DNA from: Synechocystis sp. PCC 7509 | GTDB lineage: Bacteria > Cyanobacteriota > Cyanobacteriia > Cyanobacteriales > Chroococcidiopsidaceae | Length of the DNA stretch: 64,000 nucleotides | Assembly: GCF_000332075.2 (NCBI RefSeq) | Contig: NZ_ALVU02000001.1 | Location: forward strand, 868,001-932,000 | Reading direction: 5' to 3' | Shown: one piece after another, positions 1 through 64,000 of the stretch | Layout: each line of letters opens with the position of its first letter | Position numbering within the stretch: position 1 is the stretch's first letter | The notes under the pieces: model-generated | What the model saw: the letters and a program-made list of their open reading frames with translations, nothing else | What the model was told of the DNA's origin: nothing | The model's database searches: none | Position numbers and translations under genes: made by a program

Positions 1-303
1 CACCAATTATCTGAAGGTACATTAAGGTTTTTGTGGCTAATAACACTTCTACAAAGTCCTAGTTTAACGGCTGTAACTTTAATTGACGAGCCGGAAGTTA
101 GTTTACATCCAGAATTATTACGACTATTAGCCGATTCAATGCGAGAAGCTTCTCAAAGAACTCAACTAATTGTAGCAACTCACTCCGATAGACTAATTCG
201 GTTTTTAGAACCCAAAGAAGTGTTAGTTTGTGATGCTGAAGATGGATTAACAACTATGAGTTGGGCTGATTCTTTTAATTTAGATAACTGGTTGCAAGAA
301 TGA
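1..303 (+). CDS. AAA (ABC-type) ATPase, C-terminal part, cut by window start
   Basis: Reading frame 1 is open from base 1, so the gene begins outside the window; the TTG at 31 is internal. The visible 100 residues hold an ABC-signature-like LSEGTLRF segment, a Walker B with catalytic acid (LIDEPEVSLHP) and a switch histidine (VATHSDR). This is the end of the nucleotide-binding fold of AAA_21/SMC-like predicted ATPases, which often occur in defence or mobile contexts. The stop codon overlaps the start of the next gene (ATGA at 300-303), which suggests translational coupling with the leucine-rich-repeat gene. Substrate and partner are unknown. Confidence 0.8.
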   Translation, partial: HQLSEGTLRFLWLITLLQSPSLTAVTLIDEPEVSLHPELLRLLADSMREASQRTQLIVATHSDRLIRFLEPKEVLVCDAEDGLTTMSWADSFNLDNWLQE

Positions 304-832
304 CTACAAAACGCTTTACTATTGAGTTTAATCAGATAGCTCAACTTCCTCAAATTTTGCATAGACTTGTAAAGCTCAAGTCTTTGGAATCTCTTAAGAT
401 TAATTGTTGCGATCTCGATTATCTACCGGACACAGTTGCTGACTATCTGGTTTAAAACATCTATCATTGTGTGACAATTACTTTTCAGAAATACCATTAG
501 TAATCCAAGAGCTAAAAAACTTGGAGCAACTACTTATGCGTCGAAATAAGATAAGTTGTATAACTTCTAATATAGTCCAACTCAAAAATTTGACCCTATT
601 AGATTTAGGTGAAAATGAAATAACTAAAATTCCTAATGAAATTGGAGAGTTGAGAAAGTTACAGCGGCTTTATTTAGATGAAAATCCTATTTCATACGTC
701 TCTCCATCTATTCAGAATTTAATTAACTTAGAATATCTTTCCATAGACCACGATATGAGAATTACGTCAAGCATTAGTCTATTACCAAAAACAGTAGAAG
801 TTGATATGCCTATCGATACTTCTTTCACGTAG
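300..832 (+). pseudogene. Leucine-rich-repeat protein gene broken by a frameshift
   Basis: An ATG at 300 overlaps the preceding ATPase stop and opens a 51-codon frame (MTTKRFTIEF...) that ends at TAA 453-455. The next frame carries on the same protein without a gap: SGLKHLSLCDNYFSEIP, followed by four or five 23-residue LxxLxLxxNxIxxIP repeats up to 832. Joining the frames near 444-450 restores a continuous LRR protein of about 175 residues, so a single-base indel, or a sequencing error, has split one gene. A downstream TTG at 467 could start a shorter protein. The function is unknown; LRR proteins of this type usually mediate protein-protein contacts. Confidence 0.7.
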
Positions 833-876
833 AGTCATTAGATGTGCAGCTTATACAGTTTCGCTCTGTAAGAATA

Positions 877-909
877 GACCTCTTACAAAAGTTCCTTTTG
901 CAAGAGGTC
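877..909. repeat. Palindromic repeat, hairpin after the LRR gene
   Basis: Arms of 15 bases (877-891 and 895-909) are complementary with one mismatch and read GACCTCTTRCAAAAG. It sits 45 bases after the LRR frame and could act as a terminator, or be a dispersed intergenic palindrome. It lacks a clear trailing T-run. Confidence 0.5.
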
Positions 910-970
910 GGGAAAAGGTAAGAATTTTCCTTTAACCCTTCCCCCTTACCCTTTAACCTATTTCTGCAAG

Positions 971-1210
971 AAGTCTAACAAGTCTGCACCAACTGGAGCG
1001 CCAGAGCAAGTTAATCATCATAATCCGCCGTCCTATCGGATTAAAGAAGTATTTGAGAGTGGTAAATGCGATCGCAGTTATAGCAAAATCCGCGATGCTC
1101 AACGCATTCTAAAAGACAATGATTTGATGGTAGCTGTCAAAGCCTGTCCTGAATTAAAGGCTTTTGTAAATACAATTTTATTACTTTGTGAAGGCGATTT
1201 GATTATTTAG
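971..1210 (+). pseudogene. 3' remnant of an unrecognised gene
   Basis: From about 971 to a TAG at 1208-1210 the forward frame is open for roughly 79 codons with protein-like composition (for example PSYRIKEVFESGKCDRS, then NDLMVAVKACPELKAF). There is no plausible ATG, GTG or TTG start with a ribosome-binding site, and upstream the frame runs into low-complexity C/T-rich spacer. This suggests a 5'-truncated gene. I do not recognise the family. Confidence 0.35.
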
Positions 1211-1294
1211 TGGTACAAAGCGCAGAAATTGCGATCGCCGTTTTTCCCGTCTACAGTTAGCTAAACTATAAGCAACCCAACGACTGCAACTATT

Positions 1295-1999
1295 ATGGTA
1301 CAAAGCAGCGAAACTAATGCCCCAATATTTCCCCCTAGCGACTTATTGAGCGACGAACCACCCTGGGAAACTTACCGCCACCTCAAACAAATCATTTTGT
1401 TACTAACTAGCCTAGAACGCCTGTGGCAAGACCGTCAGGACTTCTTTGCTGGGGCTAACTTAAGCATTTATTACAGCGATCGTCAACCCAAATCTGAAGA
1501 TGTCCGAGGTCCAGATTTATTTGTAGTGCTAGACACTGAGCGTAAAGAGCGCAAAAGCTGGGTAGTTTGGGCGGAAGATGGCAAATATCCCAACTTTATT
1601 TTAGAAATTCTTTCTGACTCCACCGCTAAATGCGATCGCGGATTGAAAAAGCAACTGTATCAAGATATTTTTCGTACTCCCGATTACTTCTGGCTTGACC
1701 CTTATAGCTTAGAGTTTGCGGGGTTTAAACTTAATTATCGTCAGTATGAGGCGATCGCGCCTAACGATCAAGGCTGGCTGTGGAGTAATGAATTACAGCT
1801 ATATCTAGGCATTCTTAACGAACAGTTACGGTTTTTCACGCCGGAAGGAGATTTAGTTTTAATCCCAGAGGAAGCCGAAGTAATCAGCAATCAAAGAGCA
1901 GATACCGAACGTCAACGCGCCGAAACCGAACGTCAAAGAGCAGACTTCTTGCGGCAAAAACTACAAGAATTAGGCATCGATCCAGATGAAATAATGTGA
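1295..1999 (+). CDS. Uma2 family (DUF820) PD-(D/E)XK nuclease-fold protein
   Basis: 234 residues. The central PDLFVVLD and FILEILSDST segments match the Uma2/DUF820 fold, a restriction-endonuclease-like domain greatly expanded in cyanobacteria. The C-terminal 40 residues form a charged heptad-like tail with tandem RADTERQRAETERQRAD repeats, typical of longer Uma2 members and probably a coiled coil. The start is ATG 1295. The biological role of the family is not settled; nuclease activity is inferred from the fold. A second Uma2 gene lies at 35881 in this window. Confidence 0.85.
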   Translation: MVQSSETNAPIFPPSDLLSDEPPWETYRHLKQIILLLTSLERLWQDRQDFFAGANLSIYYSDRQPKSEDVRGPDLFVVLDTERKERKSWVVWAEDGKYPNFILEILSDSTAKCDRGLKKQLYQDIFRTPDYFWLDPYSLEFAGFKLNYRQYEAIAPNDQGWLWSNELQLYLGILNEQLRFFTPEGDLVLIPEEAEVISNQRADTERQRAETERQRADFLRQKLQELGIDPDEIM

Positions 2000-2080
2000 T
2001 AACCAACTCTTGACTAAAATTACCTAGTTTGGCGATCCTAGGGCTAGAGGGTTTTAATAATTGATATTTGAGGTAATTTT

Positions 2081-2587
2081 GTGGATATTCAGCAGCTACG
2101 CCAATCATTGAAAGTTAAATGGCTTCTTTACTATCGGCGCAATCGCCCTTGGATGACAAAATTACGCATTTGGGGAACTTATGACGGTCAGCGTCGCCCT
2201 TCTTCTAGCTTTATTTTGGCAACTTTAACGAATTTAGAACCGCAACTAATCCAAATGTTTCCTTTTATTGTGGCTTTAAGTAATCATCCTGACCAAATTA
2301 TTGCCGCTTTAGGACTAAACTTTAATCCTGAAGTAGAGATTAAAGCGCTTACCGAAGCTACAAATAATGCAGCAATTACTGCTACAGCAAATAATGCGGA
2401 AATTAATTCTAGTAGTAATGGCATAACTTACAACACTACTGTAGTGCAAACTAATGGTAAAAATGGTACTGCGCCAAAGCTTCCGGTAGCGAGTGACCAA
2501 GTGCGAGTAGCGCCATCCAACCGAGTTAGTAATATTGCGTCTTGGGTCGATGAAAGTTGTACGGGTGTGGGAACTAGCAATAGTTAA
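2081..2587 (+). CDS. DUF5331 family protein, cyanobacterial conserved
   Basis: 168 residues from a GTG start at 2081, with a GAGG ribosome-binding site about 10 bases upstream. The first 90 residues (MDIQQLRQSLKVKWLLYYRR, ending near IIAALGLNFNPE) form the conserved domain seen in cyanobacterial DUF5331 proteins. The remaining part is low-complexity and rich in A, N, T and S, probably disordered. It is convergent with the porin gene. The function is unknown. Confidence 0.7.
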   Translation: MDIQQLRQSLKVKWLLYYRRNRPWMTKLRIWGTYDGQRRPSSSFILATLTNLEPQLIQMFPFIVALSNHPDQIIAALGLNFNPEVEIKALTEATNNAAITATANNAEINSSSNGITYNTTVVQTNGKNGTAPKLPVASDQVRVAPSNRVSNIASWVDESCTGVGTSNS

Positions 2588-2611
2588 AGGGAAGCTTTTA
2601 AAACTTCCCTT
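2587..2611. terminator. Hairpin between convergent genes
   Basis: Perfect 8-bp arms AAGGGAAG (2587-2594) and CTTCCCTT (2604-2611) around an A/T loop lie between the 3' ends of the DUF5331 and porin genes. Position and shape suit a bidirectional terminator; the U-tract is poor. Confidence 0.45.
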
Positions 2612-2621
2612 GATGACAGCG

Positions 2622-4232
2622 TTAGAACGTAAAGGTAGTTCTGAGCGCTCCAATTACGGTATCGTTGTTGTCTTTGTCAAACCCAGGAGCGGTAAGCCAA
2701 ATAACTCCTGGGGTAATTGAGATATTTTCTGTAACCTGAAACTGATAAAACCCTTCAATATGTAGGGATGTGTCCTCATCTTCTCCTAGTTCTGCATTTA
2801 TATCGGGGTTTGAGGAGCTAATGCTAGAATCAGTTACTTTTGGTTCCATCCCAAACACAAAACCTAGCAAATTGCCTTCTTTACCCAAATCTGGAAAAGC
2901 TAAAGTAACAGCGTAATTCCAAACATTGATATCACCGCGATCGAATAATCCTCCCGCCGTCGAAAGTAACTGAGTATTTGTATAGCCAACCCAACCACCT
3001 AAGACAAAGCGATCGCTCAATTGCCATGATAATTCCAAACCGTAGGAATTACTGCTAGTTGGTACATCTACCGAATCTAGTCCCAAGTCTTCAAAAAATA
3101 CATCGTCAAACCGAGCAAAACTATTGCGTCCGCTACCTGTCCCCGTATCATCAGCGTTGTAAGAATTGATGTAAGTTAAACCTATATTCAATCTTTCCGT
3201 CGGCTTAATTACTACTTGCGCTAAGGTGCTGTAAGGTCCTTGAAATAAACCATCGCCAACACTTGGATTATTTGCTTCTCCTGCCAAATACCCTAAACTA
3301 AGTTCTAAGCTTTCGCCAAACTCTTTTTTAATCCCTATACCTGCACCATCTCCTAAATAATAAATGGGGTTGCGCGTCCCAAAACTAGATATTGCTCCTG
3401 TAGCGCCATCTCCATCCAAAAAATTAACGGTACTTGCAAAGTCATCAAAGGCTGTACCTACTGCACCTAATACAATTTCTGTACTCTCACCAATCGGAAA
3501 GCTATACAACAGCACTTCTAAGCCAATCTGATTATTGTCATCTTGAGTAAAGGCTAATTCTCCCTCGGCTGTACCCGTCTGGCTAGAAAACCCAGGGAAG
3601 TTTCCGGTAGCAAGTTCTGTTACCAGTAAGTCTCTCCCGTTAAAACTTGTTTCAAAGTCTAGCCGCGTCCGGTGTCCAAGGATTGCAGAGGTATCTAGAT
3701 CGTTACCATCAATATCATCTCCGGTAATAATTCCAGCTACCGCCGTTACTACTTCCCCACTTAACTTAGTTGTAGTAGAAAATTGATTTGCTTCTAGTTC
3801 CGCCGTTGCTACTTCTAAAGCATCCACTCGTCCGCGCAGACTGGCTAATTCGGCGGCGAATTCTTCTTGCAGTTTTTGTAAGGTTGCTAAGTCTTCCCTT
3901 TTAACTAAATCGCTGGTAGCTGTAGCGATTAACTCGTTTACCCTATCTAAACAAGCATTTAACCCGGCGGCAAATTCGTACCTAGTTAAAGCTCGATTTC
4001 CCCGGTAAGTACCATCAGGATACCCCGCAATACATCCATAACGCTCTACTAATGATTGCAATGCTTGAAATGCCCAATCGGTCGGCTGAACGTCCGATAA
4101 TTGCGATACAGAAGTAACTTGAGCCATTGTGTTATCTAAAGCGGCTGGTTCTTCGGCGATCGCTTTCCCACCTAACATTATTGTGCAAACCACTGGACTC
4201 ACCAGTATCAAGTTCCATAAACTTTTGTACAT
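2622..4232 (-). CDS. Iron-uptake porin with SLH domain (OprB/SomA type)
   Basis: 536 residues. There is an N-terminal signal peptide (cleavage near residue 26), then one S-layer homology motif at about residues 47-100 (SDVQPTDWAFQALQSLVERY, then GYPDGTYRGNRALTRYEFA), a coiled coil at about 105-150, and a long beta-rich C-terminal half ending in TFTF, an outer-membrane barrel signature with terminal aromatic residue. This order (SLH, coiled coil, OprB-like barrel) is that of cyanobacterial major outer-membrane porins annotated as iron uptake porins. It acts in the outer membrane, with the SLH domain binding the peptidoglycan-linked polymer. The divergent neighbour is a Zur-boxed zinc transporter gene. 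Confidence 0.9.
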   Translation of the reverse strand: MYKSLWNLILVSPVVCTIMLGGKAIAEEPAALDNTMAQVTSVSQLSDVQPTDWAFQALQSLVERYGCIAGYPDGTYRGNRALTRYEFAAGLNACLDRVNELIATATSDLVKREDLATLQKLQEEFAAELASLRGRVDALEVATAELEANQFSTTTKLSGEVVTAVAGIITGDDIDGNDLDTSAILGHRTRLDFETSFNGRDLLVTELATGNFPGFSSQTGTAEGELAFTQDDNNQIGLEVLLYSFPIGESTEIVLGAVGTAFDDFASTVNFLDGDGATGAISSFGTRNPIYYLGDGAGIGIKKEFGESLELSLGYLAGEANNPSVGDGLFQGPYSTLAQVVIKPTERLNIGLTYINSYNADDTGTGSGRNSFARFDDVFFEDLGLDSVDVPTSSNSYGLELSWQLSDRFVLGGWVGYTNTQLLSTAGGLFDRGDINVWNYAVTLAFPDLGKEGNLLGFVFGMEPKVTDSSISSSNPDINAELGEDEDTSLHIEGFYQFQVTENISITPGVIWLTAPGFDKDNNDTVIGALRTTFTF

Positions 4233-4357
4233 TTCTATTACTCGTCACTACCCACATTTTTTCGTCTATCTGCCGTAAATCCACTATCTAGCGGCAATTA
4301 TTCCGCAAAATACCATATTTACTTGTCAAATACTCAACTTCACATCTTACCCGCGTA

Positions 4358-4372
4358 TGAGATTGATTCTCA
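4358..4372. promoter_or_regulatory. Zur-type operator upstream of znuA
   Basis: TGAGATTGATTCTCA is a 7-1-7 imperfect palindrome of the Fur/Zur class, 45 bases before the znuA start. A second related half (ATTCATTCTCATT, about 4392-4404) follows in an AT-rich stretch that probably holds the promoter. Placement before a zinc-binding lipoprotein gene favours Zur over Fur; that choice is inference. Confidence 0.65.
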
Positions 4373-4416
4373 TTATATTGAGTATAATAATATTCATTCT
4401 CATTTAACTGCTAAAA

Positions 4417-5292
4417 ATGCGTCGTCAAAAAAGCTTACTAATAGTGGGATTAATCCTTTCAGCTTTAACAGGCTGCAATCAATCCTATTCCCAAGTGCAG
4501 CAACCATCTCCAACACCAAAACTTAAAGTAGTAACTACCTTTTTGCCGATGTATTGGTTCACTAAAGCTGTAGTTGGGGAGGAACAACCAGTAGAACTAT
4601 TGATTCCACCAGGGACAGAAGTTCACGATTATCAAGCAACGCCAGCAAATGTAAGTGCGATCGCAACGGCTAATATATTAGTAAAAAATGGTATTGATTT
4701 TGAGGAGTTTTTGGAGGGGACTGTAAAATCGGCTCAAAACTCTCAATTAAAAGAGATTAACGCTAGTGCAAATATAAAGTCTTTAGCGGGAAATCCTCAC
4801 GTTTGGCTAGATCCTGTTTTGGCAAAGCAACAAGTAATAAATATCCGCGATGGTTTAGTTGCTGCAAATCCTGAAAAAAAGGCAACTTATCAAGCTAATG
4901 CTACAACTTATATTCAAAAGTTAGAAAAGCTTGATGCGGAATACAAGCAACGTTTACAAAAGTATCCAAATTGCACCTTTATTAGTTTTCACGATGCTTA
5001 TCCTTATTTAGCTAATCGCTATCAAATCAAACAAATTGCCGTAGTAGAAATTCCCGAAGATCAGCTTTCACCTACCGATATCCAAAAGACAATTAATGCT
5101 GTGAAACAATACAAAGCCAAAGCTATTTTTGGCGAACCAGGTGTTGATAATAAATTGCTTAAAGCTCTATCTCAAGACTTGAATTTAACCTTGCAACCCT
5201 TAGATTCTTTAGAGTCGGGGACGCTCGATCCGCAGCATTATTTCACAGCAATGCAAGGAAATCTAAAAACTTTAGAATCTGCTTGTAAGTAG
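4417..5292 (+). CDS. znuA: Zinc/metal ABC transporter substrate-binding lipoprotein
   Basis: 291 residues with a lipoprotein signal peptide (lipobox LTGC, Cys20). Predicted metal ligands of the cluster A-I family are visible: His70 (TEVHDYQ), His128 (NPHVWLDP), His192 (FHDAYPY) and an acidic residue near 240. The short loop after His70 lacks the His-rich stretch of many ZnuA proteins, so manganese cannot be excluded, but the Zur-type operator upstream supports zinc. It would deliver the metal to a membrane permease on the periplasmic face. The next gene is its ATPase; the stop codon lies inside a GTAG tandem repeat. Confidence 0.85.
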   Translation: MRRQKSLLIVGLILSALTGCNQSYSQVQQPSPTPKLKVVTTFLPMYWFTKAVVGEEQPVELLIPPGTEVHDYQATPANVSAIATANILVKNGIDFEEFLEGTVKSAQNSQLKEINASANIKSLAGNPHVWLDPVLAKQQVINIRDGLVAANPEKKATYQANATTYIQKLEKLDAEYKQRLQKYPNCTFISFHDAYPYLANRYQIKQIAVVEIPEDQLSPTDIQKTINAVKQYKAKAIFGEPGVDNKLLKALSQDLNLTLQPLDSLESGTLDPQHYFTAMQGNLKTLESACK

Positions 5293-5316
5293 GTAGGTAG
5301 GTAGGTAGGTAGGTAG
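5289..5316 (+). repeat. Tetranucleotide microsatellite (GTAG)7 between znuA and znuC
   Basis: Seven perfect tandem copies of GTAG run from the znuA stop codon to 3 bases before the ATG of the ATPase gene. The repeat supplies both the TAG stop and the only AGG-like ribosome-binding sequence of the next gene, so copy-number slippage would alter the gap without changing either protein. Confidence 0.95.
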
Positions 5317-5318
5317 TT

Positions 5319-6104
5319 ATGAAAGCTCAATTACCAATATTAAGAGTTGAAAACTTAACCGTTGTGCGCGGAAAGCATTTAGCAGTAAGAGATGTTTCTT
5401 TTGAATTATTGCCAGGAACAAATACAGCCGTAGTAGGTGCAAATGGCGCAGGAAAAAGTACGCTAGTTCAAGCAATTTTAAACTTAATTAAGCGTTCTTA
5501 TGGTAGAATAAGTGTTTTTAATTGTCCTATTGAACACCTAAAATCTCTACGTTCTCAAATTGGCTATATGCCCCAAAACTTTATATTCGACCGCAGTTTC
5601 CCCATTTGTGTTAGAGAATTGGTAGGAATGGGTTGGGTAAAAAATAAAGGGATAGCAATTTTTTCTCGACAACATCATTATCAAAGACAAGCAGCAATTA
5701 ACCAAGCTTTAAGGCGAGTAAATGCCGAACGTTTACAACATAGAGCAATTGGTACTCTTAGCGGTGGTGAACTTAAGCGAGTATTATTAGCTTATTGCTT
5801 AGTAATGCCGAGAAAACTGTTAGTTTTAGATGAAGCTTTTGCTGGTGTAGATGTGCAAGGAACAGCAGAGTTTTATCAATTATTAGACCAATTAAAGCAA
5901 GAAGAAAACTGGACAATTTTACAAGTTTCTCACGATATTGATATGGTAAGCCGCCATTGCGATCGCGTTATTTGTTTCAATCAAACTATAGTTGCCGATG
6001 ATACGCCTATTGCCGCCCTTTCTCAAGAAAACTTATTAGCTACTTATCACCCCAGTATAAATAAATCTTTGCCGCAAAACTCTTTTAACTTCGACTACAA
6101 CTAA
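5319..6104 (+). CDS. znuC: Metal ABC transporter ATP-binding protein
   Basis: 261 residues. Walker A GANGAGKST at about residues 40-48, Q-loop near MPQNF, signature LSGGELKR, Walker B LLVLDEAF and switch His in VSHDID are all present, so the ATPase should be active. It belongs to the ABC family of zinc/manganese/iron importers. It follows znuA in the same direction, but the expected znuB permease gene is absent: the next gene is folB on the opposite strand, overlapping the last four bases. The permease must be elsewhere, or this transporter is incomplete. Confidence 0.85.
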   Translation: MKAQLPILRVENLTVVRGKHLAVRDVSFELLPGTNTAVVGANGAGKSTLVQAILNLIKRSYGRISVFNCPIEHLKSLRSQIGYMPQNFIFDRSFPICVRELVGMGWVKNKGIAIFSRQHHYQRQAAINQALRRVNAERLQHRAIGTLSGGELKRVLLAYCLVMPRKLLVLDEAFAGVDVQGTAEFYQLLDQLKQEENWTILQVSHDIDMVSRHCDRVICFNQTIVADDTPIAALSQENLLATYHPSINKSLPQNSFNFDYN

Positions 6105-6460
6105 TCTTTACTTCTAGTCAATTCAATGGTAATTTTGCCGCCAAAGTCAGGAATTGGCGCAGCAGGTTTACTTAAGCAAACTTTAACTTGCGCTACACCA
6201 CTAACATCCAAAATAGATTTGGCTATTTCTGTAGCTAGTTTTTCCACCAAAGCAAACTTAGAAGTTTTAATTAGTTGCTGAACATTGCTAATAATGCTGC
6301 GATAATCGATAGTATCGGTAATGCGATCGCTTGAACCCGCTACAGACAAATCCAACCACAGCGTTACATCAACCTCAAACCATTGTCCTAATACTTGTTC
6401 TTCCGCTAAGTAGCCAGTGTAACCATAGCTGCGAATCCCCGTTAATTGAATCGAATCCAT
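6101..6460 (-). CDS. folB: Dihydroneopterin aldolase
   Basis: 119 residues, the usual FolB length. It begins MDSIQLTGIRSYGYTG, the conserved substrate-binding start, and has the DTIDYRSI and ALVEKLATEIA segments (catalytic Lys after the Glu) plus a C-terminal KPAAPIPD loop. It converts 7,8-dihydroneopterin to 6-hydroxymethyl-dihydropterin in folate synthesis, in the cytosol. It is convergent with znuC (4-bp overlap) and divergent from menD across about 70 bases. Confidence 0.9.
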   Translation of the reverse strand: MDSIQLTGIRSYGYTGYLAEEQVLGQWFEVDVTLWLDLSVAGSSDRITDTIDYRSIISNVQQLIKTSKFALVEKLATEIAKSILDVSGVAQVKVCLSKPAAPIPDFGGKITIELTRSKD

Positions 6461-6532
6461 AAATATTCCTCAAAGGGCGACTTAAAATAAAAAGAACTTG
6501 CTTACTTTAACGATGGGGTTCATCCCCGATTG

Positions 6533-8272
6533 ATGATCGATTATAGAAACACCAACTTACTTTTTGCTTCCGTACTAGCAGAAACCTTAAAGCGTCTGGG
6601 TTTGACTACCGCCGTCATCTGTCCCGGATCGCGTTCTACGCCCCTTGCGATCGCCTTTGCCAGCCAAAAAGGTATAGAAGCCTTGCCAATCCTTGACGAG
6701 CGATCGGCTGCCTTCTTTGCCCTGGGAATAGCCCGTAAATGCAAGCTTCCGGTGGTGCTGGTATGTACTTCAGGTACGGCGGGGGCAAATTTTTACCCAG
6801 CGATAATAGAAGCAAAAGAAAGCAGAGTACCATTAATCGTTTTAACTTGCGATCGCCCTCCAGAACTTAGAGACTGTCATTCTGGACAAACTATCGACCA
6901 ACTAAAATTGTACGGCACATACCCAAATTGGCAAACAGAATTAGCTTTACCATCGGTGGATATGGGGATGTTGGCATATTTGCGCCAAACAATGATTCAT
7001 GCTTGGGAAAGGGCGCTTTATCCTGTAGCGGGAGTAGTGCATATAAATGTCCCCTTTCGAGATCCTTTAGCACCACTTCCTGATGGAATTGCAGATAATT
7101 TGTTGCAGGAGGAAGATTTTTTTAGTAATGTAAATCTGCGATCGCCTAAACTTATGCAGACATCCGCGCCTATATTTCCGGTGCAATGGCAAGAATCTAG
7201 TCGCGGTATTATTATTGCTGGGGTTGCACAACCAGAAAAGGTGCAAGAATATGTAAGTGCGATCGCGCATTTATCTAAACTCCTTCAGTTTCCCGTACTA
7301 GCCGAAGGTTTATCCCCGGTTAGAAACTACGCAGACTTAAATCCTTATCTTATTTCTACCTACGATTTACTTTTAAGAAACTCTGAGTTATCAAAACAAC
7401 TTACACCAGAAGTTGTAATTCAAGTAGGCGAACTTCCCACAAGTAAAGAGTTACGAAACTGGCTAACTTCAACTCAAGCCGAGAGATGGATTATTGACCC
7501 CAGTAATCATAATTTAGATCCACTTCATGGTAAAACAACTCATTTATCAATTTCTATAGAGCAATTAGCTGAAACTTACAAATTTTCTCCTAAAGCTCAC
7601 AACTCTTACTTACAATTATGGTGTGAATGTGAAGCTAAAGCTAGAGCAAAGATAGATACTAGCATGGCAGAAATAGAGCATATCTTTGAATGTAAAACGG
7701 CTTGGTTGTTATCAAAAGCTTTGCCTTCAGAAACCCTTCTATTTATTTCTAATAGTATGCCAGTTAGAGATATAGAATTTTTCTGGCAACCTAATAATTT
7801 AAAAATTCAACCTTTTTTTAATCGCGGTGCAAATGGGATTGATGGTACTTTATCAACAGCTTTAGGCATAGCTCATCGTCAGCAAAGGAGCGTCTTATTA
7901 ACGGGAGATTTAGCTTTATTGCATGATACCAATGGATTTTTATTAAATAATAAGTTTATTGGACATTTAACAATAGTTTTAATCAATAATAATGGAGGTG
8001 GGATTTTTGAAATGTTGCCTATTTCTAAGTTTGAACCACCTTTTGAAGACTTTTTTGCTACTCCTCAAAATATTAACTTTGCGTCATTGTGTGCAACTTA
8101 TAATGTAGAACATGAATTGATTAAATCTTGGGAGCAATTGCAGCAAAAATTAAATAAGCTTCCCAGCACAGGAATTAGAGTTTTAGAATTACAAACTAAT
8201 CGGAAGTTAGACGCGAAATGGAGACAGGAAAACTTAGGTGAATTTGCCGCAGATATAGCAATTCTAAAGTAG
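6533..8272 (+). CDS. menD: 2-succinyl-5-enolpyruvyl-6-hydroxy-3-cyclohexene-1-carboxylate synthase
   Basis: About 579 residues, full length. The N-terminal thiamine-diphosphate domain shows ICPGSRSTPLAIAF and the catalytic Glu56 (LDERSAAFFALG); the C-terminal domain has the ThDP/Mg motif GDLALLHDTNGF followed by VLINNNGGGIFEMLP. It joins 2-oxoglutarate-derived succinic semialdehyde to isochorismate, the first committed step of phylloquinone synthesis for photosystem I. ATG 6533 is taken as the start; a TTG directly before it (6530) is in frame. The other men genes lie at 42-46 kb. Confidence 0.95.
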   Translation: MIDYRNTNLLFASVLAETLKRLGLTTAVICPGSRSTPLAIAFASQKGIEALPILDERSAAFFALGIARKCKLPVVLVCTSGTAGANFYPAIIEAKESRVPLIVLTCDRPPELRDCHSGQTIDQLKLYGTYPNWQTELALPSVDMGMLAYLRQTMIHAWERALYPVAGVVHINVPFRDPLAPLPDGIADNLLQEEDFFSNVNLRSPKLMQTSAPIFPVQWQESSRGIIIAGVAQPEKVQEYVSAIAHLSKLLQFPVLAEGLSPVRNYADLNPYLISTYDLLLRNSELSKQLTPEVVIQVGELPTSKELRNWLTSTQAERWIIDPSNHNLDPLHGKTTHLSISIEQLAETYKFSPKAHNSYLQLWCECEAKARAKIDTSMAEIEHIFECKTAWLLSKALPSETLLFISNSMPVRDIEFFWQPNNLKIQPFFNRGANGIDGTLSTALGIAHRQQRSVLLTGDLALLHDTNGFLLNNKFIGHLTIVLINNNGGGIFEMLPISKFEPPFEDFFATPQNINFASLCATYNVEHELIKSWEQLQQKLNKLPSTGIRVLELQTNRKLDAKWRQENLGEFAADIAILK

Positions 8273-8364
8273 TTGTAAACAGCAGAACGGTTTCGCCCCC
8301 AAGCTTGGAGGAACAAGAATCTTAGCCCCCAGAATTGGGGGTTGGGGGCAGATTTCTATGTAAT

Positions 8365-9093
8365 TTAAGCTTTACTAAAAATCAGCAAGTGTTGAGATGG
8401 TAAAAACTCTTTCGTTTCTACCCATTCTAAACCAACGGCGGACATTTCTTTAATTGCTTGCTTTTGAGTCATTTTATGCAGCTTTTTAATCGCAATAAAT
8501 GGATTTTCTCGGCGATATTCTACTAATACTACTTTGCCATTAGTTTTAAGAGCTTTAACAACTTCTTGCATTACTTCATGAGGTTGCGATAACTCATGAT
8601 AAGCATCAACCATAATTGCTAAATTAATACTATTTTCCGGTAAGTTCGGATTAGTAAGAGTGCCTAAAATAGGCTCTACATTAGTTATTTTATTTTCATT
8701 TTTTAAAAACTCAATAATATCTAACATTTCCGGCTGAATATCTACCGCTAAGACCTTGCCTAAAGGTAATTTTTGCGCTAGCTTAAAGCTAAAATAGCCT
8801 GTTCCTGCGCCTATGTCCGCTACAATGTTTGTAGGTTCAAGATTTAAAGCTTCTATTAGTTTCTGTGGCTGTTCTTCAACTTCCCGCGATGGACGCTCTA
8901 GCCACAGTGCCTCAGTATGTCCCATAACTTTTGCAATCTCTCTACCTTGGTAAAACTTACCGATACCATCAGAGCTATGGATAGTTTTTGATTGATAAAT
9001 ATCATCAGCGATCGCACTTTCACAAACCCCTAACAGAAAGCAACAGCAAAGAATAGCAGTTAGAAGACGCTTAAACCTATTATTTCCAGTCAT
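8365..9093 (-). CDS. Class I SAM-dependent methyltransferase with signal peptide
   Basis: 242 residues. The N-terminus has a positive patch, a hydrophobic run (LLTAILCCCFLLGV) and an ADD cleavage-like site near residue 30, so the protein looks exported to periplasm or lumen. The methyltransferase domain carries motif I VADIGAGTGYFSFKLAQ, an acidic residue at the end of strand 2 (AVDIQPEM) and an MVDAYHEL motif. Substrate is unknown. The gene overlaps the 3' end of petJ by 14 bases and is likely co-transcribed with it. Exported methyltransferases are uncommon; a non-exported form from a later start is possible. Confidence 0.8.
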   Translation of the reverse strand: MTGNNRFKRLLTAILCCCFLLGVCESAIADDIYQSKTIHSSDGIGKFYQGREIAKVMGHTEALWLERPSREVEEQPQKLIEALNLEPTNIVADIGAGTGYFSFKLAQKLPLGKVLAVDIQPEMLDIIEFLKNENKITNVEPILGTLTNPNLPENSINLAIMVDAYHELSQPHEVMQEVVKALKTNGKVVLVEYRRENPFIAIKKLHKMTQKQAIKEMSAVGLEWVETKEFLPSQHLLIFSKA

Positions 9094-9412
9094 GTTCGGC
9101 TTGCTCTAATACATAGGCGGAAACATCAAGAATTTGTTGATCTGTAAGACGACCTTTATAAGCTGGCATCGCATATTTACCATTTTTGACTAATTGAGCG
9201 ATCGCATCTGTTGAATCCATGCCAAATTTTTTTAGGGCTTTTGTCTTTAAACTTTTACCACGCCGGACAATATTACCGCCGTTTATATGACAACCCGCAC
9301 AGTTATTAGTAAAAAGCGTAGCAGTTTCAGTAGTTGATGCAGCCAATACTGGAGTAGTAACAAGGATTATTAATGCGATCGCGCTGATAAAAATAGTTAT
9401 TAGTTTTCTCAT
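9080..9412 (-). CDS. petJ: Cytochrome c6 (cytochrome c-553), soluble electron carrier
   Basis: 110 residues from ATG 9412; six codons upstream (TTG at 9430) are possible but less likely. Signal peptide ends at about VLA, residue 24. The haem site is CAGCH (Cys38, Cys41, His42) and the axial Met is Met82 in KYAMPAYKG. Mature size is about 86 residues, as usual for PetJ. It carries electrons from cytochrome b6f to photosystem I or to cytochrome oxidase in the thylakoid lumen. It is followed by an overlapping methyltransferase gene on the same strand. Confidence 0.93.
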   Translation of the reverse strand: MRKLITIFISAIALIILVTTPVLAASTTETATLFTNNCAGCHINGGNIVRRGKSLKTKALKKFGMDSTDAIAQLVKNGKYAMPAYKGRLTDQQILDVSAYVLEQAEHDWK

Positions 9413-9524
9413 TATTCTGAAGAAAAGCAAATTTTAGTTAATAGTGTTTATATTACTAACTACTGCTCGACTGTAGTTAACTCCAACACCGTATCCTTAA
9501 TAGGATGCTGCGGGAAGTAGGGAA

Positions 9525-9574
9525 AATGGAGAATAGGAGACTCGAACCCCTGACCTCTGCGGTGCGATCGCAGC
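9525..9574. other. attL: displaced 3' half of tRNA-Ala
   Basis: These 50 bases are identical to 20677-20726. They correspond to the tRNA-Ala(CGC) sequence from the anticodon arm to the 3' end plus two flanking bases. The sequence beyond 9574 no longer matches the tRNA, as expected for the element side of a tRNA-integrated attachment site. Confidence 0.9.
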
Positions 9575-9631
9575 CCGAAACGGTGTAAGACCCTTTGTAC
9601 CGTAGTCCTTTGACAGCCTAGCATCTCATTC

Positions 9632-9652
9632 TTGCATAAAAAGTTGCATAAA
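9632..9652 (+). repeat. Integrase arm-type repeats, left end
   Basis: Two copies of TTGCATAAA at 9632-9640 and 9644-9652, spaced 12 bases, directly before the integrase start. Three more copies lie near the right end (20587, 20598, 20609). Spacing close to one helical turn and presence at both ends of the element fit integrase or excisionase arm sites. Confidence 0.65.
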
Positions 9653-9654
9653 GA

Positions 9655-10806
9655 ATGAGGGAAATTCAAGTTAGAAATAACAACGGGCGCTGCCTAATTA
9701 GATTCAATTTTGGGGGACGATCACATAGTCTCACATTAGGCAATTACACAGATAAGGTAGACAGGGCTAGGGCTGAGGCATTAGCTAGTAAAATTTATGC
9801 TGACTGCCTCGCGGGAAATTTCGATCCAACTCTAAGCAGTTATAAGCCTATATCTTTCAGCGTTGCCAGACGACTCGCGGACAGAGCGATCGCACAGGTG
9901 AAGGAGATTAAAGCAGAACAGTGGGAGCTAGTCACTAATTGGGGCAAGTTTGTTGAGTTCTCAAACCTGACTGAGAGGCAATACACTAACCACTGGAAAC
10001 CAATTACGATAATGCTTGCCAAGTATGGTAAGCCGATTACTTTAACTGAAGTGCCTAAATTTATCTCATGGATGAACTCTAGATTGTCCAGTAAAACAGT
10101 TAACGATCGCTTGTCCTACTTGCGTAAATGCTGTAAGTGGGCAATTACTCAAGGAATAATGACTACCAACCCCTTTGAAGGAGTTAAAGCGCAAAGGGCT
10201 AGAGCTAAACCAAAGCCTAAGCCATTTAGTAAAGAGGAAATTGGGCAAATCATTATTGCCTTTGAGAACTCCCGTTACTATTCCCACTACACCGATTATG
10301 TAAAGTTCCTCTTTGCCACAGGGGTAAGGACATCAGAGGCGATCGGGCTGCGGTGGAAACATATCAGTTTCAGTCGGGAGGAAATAGAAATATACGAGGT
10401 TATGGCTAGGGGTGATGACGGTAGTTCATCTCATAGAGTAAGGAAAGGGACTAAAACAGAGAACTTAAGAGCTATCCCATGCAAGGGGAAATTAAAGGCT
10501 ATGCTCCAATCGCGTAAAGATTCCACTATCAATCTCAAACCTGACGATCTAGTATTTCCTTCCCCCACAGGGACAACTATTGACGATAACAACTTTCGCG
10601 ATCGCGCTTGGAGAAAAATACTGGATGAGGTGGGAATTGAATACCGACATCCCTACATCATGCGACACTCGTTTATCTCCCACATGGTAGAAGATGGTGT
10701 TCCCCTTACTGGCATTGCTTACATAGCAGGTCACAGGGATACTACAATGATTCAGAAAACTTACGGACACATGATTAACCGCCCTGATCTACCCGACTTA
10801 CTTTAG
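9655..10806 (+). CDS. int: Tyrosine recombinase / phage-type integrase
   Basis: 383 residues. An N-terminal arm-binding region with a beta-type RCLIRFNFGGRSHSLTLG segment is followed by a SAM-like core-binding domain (about 85-185) and a catalytic domain. Catalytic residues seen: Arg225 (ATGVRTSEAIGLRW), Arg337 (YIMRHSF), His360 (AGHRD) and nucleophile Tyr370 (KTYGHM). The usual His three residues before the second Arg is Tyr334. It lies about 80 bases inside attL and should integrate the element into the tRNA-Ala gene. An arm-type repeat (9644-9652) ends 2 bases before its ATG, so integrase may repress itself. A strong hairpin follows. Confidence 0.93.
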   Translation: MREIQVRNNNGRCLIRFNFGGRSHSLTLGNYTDKVDRARAEALASKIYADCLAGNFDPTLSSYKPISFSVARRLADRAIAQVKEIKAEQWELVTNWGKFVEFSNLTERQYTNHWKPITIMLAKYGKPITLTEVPKFISWMNSRLSSKTVNDRLSYLRKCCKWAITQGIMTTNPFEGVKAQRARAKPKPKPFSKEEIGQIIIAFENSRYYSHYTDYVKFLFATGVRTSEAIGLRWKHISFSREEIEIYEVMARGDDGSSSHRVRKGTKTENLRAIPCKGKLKAMLQSRKDSTINLKPDDLVFPSPTGTTIDDNNFRDRAWRKILDEVGIEYRHPYIMRHSFISHMVEDGVPLTGIAYIAGHRDTTMIQKTYGHMINRPDLPDLL

Positions 10807-10840
10807 GGGGGTAGCGAAGTCATATCGCTCAACCAATGCT

Positions 10841-10881
10841 CAACCCAAAATTTAGGTAACATTTTCCTAAATTTTGGGTTG
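10841..10881. terminator. Hairpin after integrase, between convergent genes
   Basis: Perfect 16-bp arms, CAACCCAAAATTTAGG (10841-10856) and its complement (10866-10881), with a 9-base loop. It separates the integrase from the convergent small gene at 10908 and probably ends transcription in both directions. Confidence 0.75.
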
Positions 10882-10907
10882 CTTTGAAAGAGGTGATTGT
10901 AATTTTT

Positions 10908-11126
10908 TTAGATAGGACACAAAATCTTTTTGTCATTTCTAGCCAATTGATCTAGGTCTTTTTCTGACCAATTCTCTAGCCAGTCGCCATCTACATCTTC
11001 AACGAACTGACTGATTCCATCTACACCTAAAGTTTGGCGACTTTCCCTTAAAGCTCTTGCCTTTTGGAGAGCTTCTCTAGCTTTACCAATTGTTTGGGCG
11101 CGTTGTTCTTTCGTTTGAGTGGTCAT
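10908..11126 (-). CDS. Small hypothetical protein of the element
   Basis: 72 residues, charged and helical (TKEQRAQTIGKAREALQKAR), with an acidic C-terminal half. It starts 14 bases after the stop of the 232-residue gene upstream, on the same strand, so the two probably form an operon. No family is recognised. It could be a small partner of the upstream protein. Confidence 0.6.
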   Translation of the reverse strand: MTTQTKEQRAQTIGKAREALQKARALRESRQTLGVDGISQFVEDVDGDWLENWSEKDLDQLARNDKKILCPI

Positions 11127-11140
11127 CTTGACCTCACGAA

Positions 11141-11839
11141 TTATCTAATAGTTAATTGATGATAGCACTGCTCAGGTAATCTGTCACTATGCGTTAGTGC
11201 ATACTGTGCAATTTTAACATCCACCTGTATTTGACTGGGATTATAGCTTATAAATATCCCACGTCTAATACTCCAATGTTTTAAAGTTTTCTGCCATTGA
11301 CTTTGTTTATCGGTGGATAGAGCATCTCTGACGGTTGTTATTTGAACGCAAAGCGGAATTTGTTGGCTTCCAGAGGCGATGAAGTCTGTTGACATTGATA
11401 AATCGGCAATAAATGGGTTTAGAGTTTCACCACCGCAGTTTTTTAGTTTTGAACAGACTTTATTAATGAAAGCAGCATCCTTTCCTTCAAAGTTCCCTGC
11501 CATCAGATTTTCCTTCCAAATGTGTAGCTTAGGATCTTTTTCATTAAACCAAGCCGGAAACAACTGTAAATACCAATACATCTCTAGCGTTGATAATTCA
11601 GCAAGTTCAGCGCTTTTGTCTTCTTCAGAAAGTAGTTGAATACTGAGCCAAAAGGTTGAATCTTCTATTAATTCTTGAAGTAACTGCATGACATGGCTTT
11701 TACTCCTCAAAAGACCGGACTTTTTTTTAACGATCCAACGGCTCATTTCATCTAGTTTAGATGCTAATTCAGGCGATACATCTTTTGAGTCCTGAATTAA
11801 TTGAACTAGGTCAGACTTAACATCTTCTGGATTTCGCAC
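11141..11839 (-). CDS. Hypothetical protein, element cargo
   Basis: 232 residues from a GTG start at 11839 with a GGAG ribosome-binding site 5-6 bases upstream. The N-terminal half is helical and rich in Lys and Glu. The C-terminal part reads ADLSMSTDFIASG, IPLCVQITTVRDALST and LKHWSIRRGIFISYNPS, a beta-rich arrangement with Asp and Gln in positions reminiscent of PD-(D/E)XK nuclease cores, but I cannot assign the fold. It forms a two-gene unit with the downstream 72-residue gene at the left end of the element, where such elements carry accessory or defence cargo. The function is unknown. Confidence 0.65.
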   Translation of the reverse strand: MRNPEDVKSDLVQLIQDSKDVSPELASKLDEMSRWIVKKKSGLLRSKSHVMQLLQELIEDSTFWLSIQLLSEEDKSAELAELSTLEMYWYLQLFPAWFNEKDPKLHIWKENLMAGNFEGKDAAFINKVCSKLKNCGGETLNPFIADLSMSTDFIASGSQQIPLCVQITTVRDALSTDKQSQWQKTLKHWSIRRGIFISYNPSQIQVDVKIAQYALTHSDRLPEQCYHQLTIR

Positions 11840-12515
11840 ACTACTCCTACAAGTAAGGTATTACGCCTACAATTAATCAGTTTTCACTATAGAGTTAAAC
11901 TGCCAACGCATGAGTAGGAAAGAAATACACTAATTTGACTCCGGCTAGTATAACCTCAGAAGGAGTCAAATTAAGCCAATCACGAAAACTGGTTACTAAT
12001 TGGGTGATTGCTTGCCAAGTTAACCCTCGATGGAAAACTAAACAAATTAACTCAGCAAAACTATTGTTAGTGTACGTATAGTCAGTTGTAATCGATATAG
12101 GATGATTCAGTAGAAACAACAGCGAGAGTTAATCAACAGAGTCAGCGAGAGACGAGCTACTGAGGGGAGAAGGAACAGGAATGTGACGGTTTACTCACAT
12201 TAGTTGGGTGCGATCGGTTGTAACCCACGCGAGGGGCGGAGGGGAGGACATTATGAAGTCCTGCTCAGACATTTGTGATGGAGATTTGGCGGGAGAGGCG
12301 TAGGGCTGGATTTTGGGTTGCCGAGTTATGTGTCCGGTTTCGCGAATAGAGATGGTGTGGGGATTTGAGCCATTAGCAAGCGTTAAGGGGGCTGTTAGGG
12401 CGCGTGAATAGTGGTAGTAAGTGACGGACAAACTTTTGAAAGATCCGGCAATTTTTGGCACGATCCGGCAAAATATGTTACAATATGTAGTATATCTGTA
12501 GCACGGAGTTCACCC
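11840..12515. other. Element intergenic region with direct repeats and a promoter
   Basis: Apart from the doubtful 74-codon frame, no gene is seen. The right part holds a direct repeat GATCCGGCAA at 12442-12451 and 12462-12471 (20-base spacing, two helical turns) and AT-rich sequence (12475-12500) just before the operon start at 12516. This fits operator sites overlapping the promoter of the downstream three-gene operon. Confidence 0.5.
11895..12119 (-). CDS. Possible small protein
   Basis: A 74-codon frame from TTG 12119 with a plausible globular composition (FRDWLNLTPSEVILAGVKLV). The start codon is weak and no convincing ribosome-binding site is seen, so it may not be expressed. No family is recognised. 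Confidence 0.25.
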   Translation of the reverse strand: MFLLNHPISITTDYTYTNNSFAELICLVFHRGLTWQAITQLVTSFRDWLNLTPSEVILAGVKLVYFFPTHALAV

Positions 12516-12689
12516 ATGACGTTAGATTTTTACTTTGGTTCTATGAAAAAGATTGCCGATAAATTCAATACGACAATCGCAATTGTGTCAGATGTGCAAG
12601 ACGGCAAAAGCGTTCCAATAGGGACTGACGTTGAGGGCATATTACAGGAGCTAGTTAATGCTGACTTACGCTGGGAAATTTACGCATAA
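12516..12689 (+). CDS. Small protein, first gene of a three-gene operon
   Basis: 57 residues from ATG 12516, chosen because ACGGAG lies 8 bases upstream; an in-frame extension to 12411 has no such site. Sequence MTLDFYFGSMKKIADKFNTT, then a predicted helix (VEGILQELVNADLRW). No family is recognised. Its stop overlaps the next start (TAATG), indicating coupled translation with the HTH protein, so a regulatory or partner role is likely. Confidence 0.55.
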   Translation: MTLDFYFGSMKKIADKFNTTIAIVSDVQDGKSVPIGTDVEGILQELVNADLRWEIYA

Positions 12690-13423
12690 TGATTAAGGGG
12701 ACTGAGACTACTTGGAGTAATTTGTCTGAAACGATCGCTATCCTAGGGATCTCGGATCGTACTCTGAGGCGCTACGCGGCATCAAATCGCATCAAGACAC
12801 TCAAGATCGGCAGACAGCTATTTTATGATGTTGAGAGTTACCAAGAGGAACAATTAGAGGCGGCTACTGAAGCTGATACCTTGGTTAAAACCAGCTTTGT
12901 TGCCGTGGTTTACGATTCTAGAAAAAACCCCGATAATACAATACCTGGACTGCGGACGATCTGCCGCCCTTCATTTACGGCGATGATTCCGGGTGGGGTG
13001 CAACAACTGTATGACGGAAGTTTTGGGAAAGTGTGGAAAACTGCTACTTTCTGTGTAGGTTCAAATCTCGACTTTAGGATGCCGGCGGGCAGTGGTCTTA
13101 TTTTAAGCGAGGATTGGAACGCGATCGCAATTCAAGGGGCGATCGGTAGACTAATTGAAGCTGGAGAACTTCAAGTCTTCTTGCCAGTTGCGGAGGAATT
13201 TGGGGCAAGTTTTCGCGCATACAGTCAGGATGATGCTTTATCTCTAGTTAAGCAGTGCTATGAGTTCTTGAGCTTGGAAAGATATGCTTTAAACGAGGAC
13301 AGGCGAGTGGTGCGGGCAGCGATAGAGGATAAGAGGGAAGAAATTAGCAAAGCTGTAACTAGAGGTCGGAATCTTGGGATTAATGACACCGATTCTGATA
13401 GGAATTACAGAGGTGCTGCATAG
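12689..13423 (+). CDS. Excisionase/MerR-like HTH protein with unknown C-terminal domain
   Basis: 244 residues. Residues about 8-55 (WSNLSETIAILGISDRTLRR, then IKTLKIGRQLFYD) match the winged-helix DNA-binding form of excisionase-family and MerR-type proteins. Residues about 65-185 form an unrecognised domain with conserved-looking FRMPAGSGLILSED and ending near EFGASFRAY. A charged helix follows. It is coupled at both ends by overlapping stop-start codons (TAATG at 12687, TAGTG at 13421). Likely roles are element regulation, replication initiation or excision control; none is proven by sequence. Confidence 0.65.
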   Translation: MIKGTETTWSNLSETIAILGISDRTLRRYAASNRIKTLKIGRQLFYDVESYQEEQLEAATEADTLVKTSFVAVVYDSRKNPDNTIPGLRTICRPSFTAMIPGGVQQLYDGSFGKVWKTATFCVGSNLDFRMPAGSGLILSEDWNAIAIQGAIGRLIEAGELQVFLPVAEEFGASFRAYSQDDALSLVKQCYEFLSLERYALNEDRRVVRAAIEDKREEISKAVTRGRNLGINDTDSDRNYRGAA

Positions 13424-13635
13424 TGAGTAGTGCAAGTGGTGCAGAAAAATTAAAGGCTATTTATAGCGCTCAAGCAGAAAAGGAAATGGAAAAACTCAGG
13501 TTACTTGATGCTAAGAGAGAGTCTAAAAGGCAGTCGGAGCGGGATAAGACCAAGAACGCTACAAAGGGGCTGATTCCAAATAACAAACGAACGCACAATA
13601 ATTTGCAATTCGCGGATATCTTCAAAAGCGAGTAA
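13423..13635 (+). CDS. Small basic protein, last gene of operon
   Basis: 70 residues from a GTG start overlapping the previous stop. It is strongly charged with a Lys/Arg/Glu helix (EKEMEKLRLLDAKRESKRQS), then a polar tail ending NLQFADIFKSE. No family is recognised. The operon ends in a hairpin terminator about 30 bases later. It may be an adaptor or a DNA- or RNA-binding partner of the HTH protein. Confidence 0.55.
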   Translation: MSSASGAEKLKAIYSAQAEKEMEKLRLLDAKRESKRQSERDKTKNATKGLIPNNKRTHNNLQFADIFKSE

Positions 13636-13667
13636 ACAGATTTTCTCTTTTCAGGGGAATTAAAGAG

Positions 13668-13703
13668 CCGCCTTCTCCGTTTTCAGGAAGGCGGTTTTCT
13701 TAT
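13668..13703 (+). terminator. Rho-independent terminator of the HTH operon
   Basis: Arms CCGCCTTC (13668-13675) and GAAGGCGG (13687-13694) are followed by TTTTCTTA. It lies 30 bases after the last gene of the operon. Confidence 0.85.
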
Positions 13704-13750
13704 GGTGACGGAGGAGGATAGTAACAACTCTGTTCAACGATGGGGTTAGG

Positions 13751-13803
13751 TTTCAAAGGCAGTTCTCACAAAAATGCGAGAACTGCCTTTGAAATGGTTT
13801 TTT
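13751..13803. terminator. Bidirectional terminator hairpin
   Basis: Perfect 17-bp arms, TTTCAAAGGCAGTTCTC (13751-13767) and its complement (13778-13794), followed by TGGTTTTTT. It separates the operon from the convergent LRAT-like gene. Confidence 0.8.
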
Positions 13804-13857
13804 CTATTGAGTGTGATCAGAAGTAGTTGGTACGGTTAAGCATCCGATGTAATGTTT

Positions 13858-14364
13858 TTATGCTGTCATGCAAGCTCTTTCAACTACTTCCTGAGCATAT
13901 CCGTTGTGTTCCCATGCACCTGTTACTGCTCCAGCAACACCTACAATAAAAAAACCTAGAACGGGAATCTGTTGCAACTTTTTAAACTCAGCAATCTGGT
14001 AGCATCTACAATCTCCTGTTGACACGAGCCGCGCCCAATGTTCGCAATTGAAGCGATATAAATCATAATCCCAGTTTTCATGAAACTCTTTTATAGATGC
14101 GTGTAGCGACTTGTTGATCTGTTCTTTTTGCTGATGCCGTGCTTGGTCAGGTTGAAAGTGACTCCAATCAATAGACCAAATTGCCAGCCGCCCCGTATCT
14201 TTTTCCCTACCAGCGCGGGTAGGCTCCCACGCTAAAGAATCCAAATCGTTGAGTTGTATAGAATAATGAAAAGTATTGGGGTTACTATAATCACGGTGCT
14301 GAAGTAATCGTCCGTAGTGTGGATGAGAAAGATTACTATCAATTAGCTGATGAAGGGTTGACAT
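13858..14364 (-). CDS. LRAT-like (NlpC/P60-fold) protein with C-terminal membrane segment
   Basis: 168 residues. The motif FNCEHWARL (near residue 112) matches the catalytic NCEHF-type motif of LRAT-domain proteins, a permuted papain-like fold with nucleophilic Cys. The upstream HYSIQLND, near residue 33, could supply the catalytic His. A hydrophobic segment (IPVLGFFIVGVAGAVTGAW) near the C-terminus suggests membrane anchoring, as in eukaryotic HRASLS-type acyltransferases. The length is on the short side. Activity on lipids (acyltransferase or phospholipase) is inferred from the family. It stands alone in its orientation inside the element, as cargo genes do. Confidence 0.65.
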   Translation of the reverse strand: MSTLHQLIDSNLSHPHYGRLLQHRDYSNPNTFHYSIQLNDLDSLAWEPTRAGREKDTGRLAIWSIDWSHFQPDQARHQQKEQINKSLHASIKEFHENWDYDLYRFNCEHWARLVSTGDCRCYQIAEFKKLQQIPVLGFFIVGVAGAVTGAWEHNGYAQEVVERACMTA

Positions 14365-14567
14365 AATTTAGCTGCTCAAGACTTGACACATTTCCTCTCT
14401 AGCTTTCCCAACTGGAGAGCAAAATATAACTTGAAACTAGCCTCTATGTTCAGACATCTTAATTTTTGACCTTTTAAGCAGGGTATTTTTATTGTTACTT
14501 AGAGTGCCAACGGATGGACTCGCCCTGTAATATTTGCCGAACCAACGTACTACACAAGTTTAGTGTC

Positions 14568-14584
14568 ATACGTGCATTGACATA
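14568..14584 (+). repeat. 17-bp direct repeat, copy 1
   Basis: ATACGTGCATTGACATA occurs here and at 18274-18290, outside coding sequence in both places. The two copies bracket the regulator, primase-helicase and origin module of the element. Confidence 0.8.
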
Positions 14585-14834
14585 TTTTCCGACAAATTGA
14601 CATAATTGCCGTCAATTGTACAGCGCGGTAGAGGGGCAAGTGCAATCGCGTTTGGGCAAAAGTATTTGATAGCAGCCCCTACCTGTTTGTCCCCCGTTTG
14701 TCGCCTGTCCGTTAACCCTAAAGAGCGATCGCGAGTTGGAATATTAAGGGGAGACATAGAGTAGTTAACCCTTGCCAGAGTGTGCAGTGTGGGAGGAGTG
14801 CGATCGTATTTAGAGGGTCAAGTGGGGTAAGTCA

Positions 14835-14870
14835 TAAACGTACTACATTTACTTATCTGTAGTACGTTTA
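14835..14870. promoter_or_regulatory. 13-bp inverted repeat, candidate operator of the RHH regulator
   Basis: TAAACGTACTACA (14835-14847) and its perfect complement (14858-14870) flank a 10-base AT-rich centre. A third half-site (AACGTACTACA) lies at 14544. Ribbon-helix-helix repressors bind paired short sites, and such a gene starts 160 bases downstream. The link is inference. Confidence 0.55.
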
Positions 14871-15031
14871 TACGTGACTTGGAAACAGAATTAATTATTC
14901 AGTGTAATAACGGTGGATAGATTGTGAAGTAATGCTTTTAGGGTTTATTTTTAGACAATAAATCCGTAGTTTCCCCCTTTTTTACATAGCCTTAAAAGGG
15001 TAGGATTGTAGCATACCAAAGGAGGAAAACA

Positions 15032-15277
15032 ATGCTGAATAAGCGGGGTAGAAAACCCAAGCCTGATGGAGAAGTCCGCAAAAGACAAATGAATGTAGCG
15101 CTAACAGAATATGAGAAAGAAGCCTTTGATGAGTTGGCTATGAGCAGGGGTACGACAGTTTCAGAAATGGCAAGAGGACTAATATACCGCGAGTATAAAG
15201 AAGACTTGCGTAAAAACCTACTTTGTCACAGGTACGTCATGCAGCTAAGAGAGCGATCGCATTTAGAGGCAGTGTGA
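15032..15277 (+). CDS. Ribbon-helix-helix type regulator
   Basis: 81 residues from ATG 15032 with an exceptionally strong ribosome-binding site (AAAGGAGG). After a basic tail (KRGRKPKPDGEVRKRQ) comes MNVALTEYEKEAFDELAMSR, then TVSEMARGLIYREY, matching the CopG/Arc beta-helix-helix pattern with the strand contacting DNA. It is probably the copy-number or transcription repressor of the element. It precedes the primase-helicase gene by about 150 bases and follows an inverted-repeat operator candidate. Confidence 0.7.
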   Translation: MLNKRGRKPKPDGEVRKRQMNVALTEYEKEAFDELAMSRGTTVSEMARGLIYREYKEDLRKNLLCHRYVMQLRERSHLEAV

Positions 15278-15423
15278 AGCCTAATTAACAAATAACAACT
15301 AACTGACCGATGCGAGTGAAGTCATAAAAAGCAAAAGACAGGTTAGCCGCCTGTCTCTCGTAAAACTTAATGTAGAAAATTCAATTGTTTCCTTTAATAC
15401 GCCACAGAAGCGTTAATTTAATT

Positions 15424-17775
15424 ATGAACCCACTGAAGACAAATGACAAGACCGTAGATGTGATCGCACTTGGAGAAGAAACCTCTAGTGATCCTAGTAT
15501 AACACAGAACACCCCTAATCTCCCTGTAGTTACCGTAGATTCAGTTGAGGAGATTCGTTGTACGTCACTTAATGATAAACACCGGAAAGAGACTATAGAG
15601 GGTAGCTGTGTGTCTGAAGCGATCGCACAGTCAGCATTCTTTACTACAAATCGAGAGTGTGATGTAGTAGATTACCTCAGACGTAAGGGAGGGGGCAAAG
15701 TAGTAGGAGAGTATGGGGGTGAGCAGATAACAGACTTAAGCTCAGGTTGGGCTGTACACTGTGTTATTCCTTATACGGGTAAAGTAGATACGTTAGCAGG
15801 ACAGTTTAAACCCGATCACCCCTCACCAAAGTTAGATGAAAACGGTAAGCCAAAGTTAGGTACGGACGGTAAGCCCAAGGTAAATAAGTACCTTTCCCGT
15901 AACGGTGGAGGTACGCCAATGTTCCTAAGAATGCCAGATGAGAATTATTGGAGAGGTGTAATAGATGAGGAGGGTGAGAAACAGCAACCAATCTTTATCA
16001 CTGAGGGAGCTAAGAAAGCAGGAGCTTTATTGACTCTTGGCAAAGCTGCTATTGCCCTCCCAGGTGTTGATAACACGCAGGATAAAGAGGACAAAAAGGA
16101 GCTACACCAATATATCTTTGACTTCCTGAATCCAGGTAGAACAGTGGTCATTTGCTACGATGCAGATCAACACACGAACCCCGGTGTAAAGAGAGGATTG
16201 CGGAAATTGGTGAGGAGACTCAGAAAGTTTGAAGGGGTGACAGTTAAAAACTTACCCCTACCTAATGACCCTGAAGCTAAAGGTGTAGATGATTTTGTCA
16301 AAAAGCACGGCGCAGAAGCTCTGGAGAGATTGATCGCAAACGCAAAGGAGTGGGGAAGTAGTGAAGTTGAGGAATGGGAATTTAAGGAAGGGGACACAAC
16401 AATAGAGGTCGCCTTTACTGAGGCTTGGAAGGATAACTATGGGAAAGATTATAAGTTAACTAAGAGCGGCTGGATACATAGAGGAGAGACGTACTGGAAG
16501 CACATAGAGGAAAGGGAAATGAAGCAAAGAGCGATCGCACTCCTAGAAAAGGCATACGAATATAGAGAGAAGGTGGGCAACAAGTTTGTATTTGCTTCTA
16601 CAGCAAATCTAAATAACTGTTGGACGTACCTGCACAACAAAATATGTGAGGAAGTGAAAGAGGACTACTCAGGCATTGCTTTTAACAACGGCTACTTAGA
16701 CCTTGAGACTAGAGAGTTTGGTGAAGTAGCAGAGAGTAAGATTAGTCTCCATGGTGTAGATTACGATTACGATCCAAGCGTGAACGAATGCCCACCGATG
16801 TTCTTACGCTTCATTGAGTCATCCTATGGTTTAGACCAACTAGAGTCAATACGGGCTTATACCAGTTGGGTAATTGACACTACAGCCCCCTGGAAAAACT
16901 TTCCTTTCTTACTGGGCAAAAGCCAAAGTGGTAAATCGGAATTACTGAAGGTTTGGGTGAAGCTGTTGCCAGAAGGGGCAGTAAGATCAGTGTCAAACCC
17001 AAATGAATTGAGTAAGGAGGAGGGAAGACAAAAAGTAGTAGGTAAGCGAATGTATACCGTGGGAGACTTCACTGGGCATATTCCTGACCTAGGCGCGATA
17101 CTTGAGATGGTGAATAATCACCCCCTGACAATCAGAAAACTGTACAGTAGTGACTCACCCTCGATCAAACTCTACTGTCGGTTAGTCTTTGCAGCCGTGG
17201 ATGTACCAAGACAGAAAGGTACAGCAGGCTGGGATAAGCGCGTAAACTACATCACAACTAAAGACTTTGTAGACAAGCTACAGCTACCCCTTGGTATGAA
17301 GTTAGAGGATGAGTTAGCTAAGGAAATACCAGCGATCGCATCTTGGGCGATCAACATGGATAGAGGCGTAAGGGATATGTATCTGGAAACGAAACTAAAT
17401 AAGAACGCCCATGATGAAGCTGAGAAAGACAACAACATCTATGCTCAATTCTTATCTGAGGAGTTTGTCGCAGCAGAAGACAGTGAGCATTTAATTGATA
17501 TTGCCTCTCTATTCCGTCCTTTTCTCGCCTATGCAAGTTACAAAAATCAAGGAAAGGACATTAAGCAAGGATCGTTTGTTAAGGGCTTCAGAGCGCTGCT
17601 TGATAAAAAGAATAGAGTAACTGACAGAGAACACAACGTGAGGATAGGGGGCAGATTAACAGGAGTAGAAAGGATTGTCAAAGGTTTAACACTGGAAGAA
17701 CCTAAGCGTTTTAATGAAAGACAGCCTGGAATGTGGGAGTACGATCCTAACTACACCTCACACCATAAAAAATAG
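15424..17775 (+). CDS. Primase-helicase: DUF3854 TOPRIM-like plus SF3/D5-type ATPase
   Basis: 783 residues from ATG 15424; an in-frame TTG at 15385 has no better support. Residues about 185-310 form a TOPRIM-like domain: Glu194 (FITEGAKKAG) and Asp246/Asp248 (VVICYDADQH), ending in a VDDF motif. Residues about 400-650 form a D5/VirE-like helicase: Walker A GKSQSGKS at 498-505, then Walker B-like and sensor segments (MYTVGDFTGHIP; RLVFAAVDVPR). This layout is used by phage satellites, integrative plasmids and prophages to start their own replication. The predicted origin lies immediately downstream. Confidence 0.85.
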   Translation: MNPLKTNDKTVDVIALGEETSSDPSITQNTPNLPVVTVDSVEEIRCTSLNDKHRKETIEGSCVSEAIAQSAFFTTNRECDVVDYLRRKGGGKVVGEYGGEQITDLSSGWAVHCVIPYTGKVDTLAGQFKPDHPSPKLDENGKPKLGTDGKPKVNKYLSRNGGGTPMFLRMPDENYWRGVIDEEGEKQQPIFITEGAKKAGALLTLGKAAIALPGVDNTQDKEDKKELHQYIFDFLNPGRTVVICYDADQHTNPGVKRGLRKLVRRLRKFEGVTVKNLPLPNDPEAKGVDDFVKKHGAEALERLIANAKEWGSSEVEEWEFKEGDTTIEVAFTEAWKDNYGKDYKLTKSGWIHRGETYWKHIEEREMKQRAIALLEKAYEYREKVGNKFVFASTANLNNCWTYLHNKICEEVKEDYSGIAFNNGYLDLETREFGEVAESKISLHGVDYDYDPSVNECPPMFLRFIESSYGLDQLESIRAYTSWVIDTTAPWKNFPFLLGKSQSGKSELLKVWVKLLPEGAVRSVSNPNELSKEEGRQKVVGKRMYTVGDFTGHIPDLGAILEMVNNHPLTIRKLYSSDSPSIKLYCRLVFAAVDVPRQKGTAGWDKRVNYITTKDFVDKLQLPLGMKLEDELAKEIPAIASWAINMDRGVRDMYLETKLNKNAHDEAEKDNNIYAQFLSEEFVAAEDSEHLIDIASLFRPFLAYASYKNQGKDIKQGSFVKGFRALLDKKNRVTDREHNVRIGGRLTGVERIVKGLTLEEPKRFNERQPGMWEYDPNYTSHHKK

Positions 17776-17803
17776 ACCGTTGTGGTAAACGCTTGTAGCT
17801 GAT

Positions 17804-18177
17804 ACAAACATCCGACAAGTCACGTATACTGGTACAAAATACTGGTACAAAATAAATCAGCTACAAGCCTTACCATGCAAAAATTTCAGTCCTAAACGTC
17901 GTAGAATGGTACATTTTGATTTTCATTCTGTACCAGCTACAATGTAGACACAGTAGGTAGCCTAGTTTTTTTGGTACAATGGTACATTATTTAAAGAGAA
18001 AGTATATATAAAAAGAGTAAAGAGAGTATATCCTGTAGAAACTTTTAGAGAATTATTCTGTACCAGGATACATGATACACCTGTAAGCGCTACTGTACAT
18101 ACAATGTAGCTGGTACATTTTTGATTTATTTTGTACCAGTATTTTGTACCAGTATACGTGACTTGTCGGATGTTTGT
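17804..18177. other. Putative replication origin: 56-bp inverted repeat with TGTACC sites
   Basis: A perfect 56-bp inverted repeat (17804-17859 and 18122-18177) encloses 262 bases. The hexamer GGTACA or its complement TGTACC occurs ten times between 17831 and 18150 (17831, 17844, 17908, 17929, 17973, 17981, 18059, 18112, 18132, 18145). A 70-base A/T-rich tract at about 17985-18057 lies in the middle. Repeated short sites, an AT-rich core and a position just after the primase-helicase gene are the hallmarks of an initiator-bound origin. An operator/centromere or a transcription-attenuation role is the alternative. Confidence 0.65.
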
Positions 18178-18273
18178 TATTGTTGACCTTTCCACTGCTA
18201 CAACGAGTCATTTCTTCCCACAAAGCGATCGCGATTACACTCCCCCGCTAACTATCCCTCACGTTGTAACCGT

Positions 18274-18290
18274 ATACGTGCATTGACATA
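18274..18290 (+). repeat. 17-bp direct repeat, copy 2
   Basis: Identical to 14568-14584 (ATACGTGCATTGACATA). It lies 97 bases beyond the right arm of the 56-bp inverted repeat. Confidence 0.8.
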
Positions 18291-18666
18291 CAAGACATTC
18301 CACTGTCGCAGCTATAGTGAGTAATTCTGACTCCGCGTCAAACCTTTGAGTGCTTTTTCCCTAAAAAATTGACTGAGCAACTTATGATCTTTACGATTGT
18401 TTTCGCTACTCAAGTTACCTTAAATCTAAAACTTCTATCTGGCAACTGAAATACGTCTAGTTCGATGTCACCCAAAAGAATAATTGCCCTCACAGCTTTT
18501 TGAGTGTCGTTAAATTGTCTTGCTTACTTCAAATTATAAACAGTTGTTAAAAAGGATACGCAAATATCCCGCTATTCAGTTCTAACTTAGCTACATCTGC
18601 ATATCAACGAAAATACTAAAAAACCACTCGATGTTTCCCTAAGTGGTTCGCAAAACTAACACTTAA

Positions 18667-18957
18667 CTACTGGTAAAACTCCTGCTCACACTGCTTATAA
18701 ACTCGTTCCCTTTCTCGCGCATTCTCCTCCCCAATTTCAGCTAACACATAATACTGCCTGTCCCCTGCACGAGCCATCCTAGATTTCATTCCAAATTCCC
18801 GCCAAGTTTTAGCAAGGGATGAATTATACCGTTGCTCAAAACAGTCACTAGCATATATAGCCTTACGCTCCTCTATCCGCATTTCTTGCATAGCATAAAG
18901 TCCTGATACAGTAACTACTCCAATGATAATTAGAGCGGAAATCCTACCATATTTCAT
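18667..18957 (-). CDS. Small single-pass membrane or exported protein
   Basis: 96 residues. The N-terminal hydrophobic stretch (SALIIIGVVTVSGLYAM) after a short basic start is a signal anchor or signal peptide. The rest is soluble, charged and contains two Cys (YASDCFEQ and YKQCEQEF) that could pair outside the cytoplasm. No family is recognised. It is within the right part of the element. Confidence 0.55.
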   Translation of the reverse strand: MKYGRISALIIIGVVTVSGLYAMQEMRIEERKAIYASDCFEQRYNSSLAKTWREFGMKSRMARAGDRQYYVLAEIGEENARERERVYKQCEQEFYQ

Positions 18958-19100
18958 GTTTTGTTTTCTGTACTAAATTATTCTTAATATACTTGCACGT
19001 TTTTACACCGTCAATACCTCAGACCCGTCAGGGTTACTTACGTCAGTAAAGCTTTGTGTCTGCGTTAGAAATTCTGATTAAAACTCATTATTTAAGTGCG

Positions 19101-19571
19101 CTACTTTTTGGCTTCTAAATCCCTGGTTCTACCTTCATCTTTCCAACTTGTAGAACGTGCTGCAAAAATAGCACCACAAACAGCAATAAACCCGCCTGTA
19201 TTGGTATATGTACTTTTTGCACTAATTGCACCGATATTGTAAGTACGATCTAACCCAAACGAGCCAGATGATACCGTCGGATCGTAAGTTAGCCCGATTC
19301 CCATCATTGCACCACCTAAGATAAGTAGAAACCAACCAAAGCCGTGCGTAGGGTTATTTACGCTTTGTGCGCCAGTTATGGTAGATGCTTGGTTATTTGA
19401 TGTTGACCTTACTTCTGAGCTTAAGCCTTGCTCCTTCGTCTCGTCAGAAACTAATGCACTTTTGGGCTGATCGCTCCATCCGCACTTTTTACAAACTATT
19501 CTTCCTGTTGCATAGCGAAGGGGTAGCACAGATGTACATTTCGGACAGTTTTCTGATTCAGACAATTTCAT
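19101..19571 (-). CDS. Zinc-ribbon membrane protein
   Basis: 156 residues from ATG 19571, chosen because GAGG lies about 7 bases upstream; a further in-frame start at 19583 lacks one. The N-terminus is a zinc ribbon (CPKC at residues about 10-13 and CKKCGW near 28-32). A polar linker follows, then two hydrophobic segments (GWFLLILGGAMMGIGLTY and GGFIAVCGAIFAA) that probably cross the membrane as a hairpin. The function is unknown. Confidence 0.6.
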   Translation of the reverse strand: MKLSESENCPKCTSVLPLRYATGRIVCKKCGWSDQPKSALVSDETKEQGLSSEVRSTSNNQASTITGAQSVNNPTHGFGWFLLILGGAMMGIGLTYDPTVSSGSFGLDRTYNIGAISAKSTYTNTGGFIAVCGAIFAARSTSWKDEGRTRDLEAKK

Positions 19572-19830
19572 AAAATACCTCACTTAGCTTTAACTTGCGT
19601 TGATGGCTCTCTATCTGCTAATTGCAGTATTCCCAAACTAAAGTCACATCTAACTAGGTTCATCAGTTTTTCTATAAAATTCTCAGCTTATTTCCCAGTT
19701 GATACTGTTGTGATTTATATGTTGTACGCGATCGCTCCCGACTCGCGTAGTCTCACTCTTGACGCTGACTAATCCCTTAAGCCAAATTAGAGTCGTCAAC
19801 AGAACAAACTACCCACACTCAATTGGTTAA

Positions 19831-20583
19831 ATGGGTACTTTGCACCACTGCACTCAAAATGTAGCGTCCCTTCCTATGTCTTCTACAACCCCAACTCTCA
19901 CCCAAATTCTAGCCAACAGTGCAGAAAGAGAGAAACTAGAACAACGCCTATGGGCAAAGGTAGAGAAAAGCCCTGATAGTCATTGTTGGCTGTGGACAGG
20001 GAGTAAGAACAAAAGCGGCTACGGCGCGATTAAAGTAGCCGGGAAGCCTCTACAAGTACACAGAGTAGTCTATGAAATGTCTTATGGAATTATACCTAGC
20101 GATCACTTTGTCAGACATCGCTGTGATAATCCCTCGTGCTGCAATCCGAAGCACCTCAAGTTAGGGAGCAACCAAGATAACGTAGACGACCGGACGCTGC
20201 GGGGGAGATCCGTTAAAGGGTCTAAACAGACTACTGCCAAACTAACCGAGTACGAGGTTGAGGAAATTATTAGGGAATTACAGGGGAGTTTTATCACTAC
20301 TCAGGCGATCGCCCAAAAGTACGGGGTAGTTAGATCCGTTGTAAGTAGGATTAACACGGGTAAGTCTTGGACTCATGTTAGCCCCCACTTGAGTAGACCG
20401 ATACGCCCCTACGATCTCCCTAGAGGGACACCAGACGCTAAATTGAATGTTGACCAGGTTAAGGCAATTCGTCACCGCTACAACCTCGGTGAGAAGCAGT
20501 GTGACTTAGCTAGAGAGTTTCAAGTGTCCCTCAGTGCAATTTCTAACTTAGTCAATTTCCAGACTTGGGCGGGTGTCGTTTGA
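19831..20583 (+). CDS. HNH endonuclease with C-terminal HTH repeats
   Basis: 250 residues, or 235 if ATG 19876 is used. Residues about 50-115 hold an HNH domain: CWLWTGSKNKSGYG, VHRVVYEMSYG, then RHRCDNPSCCNPKHL, typical of phage HNH homing-type nucleases. Two helix-turn-helix-like segments follow (TTQAIAQKYGVVRSVVSRI and KQCDLAREFQVSLSAISNL), suitable for specific DNA binding. It is the rightmost gene, ending 4 bases before the integrase arm repeats. Roles could be homing, exclusion of competitors or a passenger; the sequence does not decide. Confidence 0.8.
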   Translation: MGTLHHCTQNVASLPMSSTTPTLTQILANSAEREKLEQRLWAKVEKSPDSHCWLWTGSKNKSGYGAIKVAGKPLQVHRVVYEMSYGIIPSDHFVRHRCDNPSCCNPKHLKLGSNQDNVDDRTLRGRSVKGSKQTTAKLTEYEVEEIIRELQGSFITTQAIAQKYGVVRSVVSRINTGKSWTHVSPHLSRPIRPYDLPRGTPDAKLNVDQVKAIRHRYNLGEKQCDLAREFQVSLSAISNLVNFQTWAGVV

Positions 20584-20586
20584 AGC

Positions 20587-20617
20587 TTGCATAAACCTTG
20601 CATAAAAGTTGCATAAA
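20587..20617 (+). repeat. Integrase arm-type repeats, right end
   Basis: Three copies of TTGCATAAA at 20587-20595, 20598-20606 and 20609-20617, exactly 11 bases apart (one helical turn), about 60 bases inside attR. They match the two copies next to the integrase gene. Confidence 0.7.
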
Positions 20618-20676
20618 AATACGGATATTAGGTTAATCTAGACAGGTATAAACCGTGAGATGCTGACGCTCTAAGG

Positions 20677-20726
20677 AATGGAGAATAGGAGACTCGAACC
20701 CCTGACCTCTGCGGTGCGATCGCAGC
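20677..20726. other. attR: attachment site inside tRNA-Ala
   Basis: The 50-bp repeat identical to 9525-9574. It covers the 3' half of the intact tRNA-Ala gene from the anticodon arm to just past the discriminator base. The HIP1 octamer GCGATCGC lies within it. Confidence 0.9.
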
Positions 20727-20751
20727 ACTCTACCAACTGAGCTAATTCCCC
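20679..20751 (-). tRNA. tRNA-Ala (anticodon CGC)
   Basis: 73 nucleotides fold into a complete cloverleaf: acceptor GGGGAAT/ATTCTCC with the alanine identity pair G3-U70, D arm GCTC/GAGT, anticodon stem CTGCG/CGCAG with loop ATCGCAC (anticodon CGC), T arm AGGGG-TTCGAGT-CTCCT, discriminator A; the CCA end is not encoded. It reads GCG codons. Its 3' half is the integration target of the adjacent element and is restored by the element end, so the tRNA stays functional. Confidence 0.95.
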
Positions 20752-20795
20752 TTTTGTTCAATTTTCCATCATAACATTTTGCTAGCCAGAAAAGT

Positions 20796-21503
20796 TTATT
20801 TTTTCTCTCTTAATACTTTTTGCACTCGTTCTATTTCTAAATCGTGAAGATAATCAACTGTCCAATTTGCTTGACGCTGAAGCATATGGAAGGGATAGGT
20901 ATTAGCTACGCCTACAACGGCGATTCCCGCTTGTTTGGCGGCTTGGATACCTACGGGGGTATCTTCAATGGCTAAACAGTTCGCAGGCTGTAAATTAGTG
21001 TTGGGATAGAGTTCTTTAAGACGTTCTACGGCTAAAAGATAGCCATCGGGGGCGGGTTTGCTCGTATTTATATCGTCTCCAGCAATGATCGCATTAAAGT
21101 ATTTAGCTAAATTTGTACTATTGAGGACAAGTTCTACTTCTTTGCGAATAGCGCCTGTAACTACAGCTAACTTAATGTTGCGCGATGTTAGTTGATATAT
21201 CAAATCTTCCACACCAGTATAAATTGGCAACTGCTCCGATTTTTCGTGCCACAGTTTTTGATAGGCTTGGGCTTTGCGCTCGATTAATTCGGTTAAATAA
21301 CTGTCGCTGACCACTCTACCGCGATTAGTGAGTAATTCTTTTAAACAAAGGCGATCGCTTCTTCCTAAGCAAACTTTTCTAAATTCCCCTGGTTGGGGGC
21401 GCAAATTTTCCCCTAGCAAAATTTGCTCTATTAGTTGCTCATGCAAGGGTTCATCATTAATAATCACCCCGTTAAAATCAAATAAAACTGCCTTCAAACT
21501 CAT
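20796..21503 (-). CDS. HAD superfamily hydrolase, beta-phosphoglucomutase-like
   Basis: 235 residues. HAD motif I reads LFDFNGVI (Asp9 nucleophile, but Asn11 where the general acid Asp is usual), the cap domain is helical, motif II is AVVTGA, motif III Lys in TSKPAPDGYLLA and motif IV CLAIEDTPVGIQAAK. The layout matches phosphatases or phosphomutases of the PGMB-like subfamily. The Asn in place of the second Asp would be expected to weaken phosphatase turnover. It lies directly beyond the tRNA-Ala on the chromosomal side and 6 bases after the next methyltransferase gene, probably in one operon. Confidence 0.85.
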   Translation of the reverse strand: MSLKAVLFDFNGVIINDEPLHEQLIEQILLGENLRPQPGEFRKVCLGRSDRLCLKELLTNRGRVVSDSYLTELIERKAQAYQKLWHEKSEQLPIYTGVEDLIYQLTSRNIKLAVVTGAIRKEVELVLNSTNLAKYFNAIIAGDDINTSKPAPDGYLLAVERLKELYPNTNLQPANCLAIEDTPVGIQAAKQAGIAVVGVANTYPFHMLQRQANWTVDYLHDLEIERVQKVLREKK

Positions 21504-21509
21504 AGCTTT

Positions 21510-22358
21510 TTAGTAACCGGGCGCAGGTATCCAAGCTGAGTCAACAGCATACTCTTTTGTCGGCGCTAATGGTTTGACGGCGCGAGTTACTTGATGAATA
21601 AACCACCAGTCTAGAGTTTGCACGGCGGCAAATCCGGCTTTATTCATCCAATTATCGACGCTGGCGGCGGCATAATCCTTGATATACGGTTCTTCAAAGA
21701 TGTTAGTTAACCACTCTAAATTGCGTAGGGTTTGCTGATTGCCATCGAGGATTGCTACTTCTCCCCCGGCGGGTAATAAACGGAAGCATTCATGCAGAAT
21801 TGTTTGAGATACAGCCGTTGGCGTTTCATGAAACAACAAGGATGCTGTAACTAAATCGAAACTACTATCTTTAAACCCTGTTTGTTCGGCGTTTCCTTGT
21901 ATCCACTCAATATCTAATCCGGCAAGTTTTGCTTTATGACTTGCTCTAACTAGCATATAAGGAGATAAGTCTAAGCCGATGACTTCCGCACCGGGAAAGG
22001 CTTGTTTGAGCATTAAAGTCGTTGAACCCGTACCGCAACCTAAATCTAAAATTCGCCTCGGTTTACATTGAATAGAGTCTATAAGAAATTGGCGTACTAG
22101 GTTTTCGCCGGGAGGTAAAACATATTGAGTAATTGGATCGTAGGAAACGGCTGCACCCGCAGTTAAATAACCGCCATCAATTCCATGAAAGTTTTGGCTA
22201 CTGTAGTAATCGGGAATTGTGATATCTGCTTTTTGGAAAGCTGCGCCTTCAGCCTCCCAATCTACACTTTTGTAGTAACGCTGCAATTCTTCTTCATTAA
22301 TAAAGGAGCGAACTATAGGAGATAAAAAGCGTTCCCAGATTGTGTCTTGACGTGCCAT
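21510..22358 (-). CDS. Class I SAM-dependent methyltransferase
   Basis: 282 residues. An N-terminal helical extension (FINEEELQRYYKSVDW) precedes a Rossmann methyltransferase core with motif I RILDLGCGTGSTTLM, GLDLSPYMLVRA and a later LFHETPTAVSQ segment. Substrate is unknown; the core resembles the UbiE/Methyltransf_11 group. It is followed on the same strand by the HAD hydrolase with 6 bases between. Confidence 0.85.
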   Translation of the reverse strand: MARQDTIWERFLSPIVRSFINEEELQRYYKSVDWEAEGAAFQKADITIPDYYSSQNFHGIDGGYLTAGAAVSYDPITQYVLPPGENLVRQFLIDSIQCKPRRILDLGCGTGSTTLMLKQAFPGAEVIGLDLSPYMLVRASHKAKLAGLDIEWIQGNAEQTGFKDSSFDLVTASLLFHETPTAVSQTILHECFRLLPAGGEVAILDGNQQTLRNLEWLTNIFEEPYIKDYAAASVDNWMNKAGFAAVQTLDWWFIHQVTRAVKPLAPTKEYAVDSAWIPAPGY

Positions 22359-22474
22359 AGAGTTTGGTAGGTGTAGAGTTGGATTTGCCCTCTTTACAAA
22401 GTTTAATATATTGATTGGGTTTGGGGCGATAGTGCGATCGCATTAGAATAGCTTTTAACTTTGCGCGACTTTCT

Positions 22475-23329
22475 GTGAAAACTGATACTATTTTTTTCCG
22501 TTTGTTTCAAGAATTTCCCTATATCTTCTTTGAACTAATTGGTCAACCTGAATTACCCGCCGATACTTATCAATTTACCTCGGTTGAACTCAAACAACTT
22601 GCCTTTCGGCTTGACGGCTTATTTTTGCCACCTCCTAATCAGCCAAATCTACCAATGTATTTTGTTGAAGTACAGTTTCAAAAAGATCAGGGGTTTTACT
22701 ACCGCCTGTTCTCTTGAAAACCTTTTGGGAGGCTGCTGCCTCCCCAAAAGTTTCCGCTTGCAGAAATTTTCCTGTATATTTATCAGTACAAACCTACAAA
22801 TAACTGGCGTGCAGTAGTCGTTTATCCCCGGCGGAGTGTCGAATCAGAACAGCCGATACAATATCAATTGCTCCTAAATAGTAACCAGGTACAAATTATC
22901 TATTTAGATGAGCTAGGGAAATTTGCTGAAGACTCTTTAGGGGTGGGAATTGTGCATTTAGTAGTAGAAAGCCAGCAAAAAGCTACTGAACGAGCAAAAC
23001 AACTAATCGATCGCATCAGACAACAAGTAACAGATCCGCAAATTCGGCAGCAAATTATAGAATTTATTGAGACGATAGTAATATACAAATTTCCGCTTCT
23101 CAGCCGTCAGGAGGTAGAAGTCATGTTAGGTCTAGATTTGATTAGAAATACCAGAGTTTATCAAGAAGCTTTTGCAGAAGGAGAACAACAGGGTAGGTTA
23201 GCAGGCGAACAACAGGCTAAGTTAGCCGCAGTAAAGCGATTATTAGAGTTGGGTTTGACTTTAGAGCAGATAGCACAGGTAATGGAGTTAGATATTGAAG
23301 TTGTTACACAAGCAGCACAGCAATTGTAA
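22475..23329 (+). pseudogene. DUF2887 (Rpn/PD-(D/E)XK-like) gene interrupted by a hairpin insert
   Basis: The GTG start at 22475 gives MKTDTIFFRLFQEFPYIFFE, the typical start of DUF2887 proteins (Rpn transposase-like nuclease fold, with FVEVQFQKD as core). After LFS the frame meets TGA (22715-22717) at the start of a 48-base insert, then resumes in the same frame with EIFLYIYQYKPTNNWRAVVV and runs to 23329. The C-terminal part has the DUF2887 ending with charged repeat (GEQQGRLAGEQQAKLA). Without the insert the protein would be about 268 residues. A downstream start could still give a C-terminal fragment. Confidence 0.75.
22715..22762. repeat. 48-nt hairpin insert with in-frame stop
   Basis: The insert length (16 codons) keeps the frame. 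Its core, AAACCTTTTGGGAGGC, then TGCT, then GCCTCCCCAAAAGTTT, is an almost perfect stem of about 15 bp. It looks like a small palindromic mobile repeat that has landed in a coding region. Its only coding effect is one TGA. Confidence 0.65.
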
Positions 23330-23530
23330 GTTTTGGCGATCGCCTGTTATTTGAGGGCTATTGTGCGATCGCGCATTCTTTGACTAACTGCTAAAAAAAT
23401 TTATCTTAATTCGTTTAATTCGACTGTTGCGTTTATCTCGTTGATATATTGCAGTGGAATTACAAGAACTGGCACAGCTTAATTTTGCGGAAGTAAAATT
23501 AGGCTTTCCTCAGTCATGGGAGAAACCTTA

Positions 23531-24006
23531 ATGACAAGTACCACACTTAACCGAAATTCATTCCTACAGAGTTTGAAGCCCAGCTTGCTCAAGAGAGCCG
23601 CCGCATTTTTGCTGCTCATGTTCCTCACCAGGGTTCTACTATTGAGCTTAAAGTTGCCTATGACGACAATAATAGTGAAGAAAAAGTTGTTATTCCTGCG
23701 GCTGCTTTTCATCTGCTTGTAGATATTTTGTCTCAAATAGCTCAGGGAAACGCCGTCACGCTCATTCCCCTTCATGCAGAATTAACTACTCAAGAAGCCG
23801 CAGATATTCTCAACGTTTCGCGCCCTTTTCTTATAAAACTAATAGAGACAGGTGAAATTCCTTATCGAAAAGTAGGAAAACATCGCCGTATTTGTTTTGA
23901 AGACTTGATGAACTACAAACAAAAGATCGATAGCGATCGCCTGCAAGCCTTGGATGAGTTGGCATCTCAAGCTCAAGAGTTAAATATGGGTTACGAAGAA
24001 ACTTAA
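23531..24006 (+). pseudogene. Frameshifted antitoxin-like gene, excisionase-family HTH
   Basis: ATG 23531 starts MTSTTLNRN, then the matching continuation KFIPTEFEAQLAQESRRIF is found one frame over from about 23554 and runs intact to 24006. The C-terminal domain (TTQEAADILNVSRPFLIKLI, then YRKVGKHRRICFEDLM) is an excisionase-type HTH common in cyanobacterial antitoxins that precede PIN toxins. No toxin gene follows; an IS4-type transposase does. The TTG at 23728 might allow a short product with the HTH only. A single indel near 23546-23556 explains the break. Confidence 0.65.
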
Positions 24007-25454
24007 GGCAATTTAGTATTCAGGACAAAGAGATCGCACGTTATTTGACGAACTAAAACAAATTTGATATTAAATATTTCAAATCTATATAATAATTTTG
24101 GTGAGAGGGCATCTCGCTGTTGATGTCGTGGGCGAGATGCTTTGACGAGACCTAGGAGTCGATGGTGAGGAAAGAAAATAGGAAATTACTTCCTCAGCTT
24201 CTCCCCGTTTAAGGGCTGTGGCAAAATGATACAGTCCGCGAAACACCATCTCCAGAGAAATCTTCTCCAAAGGTTGTTGCAAAGCGACGGACACTTGAGC
24301 GCAGAGGTCATTAAGGACGGCGTATAAGATCCAAGTAGCATAGATTTGAATTTGCACGCCATTAGAATCGCCCACCCACAAATAAGCAAAGCCCAAGAGT
24401 CGTTTAGTTAAGGCAAAAGCATCTTCCACTCGCCAGCACCGCCGATAGAGGTCGCACACTTGCTGGGCAGACAATTGTTGAGGATCTAGCACATTAGTTA
24501 AGTAGCGATACCAAGTAGTCCCCCACAACACAGACACCAACCGCACAGGATAGTCGCACGCAGGAGAACGATACTTACCCAAGAGAATAATTTCATCTCT
24601 GTAGTGAGTCCCACTAGAGAGCAATCGCAAAGCTTGATCAGAGGTTTTCTCTCGCTGCCTGGTGACGAAAAACTTCTGCTGTTGAGTAAAGGCATCAAAC
24701 CAGGCAAACTTGAAAAAGCCTAAATCAAAGTAAGCCACCGACGGGTAGACGAGCGAGCAAGACATCGAACCATTGCTGATCATTGGCCCTAGCCTCCGAA
24801 GTGTACCAACGGGCGACGGGGCGATGGGTAAACACTTCAACCACTACCATCATCATCCGCCCGGCCAGTAACGTTCCTTGGTCTTGCAGGAGTTTCAAAG
24901 AACGACGTAGCTCTTCCAGCGTTGACCCATCGGCGACCCAGATAGCAGCAAATTTTCCCCTCAGTGCTTCCTCGCCGGAACCCGTTGGCGGTGGCACTGC
25001 TCGCTGCTGAAGTTGCACCAACACTTGCTCGAATAGCGCCTCGGATAATCTGGCTGGTAGGTTCATCAACCGTTGGGATATCGCTTGCTTGCTTACCCCT
25101 AATGGTTCTACCCACCGCAGACCCTCTTGAGCTAGGACGCTCACCATTTTGCTCAAGCCGGGTAGTTTTCGGTACACTAAACTTAGCACTACTGCCAACA
25201 TTACTGGTAGCGTTAGCAGACGATCTCGACGCAATTTTTCTGGGATTTGATGATAGCTGCTAATCGGTTTGAACTGCGACGGTTGCCATAACTTCCTTAA
25301 CTCGGTTTCGATAGTTTCTATCGGCGGTCCTGGCATCAATGCTTGATGTCGCAAGTCGGGATTGGCATCTTTAAAGGGGCGACTTCTAGCCATTACAGAT
25401 TGACTTCTTTGGCACAGCTTTCTCTACCTTAGCTGTCATCGCCACCCTTAAGTT
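24000..25454 (-). mobile_element. IS4-type insertion sequence, approximate bounds
   Basis: The transposase frames cover 24085-25393. A 9-base match AACTTAAGG at 24000-24008 and, inverted, at 25446-25454 gives a possible pair of ends and a length of about 1.45 kb, usual for IS4. The match is short and no target duplication was identified, so the bounds are uncertain. Confidence 0.4.
24085..25393 (-). pseudogene. IS4-family transposase with frameshift
   Basis: Two overlapping frames on the minus strand (25393 to 24725, then 24840 to 24085) make one transposase. The first frame carries the first DDE aspartate (WVADGSTLEEL) and ends LPVGGLL; the second continues SVAYFDLGFFKF, holds the second aspartate and the IS4 signature Y-(2)-R-(3)-E-(6)-K (YRRCWRVEDAFALTK). 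The break lies near 24735-24750. All catalytic residues are present, so either a single-base lesion inactivated it or frameshifting joins the parts. IS4 elements do not usually need frameshifting. Confidence 0.8.
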
Positions 25455-25497
25455 GACACCAATGAATGCTTTGCGCCCCTACAAGTTCACAATTGAT

Positions 25498-26661
25498 TTA
25501 GAAAAATATTCGAGGTAAGCGGCGAGTAAAACCACACAAAATTTCCCAGGAAATTGTATTTAGCTGCTTTGCCCAATCATCGGCGGAAATGTTTTCGCTA
25601 CCATCAATTCCCAGTAGTGTTACTATTTCTCCTGGCTGCAAATTGGGAATAGCACTAACATCTAGCATCAATTGATCCATTGTAATTGCCCCGATTTGGG
25701 GTATTTTTTTGCCGCGAATTATTACCATCATTTGATTAGACAAATTACGCGGGACTCCATCGGCGTAACCAATTCCTACAACGGCAATTAAAGTAGTGCG
25801 ATCGCTAATAAATTTGTAACCATAACTTACACCAGTTTGAGGCTCAATAGTTTTTACTTGCGTTACTCTAGCTTTGACTTGCAGCACTGGCTTAAGGTTA
25901 ACGGCGGTTTGCAGTTGGGTTGCAGGATAAAGACCATAAACCGCTAAACCCACCCGTACCAAGTCATAATGCAATGATGAATCAGTTAAAGTCGCCGCCG
26001 AATTGGCTAAATGCAAACAAGGTGGAGGTAAATTGATGGCAGCTAGTTGAGCAATTGCTGTTTCAAAGCGTTGTTGCTGCAAGTTCATGACTGTGCGATC
26101 GCAACTTTCCGCCGTTGCTAAATGAGAATAAATACTAGCAATTTGAAGATTCGGCAAATCATGCACCAACTCCACAAATTCGACGGCTTGCTGCCAAGAT
26201 AATCCCAAGCGCGACATTCCGGTATCTAATTTAATATGTACGGGCAAAATCTCCTTTAAAGTCTGAGAATATAATTTAGCCGCTTCCAGGCTGCCTAACG
26301 TTGGTTGCAGTTTCCAGTAAGACACCGCCTCAATTTGCTCGACAGTGTAAGTTGCTCCTAAAATCAAAATTGGGGCTTTGATCCCACTAGAGCGCAATTC
26401 TATACCTTCGGGGACTGTCGCCACACCCAACCACTCCGCGCCCGCTTCTATAACCGTCTTTGCTACAGTAACCGCCCCATGACCGTAAGCATCAGCTTTA
26501 ACTACCGCCATCAGCGCAGTTTGGGGCGCTAATAAACTTTTTAATTCCTTAATATTATGTTTTATGGCACTTAAATCAATCTCTACCCAAGCCCGTTGGC
26601 GATCGCCAAGCCCAAGATCGCAGTCAATAGAGGTATTTTTTTGGACTTGTGGTTGTCCCAT
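25498..26661 (-). CDS. alr: Alanine racemase
   Basis: 387 residues, full length. The PLP lysine is Lys55 (MAVVKADAYGHG), the TIM-barrel half is followed by a beta domain with catalytic Tyr in TGVSYGYKF, and GYADGVPRNLSN plus MDQLMLDVS are conserved. It converts L- to D-alanine for peptidoglycan in the cytosol. It is divergent from the HNH gene. The IS4 element lies just downstream. Confidence 0.95.
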   Translation of the reverse strand: MGQPQVQKNTSIDCDLGLGDRQRAWVEIDLSAIKHNIKELKSLLAPQTALMAVVKADAYGHGAVTVAKTVIEAGAEWLGVATVPEGIELRSSGIKAPILILGATYTVEQIEAVSYWKLQPTLGSLEAAKLYSQTLKEILPVHIKLDTGMSRLGLSWQQAVEFVELVHDLPNLQIASIYSHLATAESCDRTVMNLQQQRFETAIAQLAAINLPPPCLHLANSAATLTDSSLHYDLVRVGLAVYGLYPATQLQTAVNLKPVLQVKARVTQVKTIEPQTGVSYGYKFISDRTTLIAVVGIGYADGVPRNLSNQMMVIIRGKKIPQIGAITMDQLMLDVSAIPNLQPGEIVTLLGIDGSENISADDWAKQLNTISWEILCGFTRRLPRIFF

Positions 26662-26821
26662 TACTCACACCCAATAAAATCTTTAGCTTTAACTAATAGC
26701 AAAAAAGAGCCGCAATTTAAGAGTTTTTCTAGAGCGATTGACAAAAAGAGCGATCTTTTATCCATATTTAGCCTAGTTGTGTTACCATTTGTAAAAAATG
26801 TCGGCGATTTGATGTTAATCG

Positions 26822-27319
26822 ATGGCAAAGGTTTTAGTTCTCAACGCCTCTTACGAACCGCTCAACATTACAAGTTGGCGACGTGCGGCTGTTTTGTTAA
26901 TTAAAGGCAAAGCAGAGCAAGTAGAACATAACGGTAAGTTTATTTATACGGGCTTCCCTTTGCCCACCGTTATCCGCCTACGCCATTTCGTGCGCGTACC
27001 CTACAAAGAAATTCCTCTTACCCGTCGCAATATCCTCCACCGTGACGGGCATGGTTGTCAATACTGCGGTTACACGGGCGACGACTTGACATTAGATCAC
27101 GTAATTCCGCGATCGCGTGGTGGTGGCGAAACCTGGGAAAATATGGTGACAGCTTGCGTCCGTTGCAACGTCAGAAAAGGCAATCGCACCCCCCAAGAAG
27201 CAAAAATGCCTTTGTTCCATCAACCCCGTAAGCCTTATAGTAGTCTTTACTTTGAAGTCAGCAAGCATCTAAAAAGCGGGCTACATCAAGAGTGGCAAAA
27301 ATATATTATTGGACTTTAG
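26822..27319 (+). CDS. HNH endonuclease, cyanobacterial conserved type
   Basis: 165 residues. After a conserved start (MAKVLVLNASYEPLNITSWR) comes a CxxC zinc pair (CQYCGY), the HNH core LTLDHVIPRSRGGG, then N-MVTACVRCNVRKGNR. This compact HNH family is common in cyanobacterial and other bacterial chromosomes and usually stands alone. The cellular role is unclear; nuclease activity is predicted from the motif. Confidence 0.88.
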   Translation: MAKVLVLNASYEPLNITSWRRAAVLLIKGKAEQVEHNGKFIYTGFPLPTVIRLRHFVRVPYKEIPLTRRNILHRDGHGCQYCGYTGDDLTLDHVIPRSRGGGETWENMVTACVRCNVRKGNRTPQEAKMPLFHQPRKPYSSLYFEVSKHLKSGLHQEWQKYIIGL

Positions 27320-27512
27320 GCGATCTCTTATTGCTTGTAAAGTTCTGTAAATAAGTATTGGCAGTGATATTACTTTTGAATCGACTATGCCTAAATGAGG
27401 ATATCTAAAGAAATTATAAAATTTTCTTTACAAAACTAAACGAAGGGATTAATGTATAAACAAGGAAGTAAAAAACTTCTGATACATTCCAAAATCAAGC
27501 ACTTATAAAACA

Positions 27513-28595
27513 ATGACAACAACCTTACAAAGACGCGAAAGCGCCAACGTATGGGAACGGTTCTGTAGCTGGGTAACCTCCACAGAAAACCGTCTATACG
27601 TAGGCTGGTTCGGAGTATTGATGATCCCCACACTACTCGCCGCCACCACTTGCTTCATCATCGCCTTTATCGCCGCACCTCCCGTAGACATCGACGGCAT
27701 CCGCGAGCCGGTAGCAGGTTCATTAATCTACGGAAACAACATCATCACTGGTGCAGTAGTACCATCATCGAACGCGATTGGTTTGCACTTCTACCCAATT
27801 TGGGAAGCAGCTTCCTTAGACGAATGGTTATACAACGGCGGCCCTTACCAATTAGTAGTATTCCACTTTTTGATCGGAATATTCTGCTACATGGGACGTG
27901 AGTGGGAACTATCCTACCGCCTCGGAATGCGCCCTTGGATTGCCGTAGCATATTCAGCGCCCGTAGCCGCAGCCACCGCAGTATTTTTAATCTACCCAAT
28001 TGGACAAGGTTCATTCTCCGACGGAATGCCCCTAGGAATCAGTGGAACATTCAACTTCATGTTAGTATTCCAAGCGGAACACAACATCTTGATGCACCCC
28101 TTCCACCAGTTAGGAGTAGCCGGAGTATTCGGCGGTTCATTATTCTCCGCCATGCACGGTTCTTTGGTAACTTCTAGCTTAGTTCGTGAAACAACTGAGA
28201 CCGAAAGCCAAAACTACGGTTACAAATTCGGACAAGAAGAAGAAACCTACAACATCGTTGCCGCCCACGGTTACTTTGGTCGGTTGATCTTCCAATACGC
28301 ATCCTTCAACAACAGCCGTAGCTTGCACTTCTTCCTAGCAGCATGGCCAGTAATTGGGATTTGGTTTACATCCTTGGGCATCAGCACAATGGCGTTCAAC
28401 CTCAACGGGTTCAACTTCAACCAATCCGTAATTGACTCTCAAGGACAAGTAATTGGCACTTGGGCAGACGTACTCAACCGCGCTAACCTAGGTATGGAAG
28501 TAATGCACGAGCGCAATGCTCACAACTTCCCTCTAGACTTGGCGGCCGGTGATGCGACTCCTGTTGCTCTTACTGCTCCTGCGATCAACGGTTAA
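27513..28595 (+). CDS. psbA: Photosystem II D1 protein, high-light type
   Basis: 360 residues, the standard D1 length. Residue 130 is Glu (CYMGREWE), the form associated with high-light or stress D1 rather than Gln130. Five membrane helices, the His-rich Mn-cluster C-terminal region and the C-terminal extension (processing after LDLA near residue 344, leaving a 16-residue tail) are present. It binds the Mn cluster, chlorophylls, pheophytin and QB in thylakoids. The long AT-rich leader (27320-27512) and strong terminator mark it as monocistronic. Confidence 0.98.
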
Positions 28596-28628
28596 TTTTT
28601 AACCCTTCTAGCTAAAATAAATTAAGAG

Positions 28629-28655
28629 GCGCTCTCCACTTGGAGGGCGCTTTTT
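28629..28655 (+). terminator. psbA terminator
   Basis: Arms GCGCTCTCCA (28629-28638) and TGGAGGGCGC (28641-28650) with one wobble-type mismatch, followed by TTTTT. It lies 34 bases after the psbA stop. Confidence 0.9.
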
Positions 28656-28680
28656 GCGTGATTATCTTAAAATTAGTGTA

Positions 28681-29172
28681 ATGACAACAATCCCTGAACC
28701 GTTAAATTTTGCTAGCGCGATCGCCTATACTCAAGAATTACTAGCACAAAGTAAAATATCCGCCTCCGAAATATCCCAATTAGTCAAAACTGAAGACGGT
28801 GCAAGAGGTTTTTTTGTTACTTACCTGACCTCAGATTTTGCAATGTCAGAGGAAATTATTGTCGGATTGCGATCGCATCCTAAAATAGTATCTGAACTAT
28901 TGGTAAAAAACTTAGCCATGTCTACAGCGCAACAGTTATTTCACCGTCGCCGTCAGGATGAAAACATGACTTTTTCTTCGCAACGGGTGCAAGAACGAAC
29001 AGCGCAATTGATAAAGTTAGTAGACTTAGATTTGGTCTATGAAAAGTTGCAGCAGATGATAGCAAGTATTGATACTGGTGGTGACTATCAAGCATTTTTA
29101 GAGCGATGGAACTACGACGACGAACAAAAACAAGCAATAAAAGCGGCAATTAACAACTTTTTAGGTAAATAA
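28681..29172 (+). CDS. Conserved hypothetical protein
   Basis: 163 residues from ATG 28681 (MTTIPEPLNFASAIAYTQEL); nine upstream codons overlap the psbA terminator and are unlikely to be used. The protein is all-helical with no obvious membrane segment or cofactor motif. It forms a run with the cysteine-rich protein (5 bases downstream) and the DUF1499 protein. The family looks cyanobacterial; the function is unknown. Confidence 0.7.
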   Translation: MTTIPEPLNFASAIAYTQELLAQSKISASEISQLVKTEDGARGFFVTYLTSDFAMSEEIIVGLRSHPKIVSELLVKNLAMSTAQQLFHRRRQDENMTFSSQRVQERTAQLIKLVDLDLVYEKLQQMIASIDTGGDYQAFLERWNYDDEQKQAIKAAINNFLGK

Positions 29173-29177
29173 TAACT

Positions 29178-29366
29178 TTGCAAAATTCAACAGAGTATTT
29201 TTGTGCTTATTGCGGCGAATCGAACGTAGCCTTTATTGATTTAAGTGCTGGTAACTATCAGTCTTATATTGAAGACTGTCAAGTTTGCTGTCGCCCAAAT
29301 GTGTTGTATATTCAAGTTGACGAAGAAACTCTAGAATTAAGCGTAAATAGCGAATATGTAGAGTAG
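29178..29366 (+). CDS. CPXCG-type cysteine-rich zinc-ribbon protein
   Basis: 62 residues from a TTG start, MQNSTEYFCAYCGESNVAF. Two Cys pairs (CAYC at about 9-12 and CQVCCRPN near 34-39) form a small zinc ribbon of the CPXCG-motif family. The first pair reads CAYCG rather than CPYCG. Function unknown; probable operon with the preceding gene. Confidence 0.8.
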   Translation: MQNSTEYFCAYCGESNVAFIDLSAGNYQSYIEDCQVCCRPNVLYIQVDEETLELSVNSEYVE

Positions 29367-29395
29367 AAAGCACTTATTTTAAGGACTATAAAGTT

Positions 29396-29926
29396 ATGGA
29401 AATTAGAACAATTATTTCTCGTTATTTGCCTATAGTTTTAACTATAGTTTTTTTACTAGGGGGAACTATACTATTTTCTGGGCAAACTAAGTTATTAGCA
29501 GGTACAAAACCTAATAATCTTGGTATGGGTACAGGTCAATTATTAGCTTGTCCTGGTACGCCTAATTGCGTCAATAGCCAAAGCTTGGATGCCGAACATG
29601 GTATTGCGCCTTTAACCTACAATTCCTCTGCTGAAGATGCTTTTAAGACCCTTAAAAATGTTGTACAGTCTTTTAAACAATCTACGATAGCGCCAGCGCG
29701 CTCGCAGAGCTTCGCACAGGAAACTGATAATTATATCTATGCAGAGTTTACTATTCCTGTAGTGGGATTTGTTGACGATGTAGAATTTCTGTTAGACAAA
29801 AATGCCCAAGTAATTCATGTCCGTTCAGCTTCTCGTTTAGGCGAGTCAGATTTGGGTGTAAACCGTAAACGAATTGAGACAATTAGAGCTAAATTTAACC
29901 AGTTGCAAACAGAAGTAAAAGCTTGA
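29396..29926 (+). CDS. DUF1499 family protein
   Basis: 176 residues. There is an N-terminal membrane segment (YLPIVLTIVFLLGGTILF), then the DUF1499 domain beginning LLACPGTPNCVNSQS and containing YIYAEFTIPVVGFVDDVEFL and VRSASRLGESDLGVNRKRIE. It is probably anchored to the inner or thylakoid membrane. A stretch near 29695-29716 (GCGCGCTCGCAGAGCTTCGC) encodes ARSQSFA and looks like a short palindromic insertion that keeps the frame. Function unknown. Confidence 0.85.
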   Translation: MEIRTIISRYLPIVLTIVFLLGGTILFSGQTKLLAGTKPNNLGMGTGQLLACPGTPNCVNSQSLDAEHGIAPLTYNSSAEDAFKTLKNVVQSFKQSTIAPARSQSFAQETDNYIYAEFTIPVVGFVDDVEFLLDKNAQVIHVRSASRLGESDLGVNRKRIETIRAKFNQLQTEVKA

Positions 29927-30021
29927 CAATATTGGCTCTACTTCTGCACCTAGATAGAGATGTTTTTCGTTACAATTATTTACGGTAATATTAATATATA
30001 CAATTGATATTAGCGCTGACC

Positions 30022-31068
30022 ATGTCTGACACCCTAACCAAGCTGACTTATCAGACTTTTCAAAATAGTAAAAACTACTTTGGTTTAGCTCATAAATACT
30101 TAAGTTCGCAAGTAATGGGCTTAGTATCTCCTCAGTTAAAACCAAAATCATCGCCTTTGACTCCAGCATTACTCTTACAACTGCAAGCAAGGTTAAACAA
30201 ATTGCTAGAAGTAGATTGGCAAGATGCGGAAAACGGAGTATATGCTCATAGTTTGCTATTTGATAATCCTTGGGCTGACTTTTTCCGTTATTATCCTGAA
30301 GTTTGGCTAGATATGCCGCAAATTTGGCAGCGAATCAACGAGAAAAATTATCAAGATTTTTCTGTAGATGTACCCAAAGATGGCTATCCTAGCTACTACT
30401 TGCAAAATTTCCACCATCAAACTAATGGTTATTTAAGCGACTCGTCAGCTAATTTGTATGACTTGCAAGTTGAACTATTATTTGGGGGTTCGGCTGACCC
30501 CATGCGGCGACGCATTCTAGCACCCTTAAAAGCTAATTTAGCAGCTAATCCCAAGCCTCGGATTTTAGATGTAGCTTGTGGGACGGGGAGGACTTTGAAG
30601 TTATTACGAAACGCTTTCCCCCAATCGTCGCTATTTGGTACAGATTTATCCGCCGCTTATTTGCGAAAAGCTAATCAAGAATTATCGCAAATTCCTGGGG
30701 AATTACCGCAGCTTCTCCAAGCCAACGCCGAAGAATTGCCTTATTTAGACAACTATTTCGATGCTGTAACTTGTGTATTTACATTCCACGAGTTGCCAAG
30801 TGCTGCACGTCAGCAGGTAATAGAGGAGTGTTTTAGAGTGGTGCAGCCAGGAGGAGTTTTTGTAATTTGCGACTCAATTCAAATGAGTGATTCGCCGGAA
30901 ATGTTGCCGATTATGGATAGTTTTCATGAAACCTTCCACGAACCTTACTATAAGCATTACATTAGCGATGATTTGGTAGAAAGGCTGGAAAAGGCAGGTT
31001 TTGAGGATATCACAACGGAGGTGCATTTTATGAGTAAGTATCTGATTGCTCATAAAAAAGCGACTTAA
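30022..31068 (+). CDS. Class I SAM-dependent methyltransferase
   Basis: 348 residues from ATG 30022; an upstream TTG (30004) is in frame but less likely. A 150-residue N-terminal extension includes DVPKDGYPSYYLQNFHHQTN, GYLSDSSANLYDLQVELLFG, the pattern of cyanobacterial large methyltransferases. The core has RILDVACGTGRTLKLL (motif I), FGTDLSAAYLRKA and VTCVFTFHELP. It resembles the UbiE/COQ5 group, but the substrate is unknown. The gene at 21510 is a shorter relative with a similar core. Confidence 0.82.
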   Translation: MSDTLTKLTYQTFQNSKNYFGLAHKYLSSQVMGLVSPQLKPKSSPLTPALLLQLQARLNKLLEVDWQDAENGVYAHSLLFDNPWADFFRYYPEVWLDMPQIWQRINEKNYQDFSVDVPKDGYPSYYLQNFHHQTNGYLSDSSANLYDLQVELLFGGSADPMRRRILAPLKANLAANPKPRILDVACGTGRTLKLLRNAFPQSSLFGTDLSAAYLRKANQELSQIPGELPQLLQANAEELPYLDNYFDAVTCVFTFHELPSAARQQVIEECFRVVQPGGVFVICDSIQMSDSPEMLPIMDSFHETFHEPYYKHYISDDLVERLEKAGFEDITTEVHFMSKYLIAHKKAT

Positions 31069-31133
31069 TACAGGAGATTTAGTAGATTTTTCCTTTGGGG
31101 AAACACCCCCTTCATGGTAATAAGGTGGGAAGC

Positions 31134-31161
31134 GTAGGGGCGCAATGCATTACGCCCCTAC
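31134..31161. repeat. Palindromic repeat, GTAGGGGCGCAATGC family
   Basis: 28-bp near-perfect palindrome (GTAGGGGCG, centre AATGCATTA, CGCCCCTAC). Further copies or half-copies lie at 62879-62906, 33931-33953 and 25464-25483. It is a dispersed intergenic palindrome. Confidence 0.8.
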
Positions 31162-31276
31162 GACGATCACTATAAAATACATGATTGGCTAAAAAATCAA
31201 ATAAAAATGCTATATGCTTACAGGCGGTAGAGTAGGTTTAAGCAATTAAAAACTAAGAATTTTAGGAGTTATTAGT

Positions 31277-31759
31277 ATGACTAATGCCGATGCGATCGCA
31301 AATCAACCCATAGCCAGCGAACAATTGATTGACGATTTGATTGAAGGAAGTCCATCTAGCCATATAGATGTAATTCAAACGGTCATTGCCAGCCTCGAAC
31401 AAGGCGATAGCGCAATGGTAAGCCATACAGAAACAAACTACTTATGGAAATTTAAGTACGGTAGCGTAGAAGTATTCGTGCAACTTAGCGGACTAACAGA
31501 CGAAGATACAATCTCAGTTTGGTCTAAAGTGTTAAATTTACCGACTAAAAATGACGCGGGATTGATGCGGAAGCTTTTAGAAATGAATTGGACGAATACC
31601 TTTGAAGCTTGTTTTGGCATCGATAAAGAACAAGTAGTTGTATTATCAAGCCGCACTTTAGCAGAATTGTCGCCAGGAGAGATTTCGCGCATCATCACGA
31701 TAGTAGCCACAATCGCTGATGACAATGACGAAGCCTTACAAGCAGAATTTGCAGCCTAG
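31277..31759 (+). CDS. YbjN domain-containing protein
   Basis: 160 residues. The core (TNYLWKFKYGSVEVFVQLSG, then GLMRKLLEMNWTNTFEACFG and VVVLSSRTLAELSPGEIS) is the YbjN/type III chaperone-like fold. The family acts as a small regulatory or chaperone protein in bacteria; its cyanobacterial role is unknown. TAGGAG lies before ATG 31277. The next gene starts inside its 3' end (41-base overlap), implying co-translation. Confidence 0.8.
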   Translation: MTNADAIANQPIASEQLIDDLIEGSPSSHIDVIQTVIASLEQGDSAMVSHTETNYLWKFKYGSVEVFVQLSGLTDEDTISVWSKVLNLPTKNDAGLMRKLLEMNWTNTFEACFGIDKEQVVVLSSRTLAELSPGEISRIITIVATIADDNDEALQAEFAA

Positions 31760-32471
31760 ACCTATTTGGCGGCTAATTCCGCTCTTAGAAGCCCCTGGGC
31801 GGGTACAAATGGCAATTGACCAATGGTTGGTAGCTCAACACCAGTTAGGCTTGCATCCGCCAACTTTGCGCTTTTATACTTGGTCGCCTGTGGCAATTTC
31901 TTTAGGCTATCATCAATCTAATTTTCCCCGCAATTGGCAACAAATTACTTGGAAGGGCGAACTTTTAGAATTGGTACGTCGTCCTACGGGGGGAAGGGCG
32001 GTACTACATCAAGGAGATTTGACTTATGCTGTTGTAACATCAGGACTCAATGGGAGTCGAATGCAGGTGTATCAACAGCTTTGTGAGTTTTTAATTAGAG
32101 GATGGCAAAGTTTAGGAATCGAGTTGCAATACGGCAATGCTGGGCGGGGATACATTCATAACCCCAACTGTTTTGGTACGGCGACAGGCGCGGATTTGGT
32201 GCTACTTGATGGTAATAAGTTGATTGGTAGCGCTCAGTTAAAACGCGGTGGGGTAATATTGCAACATGGTTCAATGCGTTTAGCACCAGATAAAGAGTTA
32301 TTTGGGCGGGTTTTTGAAACGGAGGTTTTTCAGCCTATTAATCTACCTCTAATTGAACCAATTGCTGTGATAGAAGCTTTGACTACTGCTGCCAGCAATT
32401 GTTTTAACATTCAATTAGAGGTAAAACCTTTGTCTGCGGTGGAGTGGAAGGAAATATCTAGCCTTTTGTAG
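31719..32471 (+). CDS. Lipoate/biotin protein ligase A/B family protein
   Basis: 250 residues. The LplA/LipB catalytic domain shows the RRPTGGRAVLHQGDLTYAVV motif, YIHNPNCFGTATGADLVLLD and KLIGSAQLKRGGVILQHGS with the catalytic Lys. It is expected to attach lipoyl or octanoyl groups to target proteins. It starts 41 bases inside the YbjN gene, on the same strand. Confidence 0.88.
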   Translation: MTMTKPYKQNLQPRPIWRLIPLLEAPGRVQMAIDQWLVAQHQLGLHPPTLRFYTWSPVAISLGYHQSNFPRNWQQITWKGELLELVRRPTGGRAVLHQGDLTYAVVTSGLNGSRMQVYQQLCEFLIRGWQSLGIELQYGNAGRGYIHNPNCFGTATGADLVLLDGNKLIGSAQLKRGGVILQHGSMRLAPDKELFGRVFETEVFQPINLPLIEPIAVIEALTTAASNCFNIQLEVKPLSAVEWKEISSLL

Positions 32472-32544
32472 ATTAGACTTCTTGCGTAAATAATTTTTTT
32501 CCCCCCTAACCCCCCAATTCTGGGGAGAACCGGAGTCCAAATGC

Positions 32545-32571
32545 TAGAGACGTTGCACTGCAACGTCTCTA
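32545..32571. repeat. Palindromic repeat, AGAGACGTTGCA family
   Basis: TAGAGACGTTGCA and its complement around a single central base. Related copies lie at 52548-52574, 57484-57551 and, degenerate, at 61910-61932. It is a dispersed intergenic palindrome. Confidence 0.85.
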
Positions 32572-32600
32572 GATAGATTCGTATATTTAATCAGCAATGT

Positions 32601-33797
32601 CTAGCTTTTTGTAGATTTGGCGATCGCACCTAATTGTAAACTAGGCGGAAAACTACCATCATCCTTAATCCGCTTGATATCAGCTTCGGAAAAGGGCTTT
32701 TGCAGCTTTGCACCTACCGCCCTAACAATATCACCACGATCTATTATCCCTGCTACCGCGTCGGCGGGAGAAAGAACTATAATTCTTGGCAATTGCTGGG
32801 TTTCTAGCCGATTAATTACTTCGACTAGCGGTGTAGATTCTGTAACGGAGGGAACGTCGGTTAAAGGATGCAATATATCGTGCAAAGTTTTATTTTCCCA
32901 CTCGCTACGCTCTACCGCCCGTAAATCATCTATTGACACTGTGCCTCGGTATCTGCCCTCAGAAGCGGCAAAATAGACCTCTGGGGCGGTGGTTTGGAGT
33001 AAATAGGTATCTGCAAAAGAACGCAGGCTTTGATCGGCATCAATGACCCGAAAATCGCTGCTAACGGCATCACTAGCTACCAACTTCAGCAAAATTTCTT
33101 GCAAGGAAGTCACGCTGTTATAGGCGTTGGCATTACGAATCCCAAACCAACCAAGTAAAGCAATCCATAAGCCAGTAATTAATTCGCCTGTAAAAAAGTC
33201 TATGGCTAAACCCGCCGCGATCGCACTCCAACCTAAAACTAACCCCGCCCGTGCTGCCCAATGTACAGCTTTAAAGCGATCGCCTGTAACTTTCCATACT
33301 GCCGCTTTCAATACTTGTCCGCCATCTAAAGGTAAGCCCGGAATGAGGTTAAACAAGGCTAATACGATGTTGATTTTGGCTAAATCCCCAGTCATGGCAC
33401 TGACTAAACTACCGCTTGGTAAGGCAATACTAAGCAGCGTCAAAATTACAAATAATCCAATACTAACGGCGGGTCCGGCGATCGCAACTTGAAACGCGCC
33501 TCCTGGAGTTTTTGATTCTTCTTCAATTGCGGCGATTCCACCAAAGAAAAATAAAGTAATTGATTTAACTTTAATTCCCTGCTGTTGTGCTACTAAACTA
33601 TGACCGAGTTCGTGCAATAATACTGAACCAAACAGCATTAAAGCCATTACTAGCCCTGCACTCCAAGATAGTACGCTTCCCCATTGAGTGTAAGCAACGC
33701 CAAAATTTACTGTAGCGATCGCTAAAATCCCAAACCATAGCGGATCTAAAAATAAAGGGATTTCAAATAAAGATCCAACTCGCCAACCTGTTTGCAT
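32601..33797 (-). CDS. Site-2 protease family (M50) membrane metalloprotease with CBS domains
   Basis: 398 residues. Zinc ligands His62 and His66 with Glu63 (LLHELGHSLVAQ) and the second motif NLIPGLPLDGG (Asp158) give an intact rhomboid-like M50B active site inside six membrane segments. The C-terminal part, residues about 240-380, holds paired CBS domains (VFTRG-like IDDLR and PLVEVINRLETQQLPRIIVL), which bind nucleotides. It performs regulated intramembrane proteolysis in the plasma or thylakoid membrane. It is convergent with the ligase gene across repeats. Confidence 0.9.
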   Translation of the reverse strand: MQTGWRVGSLFEIPLFLDPLWFGILAIATVNFGVAYTQWGSVLSWSAGLVMALMLFGSVLLHELGHSLVAQQQGIKVKSITLFFFGGIAAIEEESKTPGGAFQVAIAGPAVSIGLFVILTLLSIALPSGSLVSAMTGDLAKINIVLALFNLIPGLPLDGGQVLKAAVWKVTGDRFKAVHWAARAGLVLGWSAIAAGLAIDFFTGELITGLWIALLGWFGIRNANAYNSVTSLQEILLKLVASDAVSSDFRVIDADQSLRSFADTYLLQTTAPEVYFAASEGRYRGTVSIDDLRAVERSEWENKTLHDILHPLTDVPSVTESTPLVEVINRLETQQLPRIIVLSPADAVAGIIDRGDIVRAVGAKLQKPFSEADIKRIKDDGSFPPSLQLGAIAKSTKS

Positions 33798-33930
33798 GGC
33801 ATTTTCCTATAACTAAATATTTCCAGGCGACGGACATATTAACCTGTAACTTCTAGAATAGACAATTGCCCTTTAACAGGGCGACGGCTAACCGTTCGCA
33901 TAATCCGTACTTGCAAAAGTTTAATCAATA

Positions 33931-34045
33931 AAGGGCGCAGAAATGCGCCCCTACATTAGACTTTCTGCGTAAATAATCTTTCGCCCCCTTGACCCCCAAG
34001 TCTGGGGGAACTGGATCTCAATTCCCCCAGACTTGGGCGATTTAG
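33931..34045. repeat. Intergenic palindromes between site-2 protease and psaK genes
   Basis: A copy of the GGGCGCA...TGCGCCC palindrome (33933-33950) is followed by a larger inverted repeat built on CCCCCAAGTCTGGGGGAA and TTCCCCCAGACTTGGG (about 33987-34038). No gene is seen in 33798-34089. Confidence 0.7.
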
Positions 34046-34089
34046 AGGGGGCAATCCTTGATTCGTACAAGAAGTCTAGTTAAAATTTT

Positions 34090-34371
34090 TTACTTCAATG
34101 CACCGATATTTGTTAGTCCCAAAACGGTAGCAATACCGATAATATGACCAAAGCTCATTGAAGCTAAAAACGTACCAACGCTAGGATTGTTGAACAGCGC
34201 CGGGAATGGTAAAGGCATTTTAGGGCCAGCTTGAGGATAGCGAATAGTTCTACCCGCAATAAACAAGATTACTAAGCTAATACCTACAATAATCGCTGTT
34301 CCCGTCCAGCTCCATCGTACAGTGTCAGGAACTGTTGGCTGGACTGCGGCTAGTAACATCAAATTAAGCAA
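34090..34371 (-). CDS. psaK: Photosystem I subunit PsaK
   Basis: 93 residues. Two hydrophobic helices ([16 protein letters not shown] and [13 protein letters not shown]) around the conserved stromal loop [15 protein letters not shown] match PsaK. A short N-terminal leader is typical. It sits at the edge of photosystem I in thylakoids. Confidence 0.96.
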
Positions 34372-34479
34372 GGTGTATTCCTCCCGAAAACAAGGATATT
34401 AACAACTTATTATCAAAATAGACTGGCATAAAACCAAAATCTGTTTTAAAAGTTAATTAAAGATTTGATAAGAATTGCA

Positions 34480-35115
34480 ATGCGAGTCAAAATTTGTGGG
34501 ATTACAAAACCAGACCAAGGAAAAGCGATCGCTTCCATAGGTGCTAACGCCCTTGGTTTTATCTGCGTACCAGCTTCACCTCGCTATGTCACCTCTGGGC
34601 AGATTCTAGCAGTCACAGAACTAATCCCAGACAATGTAGGGTGTATAGGTGTTTTTGCTAATAGTACCATTGCCCAAATAAACCAGATAGTCGCGGAGGG
34701 TGGTTTAACCGGGGTACAGTTACACGGCGACGAATCCCCAGATTTTTGCGCCCAGCTTCGCCAAGTTTTGCCCAAGGTAGAAATTATCAAAGCGCTCAGG
34801 GTGAAAAACTCCCAAGCGCTAAAAGAAGTAGATATTTATACAAGTTACGTTGATACTTTATTACTTGATGCCTATCATCCTCAACAATTAGGCGGTACAG
34901 GGAAAACTTTAGATTGGGATACTTTGCAAGAATTTAAACCTAAATGTGCTTGGTTACTAGCTGGAGGTTTGACCCCCAACAATATAGTTGAGGCTTTAAG
35001 TCAAGTAAAACCTAACGGAATTGATTTATCTAGCGGTGTGGAACGAAATCCTGGAGACAAAGACTTGGATAAAGTCTCTCAGCTATTTGAGCAATTAAAA
35101 TCGATTAAAAATTAA
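34480..35115 (+). CDS. trpF: Phosphoribosylanthranilate isomerase
   Basis: 211 residues from ATG 34480; an in-frame TTG at 34465 would add five residues. It shows [18 protein letters not shown] (catalytic Cys), [27 protein letters not shown] (catalytic Asp) and the phosphate site [16 protein letters not shown]. It catalyses the Amadori step of tryptophan synthesis in the cytosol. It is divergent from psaK. Confidence 0.95.
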
Positions 35116-35238
35116 TTAAATGCAGAAATTGAATTAATAAATCTCAAATTCTGCATCAATTATGAGGTTTTTGTTGTCTTTAATACAAATTAATTAGGGA
35201 ATTATTTTGAATGTCTTATCTAGGATCATAAAAAACTA

Positions 35239-35822
35239 ATGTGCCTAAATCAATTACAGCCAAAAAAACCTTGTTGTAGTTGGAAATGGCATGGTAGGGC
35301 ATAAGTTTATAGAGGAAATTATTGCCACTGGTGCAAAGGATTCTTGAAATATTATAATATTTTGCGAAGAACCGCGCGTAGCCTACGAGCGAGTAAATTT
35401 AAGTGGCTATTTTTCCGGTAAAACCGCCGCAGACTTAACTTTAGTTACACCGGGCTTATATCAAGAAAATAATATTAAAATTCATATAGGCGATCGCACA
35501 ATAGAGATCGAACGTCAACAAAAAGTAGTTCATAGTGCTAACGCTTTAGCAATTAGTTACGATAAATTAGTATTAGCGACAGGTTCTTTTCCTTTTGTCC
35601 CGCCCATTAAAGGCAAAGATACCGCCGGGACATTTTTTATCGCACGATTGAAGACTTGAAAGCCATGTCTGCGTATACCAAAAATTGCCAAGCTGGGGTA
35701 GTAATTGGTGGTGATTTATTAGGCTTAGAATGTGCTAACGCTATAAAAAATATGGGTTTAAAAACTCATGTAGTCGAGTTTGCATCGCGATTAATGCCCA
35801 CGCAAATAATAGAGTACAAATA
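35239..35822 (+). pseudogene. Remnant of an NAD(P)H nitrite reductase large subunit (nirB-like)
   Basis: The frames together read as the FAD/NAD-binding N-terminus of NirB: LVVVGNGMVGHKFIEEI, EEPRVAYERVNLSGYF, LATGSFPFVPPIKGKD, YRTIEDLKAMSAY, GVVIGGDLLGLECANAI, VVEFASRLMPTQ. Lesions: a frame change in the A-run near 35261-35270, an in-frame TGA (35344-35346) where Trp is usual, a frameshift near 35636-35640, and truncation after MPTQ. It is an old, inactive fragment of about 190 codons from a protein of more than 800. It sits just before the accessory cluster. Confidence 0.85.
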
Positions 35823-35880
35823 GCAACAAGCTAAGTGCATTATCCTAGAAGATAAGAATGCCAGGATAAAGAGTTTCGCC

Positions 35881-36453
35881 ATGAGCCAGACTACAACCGA
35901 TAGAGTGCGCTGGACTACAAAAGACATAGAACTTTTAGCCAACAGCAATGAAGGTACTCGCTATGAAATTGTTGACGGAGAATTGTTTGTGACCAAAGCG
36001 CCCCATTGGACACATCAAACTACTTGTGGCAATATTTGCTTTGAATTAGAACATTGGTCAAGAGATAAAGGCTTAGGGCGGGCTACTATCAATCCTGGCA
36101 TCATCTTTACAGATAGCGACAACGTAATTCCCGATATAGCTTGGGCTAGTAACGAACGATTAGCAGTTTTGCTAGACGATGCGGGACCTTTGACGGGCGC
36201 ACCAGAATTAGTTGTAGAAGTATTATCCCCCGGTGCAGAACAAGAGCGTCGAGACAGGGAAGCTAAATTAAAACTCTATTCTTTAAGAGGAGTACAAGAG
36301 TATTGGATTGTAGACTGGCGGTTGGAAACAGTGGAGATTTATCGCCGCGAAAATGCCGCCTTAGTATTAGTAGCAACGCTGACAAGTGAGAATGAATTAA
36401 TTTCGCCCTTGTTACCAGATTTTGCTTGTACTGTAGGGCGGTTTTTTGAGTGA
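35881..36453 (+). CDS. Uma2 family (DUF820) PD-(D/E)XK nuclease-fold protein
   Basis: 190 residues, the classic Uma2 length. It has GTRYEIVDGELFV, VIPDIAWAS, the core ELVVEVLSPGAEQERRDRE and LKLYSLRGVQEYWIVDW with the conserved Asp, Glu and Lys. The function of the family is not settled. It overlaps or abuts the region of the toxin-antitoxin operator. Confidence 0.92.
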   Translation: MSQTTTDRVRWTTKDIELLANSNEGTRYEIVDGELFVTKAPHWTHQTTCGNICFELEHWSRDKGLGRATINPGIIFTDSDNVIPDIAWASNERLAVLLDDAGPLTGAPELVVEVLSPGAEQERRDREAKLKLYSLRGVQEYWIVDWRLETVEIYRRENAALVLVATLTSENELISPLLPDFACTVGRFFE

Positions 36454-36461
36454 TAATTTCA

Positions 36462-36482
36462 TATACGGCAAATTGCCGTATA
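36462..36482. promoter_or_regulatory. Palindromic operator of the TacA/TacT pair
   Basis: TATACGGCAA and its perfect complement TTGCCGTATA flank one central base, 42 bases before the antitoxin ATG. RHH antitoxins of this class repress their operon through such palindromes. Confidence 0.7.
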
Positions 36483-36524
36483 CAATTAAAGCTATCAGCT
36501 TACACAGATTTCTATTTTACTAAT

Positions 36525-36812
36525 ATGGAGATTGCACCCCAGCAAAAATTAATAGCACGGCTTGAGGCTCGTGTTAGTCCAGAAACTAAAGCTCTTTTGC
36601 AAAAAGCAGCAGATTTAGAAGGGCGTACCCTAACCGATTTTGTTGCTGCAAGCGCTCAAGCAGAAGCTTACAGAGTGATTGAGAAACATCAAACACTTAA
36701 ACTCAGTGCTGAAGATAGTATTGCTTTTGTCAATGCGCTGCTCAATCCTCCCCAACCTAATGATGCTTTGCAGGCGGCGGCTTTACGCTACAAGCAAATA
36801 ATGTCAGTTTAA
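36525..36812 (+). CDS. tacA: DUF1778 ribbon-helix-helix antitoxin
   Basis: 95 residues from ATG 36525 (MEIAPQQKLIARLEARVSPE); an in-frame ATG-less extension to 36450 overlaps the operator and is rejected. RHH domain residues about 8-50 (LEARVSPETKALLQKAADLE, GRTLTDFVAASA), then a C-terminal toxin-binding tail (FVNALLNPPQPNDAL). It neutralises the acetyltransferase toxin and represses the operon. The stop overlaps the toxin start (TAATG). Confidence 0.9.
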   Translation: MEIAPQQKLIARLEARVSPETKALLQKAADLEGRTLTDFVAASAQAEAYRVIEKHQTLKLSAEDSIAFVNALLNPPQPNDALQAAALRYKQIMSV

Positions 36813-37330
36813 TGGGATTCAAAATTGAGCTATTTGAAAGCCGTAGGCATTCTCGTTCAGGCTTCTGTTGTGGGATAGATAGTTTAGACAGCTATGTAAG
36901 CAAACAAGCATCTCAGGATCTCAAAAGACGAGTATCAACGGTGTTTGTCTTAATTAATGAGCCTGAAACTAATGTTTTGGCTTACTACACGCTCTCATCC
37001 TACACTGTTGAAGTTAAAGCTCTAAACGAAGATTTTGCCAAAAACTTACCTCGTTACCCATTATTGCCAGCTACATTGTTAGGTCGCCTTGCCGTTGATA
37101 ATAAATACAAAGGTAATAGATTTGGTGAGTTGCTGCTGGTGGATGCTCTCAAAAAATCTCTAGATGTATCCTTGCAAATTGCATCTTTAGCTGTAGTCGC
37201 AGAATCCTTAGATGAAAAAGCTTCGGGCTTTTATCTCAAATATGGCTTCCAACAGTTTAAGCAAGATCCTTTAAAGCTATATCTACCCATGAAATCCATC
37301 GCCAAACTTTGTGCAAAACTGAGTATTTAG
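36812..37330 (+). CDS. tacT: GNAT toxin, tRNA-acetylating TacT type
   Basis: 172 residues. GNAT fold with FCCGIDSLDSYV near the N-terminus, acetyl-CoA motif LLGRLAVDNKYKGNRFGELL and the catalytic-tail SGFYLKYGFQQF. Toxins of this family acetylate the amino group of charged tRNA and stop translation. It is encoded with the TacA-like antitoxin by a one-base-overlap operon. A TacT-like role is inferred from the family; the substrate tRNA is not known. Confidence 0.9.
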   Translation: MGFKIELFESRRHSRSGFCCGIDSLDSYVSKQASQDLKRRVSTVFVLINEPETNVLAYYTLSSYTVEVKALNEDFAKNLPRYPLLPATLLGRLAVDNKYKGNRFGELLLVDALKKSLDVSLQIASLAVVAESLDEKASGFYLKYGFQQFKQDPLKLYLPMKSIAKLCAKLSI

Positions 37331-37351
37331 AATAATTGGCATGATAAGTAA

Positions 37352-37397
37352 TAGGCGATTGCATATTTTTATTGAAGTGGTAAAGTGCGATCGCCTA
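37352..37397. terminator. Hairpin between convergent toxin and protease genes
   Basis: TAGGCGATTGCA (37352-37363) pairs with TGCGATCGCCTA (37386-37397), with one wobble-type mismatch. It lies between the tacT stop and the stop codon of the subtilisin gene. Confidence 0.55.
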
Positions 37398-39983
37398 ATA
37401 ACTTTCTATCTGTTGCTTAACTTCTATCTCAACTTGCGCCTCAATAAGTGCAGCATAAATTGGAATATTATTTTCTACTGCCTCAAAACTAACGACAAGC
37501 GAGTATGGAACTTGCGCGTCTGGATCGTTGTTCCAACCTTCATGTCCAACTACTGCTAGACAAAACGCTTCGGTTAGCTCAAATGACTTTAAAGTAGCCC
37601 AATCTTTCTGGATAGTACCTGCGCTTCTAGATACACCTCTAACTGTTCCGTGATTATTTTGCTTACCCAGAGTCCATTTAAACAATCCTTCTCCTTTCTC
37701 AGCATCTTCTGGAGCATCATACTCTTGTAAAATCCTCGCTAGAAACCTTTTTGAATCTTCTCCTTTTTTACTGCAATCCCAGTCAAGCCAAGTAGAAAGA
37801 TACTTTCTACGGTTTCTACGAGTTCGGCGTGGTTGTGCTTTGTAAGATAGTGTAACTTCTACCAAGATATCAAAAGCCTCTCCCTGCGATCGCAATTGTT
37901 CTGGTAGCTTGACCTGATAAACATGAGCCTGTCCAGCTTTAAGTGATGGTTCTGCTGTTGTCATCAACGTAATGCGGTGAGGAGAATTACTCAAAGCCCG
38001 TTTAAGGTTAACCAGACCATAACCCATTTGACGAATAACTTGCAGTTTGTCAGCATTCTGTTCCATTGCCCATGCTGACCACCTAGCTGATTGTACTATT
38101 AACGCTCGATAAAGAAGGCAACTTTCCTTTGGTAACTCAGCCGCGAGACACGCTGCAATATAGCTAACTTTTGGCGCAGCAAATGATGTGCCAATATTGT
38201 CTGAGTCAAAGGCTGAACCACCACTTAAAGTTGACCGTACCAATTCAGGACAAACATTTGTAGGGTAAATAAGGTTAGGTGGGATACTTTCATCTTTTAC
38301 TAAATCTCCGCCATATTCAACTACTTCCGGTTTGATCGTACCCCAAAGTCCTAACCCAGAGCAGGAAAAAGCTGATGGTTTATCTTGTTCTGCAATCGAA
38401 GAATAAGGTGGTACGTGATATGAAGCTGAAGAAATGGAGCCAACAGTCAAAGCTTGAAAACTTTGGGCAGGGTTAGCAATTCTGCATGATTTTTCAAATA
38501 AATAATCTGGGTATGGTCGATTAGCTGCAAGATGTTCGCTAATAGAGAGCCTTGTCGCGCCTACTTTGTTGTTTATAGGTAAGTTTCCGGCTGCTACGAT
38601 AAAAAGAATATCCCTTTGCCATGTCAGATTATCAATAGTTGCTGCCCACGCACTCATACACTGAGTTCCACAAGGAACAGCCCCAGTAATAGAATGATTA
38701 AAAATTCTTGTATTCGTTCTATTGTTGTAAAAATCTACAATATCCCCTAACAAATTTGGTGGGAATAACTTGTCAGGTAACTTACAATCTTTATCTAATC
38801 CTCTAGCATTTTGTATCCAACAAACAGCTTTTTCCCTTCCACTACGAGGTATATTTCTAGGATAAAGCACTGCACCTGCTACTCTAGTTCCGTGTCCTCC
38901 ATTATTGACATAATCAGCAGTTTTATCAATTTCTCCAGGAATCCAAGATTTTGAGTTTTGCGAATCAATTGCTGCTTTAAGAAGAGAATGCCCCTCTTGA
39001 ATGCCACTATCTATAATACATACTTTTGGAGCATCTGGTTCTGGTGGTTCAAGTTGAAATGGAGGAGAAGCGTTGTTATGCAAGCTTATTGGCTGAAGAT
39101 GCTCAACAAATTTATCTGGTTCACTAACATCAAAAACATACGGGAAGTTAGAAACTAAATCTTTTAATCCATTACCGGAAATTTGAACTCGACAGGAAAA
39201 ACTATCTGATAATTCAGCAGAACTGGGAACAATCCCGTCAACTATATTTAATATTTCTCCTTGATATAAACTAACAAACTTTGTTAATTCATCCTCTCTT
39301 TGTGATTTTAAATCATCCCATTCTTGATAGGTAAGATCCCGTTTATTTATCCAATTTATAATTTTTTTAGAGTAGGTTTCTTTTGTGTCGCTATCTGTTT
39401 CCTCTGGGTAGTTAGGTAATTTTGATTTAATCCCTATACAAGCAATTCCTACATCCACAGTATAGATTTGCTGACCGTTAATTTTATCCCACTCACTGAG
39501 CAAGTCAGGTGACAAAATGTATTCTGGTAGTTTATCCCCCTCCAGTAATTCCCATATCTCGCCAACTTTACCCGATCGTTGTTCTTCGTTAATAAATTTT
39601 TCTATCTTTTTTTGTAATTCGCTTAGTTCTATATCAGCAGACGCACCAATAATATATCCATCTTCTAGTTCAGCAATTAATTCAATACCATAGGATTTTA
39701 AACTTGCTGGATCGAAAGCAGAGGGATCAATTTTTAAAATAAGCGGTTTGGCATTGGGGAGGGGAGGTTTTGCTTCTTGCTCTCGTTTTTCTTGAGTGTC
39801 TTGCCAATAAAATATTATGGATTCTATAGAGTTTTTTAACCTACTGCCATGTCCTTGACGATTACCAAAATTTTCAGTAGTTCGAGGATTTTGTTGCCTA
39901 GCGCCTCCTCTAGAAAGTTCAGCAGATCCTGTTCTTACAAGACTAAGCTGAATATGGGGAAATTTATTAGCCCGTTCTACCAT
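37395..39983 (-). CDS. ietS: Subtilisin-like protease of an IetAS-type defence pair
   Basis: 862 residues, no signal peptide, so cytoplasmic. An N-terminal half of about 315 residues without recognised motif precedes an S8 domain with a full triad: Asp325 (VCIIDSGIQEGH), His364 (NGGHGTRVAG), Ser600 (IGTSFAAPK), and oxyanion Asn467 (VAAGN). The C-terminus is a beta-rich region of about 200 residues. The pair with a one-gene-upstream AAA ATPase (23-base gap) matches the two-gene IetAS arrangement, first seen as a plasmid-stability system and later listed among anti-phage systems. The target is unknown. Confidence 0.8.
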   Translation of the reverse strand: MVERANKFPHIQLSLVRTGSAELSRGGARQQNPRTTENFGNRQGHGSRLKNSIESIIFYWQDTQEKREQEAKPPLPNAKPLILKIDPSAFDPASLKSYGIELIAELEDGYIIGASADIELSELQKKIEKFINEEQRSGKVGEIWELLEGDKLPEYILSPDLLSEWDKINGQQIYTVDVGIACIGIKSKLPNYPEETDSDTKETYSKKIINWINKRDLTYQEWDDLKSQREDELTKFVSLYQGEILNIVDGIVPSSAELSDSFSCRVQISGNGLKDLVSNFPYVFDVSEPDKFVEHLQPISLHNNASPPFQLEPPEPDAPKVCIIDSGIQEGHSLLKAAIDSQNSKSWIPGEIDKTADYVNNGGHGTRVAGAVLYPRNIPRSGREKAVCWIQNARGLDKDCKLPDKLFPPNLLGDIVDFYNNRTNTRIFNHSITGAVPCGTQCMSAWAATIDNLTWQRDILFIVAAGNLPINNKVGATRLSISEHLAANRPYPDYLFEKSCRIANPAQSFQALTVGSISSASYHVPPYSSIAEQDKPSAFSCSGLGLWGTIKPEVVEYGGDLVKDESIPPNLIYPTNVCPELVRSTLSGGSAFDSDNIGTSFAAPKVSYIAACLAAELPKESCLLYRALIVQSARWSAWAMEQNADKLQVIRQMGYGLVNLKRALSNSPHRITLMTTAEPSLKAGQAHVYQVKLPEQLRSQGEAFDILVEVTLSYKAQPRRTRRNRRKYLSTWLDWDCSKKGEDSKRFLARILQEYDAPEDAEKGEGLFKWTLGKQNNHGTVRGVSRSAGTIQKDWATLKSFELTEAFCLAVVGHEGWNNDPDAQVPYSLVVSFEAVENNIPIYAALIEAQVEIEVKQQIESY

Positions 39984-40006
39984 TTACTTCTCCACACACC
40001 AAAAAC

Positions 40007-41017
40007 TTAATTCCAGGACACTTTACTTTCTTTAATCGCTTCTTCTAAATGTTCCTGAATAACCAAATCTTCTCGTTCAAGAATTGCTCTTTTAGCTGCA
40101 TCTTGTGCAACCCGCACAACTTGAGCCGCAGAAAAACCTTCCATCTGCTTGACGATCGCTAACCAATTGATAGCACCTATTTCAACAGCAGATAATGTAT
40201 CTTTTAGGATAATTTCTAACTCTTTTGCTCCTGGTTTTGGTACTTCAATCAAGTCATCAAATCGTCGCCAGAGTGCAGTATCTAGAGACTTATTGAGATT
40301 GGTAGCAGCTACCAGAAGACCTGACGATGGTTCATATTCATCCAAAATTTGCAGAAATGTATTCACTACTCGCTTGATCTCTCCTACTTCTTGATTATCC
40401 TGGCGGGACTTGGCAATAGAGTCACATTCATCAAGAAACAATAAACAGGGGTATTTTGCTGCATCCTCAAACACAAGCCTCAAATTGCTAGCTGTTTCTC
40501 CTAAATAAGACGAAACCATAGCATCAAACCGTACTTTAATTAGTGGTAAACCTGTATTCCAGGCTAAACGCTCGGCTCCTAATGTCTTTCCACAACCTGG
40601 GGAACCGTATAATAGGATCTTTTGCCGATAACGAAGCCCGTAGTGAGCAAGTCTGTCTCTTGCCGCATACTCACGTTCAATGCGGCGGAAACGTTTTTCA
40701 ATATTTTCCGGCAATACCATATGATGCCGTAGATTTTCTCTTTGTATAATAGTAACTAGAGGCAAAAGACTTCGCTTGCTAGTTGGTAGTTCGCTAAAAG
40801 TTTGTAATTGTTTTGGGATCAGGGAAGTAGGCTGGCTACGATTAGTAAAATTATCTTGCTGGTTGCTCTTGGTAATGTTTTCTAACTGTTCGGCTAGAAG
40901 CGTATGTCCTTTTTTCCGCTCCTCCTGAATTACTAAGTACGTCAATTTGTCGATCGCCACTACATCTGAACTGGCGATCGCTTTAAAAAATCTTTTGAGA
41001 AGCTCTGCTTTCATCAT
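40007..41017 (-). CDS. ietA: AAA ATPase of an IetAS-type defence pair
   Basis: 336 residues. After a 95-residue helical N-terminal domain comes an AAA+ module: Walker A GSPGCGKT (138-145), pore-like region SSYLGET, Walker B LLFLDECDS (192-200), sensor 1 LVAATN and arginine fingers in WRRFDDLIEVP. It resembles membrane-protease and classic-clade AAA proteins. The first gene of the pair, 23 bases before the subtilisin gene. In such systems the ATPase is thought to restrain or deliver substrates to the protease. Confidence 0.8.
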   Translation of the reverse strand: MMKAELLKRFFKAIASSDVVAIDKLTYLVIQEERKKGHTLLAEQLENITKSNQQDNFTNRSQPTSLIPKQLQTFSELPTSKRSLLPLVTIIQRENLRHHMVLPENIEKRFRRIEREYAARDRLAHYGLRYRQKILLYGSPGCGKTLGAERLAWNTGLPLIKVRFDAMVSSYLGETASNLRLVFEDAAKYPCLLFLDECDSIAKSRQDNQEVGEIKRVVNTFLQILDEYEPSSGLLVAATNLNKSLDTALWRRFDDLIEVPKPGAKELEIILKDTLSAVEIGAINWLAIVKQMEGFSAAQVVRVAQDAAKRAILEREDLVIQEHLEEAIKESKVSWN

Positions 41018-41258
41018 GCTCCTCAGTATAAAGGTTTGTGTGAGGCTATTCCAGCTAGCTTTTTACGATCATTATAATACATTTGTACTATTTAAGCCAG
41101 TAAGAACACTTTTTATTCTGTGACTTAATCCATAAGTTACAAAAGTAATTTTAACTAAATTGTTGGCTGTTGCAATGAGAGGATTGAGTAACACGGGCGA
41201 TCGCATCTTCTTATCCAGATACGTTAATCTATCTTTAATTGGCAAAAAGGAAACTGCA

Positions 41259-42368
41259 ATGAATTGGTGGCAACGACTGAAAAAAAATCCTTTAGCCCGA
41301 TTTGGGGCAATATTGCTGTTAATTTTCTATATATCAGTATTTGCGGCGGATTTTGTTGCACCTTACGATCCTTACGATGCTCAAGCAAATGGCTCTTTAT
41401 TACCGCCTACTCAAATTTATTGGAATGATGAGGCGGGTTTTGGCCCTCATGTTTATCCTACAACTCAGGGTAAGACAGATTTAGAAACAGGCGATCGCAA
41501 ATTAATTGTAGATCGTCAAAAACCTGCCTGGTTGCGGCTATTTGTCACTGGTGCGCCCTATCAAATGTTTAAGTTCAGTCTGCCTTTACCTCCTACTTTT
41601 CAAGAAGTAGAAATATTTGGCGGTATTCCTGGAAATCTGCACTTATTTGGGACATCGGGAGACGCAAAGTTTAATCTCTTGGGTACAGATGAACAAGGGC
41701 GCGATCAATTTACGCGATTATTGCATGGTGGGCGAATTAGTCTCAGTATCGGCTTACTAGGGATTGCGATTACTTTCCCTTTGGGTATGATTGTGGGCGG
41801 TATTTCTGGCTACTTTGGCGGCTGGACAGATAGTATTATTATGCGCTTGGTAGAAGTGCTGATGACTATTCCCAGTTTGTACCTTTTAGTTGCTTTAGCG
41901 GCGGTTTTGCCCCCAGGATTGAGTAGTAGCGAAAAATTTATTTTAATTGTCTTAATTACTTCTTTTATTGCCTGGGCGGGTTTGGCAAGGGTAATTCGCG
42001 GACAAGTGCTATCAATTAAAGAGCGCGAATTTGTCCAAGCAGCTAAAGCTATGGGTGGCGATTCGTTTTACATTATTATCCGCCACGTTTTGCCCCAAAC
42101 TGCTAGTTATATTATTATCTCTGCAACTCTTGCCGTGCCGAGCTTTATTGTGGCAGAATCGGTACTTAGTTTGATTGGTTTGGGCATTCAGCAACCCGAT
42201 CCTTCTTGGGGTAATATGCTGTCGCTGGCAACTAATGCCTCAATTTTGGTGCTGCAACCTTGGTTAGTTTGGCCCCCAGCATTATTAATTATTCTTACGG
42301 TATTGGCGTTTAATTTGCTCGGTGATGGGTTGCGCGATGCTTTAGATCCCCGGAGTATTCGGCGATAG
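41259..42368 (+). CDS. Peptide/nickel-type ABC transporter permease (DppC-like)
   Basis: 369 residues from ATG 41259, chosen because AAGGAAA precedes it by 7 bases; an extension to 41160 is not conserved-looking. An N-terminal membrane segment, a periplasmic insertion of about 130 residues, then a five-helix BPD permease core with the EAA loop (EFVQAAKAMGGDSFYIIIRH) match DppC/OppC. The large insertion is typical of cyanobacterial members. Its partner permease, ATPases and binding protein are not in the window. It overlaps the menC 3' end by 27 bases, convergent. Confidence 0.85.
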   Translation: MNWWQRLKKNPLARFGAILLLIFYISVFAADFVAPYDPYDAQANGSLLPPTQIYWNDEAGFGPHVYPTTQGKTDLETGDRKLIVDRQKPAWLRLFVTGAPYQMFKFSLPLPPTFQEVEIFGGIPGNLHLFGTSGDAKFNLLGTDEQGRDQFTRLLHGGRISLSIGLLGIAITFPLGMIVGGISGYFGGWTDSIIMRLVEVLMTIPSLYLLVALAAVLPPGLSSSEKFILIVLITSFIAWAGLARVIRGQVLSIKEREFVQAAKAMGGDSFYIIIRHVLPQTASYIIISATLAVPSFIVAESVLSLIGLGIQQPDPSWGNMLSLATNASILVLQPWLVWPPALLIILTVLAFNLLGDGLRDALDPRSIRR

Positions 42369-43253
42369 AAAGTTATCAATCCCAAAGCCTACCGCGCGGT
42401 GAGGATTAGCTAATTCAACAGCTAAATTTAGGGCGGAGTTTCTACCAATTTCTGTTTCAAAGGCGGAAGAGAAAACAGCGTCAATGGGGTAAGTTTGGCA
42501 AAACTGACGCAAGCGAGAAGGATAACCAACAATACTAGGTTTGATGACAAAAATCCCTCGCCATCCCCTTTGATAACAAGCTTGGAGTTGATTAAAAGTA
42601 GCCACCGATTCATCAAGGGCGATCGCAGTATTATATAAATTACTCAATGTCTGCATCTGCTCAAACTGTTCTAATCCTAGCGGTTGTTCGATAAATTCAA
42701 CTAATTTACTACTGTCACTTTTTTGCAACCATAGATTAGCTTCGTCGTAAGTCAAACCGCCATTAGCATCTAAGCGCAATTTTACAGGTTTTGGAATTTG
42801 GGTAAAGGCGGCAAAAATTTCTAATTCCTCAACAATGGGGTAAACTCCAATTTTCCATTTAAAAGTACGATAACCTTGTTCCCAAAGCTTACCCCATTGT
42901 TGTAATGCCGCTTTTCCGGCACTTAGCAAGCCACTGTAGGTTAAATGGTGGGAATTTTGATTGTTAAGCGCCAAAGCTGACTCAAAGCCAAACTGACAAG
43001 CTGGGAGCGAATCAGGAATTGTGTAAATAGTTTCTGTGGTAATTTCTGGTGGTAATTGACGACAATAATTAAGGGCTTGGTTTACAGTTTCAGATCCAAA
43101 CCAGCTAATCGGGGCAATTTCTCCCTGATGGGTTTTACCTAAGTTATCTGTAAGACTTAAAATTATTCCTTCCCTAACTTCCCATTTGCCATGACTTGTT
43201 TGCAAAGGTTGTTTAAAGGGGCGTTGATAAGGCTGAAAAGCAAATTGGTACAT
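42342..43253 (-). CDS. menC: o-Succinylbenzoate synthase
   Basis: 303 residues from ATG 43253, which overlaps the menA stop (TAATG); upstream codons in the same frame would lie inside menA. Enolase-superfamily motifs: FKWKIG (catalytic Lys), LRLDANGGL (Asp), EFIEQPL (Glu), ALDESV (Asp) and FVIKPSIVGY (Lys). It dehydrates SHCHC to o-succinylbenzoate in phylloquinone synthesis. Translation is coupled to menA. Confidence 0.93.
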   Translation of the reverse strand: MYQFAFQPYQRPFKQPLQTSHGKWEVREGIILSLTDNLGKTHQGEIAPISWFGSETVNQALNYCRQLPPEITTETIYTIPDSLPACQFGFESALALNNQNSHHLTYSGLLSAGKAALQQWGKLWEQGYRTFKWKIGVYPIVEELEIFAAFTQIPKPVKLRLDANGGLTYDEANLWLQKSDSSKLVEFIEQPLGLEQFEQMQTLSNLYNTAIALDESVATFNQLQACYQRGWRGIFVIKPSIVGYPSRLRQFCQTYPIDAVFSSAFETEIGRNSALNLAVELANPHRAVGFGIDNFLSPNTPGI

Positions 43254-44152
43254 TAACCAAGCATAAATCCCAAACTCAAAAGTAATCCACTCCAAAAATG
43301 TAAGGCTACAGCAATAAACTTACAATTACTAACTATATCTGGGCGATCGTGATTTTTTTGGACGTGCTGAACTAACTTAATTGCAAAAGGGCAACTTAAC
43401 CAAATAAGTAATGTCCAAATTGGGAAGTTTCCCACAATTGCTAACATCGTTGTTAGTAAATAAATGCTTCCACCCAGCCAAGGTAACAAATTAGCAGCTT
43501 TTAAAGTACCTAAACGTACAATTGGCGATTTTTTTCCGGCGGCTAAGTCGTCGGTTATTTGGTGGAAGTGAGAGCAAAATAAAATTAAACTTGTGGCAAC
43601 TCCTACTACAACTGAAGCTGATAAGCTAGTCATAGAAAGGCTTTGCGCTTGGCTGTAGTAAGCGGCGGCGACAGCTAAGGGGCCAAAACAAATAAAACAA
43701 ATAATTTCCCCTAAACCTTGATATCCTAAGCGAAAAGGTGGCCCTTGATAGGTGTATCCTAATCCGCAACACAACATAATTAAGCCAATAATTGTTACGT
43801 CTTTTTGCCAAAATGCGATCGCACCTATTCCTAATAATCCCACACCTAAAAACAAATTACCCAACCAAAATATTAGCTGTTTGTTTCCGGTTAAATTTAC
43901 CAGGGAATGAGCTTTATTTTTATCGATTCCTGTTTCAGAGTCAAACACATCGTTGCTAAGATTTATCCAAGCAACAATCAAAATTGCTGACATTAAAAAA
44001 GTAGCAAAATGCCATCCAACAAATACTTTCGTTTCGGCAAAAGCTACCGCCGTCCCTACCCAAATAGGAATAATAGCTACACTATACATCGGCGGCTTAA
44101 TTGCTGCCATCCATAAATTAGGCTTTGGATAAGAAATTAATTCAGTAGTCAT
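43253..44152 (-). CDS. menA: 1,4-dihydroxy-2-naphthoate phytyltransferase
   Basis: 299 residues with about eight membrane helices. The prenyl-diphosphate motif NLSNDVFDSETGID and a second Asp-rich motif FHQITDDLAAGKKSP are present. It attaches the phytyl chain to dihydroxynaphthoate, making demethylphylloquinone for photosystem I. It is followed by menC with an overlapping stop-start and is divergent from menF across about 335 bases. Confidence 0.95.
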   Translation of the reverse strand: MTTELISYPKPNLWMAAIKPPMYSVAIIPIWVGTAVAFAETKVFVGWHFATFLMSAILIVAWINLSNDVFDSETGIDKNKAHSLVNLTGNKQLIFWLGNLFLGVGLLGIGAIAFWQKDVTIIGLIMLCCGLGYTYQGPPFRLGYQGLGEIICFICFGPLAVAAAYYSQAQSLSMTSLSASVVVGVATSLILFCSHFHQITDDLAAGKKSPIVRLGTLKAANLLPWLGGSIYLLTTMLAIVGNFPIWTLLIWLSCPFAIKLVQHVQKNHDRPDIVSNCKFIAVALHFWSGLLLSLGFMLG

Positions 44153-44487
44153 ATATTGATTATTTGTTCAAGAACGAGTGTAAAAATAAAAAATGTTTCG
44201 ATCTATTAATTAAATTTAAAATGTTGGTGATTCAATAACCTTTGATTGATGTTTTTCTATAACTTAATTTTTCAAATAGTACAGTTATTCGGTAACATAA
44301 AGGTATCTTACTAATAATAGCTAGGACTTATATACTACAGGAGAGACAAAGGTATAGCAATGAGCATAAAACTTAATCTTTGACTAAGTGGCTAAAGGTC
44401 GCTCCAATATGATACCTCTAGGAATATCATCACAAGAAGCCGCTTTTTAAGAACGGAAGTTTAAAAAAGTTTACTATTTTTACATCC
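44153..44487. other. Divergent promoter region of menA and menF
   Basis: 335 bases without a gene. It is AT-rich, and promoters for both men transcripts must lie here, but I see no convincing operator or RNA motif. Confidence 0.4.
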
Positions 44488-45897
44488 ATGCCAGTTCTAC
44501 CTTGTATTACCAGTTTTGCTTTAGATTACAAAAAACTCTATCAATTTCTCTTAGCTTGCCAGCAAAAATGTTTGCTCAATAGTTGCCAGCAATTCGTTAG
44601 CATACCTGTGGCAATTGAACAAGTAGATCCATTAGTTATTTTTGAAAATATTGCCCAAGTTCAGCAACTAAACTTTTATTTTGAACATAAAGGCAAACAA
44701 GAAGCAACGGCGGCGATAGATGCGATCGCACAATTACATTTGCATGGTAAAAATAGATTTAATAAAGTTCAAGAGTTTATCAAATCTTGTCAGGCAAAGA
44801 CAGTAATTTTTAGCAATCTTAATAATATTGCTTTACCGCCGCGTTTTTTCTGTAGTTTTAGTTTTTTTGACGACAACGAGGCAAATTATCCTTTTCCCGC
44901 CGCTACAGTGTTTTTACCGCGCTGGCAAATTACAAAAAATAGTGACTTCTGTACATTGGTTGCTAATGTAGCAATTGATGCCAAGACAAACTTAGAACTA
45001 CTACTAGACGACTTAAAAACCAATATTCAAAATATTCTCAGCTTGGACGATCAATTAAATAAATATCACCTACCAGGCAAGTTAATCAAAAAAGATGTCT
45101 CGAATGTCAAGAGATTCAAACAAACCATCTTATCGGCGCTGGAGTCTATCCACAAAAAAAAGCTAGACAAAATTGTTTTGGCTCAAACCTTAGATGTATT
45201 ATCGGGTAAAGACTTCAGCTTATATAACTCTTTAAATAATTTGCGGCAAATTCACCCAAATTGTTATGTATTTTCCACCAGCAATGGCAAAGGACAAAAC
45301 TTTATCGGTGCAAGTCCAGAGCGTTTAATCAGTATACGCGATCGCCAATTAGTTATTGATGCTTTAGCAGGAAGCGCCCCCAGAGGAAAAACCGCCGTTG
45401 AAGACGCAGACTTAGCAAACTTATTACTAAACAGCGACAAAGAAAAACGCGAACACAAAGTAGTTATAGACTTTATCACCCAACACTTACAGGCGCTAGG
45501 AATAGAAGCAAATATATTACCCCCCAGCTTGCGCCAACTATGCAATATTCAACACTTGTGGACACCAATAGAGGCAAAAATTCCCGTTAATGTGCATCCT
45601 TTAGAAATTGTGGCACAATTGCACCCTACCCCTGCCGTTGCAGGAGTTTCTAGAGATTTAGCTTGCGCGGAAATTCGACGCTATGAAGATTTTGAACGGG
45701 GATTATACGCCGCACCTTTAGGATGGGTAGATTACCAAGGAAATAGCGAATTTATTGTTGGTATTCGTTCGGCTTTAATAGATGGCGATCGCGCTAGACT
45801 GTACGCAGGAGCAGGAATTGTCAAAGGTTCTGACCCCGATAAGGAATTAGCCGAAATTCAACTAAAACTCCAAGCATTACTTAAAGCTTTAGTCTAA
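44488..45897 (+). CDS. menF: Isochorismate synthase
   Basis: 469 residues. The chorismate-binding domain shows [67 protein letters not shown] and [11 protein letters not shown] with the catalytic Glu and Lys. It converts chorismate to isochorismate, the entry into phylloquinone synthesis. It is convergent with proA (9-base overlap). Confidence 0.94.
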
Positions 45898-47178
45898 ATC
45901 TTGATGGTTAAAAGCTTTAGCATCAACCCCGGTGTAAGTCGCGGCAATTTGTCCATTTCCCACAAGCTGATACTTGTAAGTAACTAACCCTTCTAAGCCC
46001 ACTGGGCCGCGCGGAGGCAGCTTTTGGGTACTAATTCCCACTTCAGCCCCAAAACCATAGCGGAAGCCGTCAGCAAAGCGCGTAGAACAGTTGTGATAAA
46101 CCCCAGCGCTGTTAACTTGAGATAGGAAAATATTTGCAGTGGTGGGATCTTCGGTTGCGATCGCATCGGTATGTCCTGAGCCATAATAATTAATATGGGC
46201 GATCGCATCGGTTAAAGAATCAACTACTTTAATTGATAAAACTAAATCGCTGTATTCTGTCTCCCAGTCGGTATCATTAGCGAAGCCTACATCAATAATT
46301 TTACAAGTACGTTCATCGCCCCTTAATTCTACAAAGCGCTGTTGTAAAGCCTTGGCGATAACGGGGAGAAATTCTGCTGCAATATCAGTATGAACAAGCA
46401 AAGTTTCAATCGCATTGCAAGCGGCGGGATATTGGGTTTTGGCATCAATAGCAATTTCTACAGCTTTCGCCACATCCGCCGCCTTATCCACGTACAGATG
46501 ACAGATTCCTTCAGCGTGACCTAATACGGGAATATGCGTGTTATTTTGCACAAAGCGGACAAAAGAGTTAGAGCCTCTAGGGATAATTAAATCTACATAC
46601 CTATCTAACTTTAAGAGTTCTAAAGTTTCCTCTCTAGTTGTAAGTAACTGGACAACTTCGGGGCTAATGTTTGTTTGCGCTAGTCCTGTATGAATTGCTG
46701 TTAAGATTGCTTGACAAGAATGAATCGCCTCTTGTCCACCTTTGAGGATTACGCCATTTCCTGACTTAATCGCTAAAGTAGAAATTTGAATAGCCGCGTC
46801 GGGTCTAGCTTCAAAAATAACCCCTAAAACCCCTAATGGACAAGTAACGCGCTTGAGGATTAAATTGTCATCTAATTGACGGTGAATTTGGATTGCACCT
46901 ACAGGATCGCTTAAATTAGCTACATCTCTAACTCCGGCAATTGCATCGTTTAGCTTGGCTTCGTCTAATTTTAGGCGGTTGTATAAAGGTTTGGGAATGC
47001 CTGCACTGACGGCGTTTTGGCAATCAATCCCATTAGCGGCGATAATTTCGGCTTTTGCTGATTCTAAAGCAAGTGCGATCGCATTTATTGCCCGATCTTT
47101 CTCCTCACTGGTAAGCGTGGCAAGATTTTGGGCATGATGGCGACAAATAGAGGCGACTTTAATTAAAGAATTATCCAT
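45889..47178 (-). CDS. proA: Gamma-glutamyl phosphate reductase
   Basis: 429 residues. Aldehyde-dehydrogenase fold with the catalytic Cys in [23 protein letters not shown] and the C-terminal ProA end ([25 protein letters not shown] split over two motifs). It reduces glutamyl-5-phosphate to the semialdehyde in proline synthesis. The DUF2141 gene ends 1 base upstream on the same strand, so they may be co-transcribed. Confidence 0.95.
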
Positions 47179-47179
47179 G

Positions 47180-47626
47180 CTACTTAAATAAATATTGCAT
47201 CGTGATCAGGATAGTTTTATTTTGGCTAAGATTAAAGCTTGCTTCTTTAAACTTGGGAGCGCGAGTTTTTACTTTAGGATTATTAGAAATCCCAAAACCT
47301 TCCGATGGAATACCTAAAAAGTTGGTATTTAGCTTACTGTCGCTATTTTTGTCTGCATACAAAGAAACGGCATAATTACCGGGTTTTAATCCGTAAAAGT
47401 CTTTCGTTGCCGAGTTTCCAGTAATTTTAGTACAGCCGCTTTGCACCATACCTTTAGCACTTCCCGGAAATCCTTGCTCGTTTGAGTAAATTCTTAAGCA
47501 AACTTGCCCTGTTTGATGTCTTAATCCATCTATTACAACTGTTAGCTTTGCTGTAGGTTGCGCCTGTGCTGAAAAAGGGATGAGGCTAGATAAGGTGGCT
47601 AGGAAAAATACATTAAATTTATTCAT
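47180..47626 (-). CDS. DUF2141 family exported protein
   Basis: 148 residues with a signal peptide (cleavage after AQA, residue about 22). The mature part has the DUF2141 pattern: [54 protein letters not shown]. It is a small beta-sandwich protein of the periplasm or cell surface with unknown role. Confidence 0.88.
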
Positions 47627-47770
47627 ACCTTATTTTATTGAAAATCGGTAGAGATTGAGGTAAGTATATCGAAGTCAATCTCTAGCATGGTGACAAGGGG
47701 GAAAGGCGATCGCTACCTTAAAGGAAATGTAAAGATAAGAAAGTTACAAAAATTACTATTTAGGCTGCTC

Positions 47771-49591
47771 ATGACAAGCGTATCACCTGCAACACCGCCT
47801 TTGGAAAGTCGCAAGCCAAGGGAAAACGACTGGCGATTGTTCCTCCGGTTAGTGCCTTATGCGCGTCGTCACGGACGTTTGCTAACAATTTCCATGTTAT
47901 TGCTCGTACCTTTAGCGATATCTGGAGCGTTGCAACCTATTGTAATTGGACAAGCAATTTCTTTAATTCGCAAGGAATCAAGTACCTATGAATTTTTGCG
48001 AAATCTCCCCTTAGCACAAGGATTAGGGATTTTAGAAGGATTATTACTACTAACTGTTGTAATTAGGCTAGTATTTTCCGGGATTCAAGGCTATTTGGTG
48101 CAAAAAGTAGGGCAACAAATTACCGCAGACATTCGAGACGATTTATTTGAGCGCGTTACCTCTTTGGCGGTACGTTTTTTTGATCGCACTCCCGTAGGAA
48201 AATTGATCACCCGTCTTACTAGCGACGTTGAAGCGTTGGGAGATGTCTTTACAACAGGGGCGATTGGGATTGTCAGCGATATATTTTCTATGCTGGTAAT
48301 CATTGTATTTATGTTTCGGGAGCAATGGCAATTAGCTTTGATGCTGGTGTTGATGTTATTGCCAATTACCGGGTTAATTGTTTACTTTCAGCAGCAGTAC
48401 CGCAAAGCAAACTACAAAGCTAGAGAAGAATTATCAGCGCTCAACTCTACTTTGCAAGAAAATATAGTTGGCATTAATGTAGTGCAGTTGTTTCGCCGGG
48501 AAAGATTCAACGCCGAGTTGTTTCGCACTACCAACCAGCGCTATATCAAAGAAGTAGATGTAACTATTTTTAATGATTCCGCCGTATCGGCAACTTTAGA
48601 ATGGATTGCTTTAGTGGCGATCGCTGCCGTACTCTGGTTAGGTGGAATATTTATCTTGCGTCAACAGTTAGATATTGGGCGTTTATCCACGTTTATCTTA
48701 TTTGCACAACGATTATTTGACCCTTTGCGCCAGTTTGCCGAAAAATTCACCGCTATTCAAGCAGGTTTTACCGCCGTAGAGCGAGTTAGCGATATTTTAG
48801 ACGAGCCGATTGAGATTAGAGATCCTGAAAAAGGGAAAAGTGCGAAGTCATCTATGATATCTATGGGCGAAATTCGCTTTGAAAATGTCTGGTTTGCCTA
48901 CAAAGACGACGATTACATCATTAAAGACTTAAGCTTTACAATTAATCCTGGCGAAAAGATTGCTTTAGTTGGGCCCACCGGAGCGGGGAAAAGCTCAATT
49001 ATTCGTCTCCTCTGTCGCCTGTACGAACCTAGTCGGGGACGTATTTTGGTAGATGGGGTAGATGTAAGAGATTTGCCACAATCCGAGCTACGCCGTCGTA
49101 TGGGGGTAATTTTACAAGAAGGTTTCTTATTTGCGGGTGATGTGAAAAGTAACATTACCTTGGGTGATACCTACACAATGGATGAAATTCGCGCCGCCGC
49201 CCAAAAAACCAATGTAGACAAGTTTATCGAACAATTACCCCAAACCTACGATACTCAGCTAAGAGAGCGGGGGACAAACCTTTCTAGCGGTCAAAAACAG
49301 CTACTAGCCTTTGCACGGGCGGCTATTCGCAATCCACCAATATTAGTATTAGATGAAGCAACAGCGAGTTTAGATGTGGGTACAGAAGCATTAATTCAAG
49401 ACGCGCTAGATAAATTGCTAATTGGACGCACTGCGATCGTTATTGCTCACCGTCTCTCTACTATTCGCAATGTAGATCGAATTTTTGTATTGAAACGCGG
49501 ACAATTAATCGAGTCAGGTACTCATGAGGAATTGTTGCAACAAGGGGGACTATACGCCAGCTTGCATAACCTGCAAATGTTTGGTAGTTAG
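47771..49591 (+). CDS. ABC exporter (fused permease and ATPase)
   Basis: 606 residues from ATG 47771; an in-frame ATG at 47687 adds 28 basic residues and cannot be excluded. Six-helix membrane domain (about 40-325), then the ATPase domain: Walker A GPTGAGKSS, Q-loop VILQEGFLF, signature LSSGQKQLL, Walker B ILVLDEATASLD, switch His IAHRLST. It is a homodimer-type lipid or drug exporter of the MsbA/MDR group; substrate unknown. Confidence 0.9.
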   Translation: MTSVSPATPPLESRKPRENDWRLFLRLVPYARRHGRLLTISMLLLVPLAISGALQPIVIGQAISLIRKESSTYEFLRNLPLAQGLGILEGLLLLTVVIRLVFSGIQGYLVQKVGQQITADIRDDLFERVTSLAVRFFDRTPVGKLITRLTSDVEALGDVFTTGAIGIVSDIFSMLVIIVFMFREQWQLALMLVLMLLPITGLIVYFQQQYRKANYKAREELSALNSTLQENIVGINVVQLFRRERFNAELFRTTNQRYIKEVDVTIFNDSAVSATLEWIALVAIAAVLWLGGIFILRQQLDIGRLSTFILFAQRLFDPLRQFAEKFTAIQAGFTAVERVSDILDEPIEIRDPEKGKSAKSSMISMGEIRFENVWFAYKDDDYIIKDLSFTINPGEKIALVGPTGAGKSSIIRLLCRLYEPSRGRILVDGVDVRDLPQSELRRRMGVILQEGFLFAGDVKSNITLGDTYTMDEIRAAAQKTNVDKFIEQLPQTYDTQLRERGTNLSSGQKQLLAFARAAIRNPPILVLDEATASLDVGTEALIQDALDKLLIGRTAIVIAHRLSTIRNVDRIFVLKRGQLIESGTHEELLQQGGLYASLHNLQMFGS

Positions 49592-49596
49592 TTTAT

Positions 49597-49622
49597 ATGT
49601 CATAATATCTAAAATATGACAT
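49597..49622. promoter_or_regulatory. Palindromic operator of the VapBC-like pair
   Basis: ATGTCATA (49597-49604) and its complement TATGACAT (49615-49622) flank an AT-rich centre, just before the antitoxin start. AbrB-type antitoxins autoregulate via such palindromes. Confidence 0.55.
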
Positions 49623-49628
49623 CGTTTA

Positions 49629-49871
49629 ATGAATATGACAGAAGCAATAGTCCGTATCAATGAGCAAGGTAGAGTTGTCATACCAGTAAATTTACGTCAG
49701 GAATTGGGTTTAGTTACTGGCTCAAAGTTGATAGTTCGCTTAGAGGGTAAAAAAATTGTTTTAGAGCAGCCAGAGGATGTTTTTAGGCGGTTGCGTTCTA
49801 CTTTTAATTCTCCCACCTCTTTAGTAGATGAATTAATTGAGGAGCGACGTACAGAGGCAAAAAATGAGTAA
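49629..49871 (+). CDS. AbrB/MazE-type antitoxin
   Basis: 80 residues; a swapped-hairpin AbrB fold with AIVRINEQGRVVIPVNLRQE and SKLIVRLEGKKIVLEQ, then a helical C-terminal tail for toxin binding. It precedes and overlaps (8 bases) the PIN toxin gene. Two starts (codons 1 and 3) are possible. Confidence 0.85.
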   Translation: MNMTEAIVRINEQGRVVIPVNLRQELGLVTGSKLIVRLEGKKIVLEQPEDVFRRLRSTFNSPTSLVDELIEERRTEAKNE

Positions 49872-50244
49872 TTATGTTTTAGATGCCTCAGCAATTTTAG
49901 CCTTGCTCAATAATGAACCAGGGGCGGATATAGTACAAGCAGTTTTGAATAATGAAACTTGTATCATGTCTGCGGTAAACTGGTCGGAAGTAGCAAAAAA
50001 ATTGTCCGACAAAGGTTTAGCCATAGAGCCAGTAGCTCAAACTTTAAAAGGGCTTGGTTTAGAATTTCAAAACTTTGACTACAACCAAGCCGTTGCTACA
50101 GCTAGTCTTCAAGCTCCTGCTTTATCTCTTGGCGACCGAGCGTGTTTGTCATTAGCTCAATTATTGGGATTCGTAGCATTAAGTGGCGATCGCCTTTGGC
50201 AAACTTACAATCTAGGTATTTCTATTCAACTTATTCGCCCTTAA
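49864..50244 (+). CDS. PIN-domain ribonuclease toxin (VapC-like)
   Basis: 126 residues from ATG 49864 inside the antitoxin gene; an upstream ATG at 49837 is in frame but would overlap more. PIN acidic residues: Asp in YVLDASAILALL, Glu in VNWSEVAKK, Asp in LSLGDRACLSLA, plus LSGDRLW. It should cleave RNA when freed from the antitoxin. The pair forms a VapBC-type system. Confidence 0.88.
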   Translation: MSNYVLDASAILALLNNEPGADIVQAVLNNETCIMSAVNWSEVAKKLSDKGLAIEPVAQTLKGLGLEFQNFDYNQAVATASLQAPALSLGDRACLSLAQLLGFVALSGDRLWQTYNLGISIQLIRP

Positions 50245-50340
50245 AGCCTATTTTGGCGTGAAAATGATTCTGCATGGTTTCAAAACCAATACAACATCTG
50301 GTTGCCACAATTGGTACATCTAACCAACAACATCTAGCAA

Positions 50341-50622
50341 CTAGGCAATTTGAGCCATGTTTGTATATTCAGTCAACAACTCATCATAGGTAAGGCTATC
50401 GGTTTCTACTTGAGGACTCCAGATTAATTCAAACATCATCAAATAGTCCGATCGCATTGAACCTACTTTGTTTAAAGTTGTTGTTAAAGCTTCTATTGTG
50501 CGAACTTCTGTAAATAATGGGCGATCGCCTGCTGTGCCAATAATTAAAGTAACGATAATGTAGTCTGCGGAACTTTCTTCAAAGTTAGAAGTTACGGGTT
50601 TTTGTTTTCTAAGCCCATTATG
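50341..50622 (-). pseudogene. DUF1517 gene remnant
   Basis: On the minus strand a frame of about 93 codons ends at TAG (50343-50341) and reads YIIVTLIIGTAGDRPLFTEV, then EALTTTLNKVGSM and MFELIWSPQVETDSLTYDE. This is the C-terminal core of DUF1517 proteins, which in whole form have an N-terminal membrane part. Upstream a stop codon at about 50623 cuts the frame and there is no start except an internal ATG. It is a 5'-truncated fossil. Confidence 0.65.
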
Positions 50623-50714
50623 TTAATTTTTATACCAAGTTTCTTACTATTGTAGATAAAAGTTGGATTATATCAGTAACAAATATTACACACCACAAAG
50701 GTGTAAATTTAGCC

Positions 50715-51956
50715 ATGAATAAATATCACCAATTAGTTGTCAGCCTAGGTGTGCTAACAGTTTTAGGGCAAGAAACAGCACTGGGGCAAAATAGAGATGA
50801 GGCAGTAATACTAAAGGGACAGCAACAACAATTGTCTACCGAAGCAATAAAAAATGCTGCACCTCATAAAAATTATCTATCACCATTAAATCTTCCTAAT
50901 CTAGCTCCCACAAGCGAAGCAGAATTTAGACAAAATTCTGCTTCGCCTGGGATAAGTTCCCAAGCAAAAATTCCTAATAATAATTTAATAAATAGTTCTA
51001 CTTCTACTTCTACTCCTAGGGCTTTTGGTTCCTATGGGGTACCCTATACTTCCAAAAGGGTATCTCATTTTCCAACTTCCGTTGTAAGCTCCAATGCTAA
51101 TGGTTACCTAAGTGCTACTTATCCTTATAGTACTATGGGAAGATTGGCTTTTAGTGTAGGCACTAATAATGCTCATTGTTCGGCTACACTAATTCGTCGA
51201 AGTATAATTGTTACTGCTGCCCATTGTATTCAAGGGTTTGGTAGTGGTAGTAGCATCTATTCAAACTTTACCTTTGTACCCTCTTATTATAATGCCATAG
51301 CTCCTTATGGAAGTTGGAGTTGGTTATCTTTAGTAAGACCATCTTCTTGGGCTAATGGAACAGATACCGGAAGTGGTGCAGCAAGAAATAATGATCTAGC
51401 AGTAATTGCCATACGCAAAAACTCCGCAGGTCAATTTATTGGAGACATAACAGGATATATGAATTATGGTTGGAACAACTACTCTTTTACTACTTCTAGT
51501 CGTACAGGTAATATCCCCATTGCTGCTATTACAACCACAGGATATCCAGGATTATTAGATTTAGGTCGAATAATGCAAAGGTCTGATGGACCAGGTTATT
51601 TAACTACAATTAGTAGTGCTAAACAAATTTATCAAGGTAGTAATTTTACTGGAGGATCTAGTGGTGGAGCCTGGGTAACTAATTTTGGATATCAGTCTCC
51701 TGCTTTTTCTGGTGGTGCATCTGCTGGAAATTCTTCTGTGCCTAACGTAATTGTCGGTGTTACTTCCTGGGGTGCTAGCGATCCAAATTTACCCAAAGAT
51801 AATTACTCTTCTCAATTTGGACAAAATACTCAGTATCCTTTAGCTACCTACGGTACTCGTGGTGCTGGTAATATAGCTTCAATACTTAACACACTATGCT
51901 CTTCTACTCCTTCTGGCAGTACTCAAACTCTCCAACAACAAGGTTACTGTAATTAA
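50715..51956 (+). CDS. Secreted trypsin-like serine protease
   Basis: 413 residues with a signal peptide (cleavage near residue 24), a low-complexity Ser/Asn/Pro propeptide (about 30-105) and an S1 domain. Triad: His170 (IIVTAAHCIQ), Asp227 (ARNNDLAVI), Ser316 (TGGSSGGAW). Two Cys near the ends may pair. It is likely exported to the periplasm or outside. The substrate is unknown. It begins a run with the META-domain lipoprotein downstream. Confidence 0.88.
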   Translation: MNKYHQLVVSLGVLTVLGQETALGQNRDEAVILKGQQQQLSTEAIKNAAPHKNYLSPLNLPNLAPTSEAEFRQNSASPGISSQAKIPNNNLINSSTSTSTPRAFGSYGVPYTSKRVSHFPTSVVSSNANGYLSATYPYSTMGRLAFSVGTNNAHCSATLIRRSIIVTAAHCIQGFGSGSSIYSNFTFVPSYYNAIAPYGSWSWLSLVRPSSWANGTDTGSGAARNNDLAVIAIRKNSAGQFIGDITGYMNYGWNNYSFTTSSRTGNIPIAAITTTGYPGLLDLGRIMQRSDGPGYLTTISSAKQIYQGSNFTGGSSGGAWVTNFGYQSPAFSGGASAGNSSVPNVIVGVTSWGASDPNLPKDNYSSQFGQNTQYPLATYGTRGAGNIASILNTLCSSTPSGSTQTLQQQGYCN

Positions 51957-52028
51957 ATGATTTCTTATTCTTGGAACCAGGAATAAGAAATAGGAGTCTA
52001 TAAAATTATAAATAGCTCTGTAAAAATT

Positions 52029-52457
52029 ATGCGAAAACTTTTTTTAATCCCATCAATTATCATGGGAATCATTTTAAGTTCTGGTGCTAGTTTATTAGCC
52101 TGTAATTCCAAATCTATGAATTTAGAAAATTCTTCTTGGATTCTTAAAAATTGGGATAATCAAGGTTCTATTGTAGAACCTGAATCGAAAATATATCTAA
52201 GCTTTAAAAATAATCAAATAAATGGCTCTGGGGGCTGTAATAATTTTGGTGGTACTTATAAAATAGTTGATAATAAACTTATTGTAGAATCATTTGGTGC
52301 AACTAGAATAGCCTGCAACCCCCTGATAATGAATCAGGAATCTCAACTTTTTTCTGCACTCCAATCTTTAGGTCGTGTTAACTTTAATACTTCCGGTAGC
52401 CTAGTATTGCATACTAATACAAGTGTATTTTACTTTAATCCTAATAAAATTAATTAG
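52029..52457 (+). CDS. META domain-containing (HslJ-like) lipoprotein
   Basis: 142 residues. The signal peptide ends in a lipobox-like LLAC (Cys25). The META domain follows: SSWILKNWDNQGSIVEPESK, LSFKNNQINGSGGCNNFGGT and RIACNPLIMNQESQLFSALQ. It is probably anchored in the outer membrane. Related proteins help resist stress or antibiotics, but here the function is unknown. Confidence 0.85.
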   Translation: MRKLFLIPSIIMGIILSSGASLLACNSKSMNLENSSWILKNWDNQGSIVEPESKIYLSFKNNQINGSGGCNNFGGTYKIVDNKLIVESFGATRIACNPLIMNQESQLFSALQSLGRVNFNTSGSLVLHTNTSVFYFNPNKIN

Positions 52458-52547
52458 ATATTGTCAGCATTATAAAATAGAGGAATAAAAATAGGCGTTG
52501 CTGAAACAAGGTAGGAAAATGATTTTACGAAATCTTTAAACCAATGC

Positions 52548-52574
52548 TAGAGACGTTGCAGTACAACGTCTCTA
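52548..52574. repeat. Palindromic repeat, AGAGACGTTGCA family
   Basis: TAGAGACGTTGCA followed by a near complement TACAACGTCTCTA. Same family as 32545-32571 and 57523-57551. Confidence 0.8.
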
Positions 52575-52731
52575 CAGCGATTCTTAAGTATGTGATTATA
52601 CTTAGGTTTCTAAACTGTCAAATTGAGAGCCGGAATTTGGCGTTGCTAAAGACTTAATGATTTAAAGGTACAGTGCGATCGCACTCATATCTACTCAATC
52701 CCGTCACACGAAAATTGCACAGATTAAATCG

Positions 52732-54090
52732 CTACCAAGGACTACCAACAATTGTAAAAGCTGACCAATAATAAGGATGAGCTAAATTTCGTTTTCCCAA
52801 ATCTGTAAGTTGAGGAGGGAGTTTAATATTACCTCTAACCGTCCGCAACTGACCTTTTTCTAAACGTACTTGTCCTCTAATCATCGCTATTTGCGCCTGT
52901 CTTAAAGCTTCGGCTTTAGTTGGCGATGTTCTTAACTGCGGATATAGTTGGGACATTAAGGCTAAAGTCCCTTCATCACTGACAAACCACAAACTAGCTA
53001 TAGCTGATTTGACCCCCGCACCCACCGCTAACCCCGCAAAACCTAATTCTGCATCGCGATCGCCTATAGCTGTCTCGCAAGCGCTTAATACTAATAATTC
53101 TACAGGGATTTTTTGCCAACCTAACTGTCTGATTTGGTTTAGCTGCAACCTTGTATTCCAAAATTGGACGTAGGAATTGCTTGAGGTTCCAGATTGAAAA
53201 TTAGCGTGGGTTGCTAGATGAAGAACCCGAAAAGGCTGCTGTTGGAGTTGGGATTGCAGATTATTTAGGGTAAATTCTTGATTGAGAAACGATCGGTTTT
53301 GGCGGCGATTTTGGGTAACTAACGATAACTCTACCGGAACGGCGGGTAAAGAATTTTGGCTGCTAAATTCTGATGCACCCATAGCTAAAATTGGTGCATT
53401 TTTGACACTGGTGAAGGTGGCATTAGTTAATATGAAGGCAGGTATGCGCCCGATACCGTACTTTTCTACTAAAAACCTTTTGCCGTCGTGTAAAGCCGCT
53501 AGAGGCATTGTCCGCAAACCAACACCAGCACAAAACATCAGCGTGTTTATTTTCTGGGCTTTTAAGTCGGATTCAATTGGTGCGATTATCCACTGATAAA
53601 GCTGCTTAGATACTGGCAAGTAGCGGTTAGTGTTTCTTTGTGAAGGAATAGTAAGAGCATTTCTAAATTCTTGAACTTTAGCTAGTAATGCTCGATTATT
53701 AGCTTGTTTGACGCGCCTATGGATTGGTTTTCGTCCTGGAAAAATCACCACTATTTCTAGCTGCTGCTGTCCGGGAAGTAAATAGATTAAGGCGGTTTTT
53801 CTGCCTGTAGTTCGGGCTAATCTGTTTAAAGTACCAGAAATAGCGCGATCGCTAATTGTCCGATTGACAAAGTTAGTTTTAAAATAACCTTCGTATTGGT
53901 TTTCCCAAGTTGCTTCTATTTGCGGTACTGCTGCTTTTAAGTCATCGCGATTGAGCGCCCTTTCTAAAGCCGAAGTTTTATTTTGAGCCGTAGCAAAACT
54001 AGGTATATTCGGTTTTGCAAGTACCCTTTCGTTGATGCCGTAAGGGCAAGCTAAAACTAGCAATAAGCTAATGCTGGTTAATAATTTCAT
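52732..54090 (-). CDS. CHAT-domain caspase-like protein, exported
   Basis: 452 residues. Signal peptide of about 25 residues, a helical middle and a C-terminal CHAT domain (about 150-452) with catalytic His295 (LHLATHANFQS) and Cys338 (LSACETAIGDRD). The C-terminal end HPYYWSAFTIVGSPW is typical. CHAT domains are caspase-like proteases; many cyanobacterial ones pair with TPR sequences, which are missing or weak here. It is likely periplasmic. It reads divergently from the region holding tRNA-Asp. Confidence 0.9.
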   Translation of the reverse strand: MKLLTSISLLLVLACPYGINERVLAKPNIPSFATAQNKTSALERALNRDDLKAAVPQIEATWENQYEGYFKTNFVNRTISDRAISGTLNRLARTTGRKTALIYLLPGQQQLEIVVIFPGRKPIHRRVKQANNRALLAKVQEFRNALTIPSQRNTNRYLPVSKQLYQWIIAPIESDLKAQKINTLMFCAGVGLRTMPLAALHDGKRFLVEKYGIGRIPAFILTNATFTSVKNAPILAMGASEFSSQNSLPAVPVELSLVTQNRRQNRSFLNQEFTLNNLQSQLQQQPFRVLHLATHANFQSGTSSNSYVQFWNTRLQLNQIRQLGWQKIPVELLVLSACETAIGDRDAELGFAGLAVGAGVKSAIASLWFVSDEGTLALMSQLYPQLRTSPTKAEALRQAQIAMIRGQVRLEKGQLRTVRGNIKLPPQLTDLGKRNLAHPYYWSAFTIVGSPW

Positions 54091-54443
54091 AAATACCTCG
54101 TTTAGGCTCAGTATAAAGTGAGGTTGCTAATTGAGAATTAATTGTTGGATTGCTTAAACATTACTATTATCAGTTGTTCCTTGATAGGATAACGTTAGCT
54201 TTGTAATGCGAGCGCCCTTGTTGGTTAATTCACTCCTTTAACTTCCGCTTTTATACTGCCCTAAAAGCCATATAAACCAGTCAGGAAGAGGCTTTTGTAC
54301 AGTAGCGGCGAAGTTTTGTGGCTGCTTGCTGGGTATATTTTTGCCCGTCGCTATCCCATTATTCAATTTTGCCTAGATCACTAAAAAGTTAAGGCTTTTT
54401 AGTAACAAATTGTACTGGGCAAAGCTTATAGGCGAAAGTAAAC
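54091..54443. other. Intergenic region between CHAT gene and tRNA-Asp
   Basis: About 350 bases without a gene. A hairpin ACTAAAAAG/CTTTTTAGT (54380-54402) lies near the tRNA 3' end and could end its transcription. Nothing else recognised. Confidence 0.5.
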
Positions 54444-54517
54444 GGGACTGACGGGGCTCGAACCCGCAACTTCCGCCGTGACAGGGCGGTGCTCTAACCA
54501 ATTGAACTACAGTCCCT
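54444..54517 (-). tRNA. tRNA-Asp (anticodon GTC)
   Basis: 74 nucleotides with a complete cloverleaf: acceptor GGGACTG/CAGTCCC, D arm GTTC/GAGC, anticodon stem CCGCC/GGCGG with loop CTGTCAC (anticodon GTC), T arm GCGGG-TTCGAGC-CCCGT and discriminator G, as usual for aspartate tRNA. CCA is not encoded. Confidence 0.95.
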
Positions 54518-54597
54518 TATTTCAGGGCTTTACTATAATTACAGCTTTTTGAGAGTTTGTCAAATAATTGCTCAAAGCTAAAAATTAAGTATCCACT

Positions 54598-55824
54598 CTA
54601 GCGAGAAGATCGCTGGAAAAACTTAGATTTGCGTTTGGCGACTAATCCTGCAACTACAAGTGCTGCTAACCCTGCGGTGGCTTCTGGTTCGGGGACAGGT
54701 TCAACACTAAAAGCCAAAACTTGTGTAGACTGACTAGAGCTAAAGTTATTGTCACTAACTACGATCAAAGAGCGTTTCCCGTCAGGTAAATCGGGACCAA
54801 AAGTCAGACCTTCAATATTATCTAAAGTTATATTTAACTTATCAAAGTCCAACAAAAGTTCTTTTTTAGCAGGCTTAATATTAGTGATATCAACGGCACT
54901 TAAACTATTAATATCTCTGATATTGTCCGCACCTTCCAAAGAAACCTCGTACAATTTAATCGTGTTGCCTGCACCGACAGAAAAAGAACGCTCTAAACTA
55001 AGAAAGTGCTTATCATCAATTGCCAGTAAATCTACTAGCCCATTAGTATTAAATCCGCTTGCTGTAATTGGCGGATTAGCAACTTTATCGGTGAAGTAAA
55101 GATATTCGGCGGCGGGTTTACCAGTAACGGTATTGTAGCCAACAATCCTTGATGGACTTCCATTACTGACGGTGGCGATCGCACCATCTTGAACTAAAGC
55201 ATTCTCTGTTGCCGTAAATAAATAATTTTGGCTAGGCGTTATTGTCAAGCTTTCAAAAGCTAAGTTAGTGCGAATACCGCTAGTTTGGGGAGCAGTGGGG
55301 AAATATTTGTCATCGACAGGTAAAGCTTTTAATTGCTCTCCGGTTATGGAAAACTCGTTAACAAAAGGATTTGTTAAATTTGTAGCCGTTGCATCACCCT
55401 CGGAAGAAATATATAAAATTCCCTTACTTGTTAAAGCAATTCCTTCAGGATCGAGACTTTGAGCGGGAAAATTTTGCCCGTCTTGATTTTTGAGCAAAGT
55501 TACATCTGTAAACTTGACTGCTCCTAAAGAGTTTTGCTTAAGTTCGATAGTTAGTGTATAAAATCTTGCCGGGTTGTTTTGACTGCGATCGTCTGAAATA
55601 CTATAGTAAACATTTTTACTAGCATCGTAAGTAATCCCGGAAAGCCCGCCTAGCAAGGTTTGTTTTACTTGTGTATCACTAGAAAATGTGACTTCACCCA
55701 AAAAATCAATGTTTTTGATAGTGGAAGCCATGCTTGGCATCACCGTAAGGGTTGTAGCCGTAATACTGAGTAAACTAAGTATAATCAGTTTAAATAGAGG
55801 CAAAACTTGCGTAATATTGCTCAT
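54598..55824 (-). CDS. Esterase-like/phytase-family protein with PEP-CTERM anchor
   Basis: 408 residues. Signal peptide (to about residue 33), then a beta-propeller-like phytase/esterase domain (LGGLSGITYDASKNVYYSIS, SLDPEGIALTSKGILYISSE, LDNIEGLTFGPDLPDGKRSL). The C-terminus is a PEP-CTERM sorting tail (VPEPEATAGLAALVVAGLVA, then a basic end), so it is processed by an exosortase system and carried to the outside. Substrate unknown. Confidence 0.85.
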   Translation of the reverse strand: MSNITQVLPLFKLIILSLLSITATTLTVMPSMASTIKNIDFLGEVTFSSDTQVKQTLLGGLSGITYDASKNVYYSISDDRSQNNPARFYTLTIELKQNSLGAVKFTDVTLLKNQDGQNFPAQSLDPEGIALTSKGILYISSEGDATATNLTNPFVNEFSITGEQLKALPVDDKYFPTAPQTSGIRTNLAFESLTITPSQNYLFTATENALVQDGAIATVSNGSPSRIVGYNTVTGKPAAEYLYFTDKVANPPITASGFNTNGLVDLLAIDDKHFLSLERSFSVGAGNTIKLYEVSLEGADNIRDINSLSAVDITNIKPAKKELLLDFDKLNITLDNIEGLTFGPDLPDGKRSLIVVSDNNFSSSQSTQVLAFSVEPVPEPEATAGLAALVVAGLVAKRKSKFFQRSSR

Positions 55825-55911
55825 GACAATAGAGGCATCCTAATCTATGGGATTACCTTATCAAAACAAAGATAAGTAGGTATTAAAGCCAGGTTATCAA
55901 AGCGTTATTAG

Positions 55912-57429
55912 TTAAGAATTTTGTAAAAAACTTACAAACCAATCTTTGAGATGGCGAGTAGCGAGACAATCATCTTCGTTGTACTGGACGATCGCATCTA
56001 ATAAAGTGCGATCGCCTGTTTCTAACCATTTATCGTACCAAAGTATTGATTGCGAACCGTTTGCTTCGAGGTTGCGCCATTCAAAACCCAGCCACCGCGC
56101 TAGAGTTTTTAAAGCGTAGCTTTCGGTAGGTAAAACCACTGTATGCGCTACTTGCTCGTAAATGTCGATAAATCTTGCTAGTAACACTGATATTTGCTCG
56201 TTTGGGGTGCAATAAAGTTTACCTAATCGCTTGACAGTATCCACTTCGTAGGGGCAAAAATGAAAGATTGGTGCTTGGGGATATTGTTCGACTAAATCAA
56301 GAAATTGCTGCCAAACTTTTTCTTCCTCCGCTTGACTTTCAGCCAAAAAAGCATAATATTTTTCTGTGTTAGCAATGCGATCGCAAACTAACACCCCTAA
56401 CAAGTAATCTAAATTTAAGTCTGGTTGCGCTTCAATATCAAAGTAAAGTTCTATCGGCGCAATCAGAGATTCAGGATTTGGTGGTAAATATTTACTTTGC
56501 AACAAATCCCGTAAAACTGTTTGGGAGGTTGGGGTTGGCAAGGTTTGTTGAATTTCGTAAGCGTTACCAAAAGGTAAAATAATTGGGCTGTTAAGTGTTG
56601 CCGATTGAGCTTGTAAGACTAATTGCTGGGCGCTTTTGCCTTCAAAACTGGGTAAAATGTCTATTTCGTCGGGATTTGCTTTAGCAAGTGCTTCTAAGGT
56701 AACTAAATCGATGGTTTGCAAGTCACTGTAACGACTTGGGGTTACACCCGGTAAAAGGGAAAGATGTTCAGTAGCTTTGGCTTGGGCGTAACATTGAGGA
56801 AGCCAGCCGCAAAAGTTGCATTTTTGCCGAGAAATAAATACTTCAGGAATTTCTGACGAATTTAGGGTACTAATGCACTCCTCCAACGATAAGTGCATTT
56901 GCGGAATCCATTTACTCAAATTGACTTCGTAAGCATCGGTACGTCGCAGTATGAGCAAAGCTGTGGGAGGATCGAAAGACTGGGCGATCGCCAACATTTC
57001 CGCATCATAAGCCGCTACAATTTGATACTCTAACTTAGGACGCTTCCCTAACTGAATATTTGCAGAAATATAAAACCAATCGCCAAATTTGGAATGTCCT
57101 GGTTGCTTGATTAATAAATGCGGACGACTTAATAAAGTAATATTTTCCGAGTGAGGCGCTAGTATTACGCCTTTGTAAATACATTCAACGCCTTGTTTCA
57201 TTAATTCAAGGGTGGCTTTTGTTCCTGCTTCCCAGTCATTTTTAGGATATTCTGGGCGAGAGTAGTTGTATTGCGCTAAGACAAATTTTTGATAAGCAAA
57301 TTTTTCTTGGATTACTCTATGCAACGCATCACTAATGGGATCTCTTTGGTTAAGATCGCCGTTAGTATCTAAAAAAGCCCTTCGCTTACAGCGTTGGTAT
57401 TGTAATAGGATTTCAGCATTAAGCAGCAT
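55912..57429 (-). CDS. TM0106-family RecB-like nuclease
   Basis: 505 residues. The N-terminal RecB/Cas4-like part starts at the ILLQYQRCKRRAFLD motif; a Cys pair or cluster (KCNFCGWLPQCY) may hold an iron-sulfur centre. The C-terminal RNase H-fold domain (ELYFDIEAQPDLN, FHFCPYEVDTVKRL, QYNEDDCLATRHL) shows the DEDD pattern. This composition matches the TM0106 group, probable DNA repair nucleases. It is divergent from the class V aminotransferase gene. Confidence 0.85.
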   Translation of the reverse strand: MLLNAEILLQYQRCKRRAFLDTNGDLNQRDPISDALHRVIQEKFAYQKFVLAQYNYSRPEYPKNDWEAGTKATLELMKQGVECIYKGVILAPHSENITLLSRPHLLIKQPGHSKFGDWFYISANIQLGKRPKLEYQIVAAYDAEMLAIAQSFDPPTALLILRRTDAYEVNLSKWIPQMHLSLEECISTLNSSEIPEVFISRQKCNFCGWLPQCYAQAKATEHLSLLPGVTPSRYSDLQTIDLVTLEALAKANPDEIDILPSFEGKSAQQLVLQAQSATLNSPIILPFGNAYEIQQTLPTPTSQTVLRDLLQSKYLPPNPESLIAPIELYFDIEAQPDLNLDYLLGVLVCDRIANTEKYYAFLAESQAEEEKVWQQFLDLVEQYPQAPIFHFCPYEVDTVKRLGKLYCTPNEQISVLLARFIDIYEQVAHTVVLPTESYALKTLARWLGFEWRNLEANGSQSILWYDKWLETGDRTLLDAIVQYNEDDCLATRHLKDWFVSFLQNS

Positions 57430-57463
57430 GGCTCTAGACTAACAATAATTTACGGGCATTGTT

Positions 57464-57551
57464 TAATTGGGCGCAAAATTCTTGTAGAGACGTTGCATTG
57501 CCTAATTAGGCGCAAAATTTTTGTAGAGACGTTGCAATGCAACGTCTCTAC
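57464..57551. repeat. Tandem copies of the AGAGACGTTGCA palindrome
   Basis: A segment of about 38 bases (TAATTGGGCGCAAAATT, then GTAGAGACGTTGCA) occurs twice in a row (57464-57501 and 57504-57540). The second copy continues into a perfect 29-bp palindrome (57523-57551). This shows local duplication of the repeat unit. Confidence 0.8.
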
Positions 57552-57604
57552 ACCGAAATATATAGTCGCAGCGTTAAAGTTAAAAAAGCTGTTATTTTTA
57601 TTTT

Positions 57605-58780
57605 ATGAGTATTTCTACTTCCAATTCTCAGCTTGAGTTACATAGACAACAGTTTCCGGCTTTAGCAAATAAGACTTATTTTAATTATGGTGGTCAAGGG
57701 CCAATTCCCCAATCAGCAATTGAGGCGACAAATAATGCTCAAGAATACATCCAAACTTACGGGCCATTTTCCACTAAAGTTAATAGCTGGATTGCTCAAG
57801 AAGTAGAAGAAACCAGAAAGGCGATCGCACTTGAACTAAACACTACCTCTGATACAATTACTTTAACCGAAGATGTTACAGTGGGCTGCAATATTGCCTT
57901 GTGGGGTATTGATTGGCAAAAAGGCGATCGCATTTTACTTACCGACTGCGAACATCCTGGTATTATTGCCACAGTAAGAGAAATTGGGCGCAGATTTGGG
58001 GTAAAAATCGATACTTGTCCAATTATGGCAACTTTAAACCAGGGCGATCCTGTACAAGTAATTGAGCAACATTTATTGCCGCGCACTCGCCTTGTAGTAT
58101 TAAGTCATCTACTTTGGAATACCGGGCAAGTTTTACCTCTTGACAAAATAGTTAAAGTATGCAAGGCAGCTAATGTCAGAATATTAGCAGATGCAGCGCA
58201 ATCGGTGGGATCTTTGCCTTTAAATTTAACTGAACTAGGTGTAGATTTTTATGCTTTTACGGGTCATAAATGGTGGTGTGGTGCGGCGGGTGTAGGCGGT
58301 TTGTACGTGCATCCAGAAGCTAGAGAGAGTTTGCAGCCTACGTTTATCGGTTGGCGGGGTATTTTGATGGATAGTAAAGGCAATCCTACAGGTTGGCAAC
58401 CAGACGGACGCAGATATGAAGTAGCAACTTCAGCTTACGGACAGTATGCAGGATTAAGGGCTGCGATCGCAACTCATCAGAAATGGGGAAGTGCGGAGGA
58501 AAGATATCAGCAAATTTGTGATTTAAGCAAGTATTTGTGGCAAAAATTAACCCAAATCCCAGAAATTAAATGTTTGAAAGCTTCCCCACCAGAAGCGGGA
58601 CTTGTATCTTTTCAAGTTAGCAACAATCGCCAATTGGTAGAGTTTTTAGAGGCGCAAAACATTATGACGCGGATACTACTAGATCCTGATTGCGTTCGTG
58701 CTTGCGTTCATTATCTAACATTGACATCGGAAATAGATCGATTAGTTGCAGGAATTGAGAGTTTTGTTAGCAATATTTAA
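57605..58780 (+). CDS. Class V aminotransferase / cysteine desulfurase-like
   Basis: 391 residues. PLP fold of the SufS/IscS-like group: N-terminal NYGGQGPIP, TEDVTVGCNIALWG, DAAQSVGSLP (Asp stacking on PLP), and the PLP lysine in DFYAFTGHKWWCGAAGVG. There is no clear catalytic Cys loop of desulfurases, so an epimerase or aminotransferase role is also possible. It is followed 2 bases later by the glycosyltransferase gene, so probably an operon. Confidence 0.85.
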   Translation: MSISTSNSQLELHRQQFPALANKTYFNYGGQGPIPQSAIEATNNAQEYIQTYGPFSTKVNSWIAQEVEETRKAIALELNTTSDTITLTEDVTVGCNIALWGIDWQKGDRILLTDCEHPGIIATVREIGRRFGVKIDTCPIMATLNQGDPVQVIEQHLLPRTRLVVLSHLLWNTGQVLPLDKIVKVCKAANVRILADAAQSVGSLPLNLTELGVDFYAFTGHKWWCGAAGVGGLYVHPEARESLQPTFIGWRGILMDSKGNPTGWQPDGRRYEVATSAYGQYAGLRAAIATHQKWGSAEERYQQICDLSKYLWQKLTQIPEIKCLKASPPEAGLVSFQVSNNRQLVEFLEAQNIMTRILLDPDCVRACVHYLTLTSEIDRLVAGIESFVSNI

Positions 58781-58782
58781 TT

Positions 58783-59859
58783 ATGCCTAGACCAATTTTA
58801 TATATAGCTATTACCAATCATGGTTTTGGTCATACTACCCGCGCGGCTGCGGTTGCTGCAACTATTCAAAAGCTTTATCCTGATGTATTGCTAATCATCG
58901 TTACCACTGCACCCCGTTGGTTATTAGAGTCTTACATTGAAGGAGATTTTATTTATCGTCCCCGTAGCTTTGATATTGGCGTAGTACAAGCGGATAGTTT
59001 GACAATGGATAAAGCCGCTACTTTGGAGAAATTGCAAGAAATTAAGGCAAAACAGCGCTCTCTTGTAGCTTCGGAAGTTAACTTTATTCGTCAAAATCGC
59101 GTTAGTTTAATTTTGGCTGATATTCCGCCTTTAGCTGCCGTATTTGCGAAAAATGCTGGGATTCCTTGCTGGGGAATGAGTAACTTTAGTTGGAATTTTA
59201 TTTATCAAGATTGGGGAAAGGAATTTAGAGAGATTGGCGATTGGATGAGTGAATGTTATAGTCAGTGCGATCGCCTATTTCGGCTACCATTTCACGAACC
59301 GATGAGCGCCTTTAACAATATTACCGATGTTGGCTTAACGGGCGGTTCTCCTCGCTACCAAATAGACGAATTACGTACAATTTGGCAAATTACCAAACCC
59401 ATAGAAAAAACAGCTTTACTAACCTTTGGTGGCTTGGGTTTGCAGCAAATCCCCTACGATAATCTTAAAAACTTTCCCGACTGGCAATTTATCAGTTTCG
59501 ATGCTTCTGCGCCCAATTTACCTAATTTACTTAAAATCTCTGACCGAAAATATCGCCCAGTGGACTTAATGCCAATATGTAGCAGAGTAATTTCTAAGCC
59601 TGGTTACAGCACCTTCGCCGAAGCAGTACGTTTAGGTATTTCCATTGTGACTATGACTCGTGAAGATTTTGCGGAAGCTGCTTTGCTGTTAGAAGGAATT
59701 ACAAACTATTCCCAACATCAAATTCTTACCCCATCAGAGTTTTTTCAGGGAGATTGGGACTTTTTAGTGCGATCGCCACAACTACCACACAAAACTGATT
59801 CTATAGCCAAAAATGGAAATGAACAAGTTGCCCAATCCGTTATTAGCTATTTTCAATAA
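58783..59859 (+). CDS. GT-B-type glycosyltransferase-like protein
   Basis: 358 residues. The N-terminus ILYIAITNHGFGHTTRAAAV and C-terminal part (VISKPGYSTFAEAVRLGISI) match MurG/UGT-like two-domain glycosyltransferases. It starts 2 bases after the aminotransferase and is followed 2 bases later by yjbQ, suggesting one transcript. Acceptor unknown. Confidence 0.78.
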   Translation: MPRPILYIAITNHGFGHTTRAAAVAATIQKLYPDVLLIIVTTAPRWLLESYIEGDFIYRPRSFDIGVVQADSLTMDKAATLEKLQEIKAKQRSLVASEVNFIRQNRVSLILADIPPLAAVFAKNAGIPCWGMSNFSWNFIYQDWGKEFREIGDWMSECYSQCDRLFRLPFHEPMSAFNNITDVGLTGGSPRYQIDELRTIWQITKPIEKTALLTFGGLGLQQIPYDNLKNFPDWQFISFDASAPNLPNLLKISDRKYRPVDLMPICSRVISKPGYSTFAEAVRLGISIVTMTREDFAEAALLLEGITNYSQHQILTPSEFFQGDWDFLVRSPQLPHKTDSIAKNGNEQVAQSVISYFQ

Positions 59860-59861
59860 TT

Positions 59862-60275
59862 ATGCACCATCAACAATTACTCAGAATTTCCACTAAAGGC
59901 AAATCTCTATACAAAATTACATCCAAAATAGAGTCTATAGTTGCCGAATCTGGAGTAAAAACAGGACTATGTACTATATTTCTTCGTCATACTTCCGCAA
60001 GCTTGATAATTCAAGAAAATGCTGACCCGGACGTACTTCTAGATTTATCCAACTTTCTCGCCCAATTAGTCCCTGAATCTGCGCCTTACGTCCATAATGC
60101 CGAAGGTGCGGACGATATGCCAGCGCATATACGTACCGCTTTAACTCACACTTCCGAGCAAATTCCTATCGCTCAAAATAGATTAGTTTTAGGCACTTGG
60201 CAAGGAATTTACATTTGGGAACATCGAGAAAGAAGCCAACAAAGAGAACTTGTAGTTCACATTATGGGCGAGTAA
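59862..60275 (+). CDS. yjbQ: YjbQ family (UPF0047) protein
   Basis: 137 residues. Conserved core: [50 protein letters not shown]. Called secondary thiamine-phosphate synthase in some databases; that activity is weak in E. coli and the true role is unclear. It is convergent with queA (14-base overlap). Confidence 0.9.
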
Positions 60276-61380
60276 TTTTAGCTTCTGGCAATATTAGCAT
60301 CGCATCGCCAAAGGAATAAAAACGGTACTTTGATGCGATCGCTTCTTTATACAAGTCTAACAATCTCTGTCGTCCAATTAACGCGCTAACTAGCATCAGT
60401 AAACTAGAACGGGGTAAGTGAAAGTTAGTAATTAACCCCTCCACCACCCGCCATTGATAGCCAGGATAGATAAACATATCGGTTTTGCCGCAAAAAGGCT
60501 CTAATTGCCCCGATGCTGCTGCCGCCCCTTCCAAAGCCCTTACAGCCGTTGTTCCTACAGCAATAATTCGTCCACCTTTAGCTTTGGTAGCGCGGATTTG
60601 TTCGACAGTTGCTTGAGAGACATCTATCCATTCGCCGTGCATTTGGTGGGTGGTTACGTCTTGCACTTCTACCGGGCGAAACGTACCTACACCAACGTGT
60701 AAGGTTATAAAAGCCGAGTTTATGCCGGAATCTGCTAGTTTTTGGATTAATTCGGGCGTAAAATGTAGTCCGGCGGTGGGAGATGCGATCGCGCCTAAGT
60801 TTTGAGCGTACACTGTTTGATATTCGTCATCATCCGCTTGGGAATTTGTAATATAGGGCGGTAATGGCATTTCCCCAAAAGAGTCTATAACCTGCAATAA
60901 AGATAAATTATTCGGGACATCAAACTTTAATAAACGTCCTCCTGTAGCTTTATCAATTTCGATTACCGTAGCTGTAAGAGTTTTTTCTTCTTTACCCTCA
61001 AATACAATCTGCACTCCTGGATGTAAGCGCTTTCCAGGTTTAACCAAAGCCAACCAAGTATTAAACTCTTTTTCTTCTAACAGCAAAACTTCTATAGCTG
61101 CACCGCTAGTTTTGCGCCCGTGAAGCCGTGCGGGAATCACCCGCGTATCGTTCATAACTAGCAAATCTCCTGGTTGTAGGAATGAAGGTAAATCGCTAAA
61201 AATGCAGTGCTTGTAAGTATTAGGAGAATCTATAACTAGCAACTTAGCGCTATCTCTGGGAAATGCTGGATTTTGGGCAATTTGTGCTGGGGGAAGTTGG
61301 TAATCATAACCAGCCAAAGAAGTATCTAAAAAATTTAGCGATTTTTCTGTATCTAAACTAAGATGAGAATCTTGAGCCAT
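60262..61380 (-). CDS. queA: S-adenosylmethionine:tRNA ribosyltransferase-isomerase
   Basis: 372 residues from ATG 61380; a start at 61416 adds 12 residues and is less likely. Conserved features: [78 protein letters not shown] and [11 protein letters not shown]. It makes epoxyqueuosine from preQ1-modified tRNA. Confidence 0.95.
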
Positions 61381-61523
61381 AATTTCAATAAGTATTCCTT
61401 TAGACATAAATAGCAAAAAGTTGGGTAGATATACCCAGGTAAAGTAGGCGTTACCCCCTAGTCATAGCGATCGCCGCTTTGTCACAATGGAAGTATAAGA
61501 TTGACATATTTATAAAAGCAGTA

Positions 61524-61913
61524 ATGGAATACATTTATTATCTTGCTAATGCTACCCTCACCTTGAGGATTGTCGAGCATCTGTATCGCAGACCGCAAAT
61601 GCCCATTAGCTTTGTTAGTGTAATTCATCAAATTGATGGTTGGGTAGTTAAAATTAAAATGGCATCTCCCCTAGATTCGCGACAGGATGGAGATTTTAGA
61701 GCTTTTTTGCATGAATTGGGCATACCCTACGAGCCGCCCATGCGTCTAAACATGGCACTATGGAGTTTAGAAGCCGGACAATCTCCCATTGATGTCATGC
61801 GGCGCTATCAAGTAGCAGTGGTTTCCCATGGTAGCCCAGAAATAGAAGAAATTGAAGCCTTCCGAGAGCAATTTGTCCAAGGCTTAGGTTACTGCCCAGA
61901 AACGTTAGCGTAG
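61524..61913 (+). CDS. Conserved cyanobacterial hypothetical protein
   Basis: 129 residues from ATG 61524 (MEYIYYLANATLTLRIVEHL); an earlier in-frame TTG at 61479 adds 15 residues. Small alpha/beta protein without recognisable motifs (VVKIKMASPLDSRQDGDFR, then FREQFVQGLGYCPETLA). It is divergent from queA. Function unknown. Confidence 0.7.
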   Translation: MEYIYYLANATLTLRIVEHLYRRPQMPISFVSVIHQIDGWVVKIKMASPLDSRQDGDFRAFLHELGIPYEPPMRLNMALWSLEAGQSPIDVMRRYQVAVVSHGSPEIEEIEAFREQFVQGLGYCPETLA

Positions 61914-61932
61914 AGACGTAGCATTGCTCTAC
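61910..61932. repeat. Degenerate AGAGACGT palindrome
   Basis: GTAGAGACGTAGCATTGCTCTAC overlaps the stop codon of the preceding gene, showing the palindrome family can abut coding sequence. Confidence 0.6.
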
Positions 61933-61939
61933 ATTTATT

Positions 61940-62335
61940 TTAAAAAGCGGCGGGTATGTATTCTTTTAAAGACAAATTGTATTTTAAATCAGGCGCAGTT
62001 TTTTCACAATAAACTAGCGCCACATCAAAGCTACAACCATAATCGCCAAACTCTGGATAGGTAGCCAAAAAGTAATTTGCAGCTTTCCAGAGTTTTGCTT
62101 GTTTTTGAGGCGTAATTGCCAGCAATCCTCCCGCATCCCAACTTCCAGCACTGCGCGTTTTGACTTCGACAAAGGCTAAAGAATCGCAAGTATTAGCAAT
62201 TAAGTCTATTTCGCCCCACGGGCAGCGCCAACGACGATGTAAAATTTTCCAACCGTTAGATTGTAACCATTGAGCAATAAAATCTTCTCCTAAAACACCG
62301 ATATCGGGATAATGAGATGAGCGATCGTTTGCCAT
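61940..62335 (-). CDS. YraN family (UPF0102) nuclease-fold protein
   Basis: 131 residues. Endonuclease-like fold: GEDFIAQWLQSNGWKIL, RWRCPWGEIDLIA (Glu and Asp) and LAFVEVKTR (Glu-x-Lys), then the YraN C-terminal part. The role is unknown. It is convergent with the neighbour across repeats. Confidence 0.9.
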   Translation of the reverse strand: MANDRSSHYPDIGVLGEDFIAQWLQSNGWKILHRRWRCPWGEIDLIANTCDSLAFVEVKTRSAGSWDAGGLLAITPQKQAKLWKAANYFLATYPEFGDYGCSFDVALVYCEKTAPDLKYNLSLKEYIPAAF

Positions 62336-62350
62336 TGGTCATAACACAAA

Positions 62351-62854
62351 ATGAATTCTACAACTGTGCTACACAAGCGGATTTTGAGCAGCGTACTATG
62401 TTTATTAGCAGTGCTAGTAAGTGTAAGTATTTGGGCTTTCCCAGCTTTTGCTCTTGACTATAACAGAGAAAACTTGCTTGGTCGGGATTTTTCGGGGCAA
62501 GTATTAACAGATGCTAGTTTTACCAAAGCCAATTTACGCAATAGCAATCTCAGCCACAGCGATTTGACAGGTGTAAGTTTTTTTGCGGCTAACTTAGAGT
62601 CGGCAAATTTAGAAGGCGCAAATCTAACTAATGCCACCTTAGATGCAGCCCGAATTATTAAAACTAATTTAACTAATGCCGTTTTAACGGGGGCTTTTGC
62701 TGCTAATGCTAAGTTTGATGGCGCAATTATTGACGGAGCGGATTTTACTGATGTATTGCTTCGCCAAGATGAGCAAGACAAATTATGTAAAGTTGCTCAA
62801 GGTACGAATCCCACCACCGGGAAACAAACCCGCGAAACCTTGATGTGTAGATAA
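62351..62854 (+). CDS. Exported pentapeptide-repeat protein
   Basis: 167 residues. Signal peptide (cleavage near FALDY, residue 34) then about twelve pentapeptide repeats of A(D/N)LXX type (FTKANLRNSNLSHSDLTGVS and ANLEGANLTNATLDA). The C-terminus has a two-Cys tail (KLCKVAQGTN and LMCR). It resembles thylakoid lumen pentapeptide proteins such as TL20.3. Function unknown. Confidence 0.85.
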   Translation: MNSTTVLHKRILSSVLCLLAVLVSVSIWAFPAFALDYNRENLLGRDFSGQVLTDASFTKANLRNSNLSHSDLTGVSFFAANLESANLEGANLTNATLDAARIIKTNLTNAVLTGAFAANAKFDGAIIDGADFTDVLLRQDEQDKLCKVAQGTNPTTGKQTRETLMCR

Positions 62855-62878
62855 ATATAGCGTTTTTTTCATCAATTG

Positions 62879-62906
62879 GTAGGGGCGCAATGCATTGCGC
62901 CCCTAC
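62879..62906. repeat. Palindromic repeat GTAGGGGCGCAATGC
   Basis: Perfect 28-bp palindrome overlapping the dnaG stop codon. Same family as 31134-31161. Confidence 0.85.
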
Positions 62907-64000
62907 TACAATAAATCGGTTAAACAAAATTGGCGCATCAAATCTAACTCTTGTAACCGCTTTTGCTCGGTATATAACGACTGATGACACAATTGTGACT
63001 TCTCCGGCTCGTTTATGGGGTCGGTTTGCTCCCACTCTTTCAATAACGAGCGATAACGTTTTTCACATAATACTCTTTCCATACAAGCGGTAGCGGCTTG
63101 AATTACTTGCGTACCTCGAAGCAAATCTTGCTGGGTTTTCTCGTCTAGGTGAAATAAAGGAGAAACTTGAGCTATTTCTATAGAAGATTCTAAACAGCGA
63201 GTTTGGATACGAGAAACTAAACTTTCTTGCGCTTCTATAAGGTGAATCTCAGATTTTTCATCAACAATTTGCTGCCACAAAAAGCGGTGATGAGACAAAC
63301 TAAACTGTAAACTTTGCTCTTGTAAGGCGCTACTGACCGCTTGACGATGTTCCGGGCAGTGGAGATAAATTCGCAATAGCAATGCCTCTGCTTGCTCTAA
63401 TAGACTGCGCTCCGAGGCTTCTGGAAAAGCTTTATCTTTGGGGTTTTGCTTTGGGGTTTTATAAGCAATCGGCTTAGATTGATACTTAGGAGTAATTTGA
63501 GCTAACAGATTTTCTGCTCGTAATGGTACAAACCGCGCATCGCCAAGGCTGAGAATTTCCGCGCAATGACTTACATAATAATTGCGAGTATCGCTGTTAT
63601 CTATTCGTTGGAGTAGCTTTACCATCTCTTTTGCTACGTGCTGAAATTCTGTAGCTTGTTTAAGATTGCGATCGCCTATTAGTTGTAAAATCTGCCAATC
63701 TAACCACAATGGCGCGGATTTTAGTAACTTTCTGTACTCCTCGGCGCTAGCAGTATGCAAATATTCGTCAGCGTCTTTCCCGGCGGGTAAATTAAGAATT
63801 TTTAACTGTACTTCCCCACGATAAGCAAGGTTAGCAATTTCTCCTATGGCTCTTTCTGATGCTTGTATCCCCGCTACATCTGCATCAAAATTGAGAATTA
63901 ATTGTTTTGATTCGCTATAACGCATTAGTTGCTTTACTTGCTCTAAACTTAGCGCCGTACCCAGAGACGCGGCTACATTAGTTATTCCCGCCGCGTGCAA
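62906..64000 (-). CDS. dnaG: DNA primase, C-terminal part (cut by window end)
   Basis: At least 364 residues; the N-terminus is beyond the window. The visible part starts inside the TOPRIM domain (LILNFDADVAGIQASERAIG with the DxD pair; PAGKDADEYL) and continues into the DnaB-binding C-terminal domain. It makes RNA primers at replication forks. It ends in the palindromic repeat. Confidence 0.93.
   Translation of the reverse strand: MHAAGITNVAASLGTALSLEQVKQLMRYSESKQLILNFDADVAGIQASERAIGEIANLAYRGEVQLKILNLPAGKDADEYLHTASAEEYRKLLKSAPLWLDWQILQLIGDRNLKQATEFQHVAKEMVKLLQRIDNSDTRNYYVSHCAEILSLGDARFVPLRAENLLAQITPKYQSKPIAYKTPKQNPKDKAFPEASERSLLEQAEALLLRIYLHCPEHRQAVSSALQEQSLQFSLSHHRFLWQQIVDEKSEIHLIEAQESLVSRIQTRCLESSIEIAQVSPLFHLDEKTQQDLLRGTQVIQAATACMERVLCEKRYRSLLKEWEQTDPINEPEKSQLCHQSLYTEQKRLQELDLMRQFCLTDLL

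Follow-up and report, generated by a model that had tools for sequence, protein, structure and literature searches.

A tRNA-Ala island with a plasmid-type replication module in Synechocystis sp. PCC 7509

What kind of element is inserted at a tRNA-Ala gene of Synechocystis sp. PCC 7509: a replicon that integrates, a phage satellite, or the residue of a prophage or older island? The window (the whole analysed stretch of DNA, 64,000 nucleotides) contains an 11.15-kb element bounded by the two copies of a perfect 50-bp direct repeat, which are 100% identical and spaced 11,152 bp apart (Table 1). We consider it probable that this is an integrative plasmid-like element, a genomic island of the tRNA type that carries its own replicon, and we infer from its sequence that it is excised, replicated and transferred.

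Table 1 Features of the tRNA-Ala element, with positions in the window
Feature	Position	Strand	Evidence
Displaced tRNA-Ala(CGC) fragment (3′ part), integrase-end att copy	9525–9574	−	100% identical 50-bp repeat
Two arm-type repeats TTGCATAAA (9632, 9644)	9632–9652	+	Motif count, shuffle test
Tyrosine integrase, 383 aa	9655–10806	+	PF00589 E 1.2e-22, 80.9 bits; phrog_1 E 3e-51
72-aa protein, downstream neighbour of 232-aa gene	10908–11126	−	ORF only; no convincing family
232-aa accessory protein	11141–11839	−	Plasmid-borne relatives
92-aa protein, gene 1 of coupled operon	12411–12689	+	Last base is first base of next gene
244-aa HTH_17-like protein, gene 2 of operon	12689–13423	+	PF12728, phrog_66
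70-aa protein, gene 3 of operon	13423–13635	+	One-base overlap with 244-aa gene
168-aa LRAT-like protein, cargo	13858–14364	−	PF04970 E 0.0046, 17.7 bits (below cut-off of 24.3)
14-bp perfect inverted repeat (14834–14847/14858–14871) and 13-mer TATACGTGACTTG at 14869	14834–14881		Repeat search
81-aa ribbon-helix-helix (RHH)-like protein, upstream of primase	15032–15277	+	Weak RHH/NikA/Arc-like matches, all below cut-off
796-aa TOPRIM-like (DUF3854) and D5/SF3 primase-helicase	15385–17775	+	PF12965, PF08706
Putative origin: 28-bp inverted repeat (86%) nested in a 56-bp perfect one, with seven CTGGTACA iterons	17804–18177		Repeat search, motif count
96-aa protein	18667–18957	−	ORF; no PHROG
160-aa protein, zinc-ribbon-like N terminus	19101–19583	−	phrog_8032 E 3.4e-9 (unknown function); zinc-ribbon matches below cut-off
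250-aa HNH endonuclease	19831–20583	+	PF13392 (HNH_3) E 1e-13, over cut-off
Three arm-type repeats TTGCATAAA (20587, 20598, 20609)	20587–20617	+	Motif count, shuffle test
Second att copy, inside intact tRNA	20677–20726	−	50-bp repeat
Intact tRNA-Ala(CGC)	20679–20751	−	ARAGORN

Limits of the element and its integration site

The position and strand of the tRNA called by ARAGORN identify the 50-bp repeat as the 3′ part of tRNA-Ala(CGC), so that an intact tRNA stands at one end of the element and a displaced fragment at the other, as originally predicted. Outside these limits lie genes for a 235-residue HAD-like and a 116-residue cytochrome c-like protein (names from reading the open reading frames). 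The crossover is likely to be placed in the anticodon stem-loop (20709–20725); partial tRNA-Ala copies in genomes of the family share an overlap at 20711–20720. Such a second, partial copy is present in 7 of 18 other family genomes, and tRNA-Ala is an insertion hotspot. At six further tRNA-Ala sites, no TTGCATAA was found in the adjoining 1 kb on the 3′ side, which does not prove them empty because other integrases use other motifs; one of the six, in genome G195, has a VapE-type gene nearby.

The integrase gene starts 80 bp from the left att copy. All five occurrences of TTGCATAAA in the window are on the forward strand (none on the reverse) and just inside the element ends, two left and three right, a placement that resembles that of integrase arm sites. 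When the two 150-bp ends were shuffled with dinucleotides preserved, none of 2,000 shuffles had any 9-mer at least twice per end. These results confirm the integrase near one end and the arm-type repeats at both. We had also considered 20584–20676 as the end of an insertion sequence, an idea abandoned once the arm repeats were recognized there. A 58%-identical integrase at another locus (L026) is preceded by the same kind of arm repeat, and in a genome of the same genus (G174) a related right end adjoins the same tRNA. A first scan of genome contigs with the integrase gave no match. In a set of 33 related integrases (31 of 60 family places plus loci L067 and L068), 24 have a tRNA no more than 600 bp away, compared with about 2% expected by rough estimate; L144, L146 and L147 were retrieved via their tRNA, and without those three the tRNA-linked fraction is 22 of 30.

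An alternative is an old island that has lost the ability to excise. The left flank is unlike that of sister genomes, where no empty site with both flanks was found and where, in the genus stretches examined, the left flank lies away from tRNA-Ala; moreover, G+C content (42.5% versus 40.5%) and HIP1 density (1.08 versus 1.29 per kb) are near those of the host. However, the 50-bp repeat is perfect even though one copy lies outside any working gene, the integrase frame is open and arm sites are present at both ends, all of which suggests no long decay and makes an immobile relic improbable. In a mobile plasmid-like element, the integrase would act at the anticodon loop of the tRNA to recombine the two att copies, and a functional tRNA would remain after excision. 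A small factor would probably assist, with the HTH_17-like protein as the strongest candidate.

The replication module and its relatives

The primase-helicase matches DUF3854 (PF12965, E 2.9e-26, 92.3 bits) and D5_N (PF08706, E 7.3e-7) over cut-off, and TIGR01613 below it (E 1.1e-12, 47.4 bits, cut-off 108.7). Downstream of its gene, the arms of the 56-bp perfect inverted repeat occupy 17804–17859 and 18122–18177, and all seven copies of CTGGTACA in the window lie inside 17829–18152; in 200 shuffles of the element no 8-mer ever exceeded three copies in 330 bp. The predicted origin-like repeats are therefore present, but six of the seven CTGGTACA copies sit in the inverted-repeat arms, so that neither signal is independent of the other. 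The 13-mer TATACGTGACTTG beside the upstream palindrome occurs elsewhere in the window only in both arms of this large inverted repeat. The primase-helicase would initiate replication in the iteron and inverted-repeat region just downstream of its gene, controlled by the upstream palindrome and the RHH-like protein. Counted without shuffle control, iteron-like clusters also follow the primase at L057, L058, L060 and L069, and are absent within 1.2 kb in 12 of 17 primase neighbourhoods, including that of the sister element L067. In the Nostoc plasmid L060 the primase is followed by both iterons and an inverted repeat, which gives weak support to the origin reading because this plasmid also encodes a protelomerase-family protein and may use the repeat for something else.

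The primase-helicase groups with eight other rows of the tree (SH-aLRT 97), two of which (L060 and L063) agree in length and match position with complete Nostoc and Crinalium plasmids, on a long branch whose nearest row is only 27% identical; cyanobacterial plasmid relatives (Crinalium PCC 9333, Nostoc spp.) show about 25–30% identity over part of its length. The original prediction offered a satellite- or plasmid-like replicon; since the nearest kin of the primase include plasmid proteins, the plasmid-like half is favoured and the satellite half less so. These kin also bear out in part the refuting finding named with the original prediction, the same genes without tRNA linkage, and leave mobility unrefuted.

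Relatives integrated at tRNAs do occur. L067, from another family of the same order, is a 10.1-kb element at tRNA-Arg with a 65-bp repeat, an integrase and a DUF3854/D5 protein; an 8-mer confined to its ends recurs there in a 2+3 pattern (counted without shuffle control), and comparison with PHROGs gave no convincing virion family for the 7 ORFs scanned out of 11. At L057, integrase and primase occur together and no tRNA-linked repeat was found within the 49 kb searched. In a tree of 29 primases, at least four changes are required to account for the six whose integrase is tRNA-linked, a minimum-change count rather than proof of the number of independent pairings because the tRNA-linked label is somewhat clustered (25 of 500 shuffles were equally low). 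The primase studied here is separated in the tree from the other five that are tRNA-linked, and the 244-residue HTH protein has no relative in 387 other genomes of the class, which speaks against a single lineage with a common gene set. On this tree the tRNA-linked primase elements are not one new lineage, and it seems that tRNA integrases were combined with plasmid-type DUF3854/SF3 replication proteins several times.

Two of these tRNA elements with integrase and primase, the 26-kb L058 (genome G186) and the 21-kb L068 (G013), additionally encode a tape-measure protein and a virion structural family, respectively, as would be expected if the tRNA-Ala element were the remnant of a larger prophage stripped of its virion genes. 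We think this quite unlikely: its modules look complete, its arm sites are matched at both ends, no virion fragment was found in 17 ORFs, and its primase is separate from those of L058 and L068 in the tree.

Cargo, phage links and a possible helper

The predicted cargo (regulator operon, RHH protein, TOPRIM/SF3 primase-helicase, LRAT-like and HNH proteins) is broadly right, with the HTH_17, RHH and LRAT matches below cut-off. The 244-residue protein scores 26.4 bits against PF12728 (HTH_17; cut-off 27); it matches phrog_66 (excisionase, E 0.0009) slightly better than phrog_57 (terminase small subunit, E 0.0021), the latter over its HTH only, and is a possible excisionase (directionality factor) or regulator. 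Its fold predicted from the single sequence was not interpretable (pLDDT 38). Neither this protein nor the LRAT-like one had any match among plasmids and phages. The 232-residue protein has relatives of about 40% identity on Chondrocystis and Anabaena plasmids, and a Calothrix plasmid matches it in part.

Searches of ten ORFs (Pfam, NCBIfam, PHROGs, PADLOC) and of seven further small ones (PHROGs) found no virion, terminase, relaxase or conjugation family at a convincing score, bearing out the predicted lack of capsid, terminase, tail and conjugation genes. The 17 ORFs show no virion and packaging genes of a temperate phage, and the ten searched with Pfam and NCBIfam no relaxase or mating-pair genes of an ICE or IME. 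Weak exceptions are the phrog_57 match and that of the RHH-like protein to the NikA mobilization family PF21983 (E 0.0054, below cut-off). Because no transfer machinery was found, movement between cells would need outside help from a phage, a conjugative plasmid or DNA uptake; the element would then reintegrate at tRNA-Ala, bringing the LRAT-like, HNH and other accessory genes.

If the helper were a phage that packages the self-replicating element, it would be a satellite like the minimal PICMI satellites. Their three functions (integrase, AlpA-type HTH protein, primase) have counterparts in this small island, the HTH protein as a candidate, and three profiles named in the PICMI model, PF00589, PF12728 and PF19263 (PMC10803314), all match here, the last two below cut-off (PF19263 at 17.1 bits, cut-off 27.6); PF05930 and the primase profile PF13148 are not among the matches. 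The best phage matches of the integrase are to Planktothrix and Leptolyngbya phages. The same genome has an 86.5-kb contig, C4, with a terminase gene whose TerL product shares 52% identity with its counterpart in Synechococcus phage S-CBS4, and C4 is a conceivable but unproven helper. Against this, no terminase, capsid-remodelling or packaging gene was found in the element, and its primase kin are partly plasmid-borne. Common packaging DNA was rejected, with three matches between element and C4 versus one to three for chromosomal controls; among the element's proteins the integrase alone has a match on C4 (30%). For the 28 C4 proteins scanned, the 25 families listed out of 40 include none for capsid, portal or tail, which leaves C4 unproven as a working phage. 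A single primase query found nothing in IMG/VR, and a primase alignment recovered 57 diverged relatives (24–39% identity), mostly over the TOPRIM part. A phage satellite is therefore possible but unlikely.

The genome has a second tRNA-integrated element, at tRNA-Pro, which is a cousin in layout and falls outside the primase branch: its helicase is of the VapE type and gives no DUF3854 match. A broader idea, to which we give little credence, is that tRNA integrases have captured replication modules of plasmids again and again, giving a cyanobacterial kind of minimal self-replicating satellite spread by resident phage-plasmids, here perhaps C4. A helper phage, if shown, would establish a minimal satellite in Cyanobacteria, for which our literature search found mentions of tycheposons and cyanobacterial satellites in other papers and no dedicated study. 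As a plasmid-like element, it suggests how cyanobacterial plasmids and chromosomal islands trade parts; 145 of 195 genomes from the order encode DUF3854 proteins, so such elements may be an overlooked source of genome variation. The tRNA-targeting integrase, with its clear arm sites, could become a practical integration tool.

Comparison with known systems

P4-like satellites combine a primase-helicase with an iteron-type origin and carry capsid-size and late-activation genes. The element likewise has a primase-helicase, with a sub-cut-off match of the helicase region to the P4-family model TIGR01613, and a putative iteron-type origin, but no PHROG for capsid-size or late-activation genes was found in 17 ORFs. 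With the DUF3854/SF3 plasmids of Crinalium PCC 9333 and Nostoc spp. it shares a related replication protein; unlike them, it lies in a tRNA gene and has an integrase with arm sites. CyRepA plasmid replication proteins share the DUF3854 domain but are described with a C-terminal DEXDc helicase (PMC10079941), where the element's protein is D5_N/SF3-like.

PICMI satellites of Vibrionaceae, as modelled in PMC10803314, have no capsid genes and an integrase, HTH-type and primase core like that of the element, with the HTH_17-like protein as candidate; the element differs in lying at tRNA-Ala rather than beside fis, in its primase type and in having no known helper. Tycheposons, as summarized in PMC10872708, have a border tRNA and a tyrosine recombinase and span 4–200 kb, all of which holds for the element; compared by description, it is small and without nutrient cargo. 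The original prediction of an undescribed class is too strong, as islands with a regenerated tRNA and a displaced fragment have long been described (Islander, PMC4383910). The element shares their tyrosine integrase within the island, regenerated tRNA, displaced 3′ fragment and likely anticodon-centred site, but adds a plasmid-type replication module that is not in the Islander definition as described there. The kind of element is known; its combination of parts looks little described.

Element ends and the tRNA-Ala target

The host genome comprises 4.91 Mb on four contigs, with the window covering positions 868,001-932,000 of C1. The element is bounded by a perfect 50-bp direct repeat whose copies are spaced 11,152 bp apart, and the integrase gene starts 80 bp further in from the left copy. 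ARAGORN calls a tRNA-Ala(CGC) gene across the right copy, and we therefore read the repeat as the 3' part of the tRNA gene and its left copy as a displaced fragment.

The sequence TTGCATAAA occurs five times in the 64-kb window, only at the element ends and always in the same orientation. In 2,000 dinucleotide shuffles of both ends, none had any 9-mer present at least twice in each 150-bp end. The same kind of repeat precedes a 58%-identical integrase adjoining tRNA-Val in another genome (L026 in G196), and in the same-genus genome G174 a related right end adjoins the same tRNA-Ala. Given this placement, the shuffle result and the two parallels, the arm-type repeats of the original prediction are sound.

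Positions of element features in the window
Feature	Position	Strand	Remark
Direct repeat, left copy	9525-9574		50 bp, perfect
TTGCATAAA copies, left	9632, 9644	+	inside left end
TATACGTGACTTG, third copy	14869		163 bp upstream of RHH gene
Large inverted repeat	17804-17859/18122-18177		56 bp, perfect
TTGCATAAA copies, right	20587, 20598, 20609	+	inside right end
Direct repeat, right copy	20677-20726		50 bp, perfect
tRNA-Ala(CGC)	20679-20751	-	ARAGORN
Anticodon stem-loop	20709-20725
Shared overlap of tRNA copies	20711-20720		within stem-loop

Relatives of the integrase (E <=1e-15) number 60 and occur in 16 of the 19 family genomes. We examined 31 of these together with the integrases of two further loci, L067 and L068; 24 of the 33 have a tRNA within 600 bp, where a rough estimate would give about 2%, and the count is 22 of 30 without three loci fetched via their tRNA. 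Elsewhere in the host genome, a weak terminase-like stretch (L308, G000:C1:2421429-2421881; E 7e-6) lies about 8.2 kb from an integrase at tRNA-Tyr/tRNA-Thr, a possible prophage remnant.

A second, partial copy of this tRNA-Ala is present in 7 of the 18 other family genomes (G017, G067, G102, G119, G161, G186 and G199; in G067 the two copies sit on different contigs), and in G196 and G198 the tRNA-Ala itself had no good match. The partial copies and those of the window all overlap within the anticodon stem-loop, as judged from BLAST spans and, for the 5' copy of G186, from an exact repeat. In the same-genus genome G195, a VapE-type helicase is encoded close to this tRNA-Ala. The G186 element (L058/L169, G186:C1:4764117-4790584; 26 kb) uses the same tRNA-Ala in the reverse manner to the window element, the native 5' half being what it leaves behind; its repeat is about 111 bp long and includes a one-base slip, and it carries a tape-measure protein.

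Gene content and putative origin

The integrase matches PF00589, and its frame holds residues that, read by eye, resemble the usual R-K-R-H-Y set. In the series of 92-, 244- and 70-aa genes, each junction is a one-base overlap. The N terminus of the 244-aa protein is HTH_17/excisionase-like, just under the Pfam cut-off, and the protein weakly matches the PADLOC HTH model mads_1 (E 2.1e-4); a search of 388 class genomes returned a single match, the window itself. Two cyanobacterial plasmids carry relatives of the 232-aa gene at 40% identity. In the 796-aa primase, the TOPRIM-related domain DUF3854 is joined to D5_N and a helicase region of P4 type, and the other genes encode RHH-like, LRAT-like, zinc-ribbon-like and HNH proteins. 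Most named relatives of the replication and accessory proteins come from cyanobacteria. Pfam, NCBIfam, PHROGs and PADLOC gave no convincing match in the element to families for virions, packaging, relaxases or conjugation (17 ORFs against PHROGs, five of them probably not genes).

The 56-bp inverted repeat directly follows the primase gene and encloses a second one of 28 bp (86%). By these repeats lie seven copies of CTGGTACA, the only ones in the window; when the element was shuffled 200 times, no 8-mer was present more than three times in 330 bp. Because six of the seven copies fall within arms of these inverted repeats, iterons and inverted repeats are not independent signals. The 13-mer TATACGTGACTTG is found in both outer arms of the large repeat, and its remaining copy adjoins a 14-bp perfect inverted repeat, so that two putative linked cis sites flank the RHH-primase module. 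Among 17 primase neighbourhoods (1.2 kb each side, compared without a shuffle control), five (window, L057, L058, L060 and L069) have an iteron-like cluster downstream of the primase and none has one upstream, and a perfect inverted repeat of at least 18 bp lies downstream in four (window, L058, L060 and L062), a pattern suggestive of an origin. A 17.5-kb Nostoc sp. UHCC 0870 plasmid (L316) encodes a related primase and a protelomerase-family protein, though it is listed as circular.

Related primases and sister elements

The primase has matches (E <=1e-20) in 15 of 195 order genomes, the host included, at 16 places. A related integrase lies within the fetched stretch at 4 of the 15 other places (L057, L058, L067 and L068), with tRNA-derived repeats at three: L058, L067 (tRNA-Arg, 65-bp repeat, 10.1 kb) and L068 (tRNA-Phe, 93-bp repeat, 21.3 kb). 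L067 is the best sister element, encoding an integrase and a DUF3854/D5 protein; an 8-mer confined to its ends is present in two copies at one of them and three at the other. Nothing convincing was found in 7 of 11 L067 ORFs scanned against PHROGs; a coiled-coil-like protein had marginal matches, scaffold and spanin families among them. The phage structural genes of L058 and L068 argue against a uniform class lacking virion genes. Among 44 named loci from a genome scan, ten have an integrase-like match, two of these with a tRNA beside the integrase (L190 and L201). The host genome itself holds a second integrase-helicase element, at tRNA-Pro(CGG) (L070:2209-10776, G000:C1 about 3376208-3384775; 8.5 kb, 89-bp repeat), with a VapE-helicase and a transposase gene inside.

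A quick maximum-likelihood tree was built from 29 primases: that of the window, those of the 16 fetched loci and those of 12 of the 44 named loci, omitting L201 for its short ORF. The window primase groups with eight others (SH-aLRT 97), among them plasmid proteins from Crinalium and Nostoc and a single chromosomal, integrase-linked primase (L057). Its exact place is unsure, because the nearest row shares just 27% identity with it and its end branch is long (1.43); that of the host tRNA-Pro row is longer still. The tRNA-linked-integrase label (six rows) requires at least four changes and shows mild clustering (25 of 500 shuffles gave so low a count). On a plain reading, tRNA integrases and plasmid-type replication proteins would have been paired more than once. 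L184, from a contig assigned to a Tatlockia MAG, has a primase very similar to the one in the cyanobacterium Aliterella; the contig may be misbinned.

Proposed cycle and known systems

From family knowledge, the integrase and a small factor would excise the element, and the primase-helicase would replicate it. A helper phage for its transfer is conceivable. The host contig C4 (G000:C4, 86,542 bases; L309-L312, L315) encodes a TerL sharing 52% identity with its counterpart in Synechococcus phage S-CBS4 and is possibly a phage-plasmid. It has 52 ORFs of at least 150 aa in its first 80 kb; 28 scanned proteins included integrase and primase families, whereas families of capsid, portal or tail proteins were absent from the best 25 of 40 families. 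In DNA, the element is no more similar to C4 than chromosomal controls are, and at the protein level the integrase alone matches (30%).

We conclude that the tRNA-Ala integrative element is real and putatively mobile, with a predicted plasmid-like replication module. It had been proposed as the best fit here to an undescribed class of satellite- or plasmid-like integrative replicon; the kind is already known, its combination of parts being little described. Mostly strict searches of open-licence PubMed Central (cyanobacterial integrative elements, satellites, DUF3854) returned no title or abstract start describing this combination. A review reports the discovery of satellites in Cyanobacteria and Actinobacteria (PMC11389934). 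The Islander report (PMC4383910) describes anticodon-centred sites, with 3760 islands having a 3' tRNA fragment and 159 a 5' fragment; the window element is of the common 3' kind, whereas the G186 element is of the rare 5' kind. The closest functional parallel, going by an excerpt of its description, is PICMI (PMC10803314).
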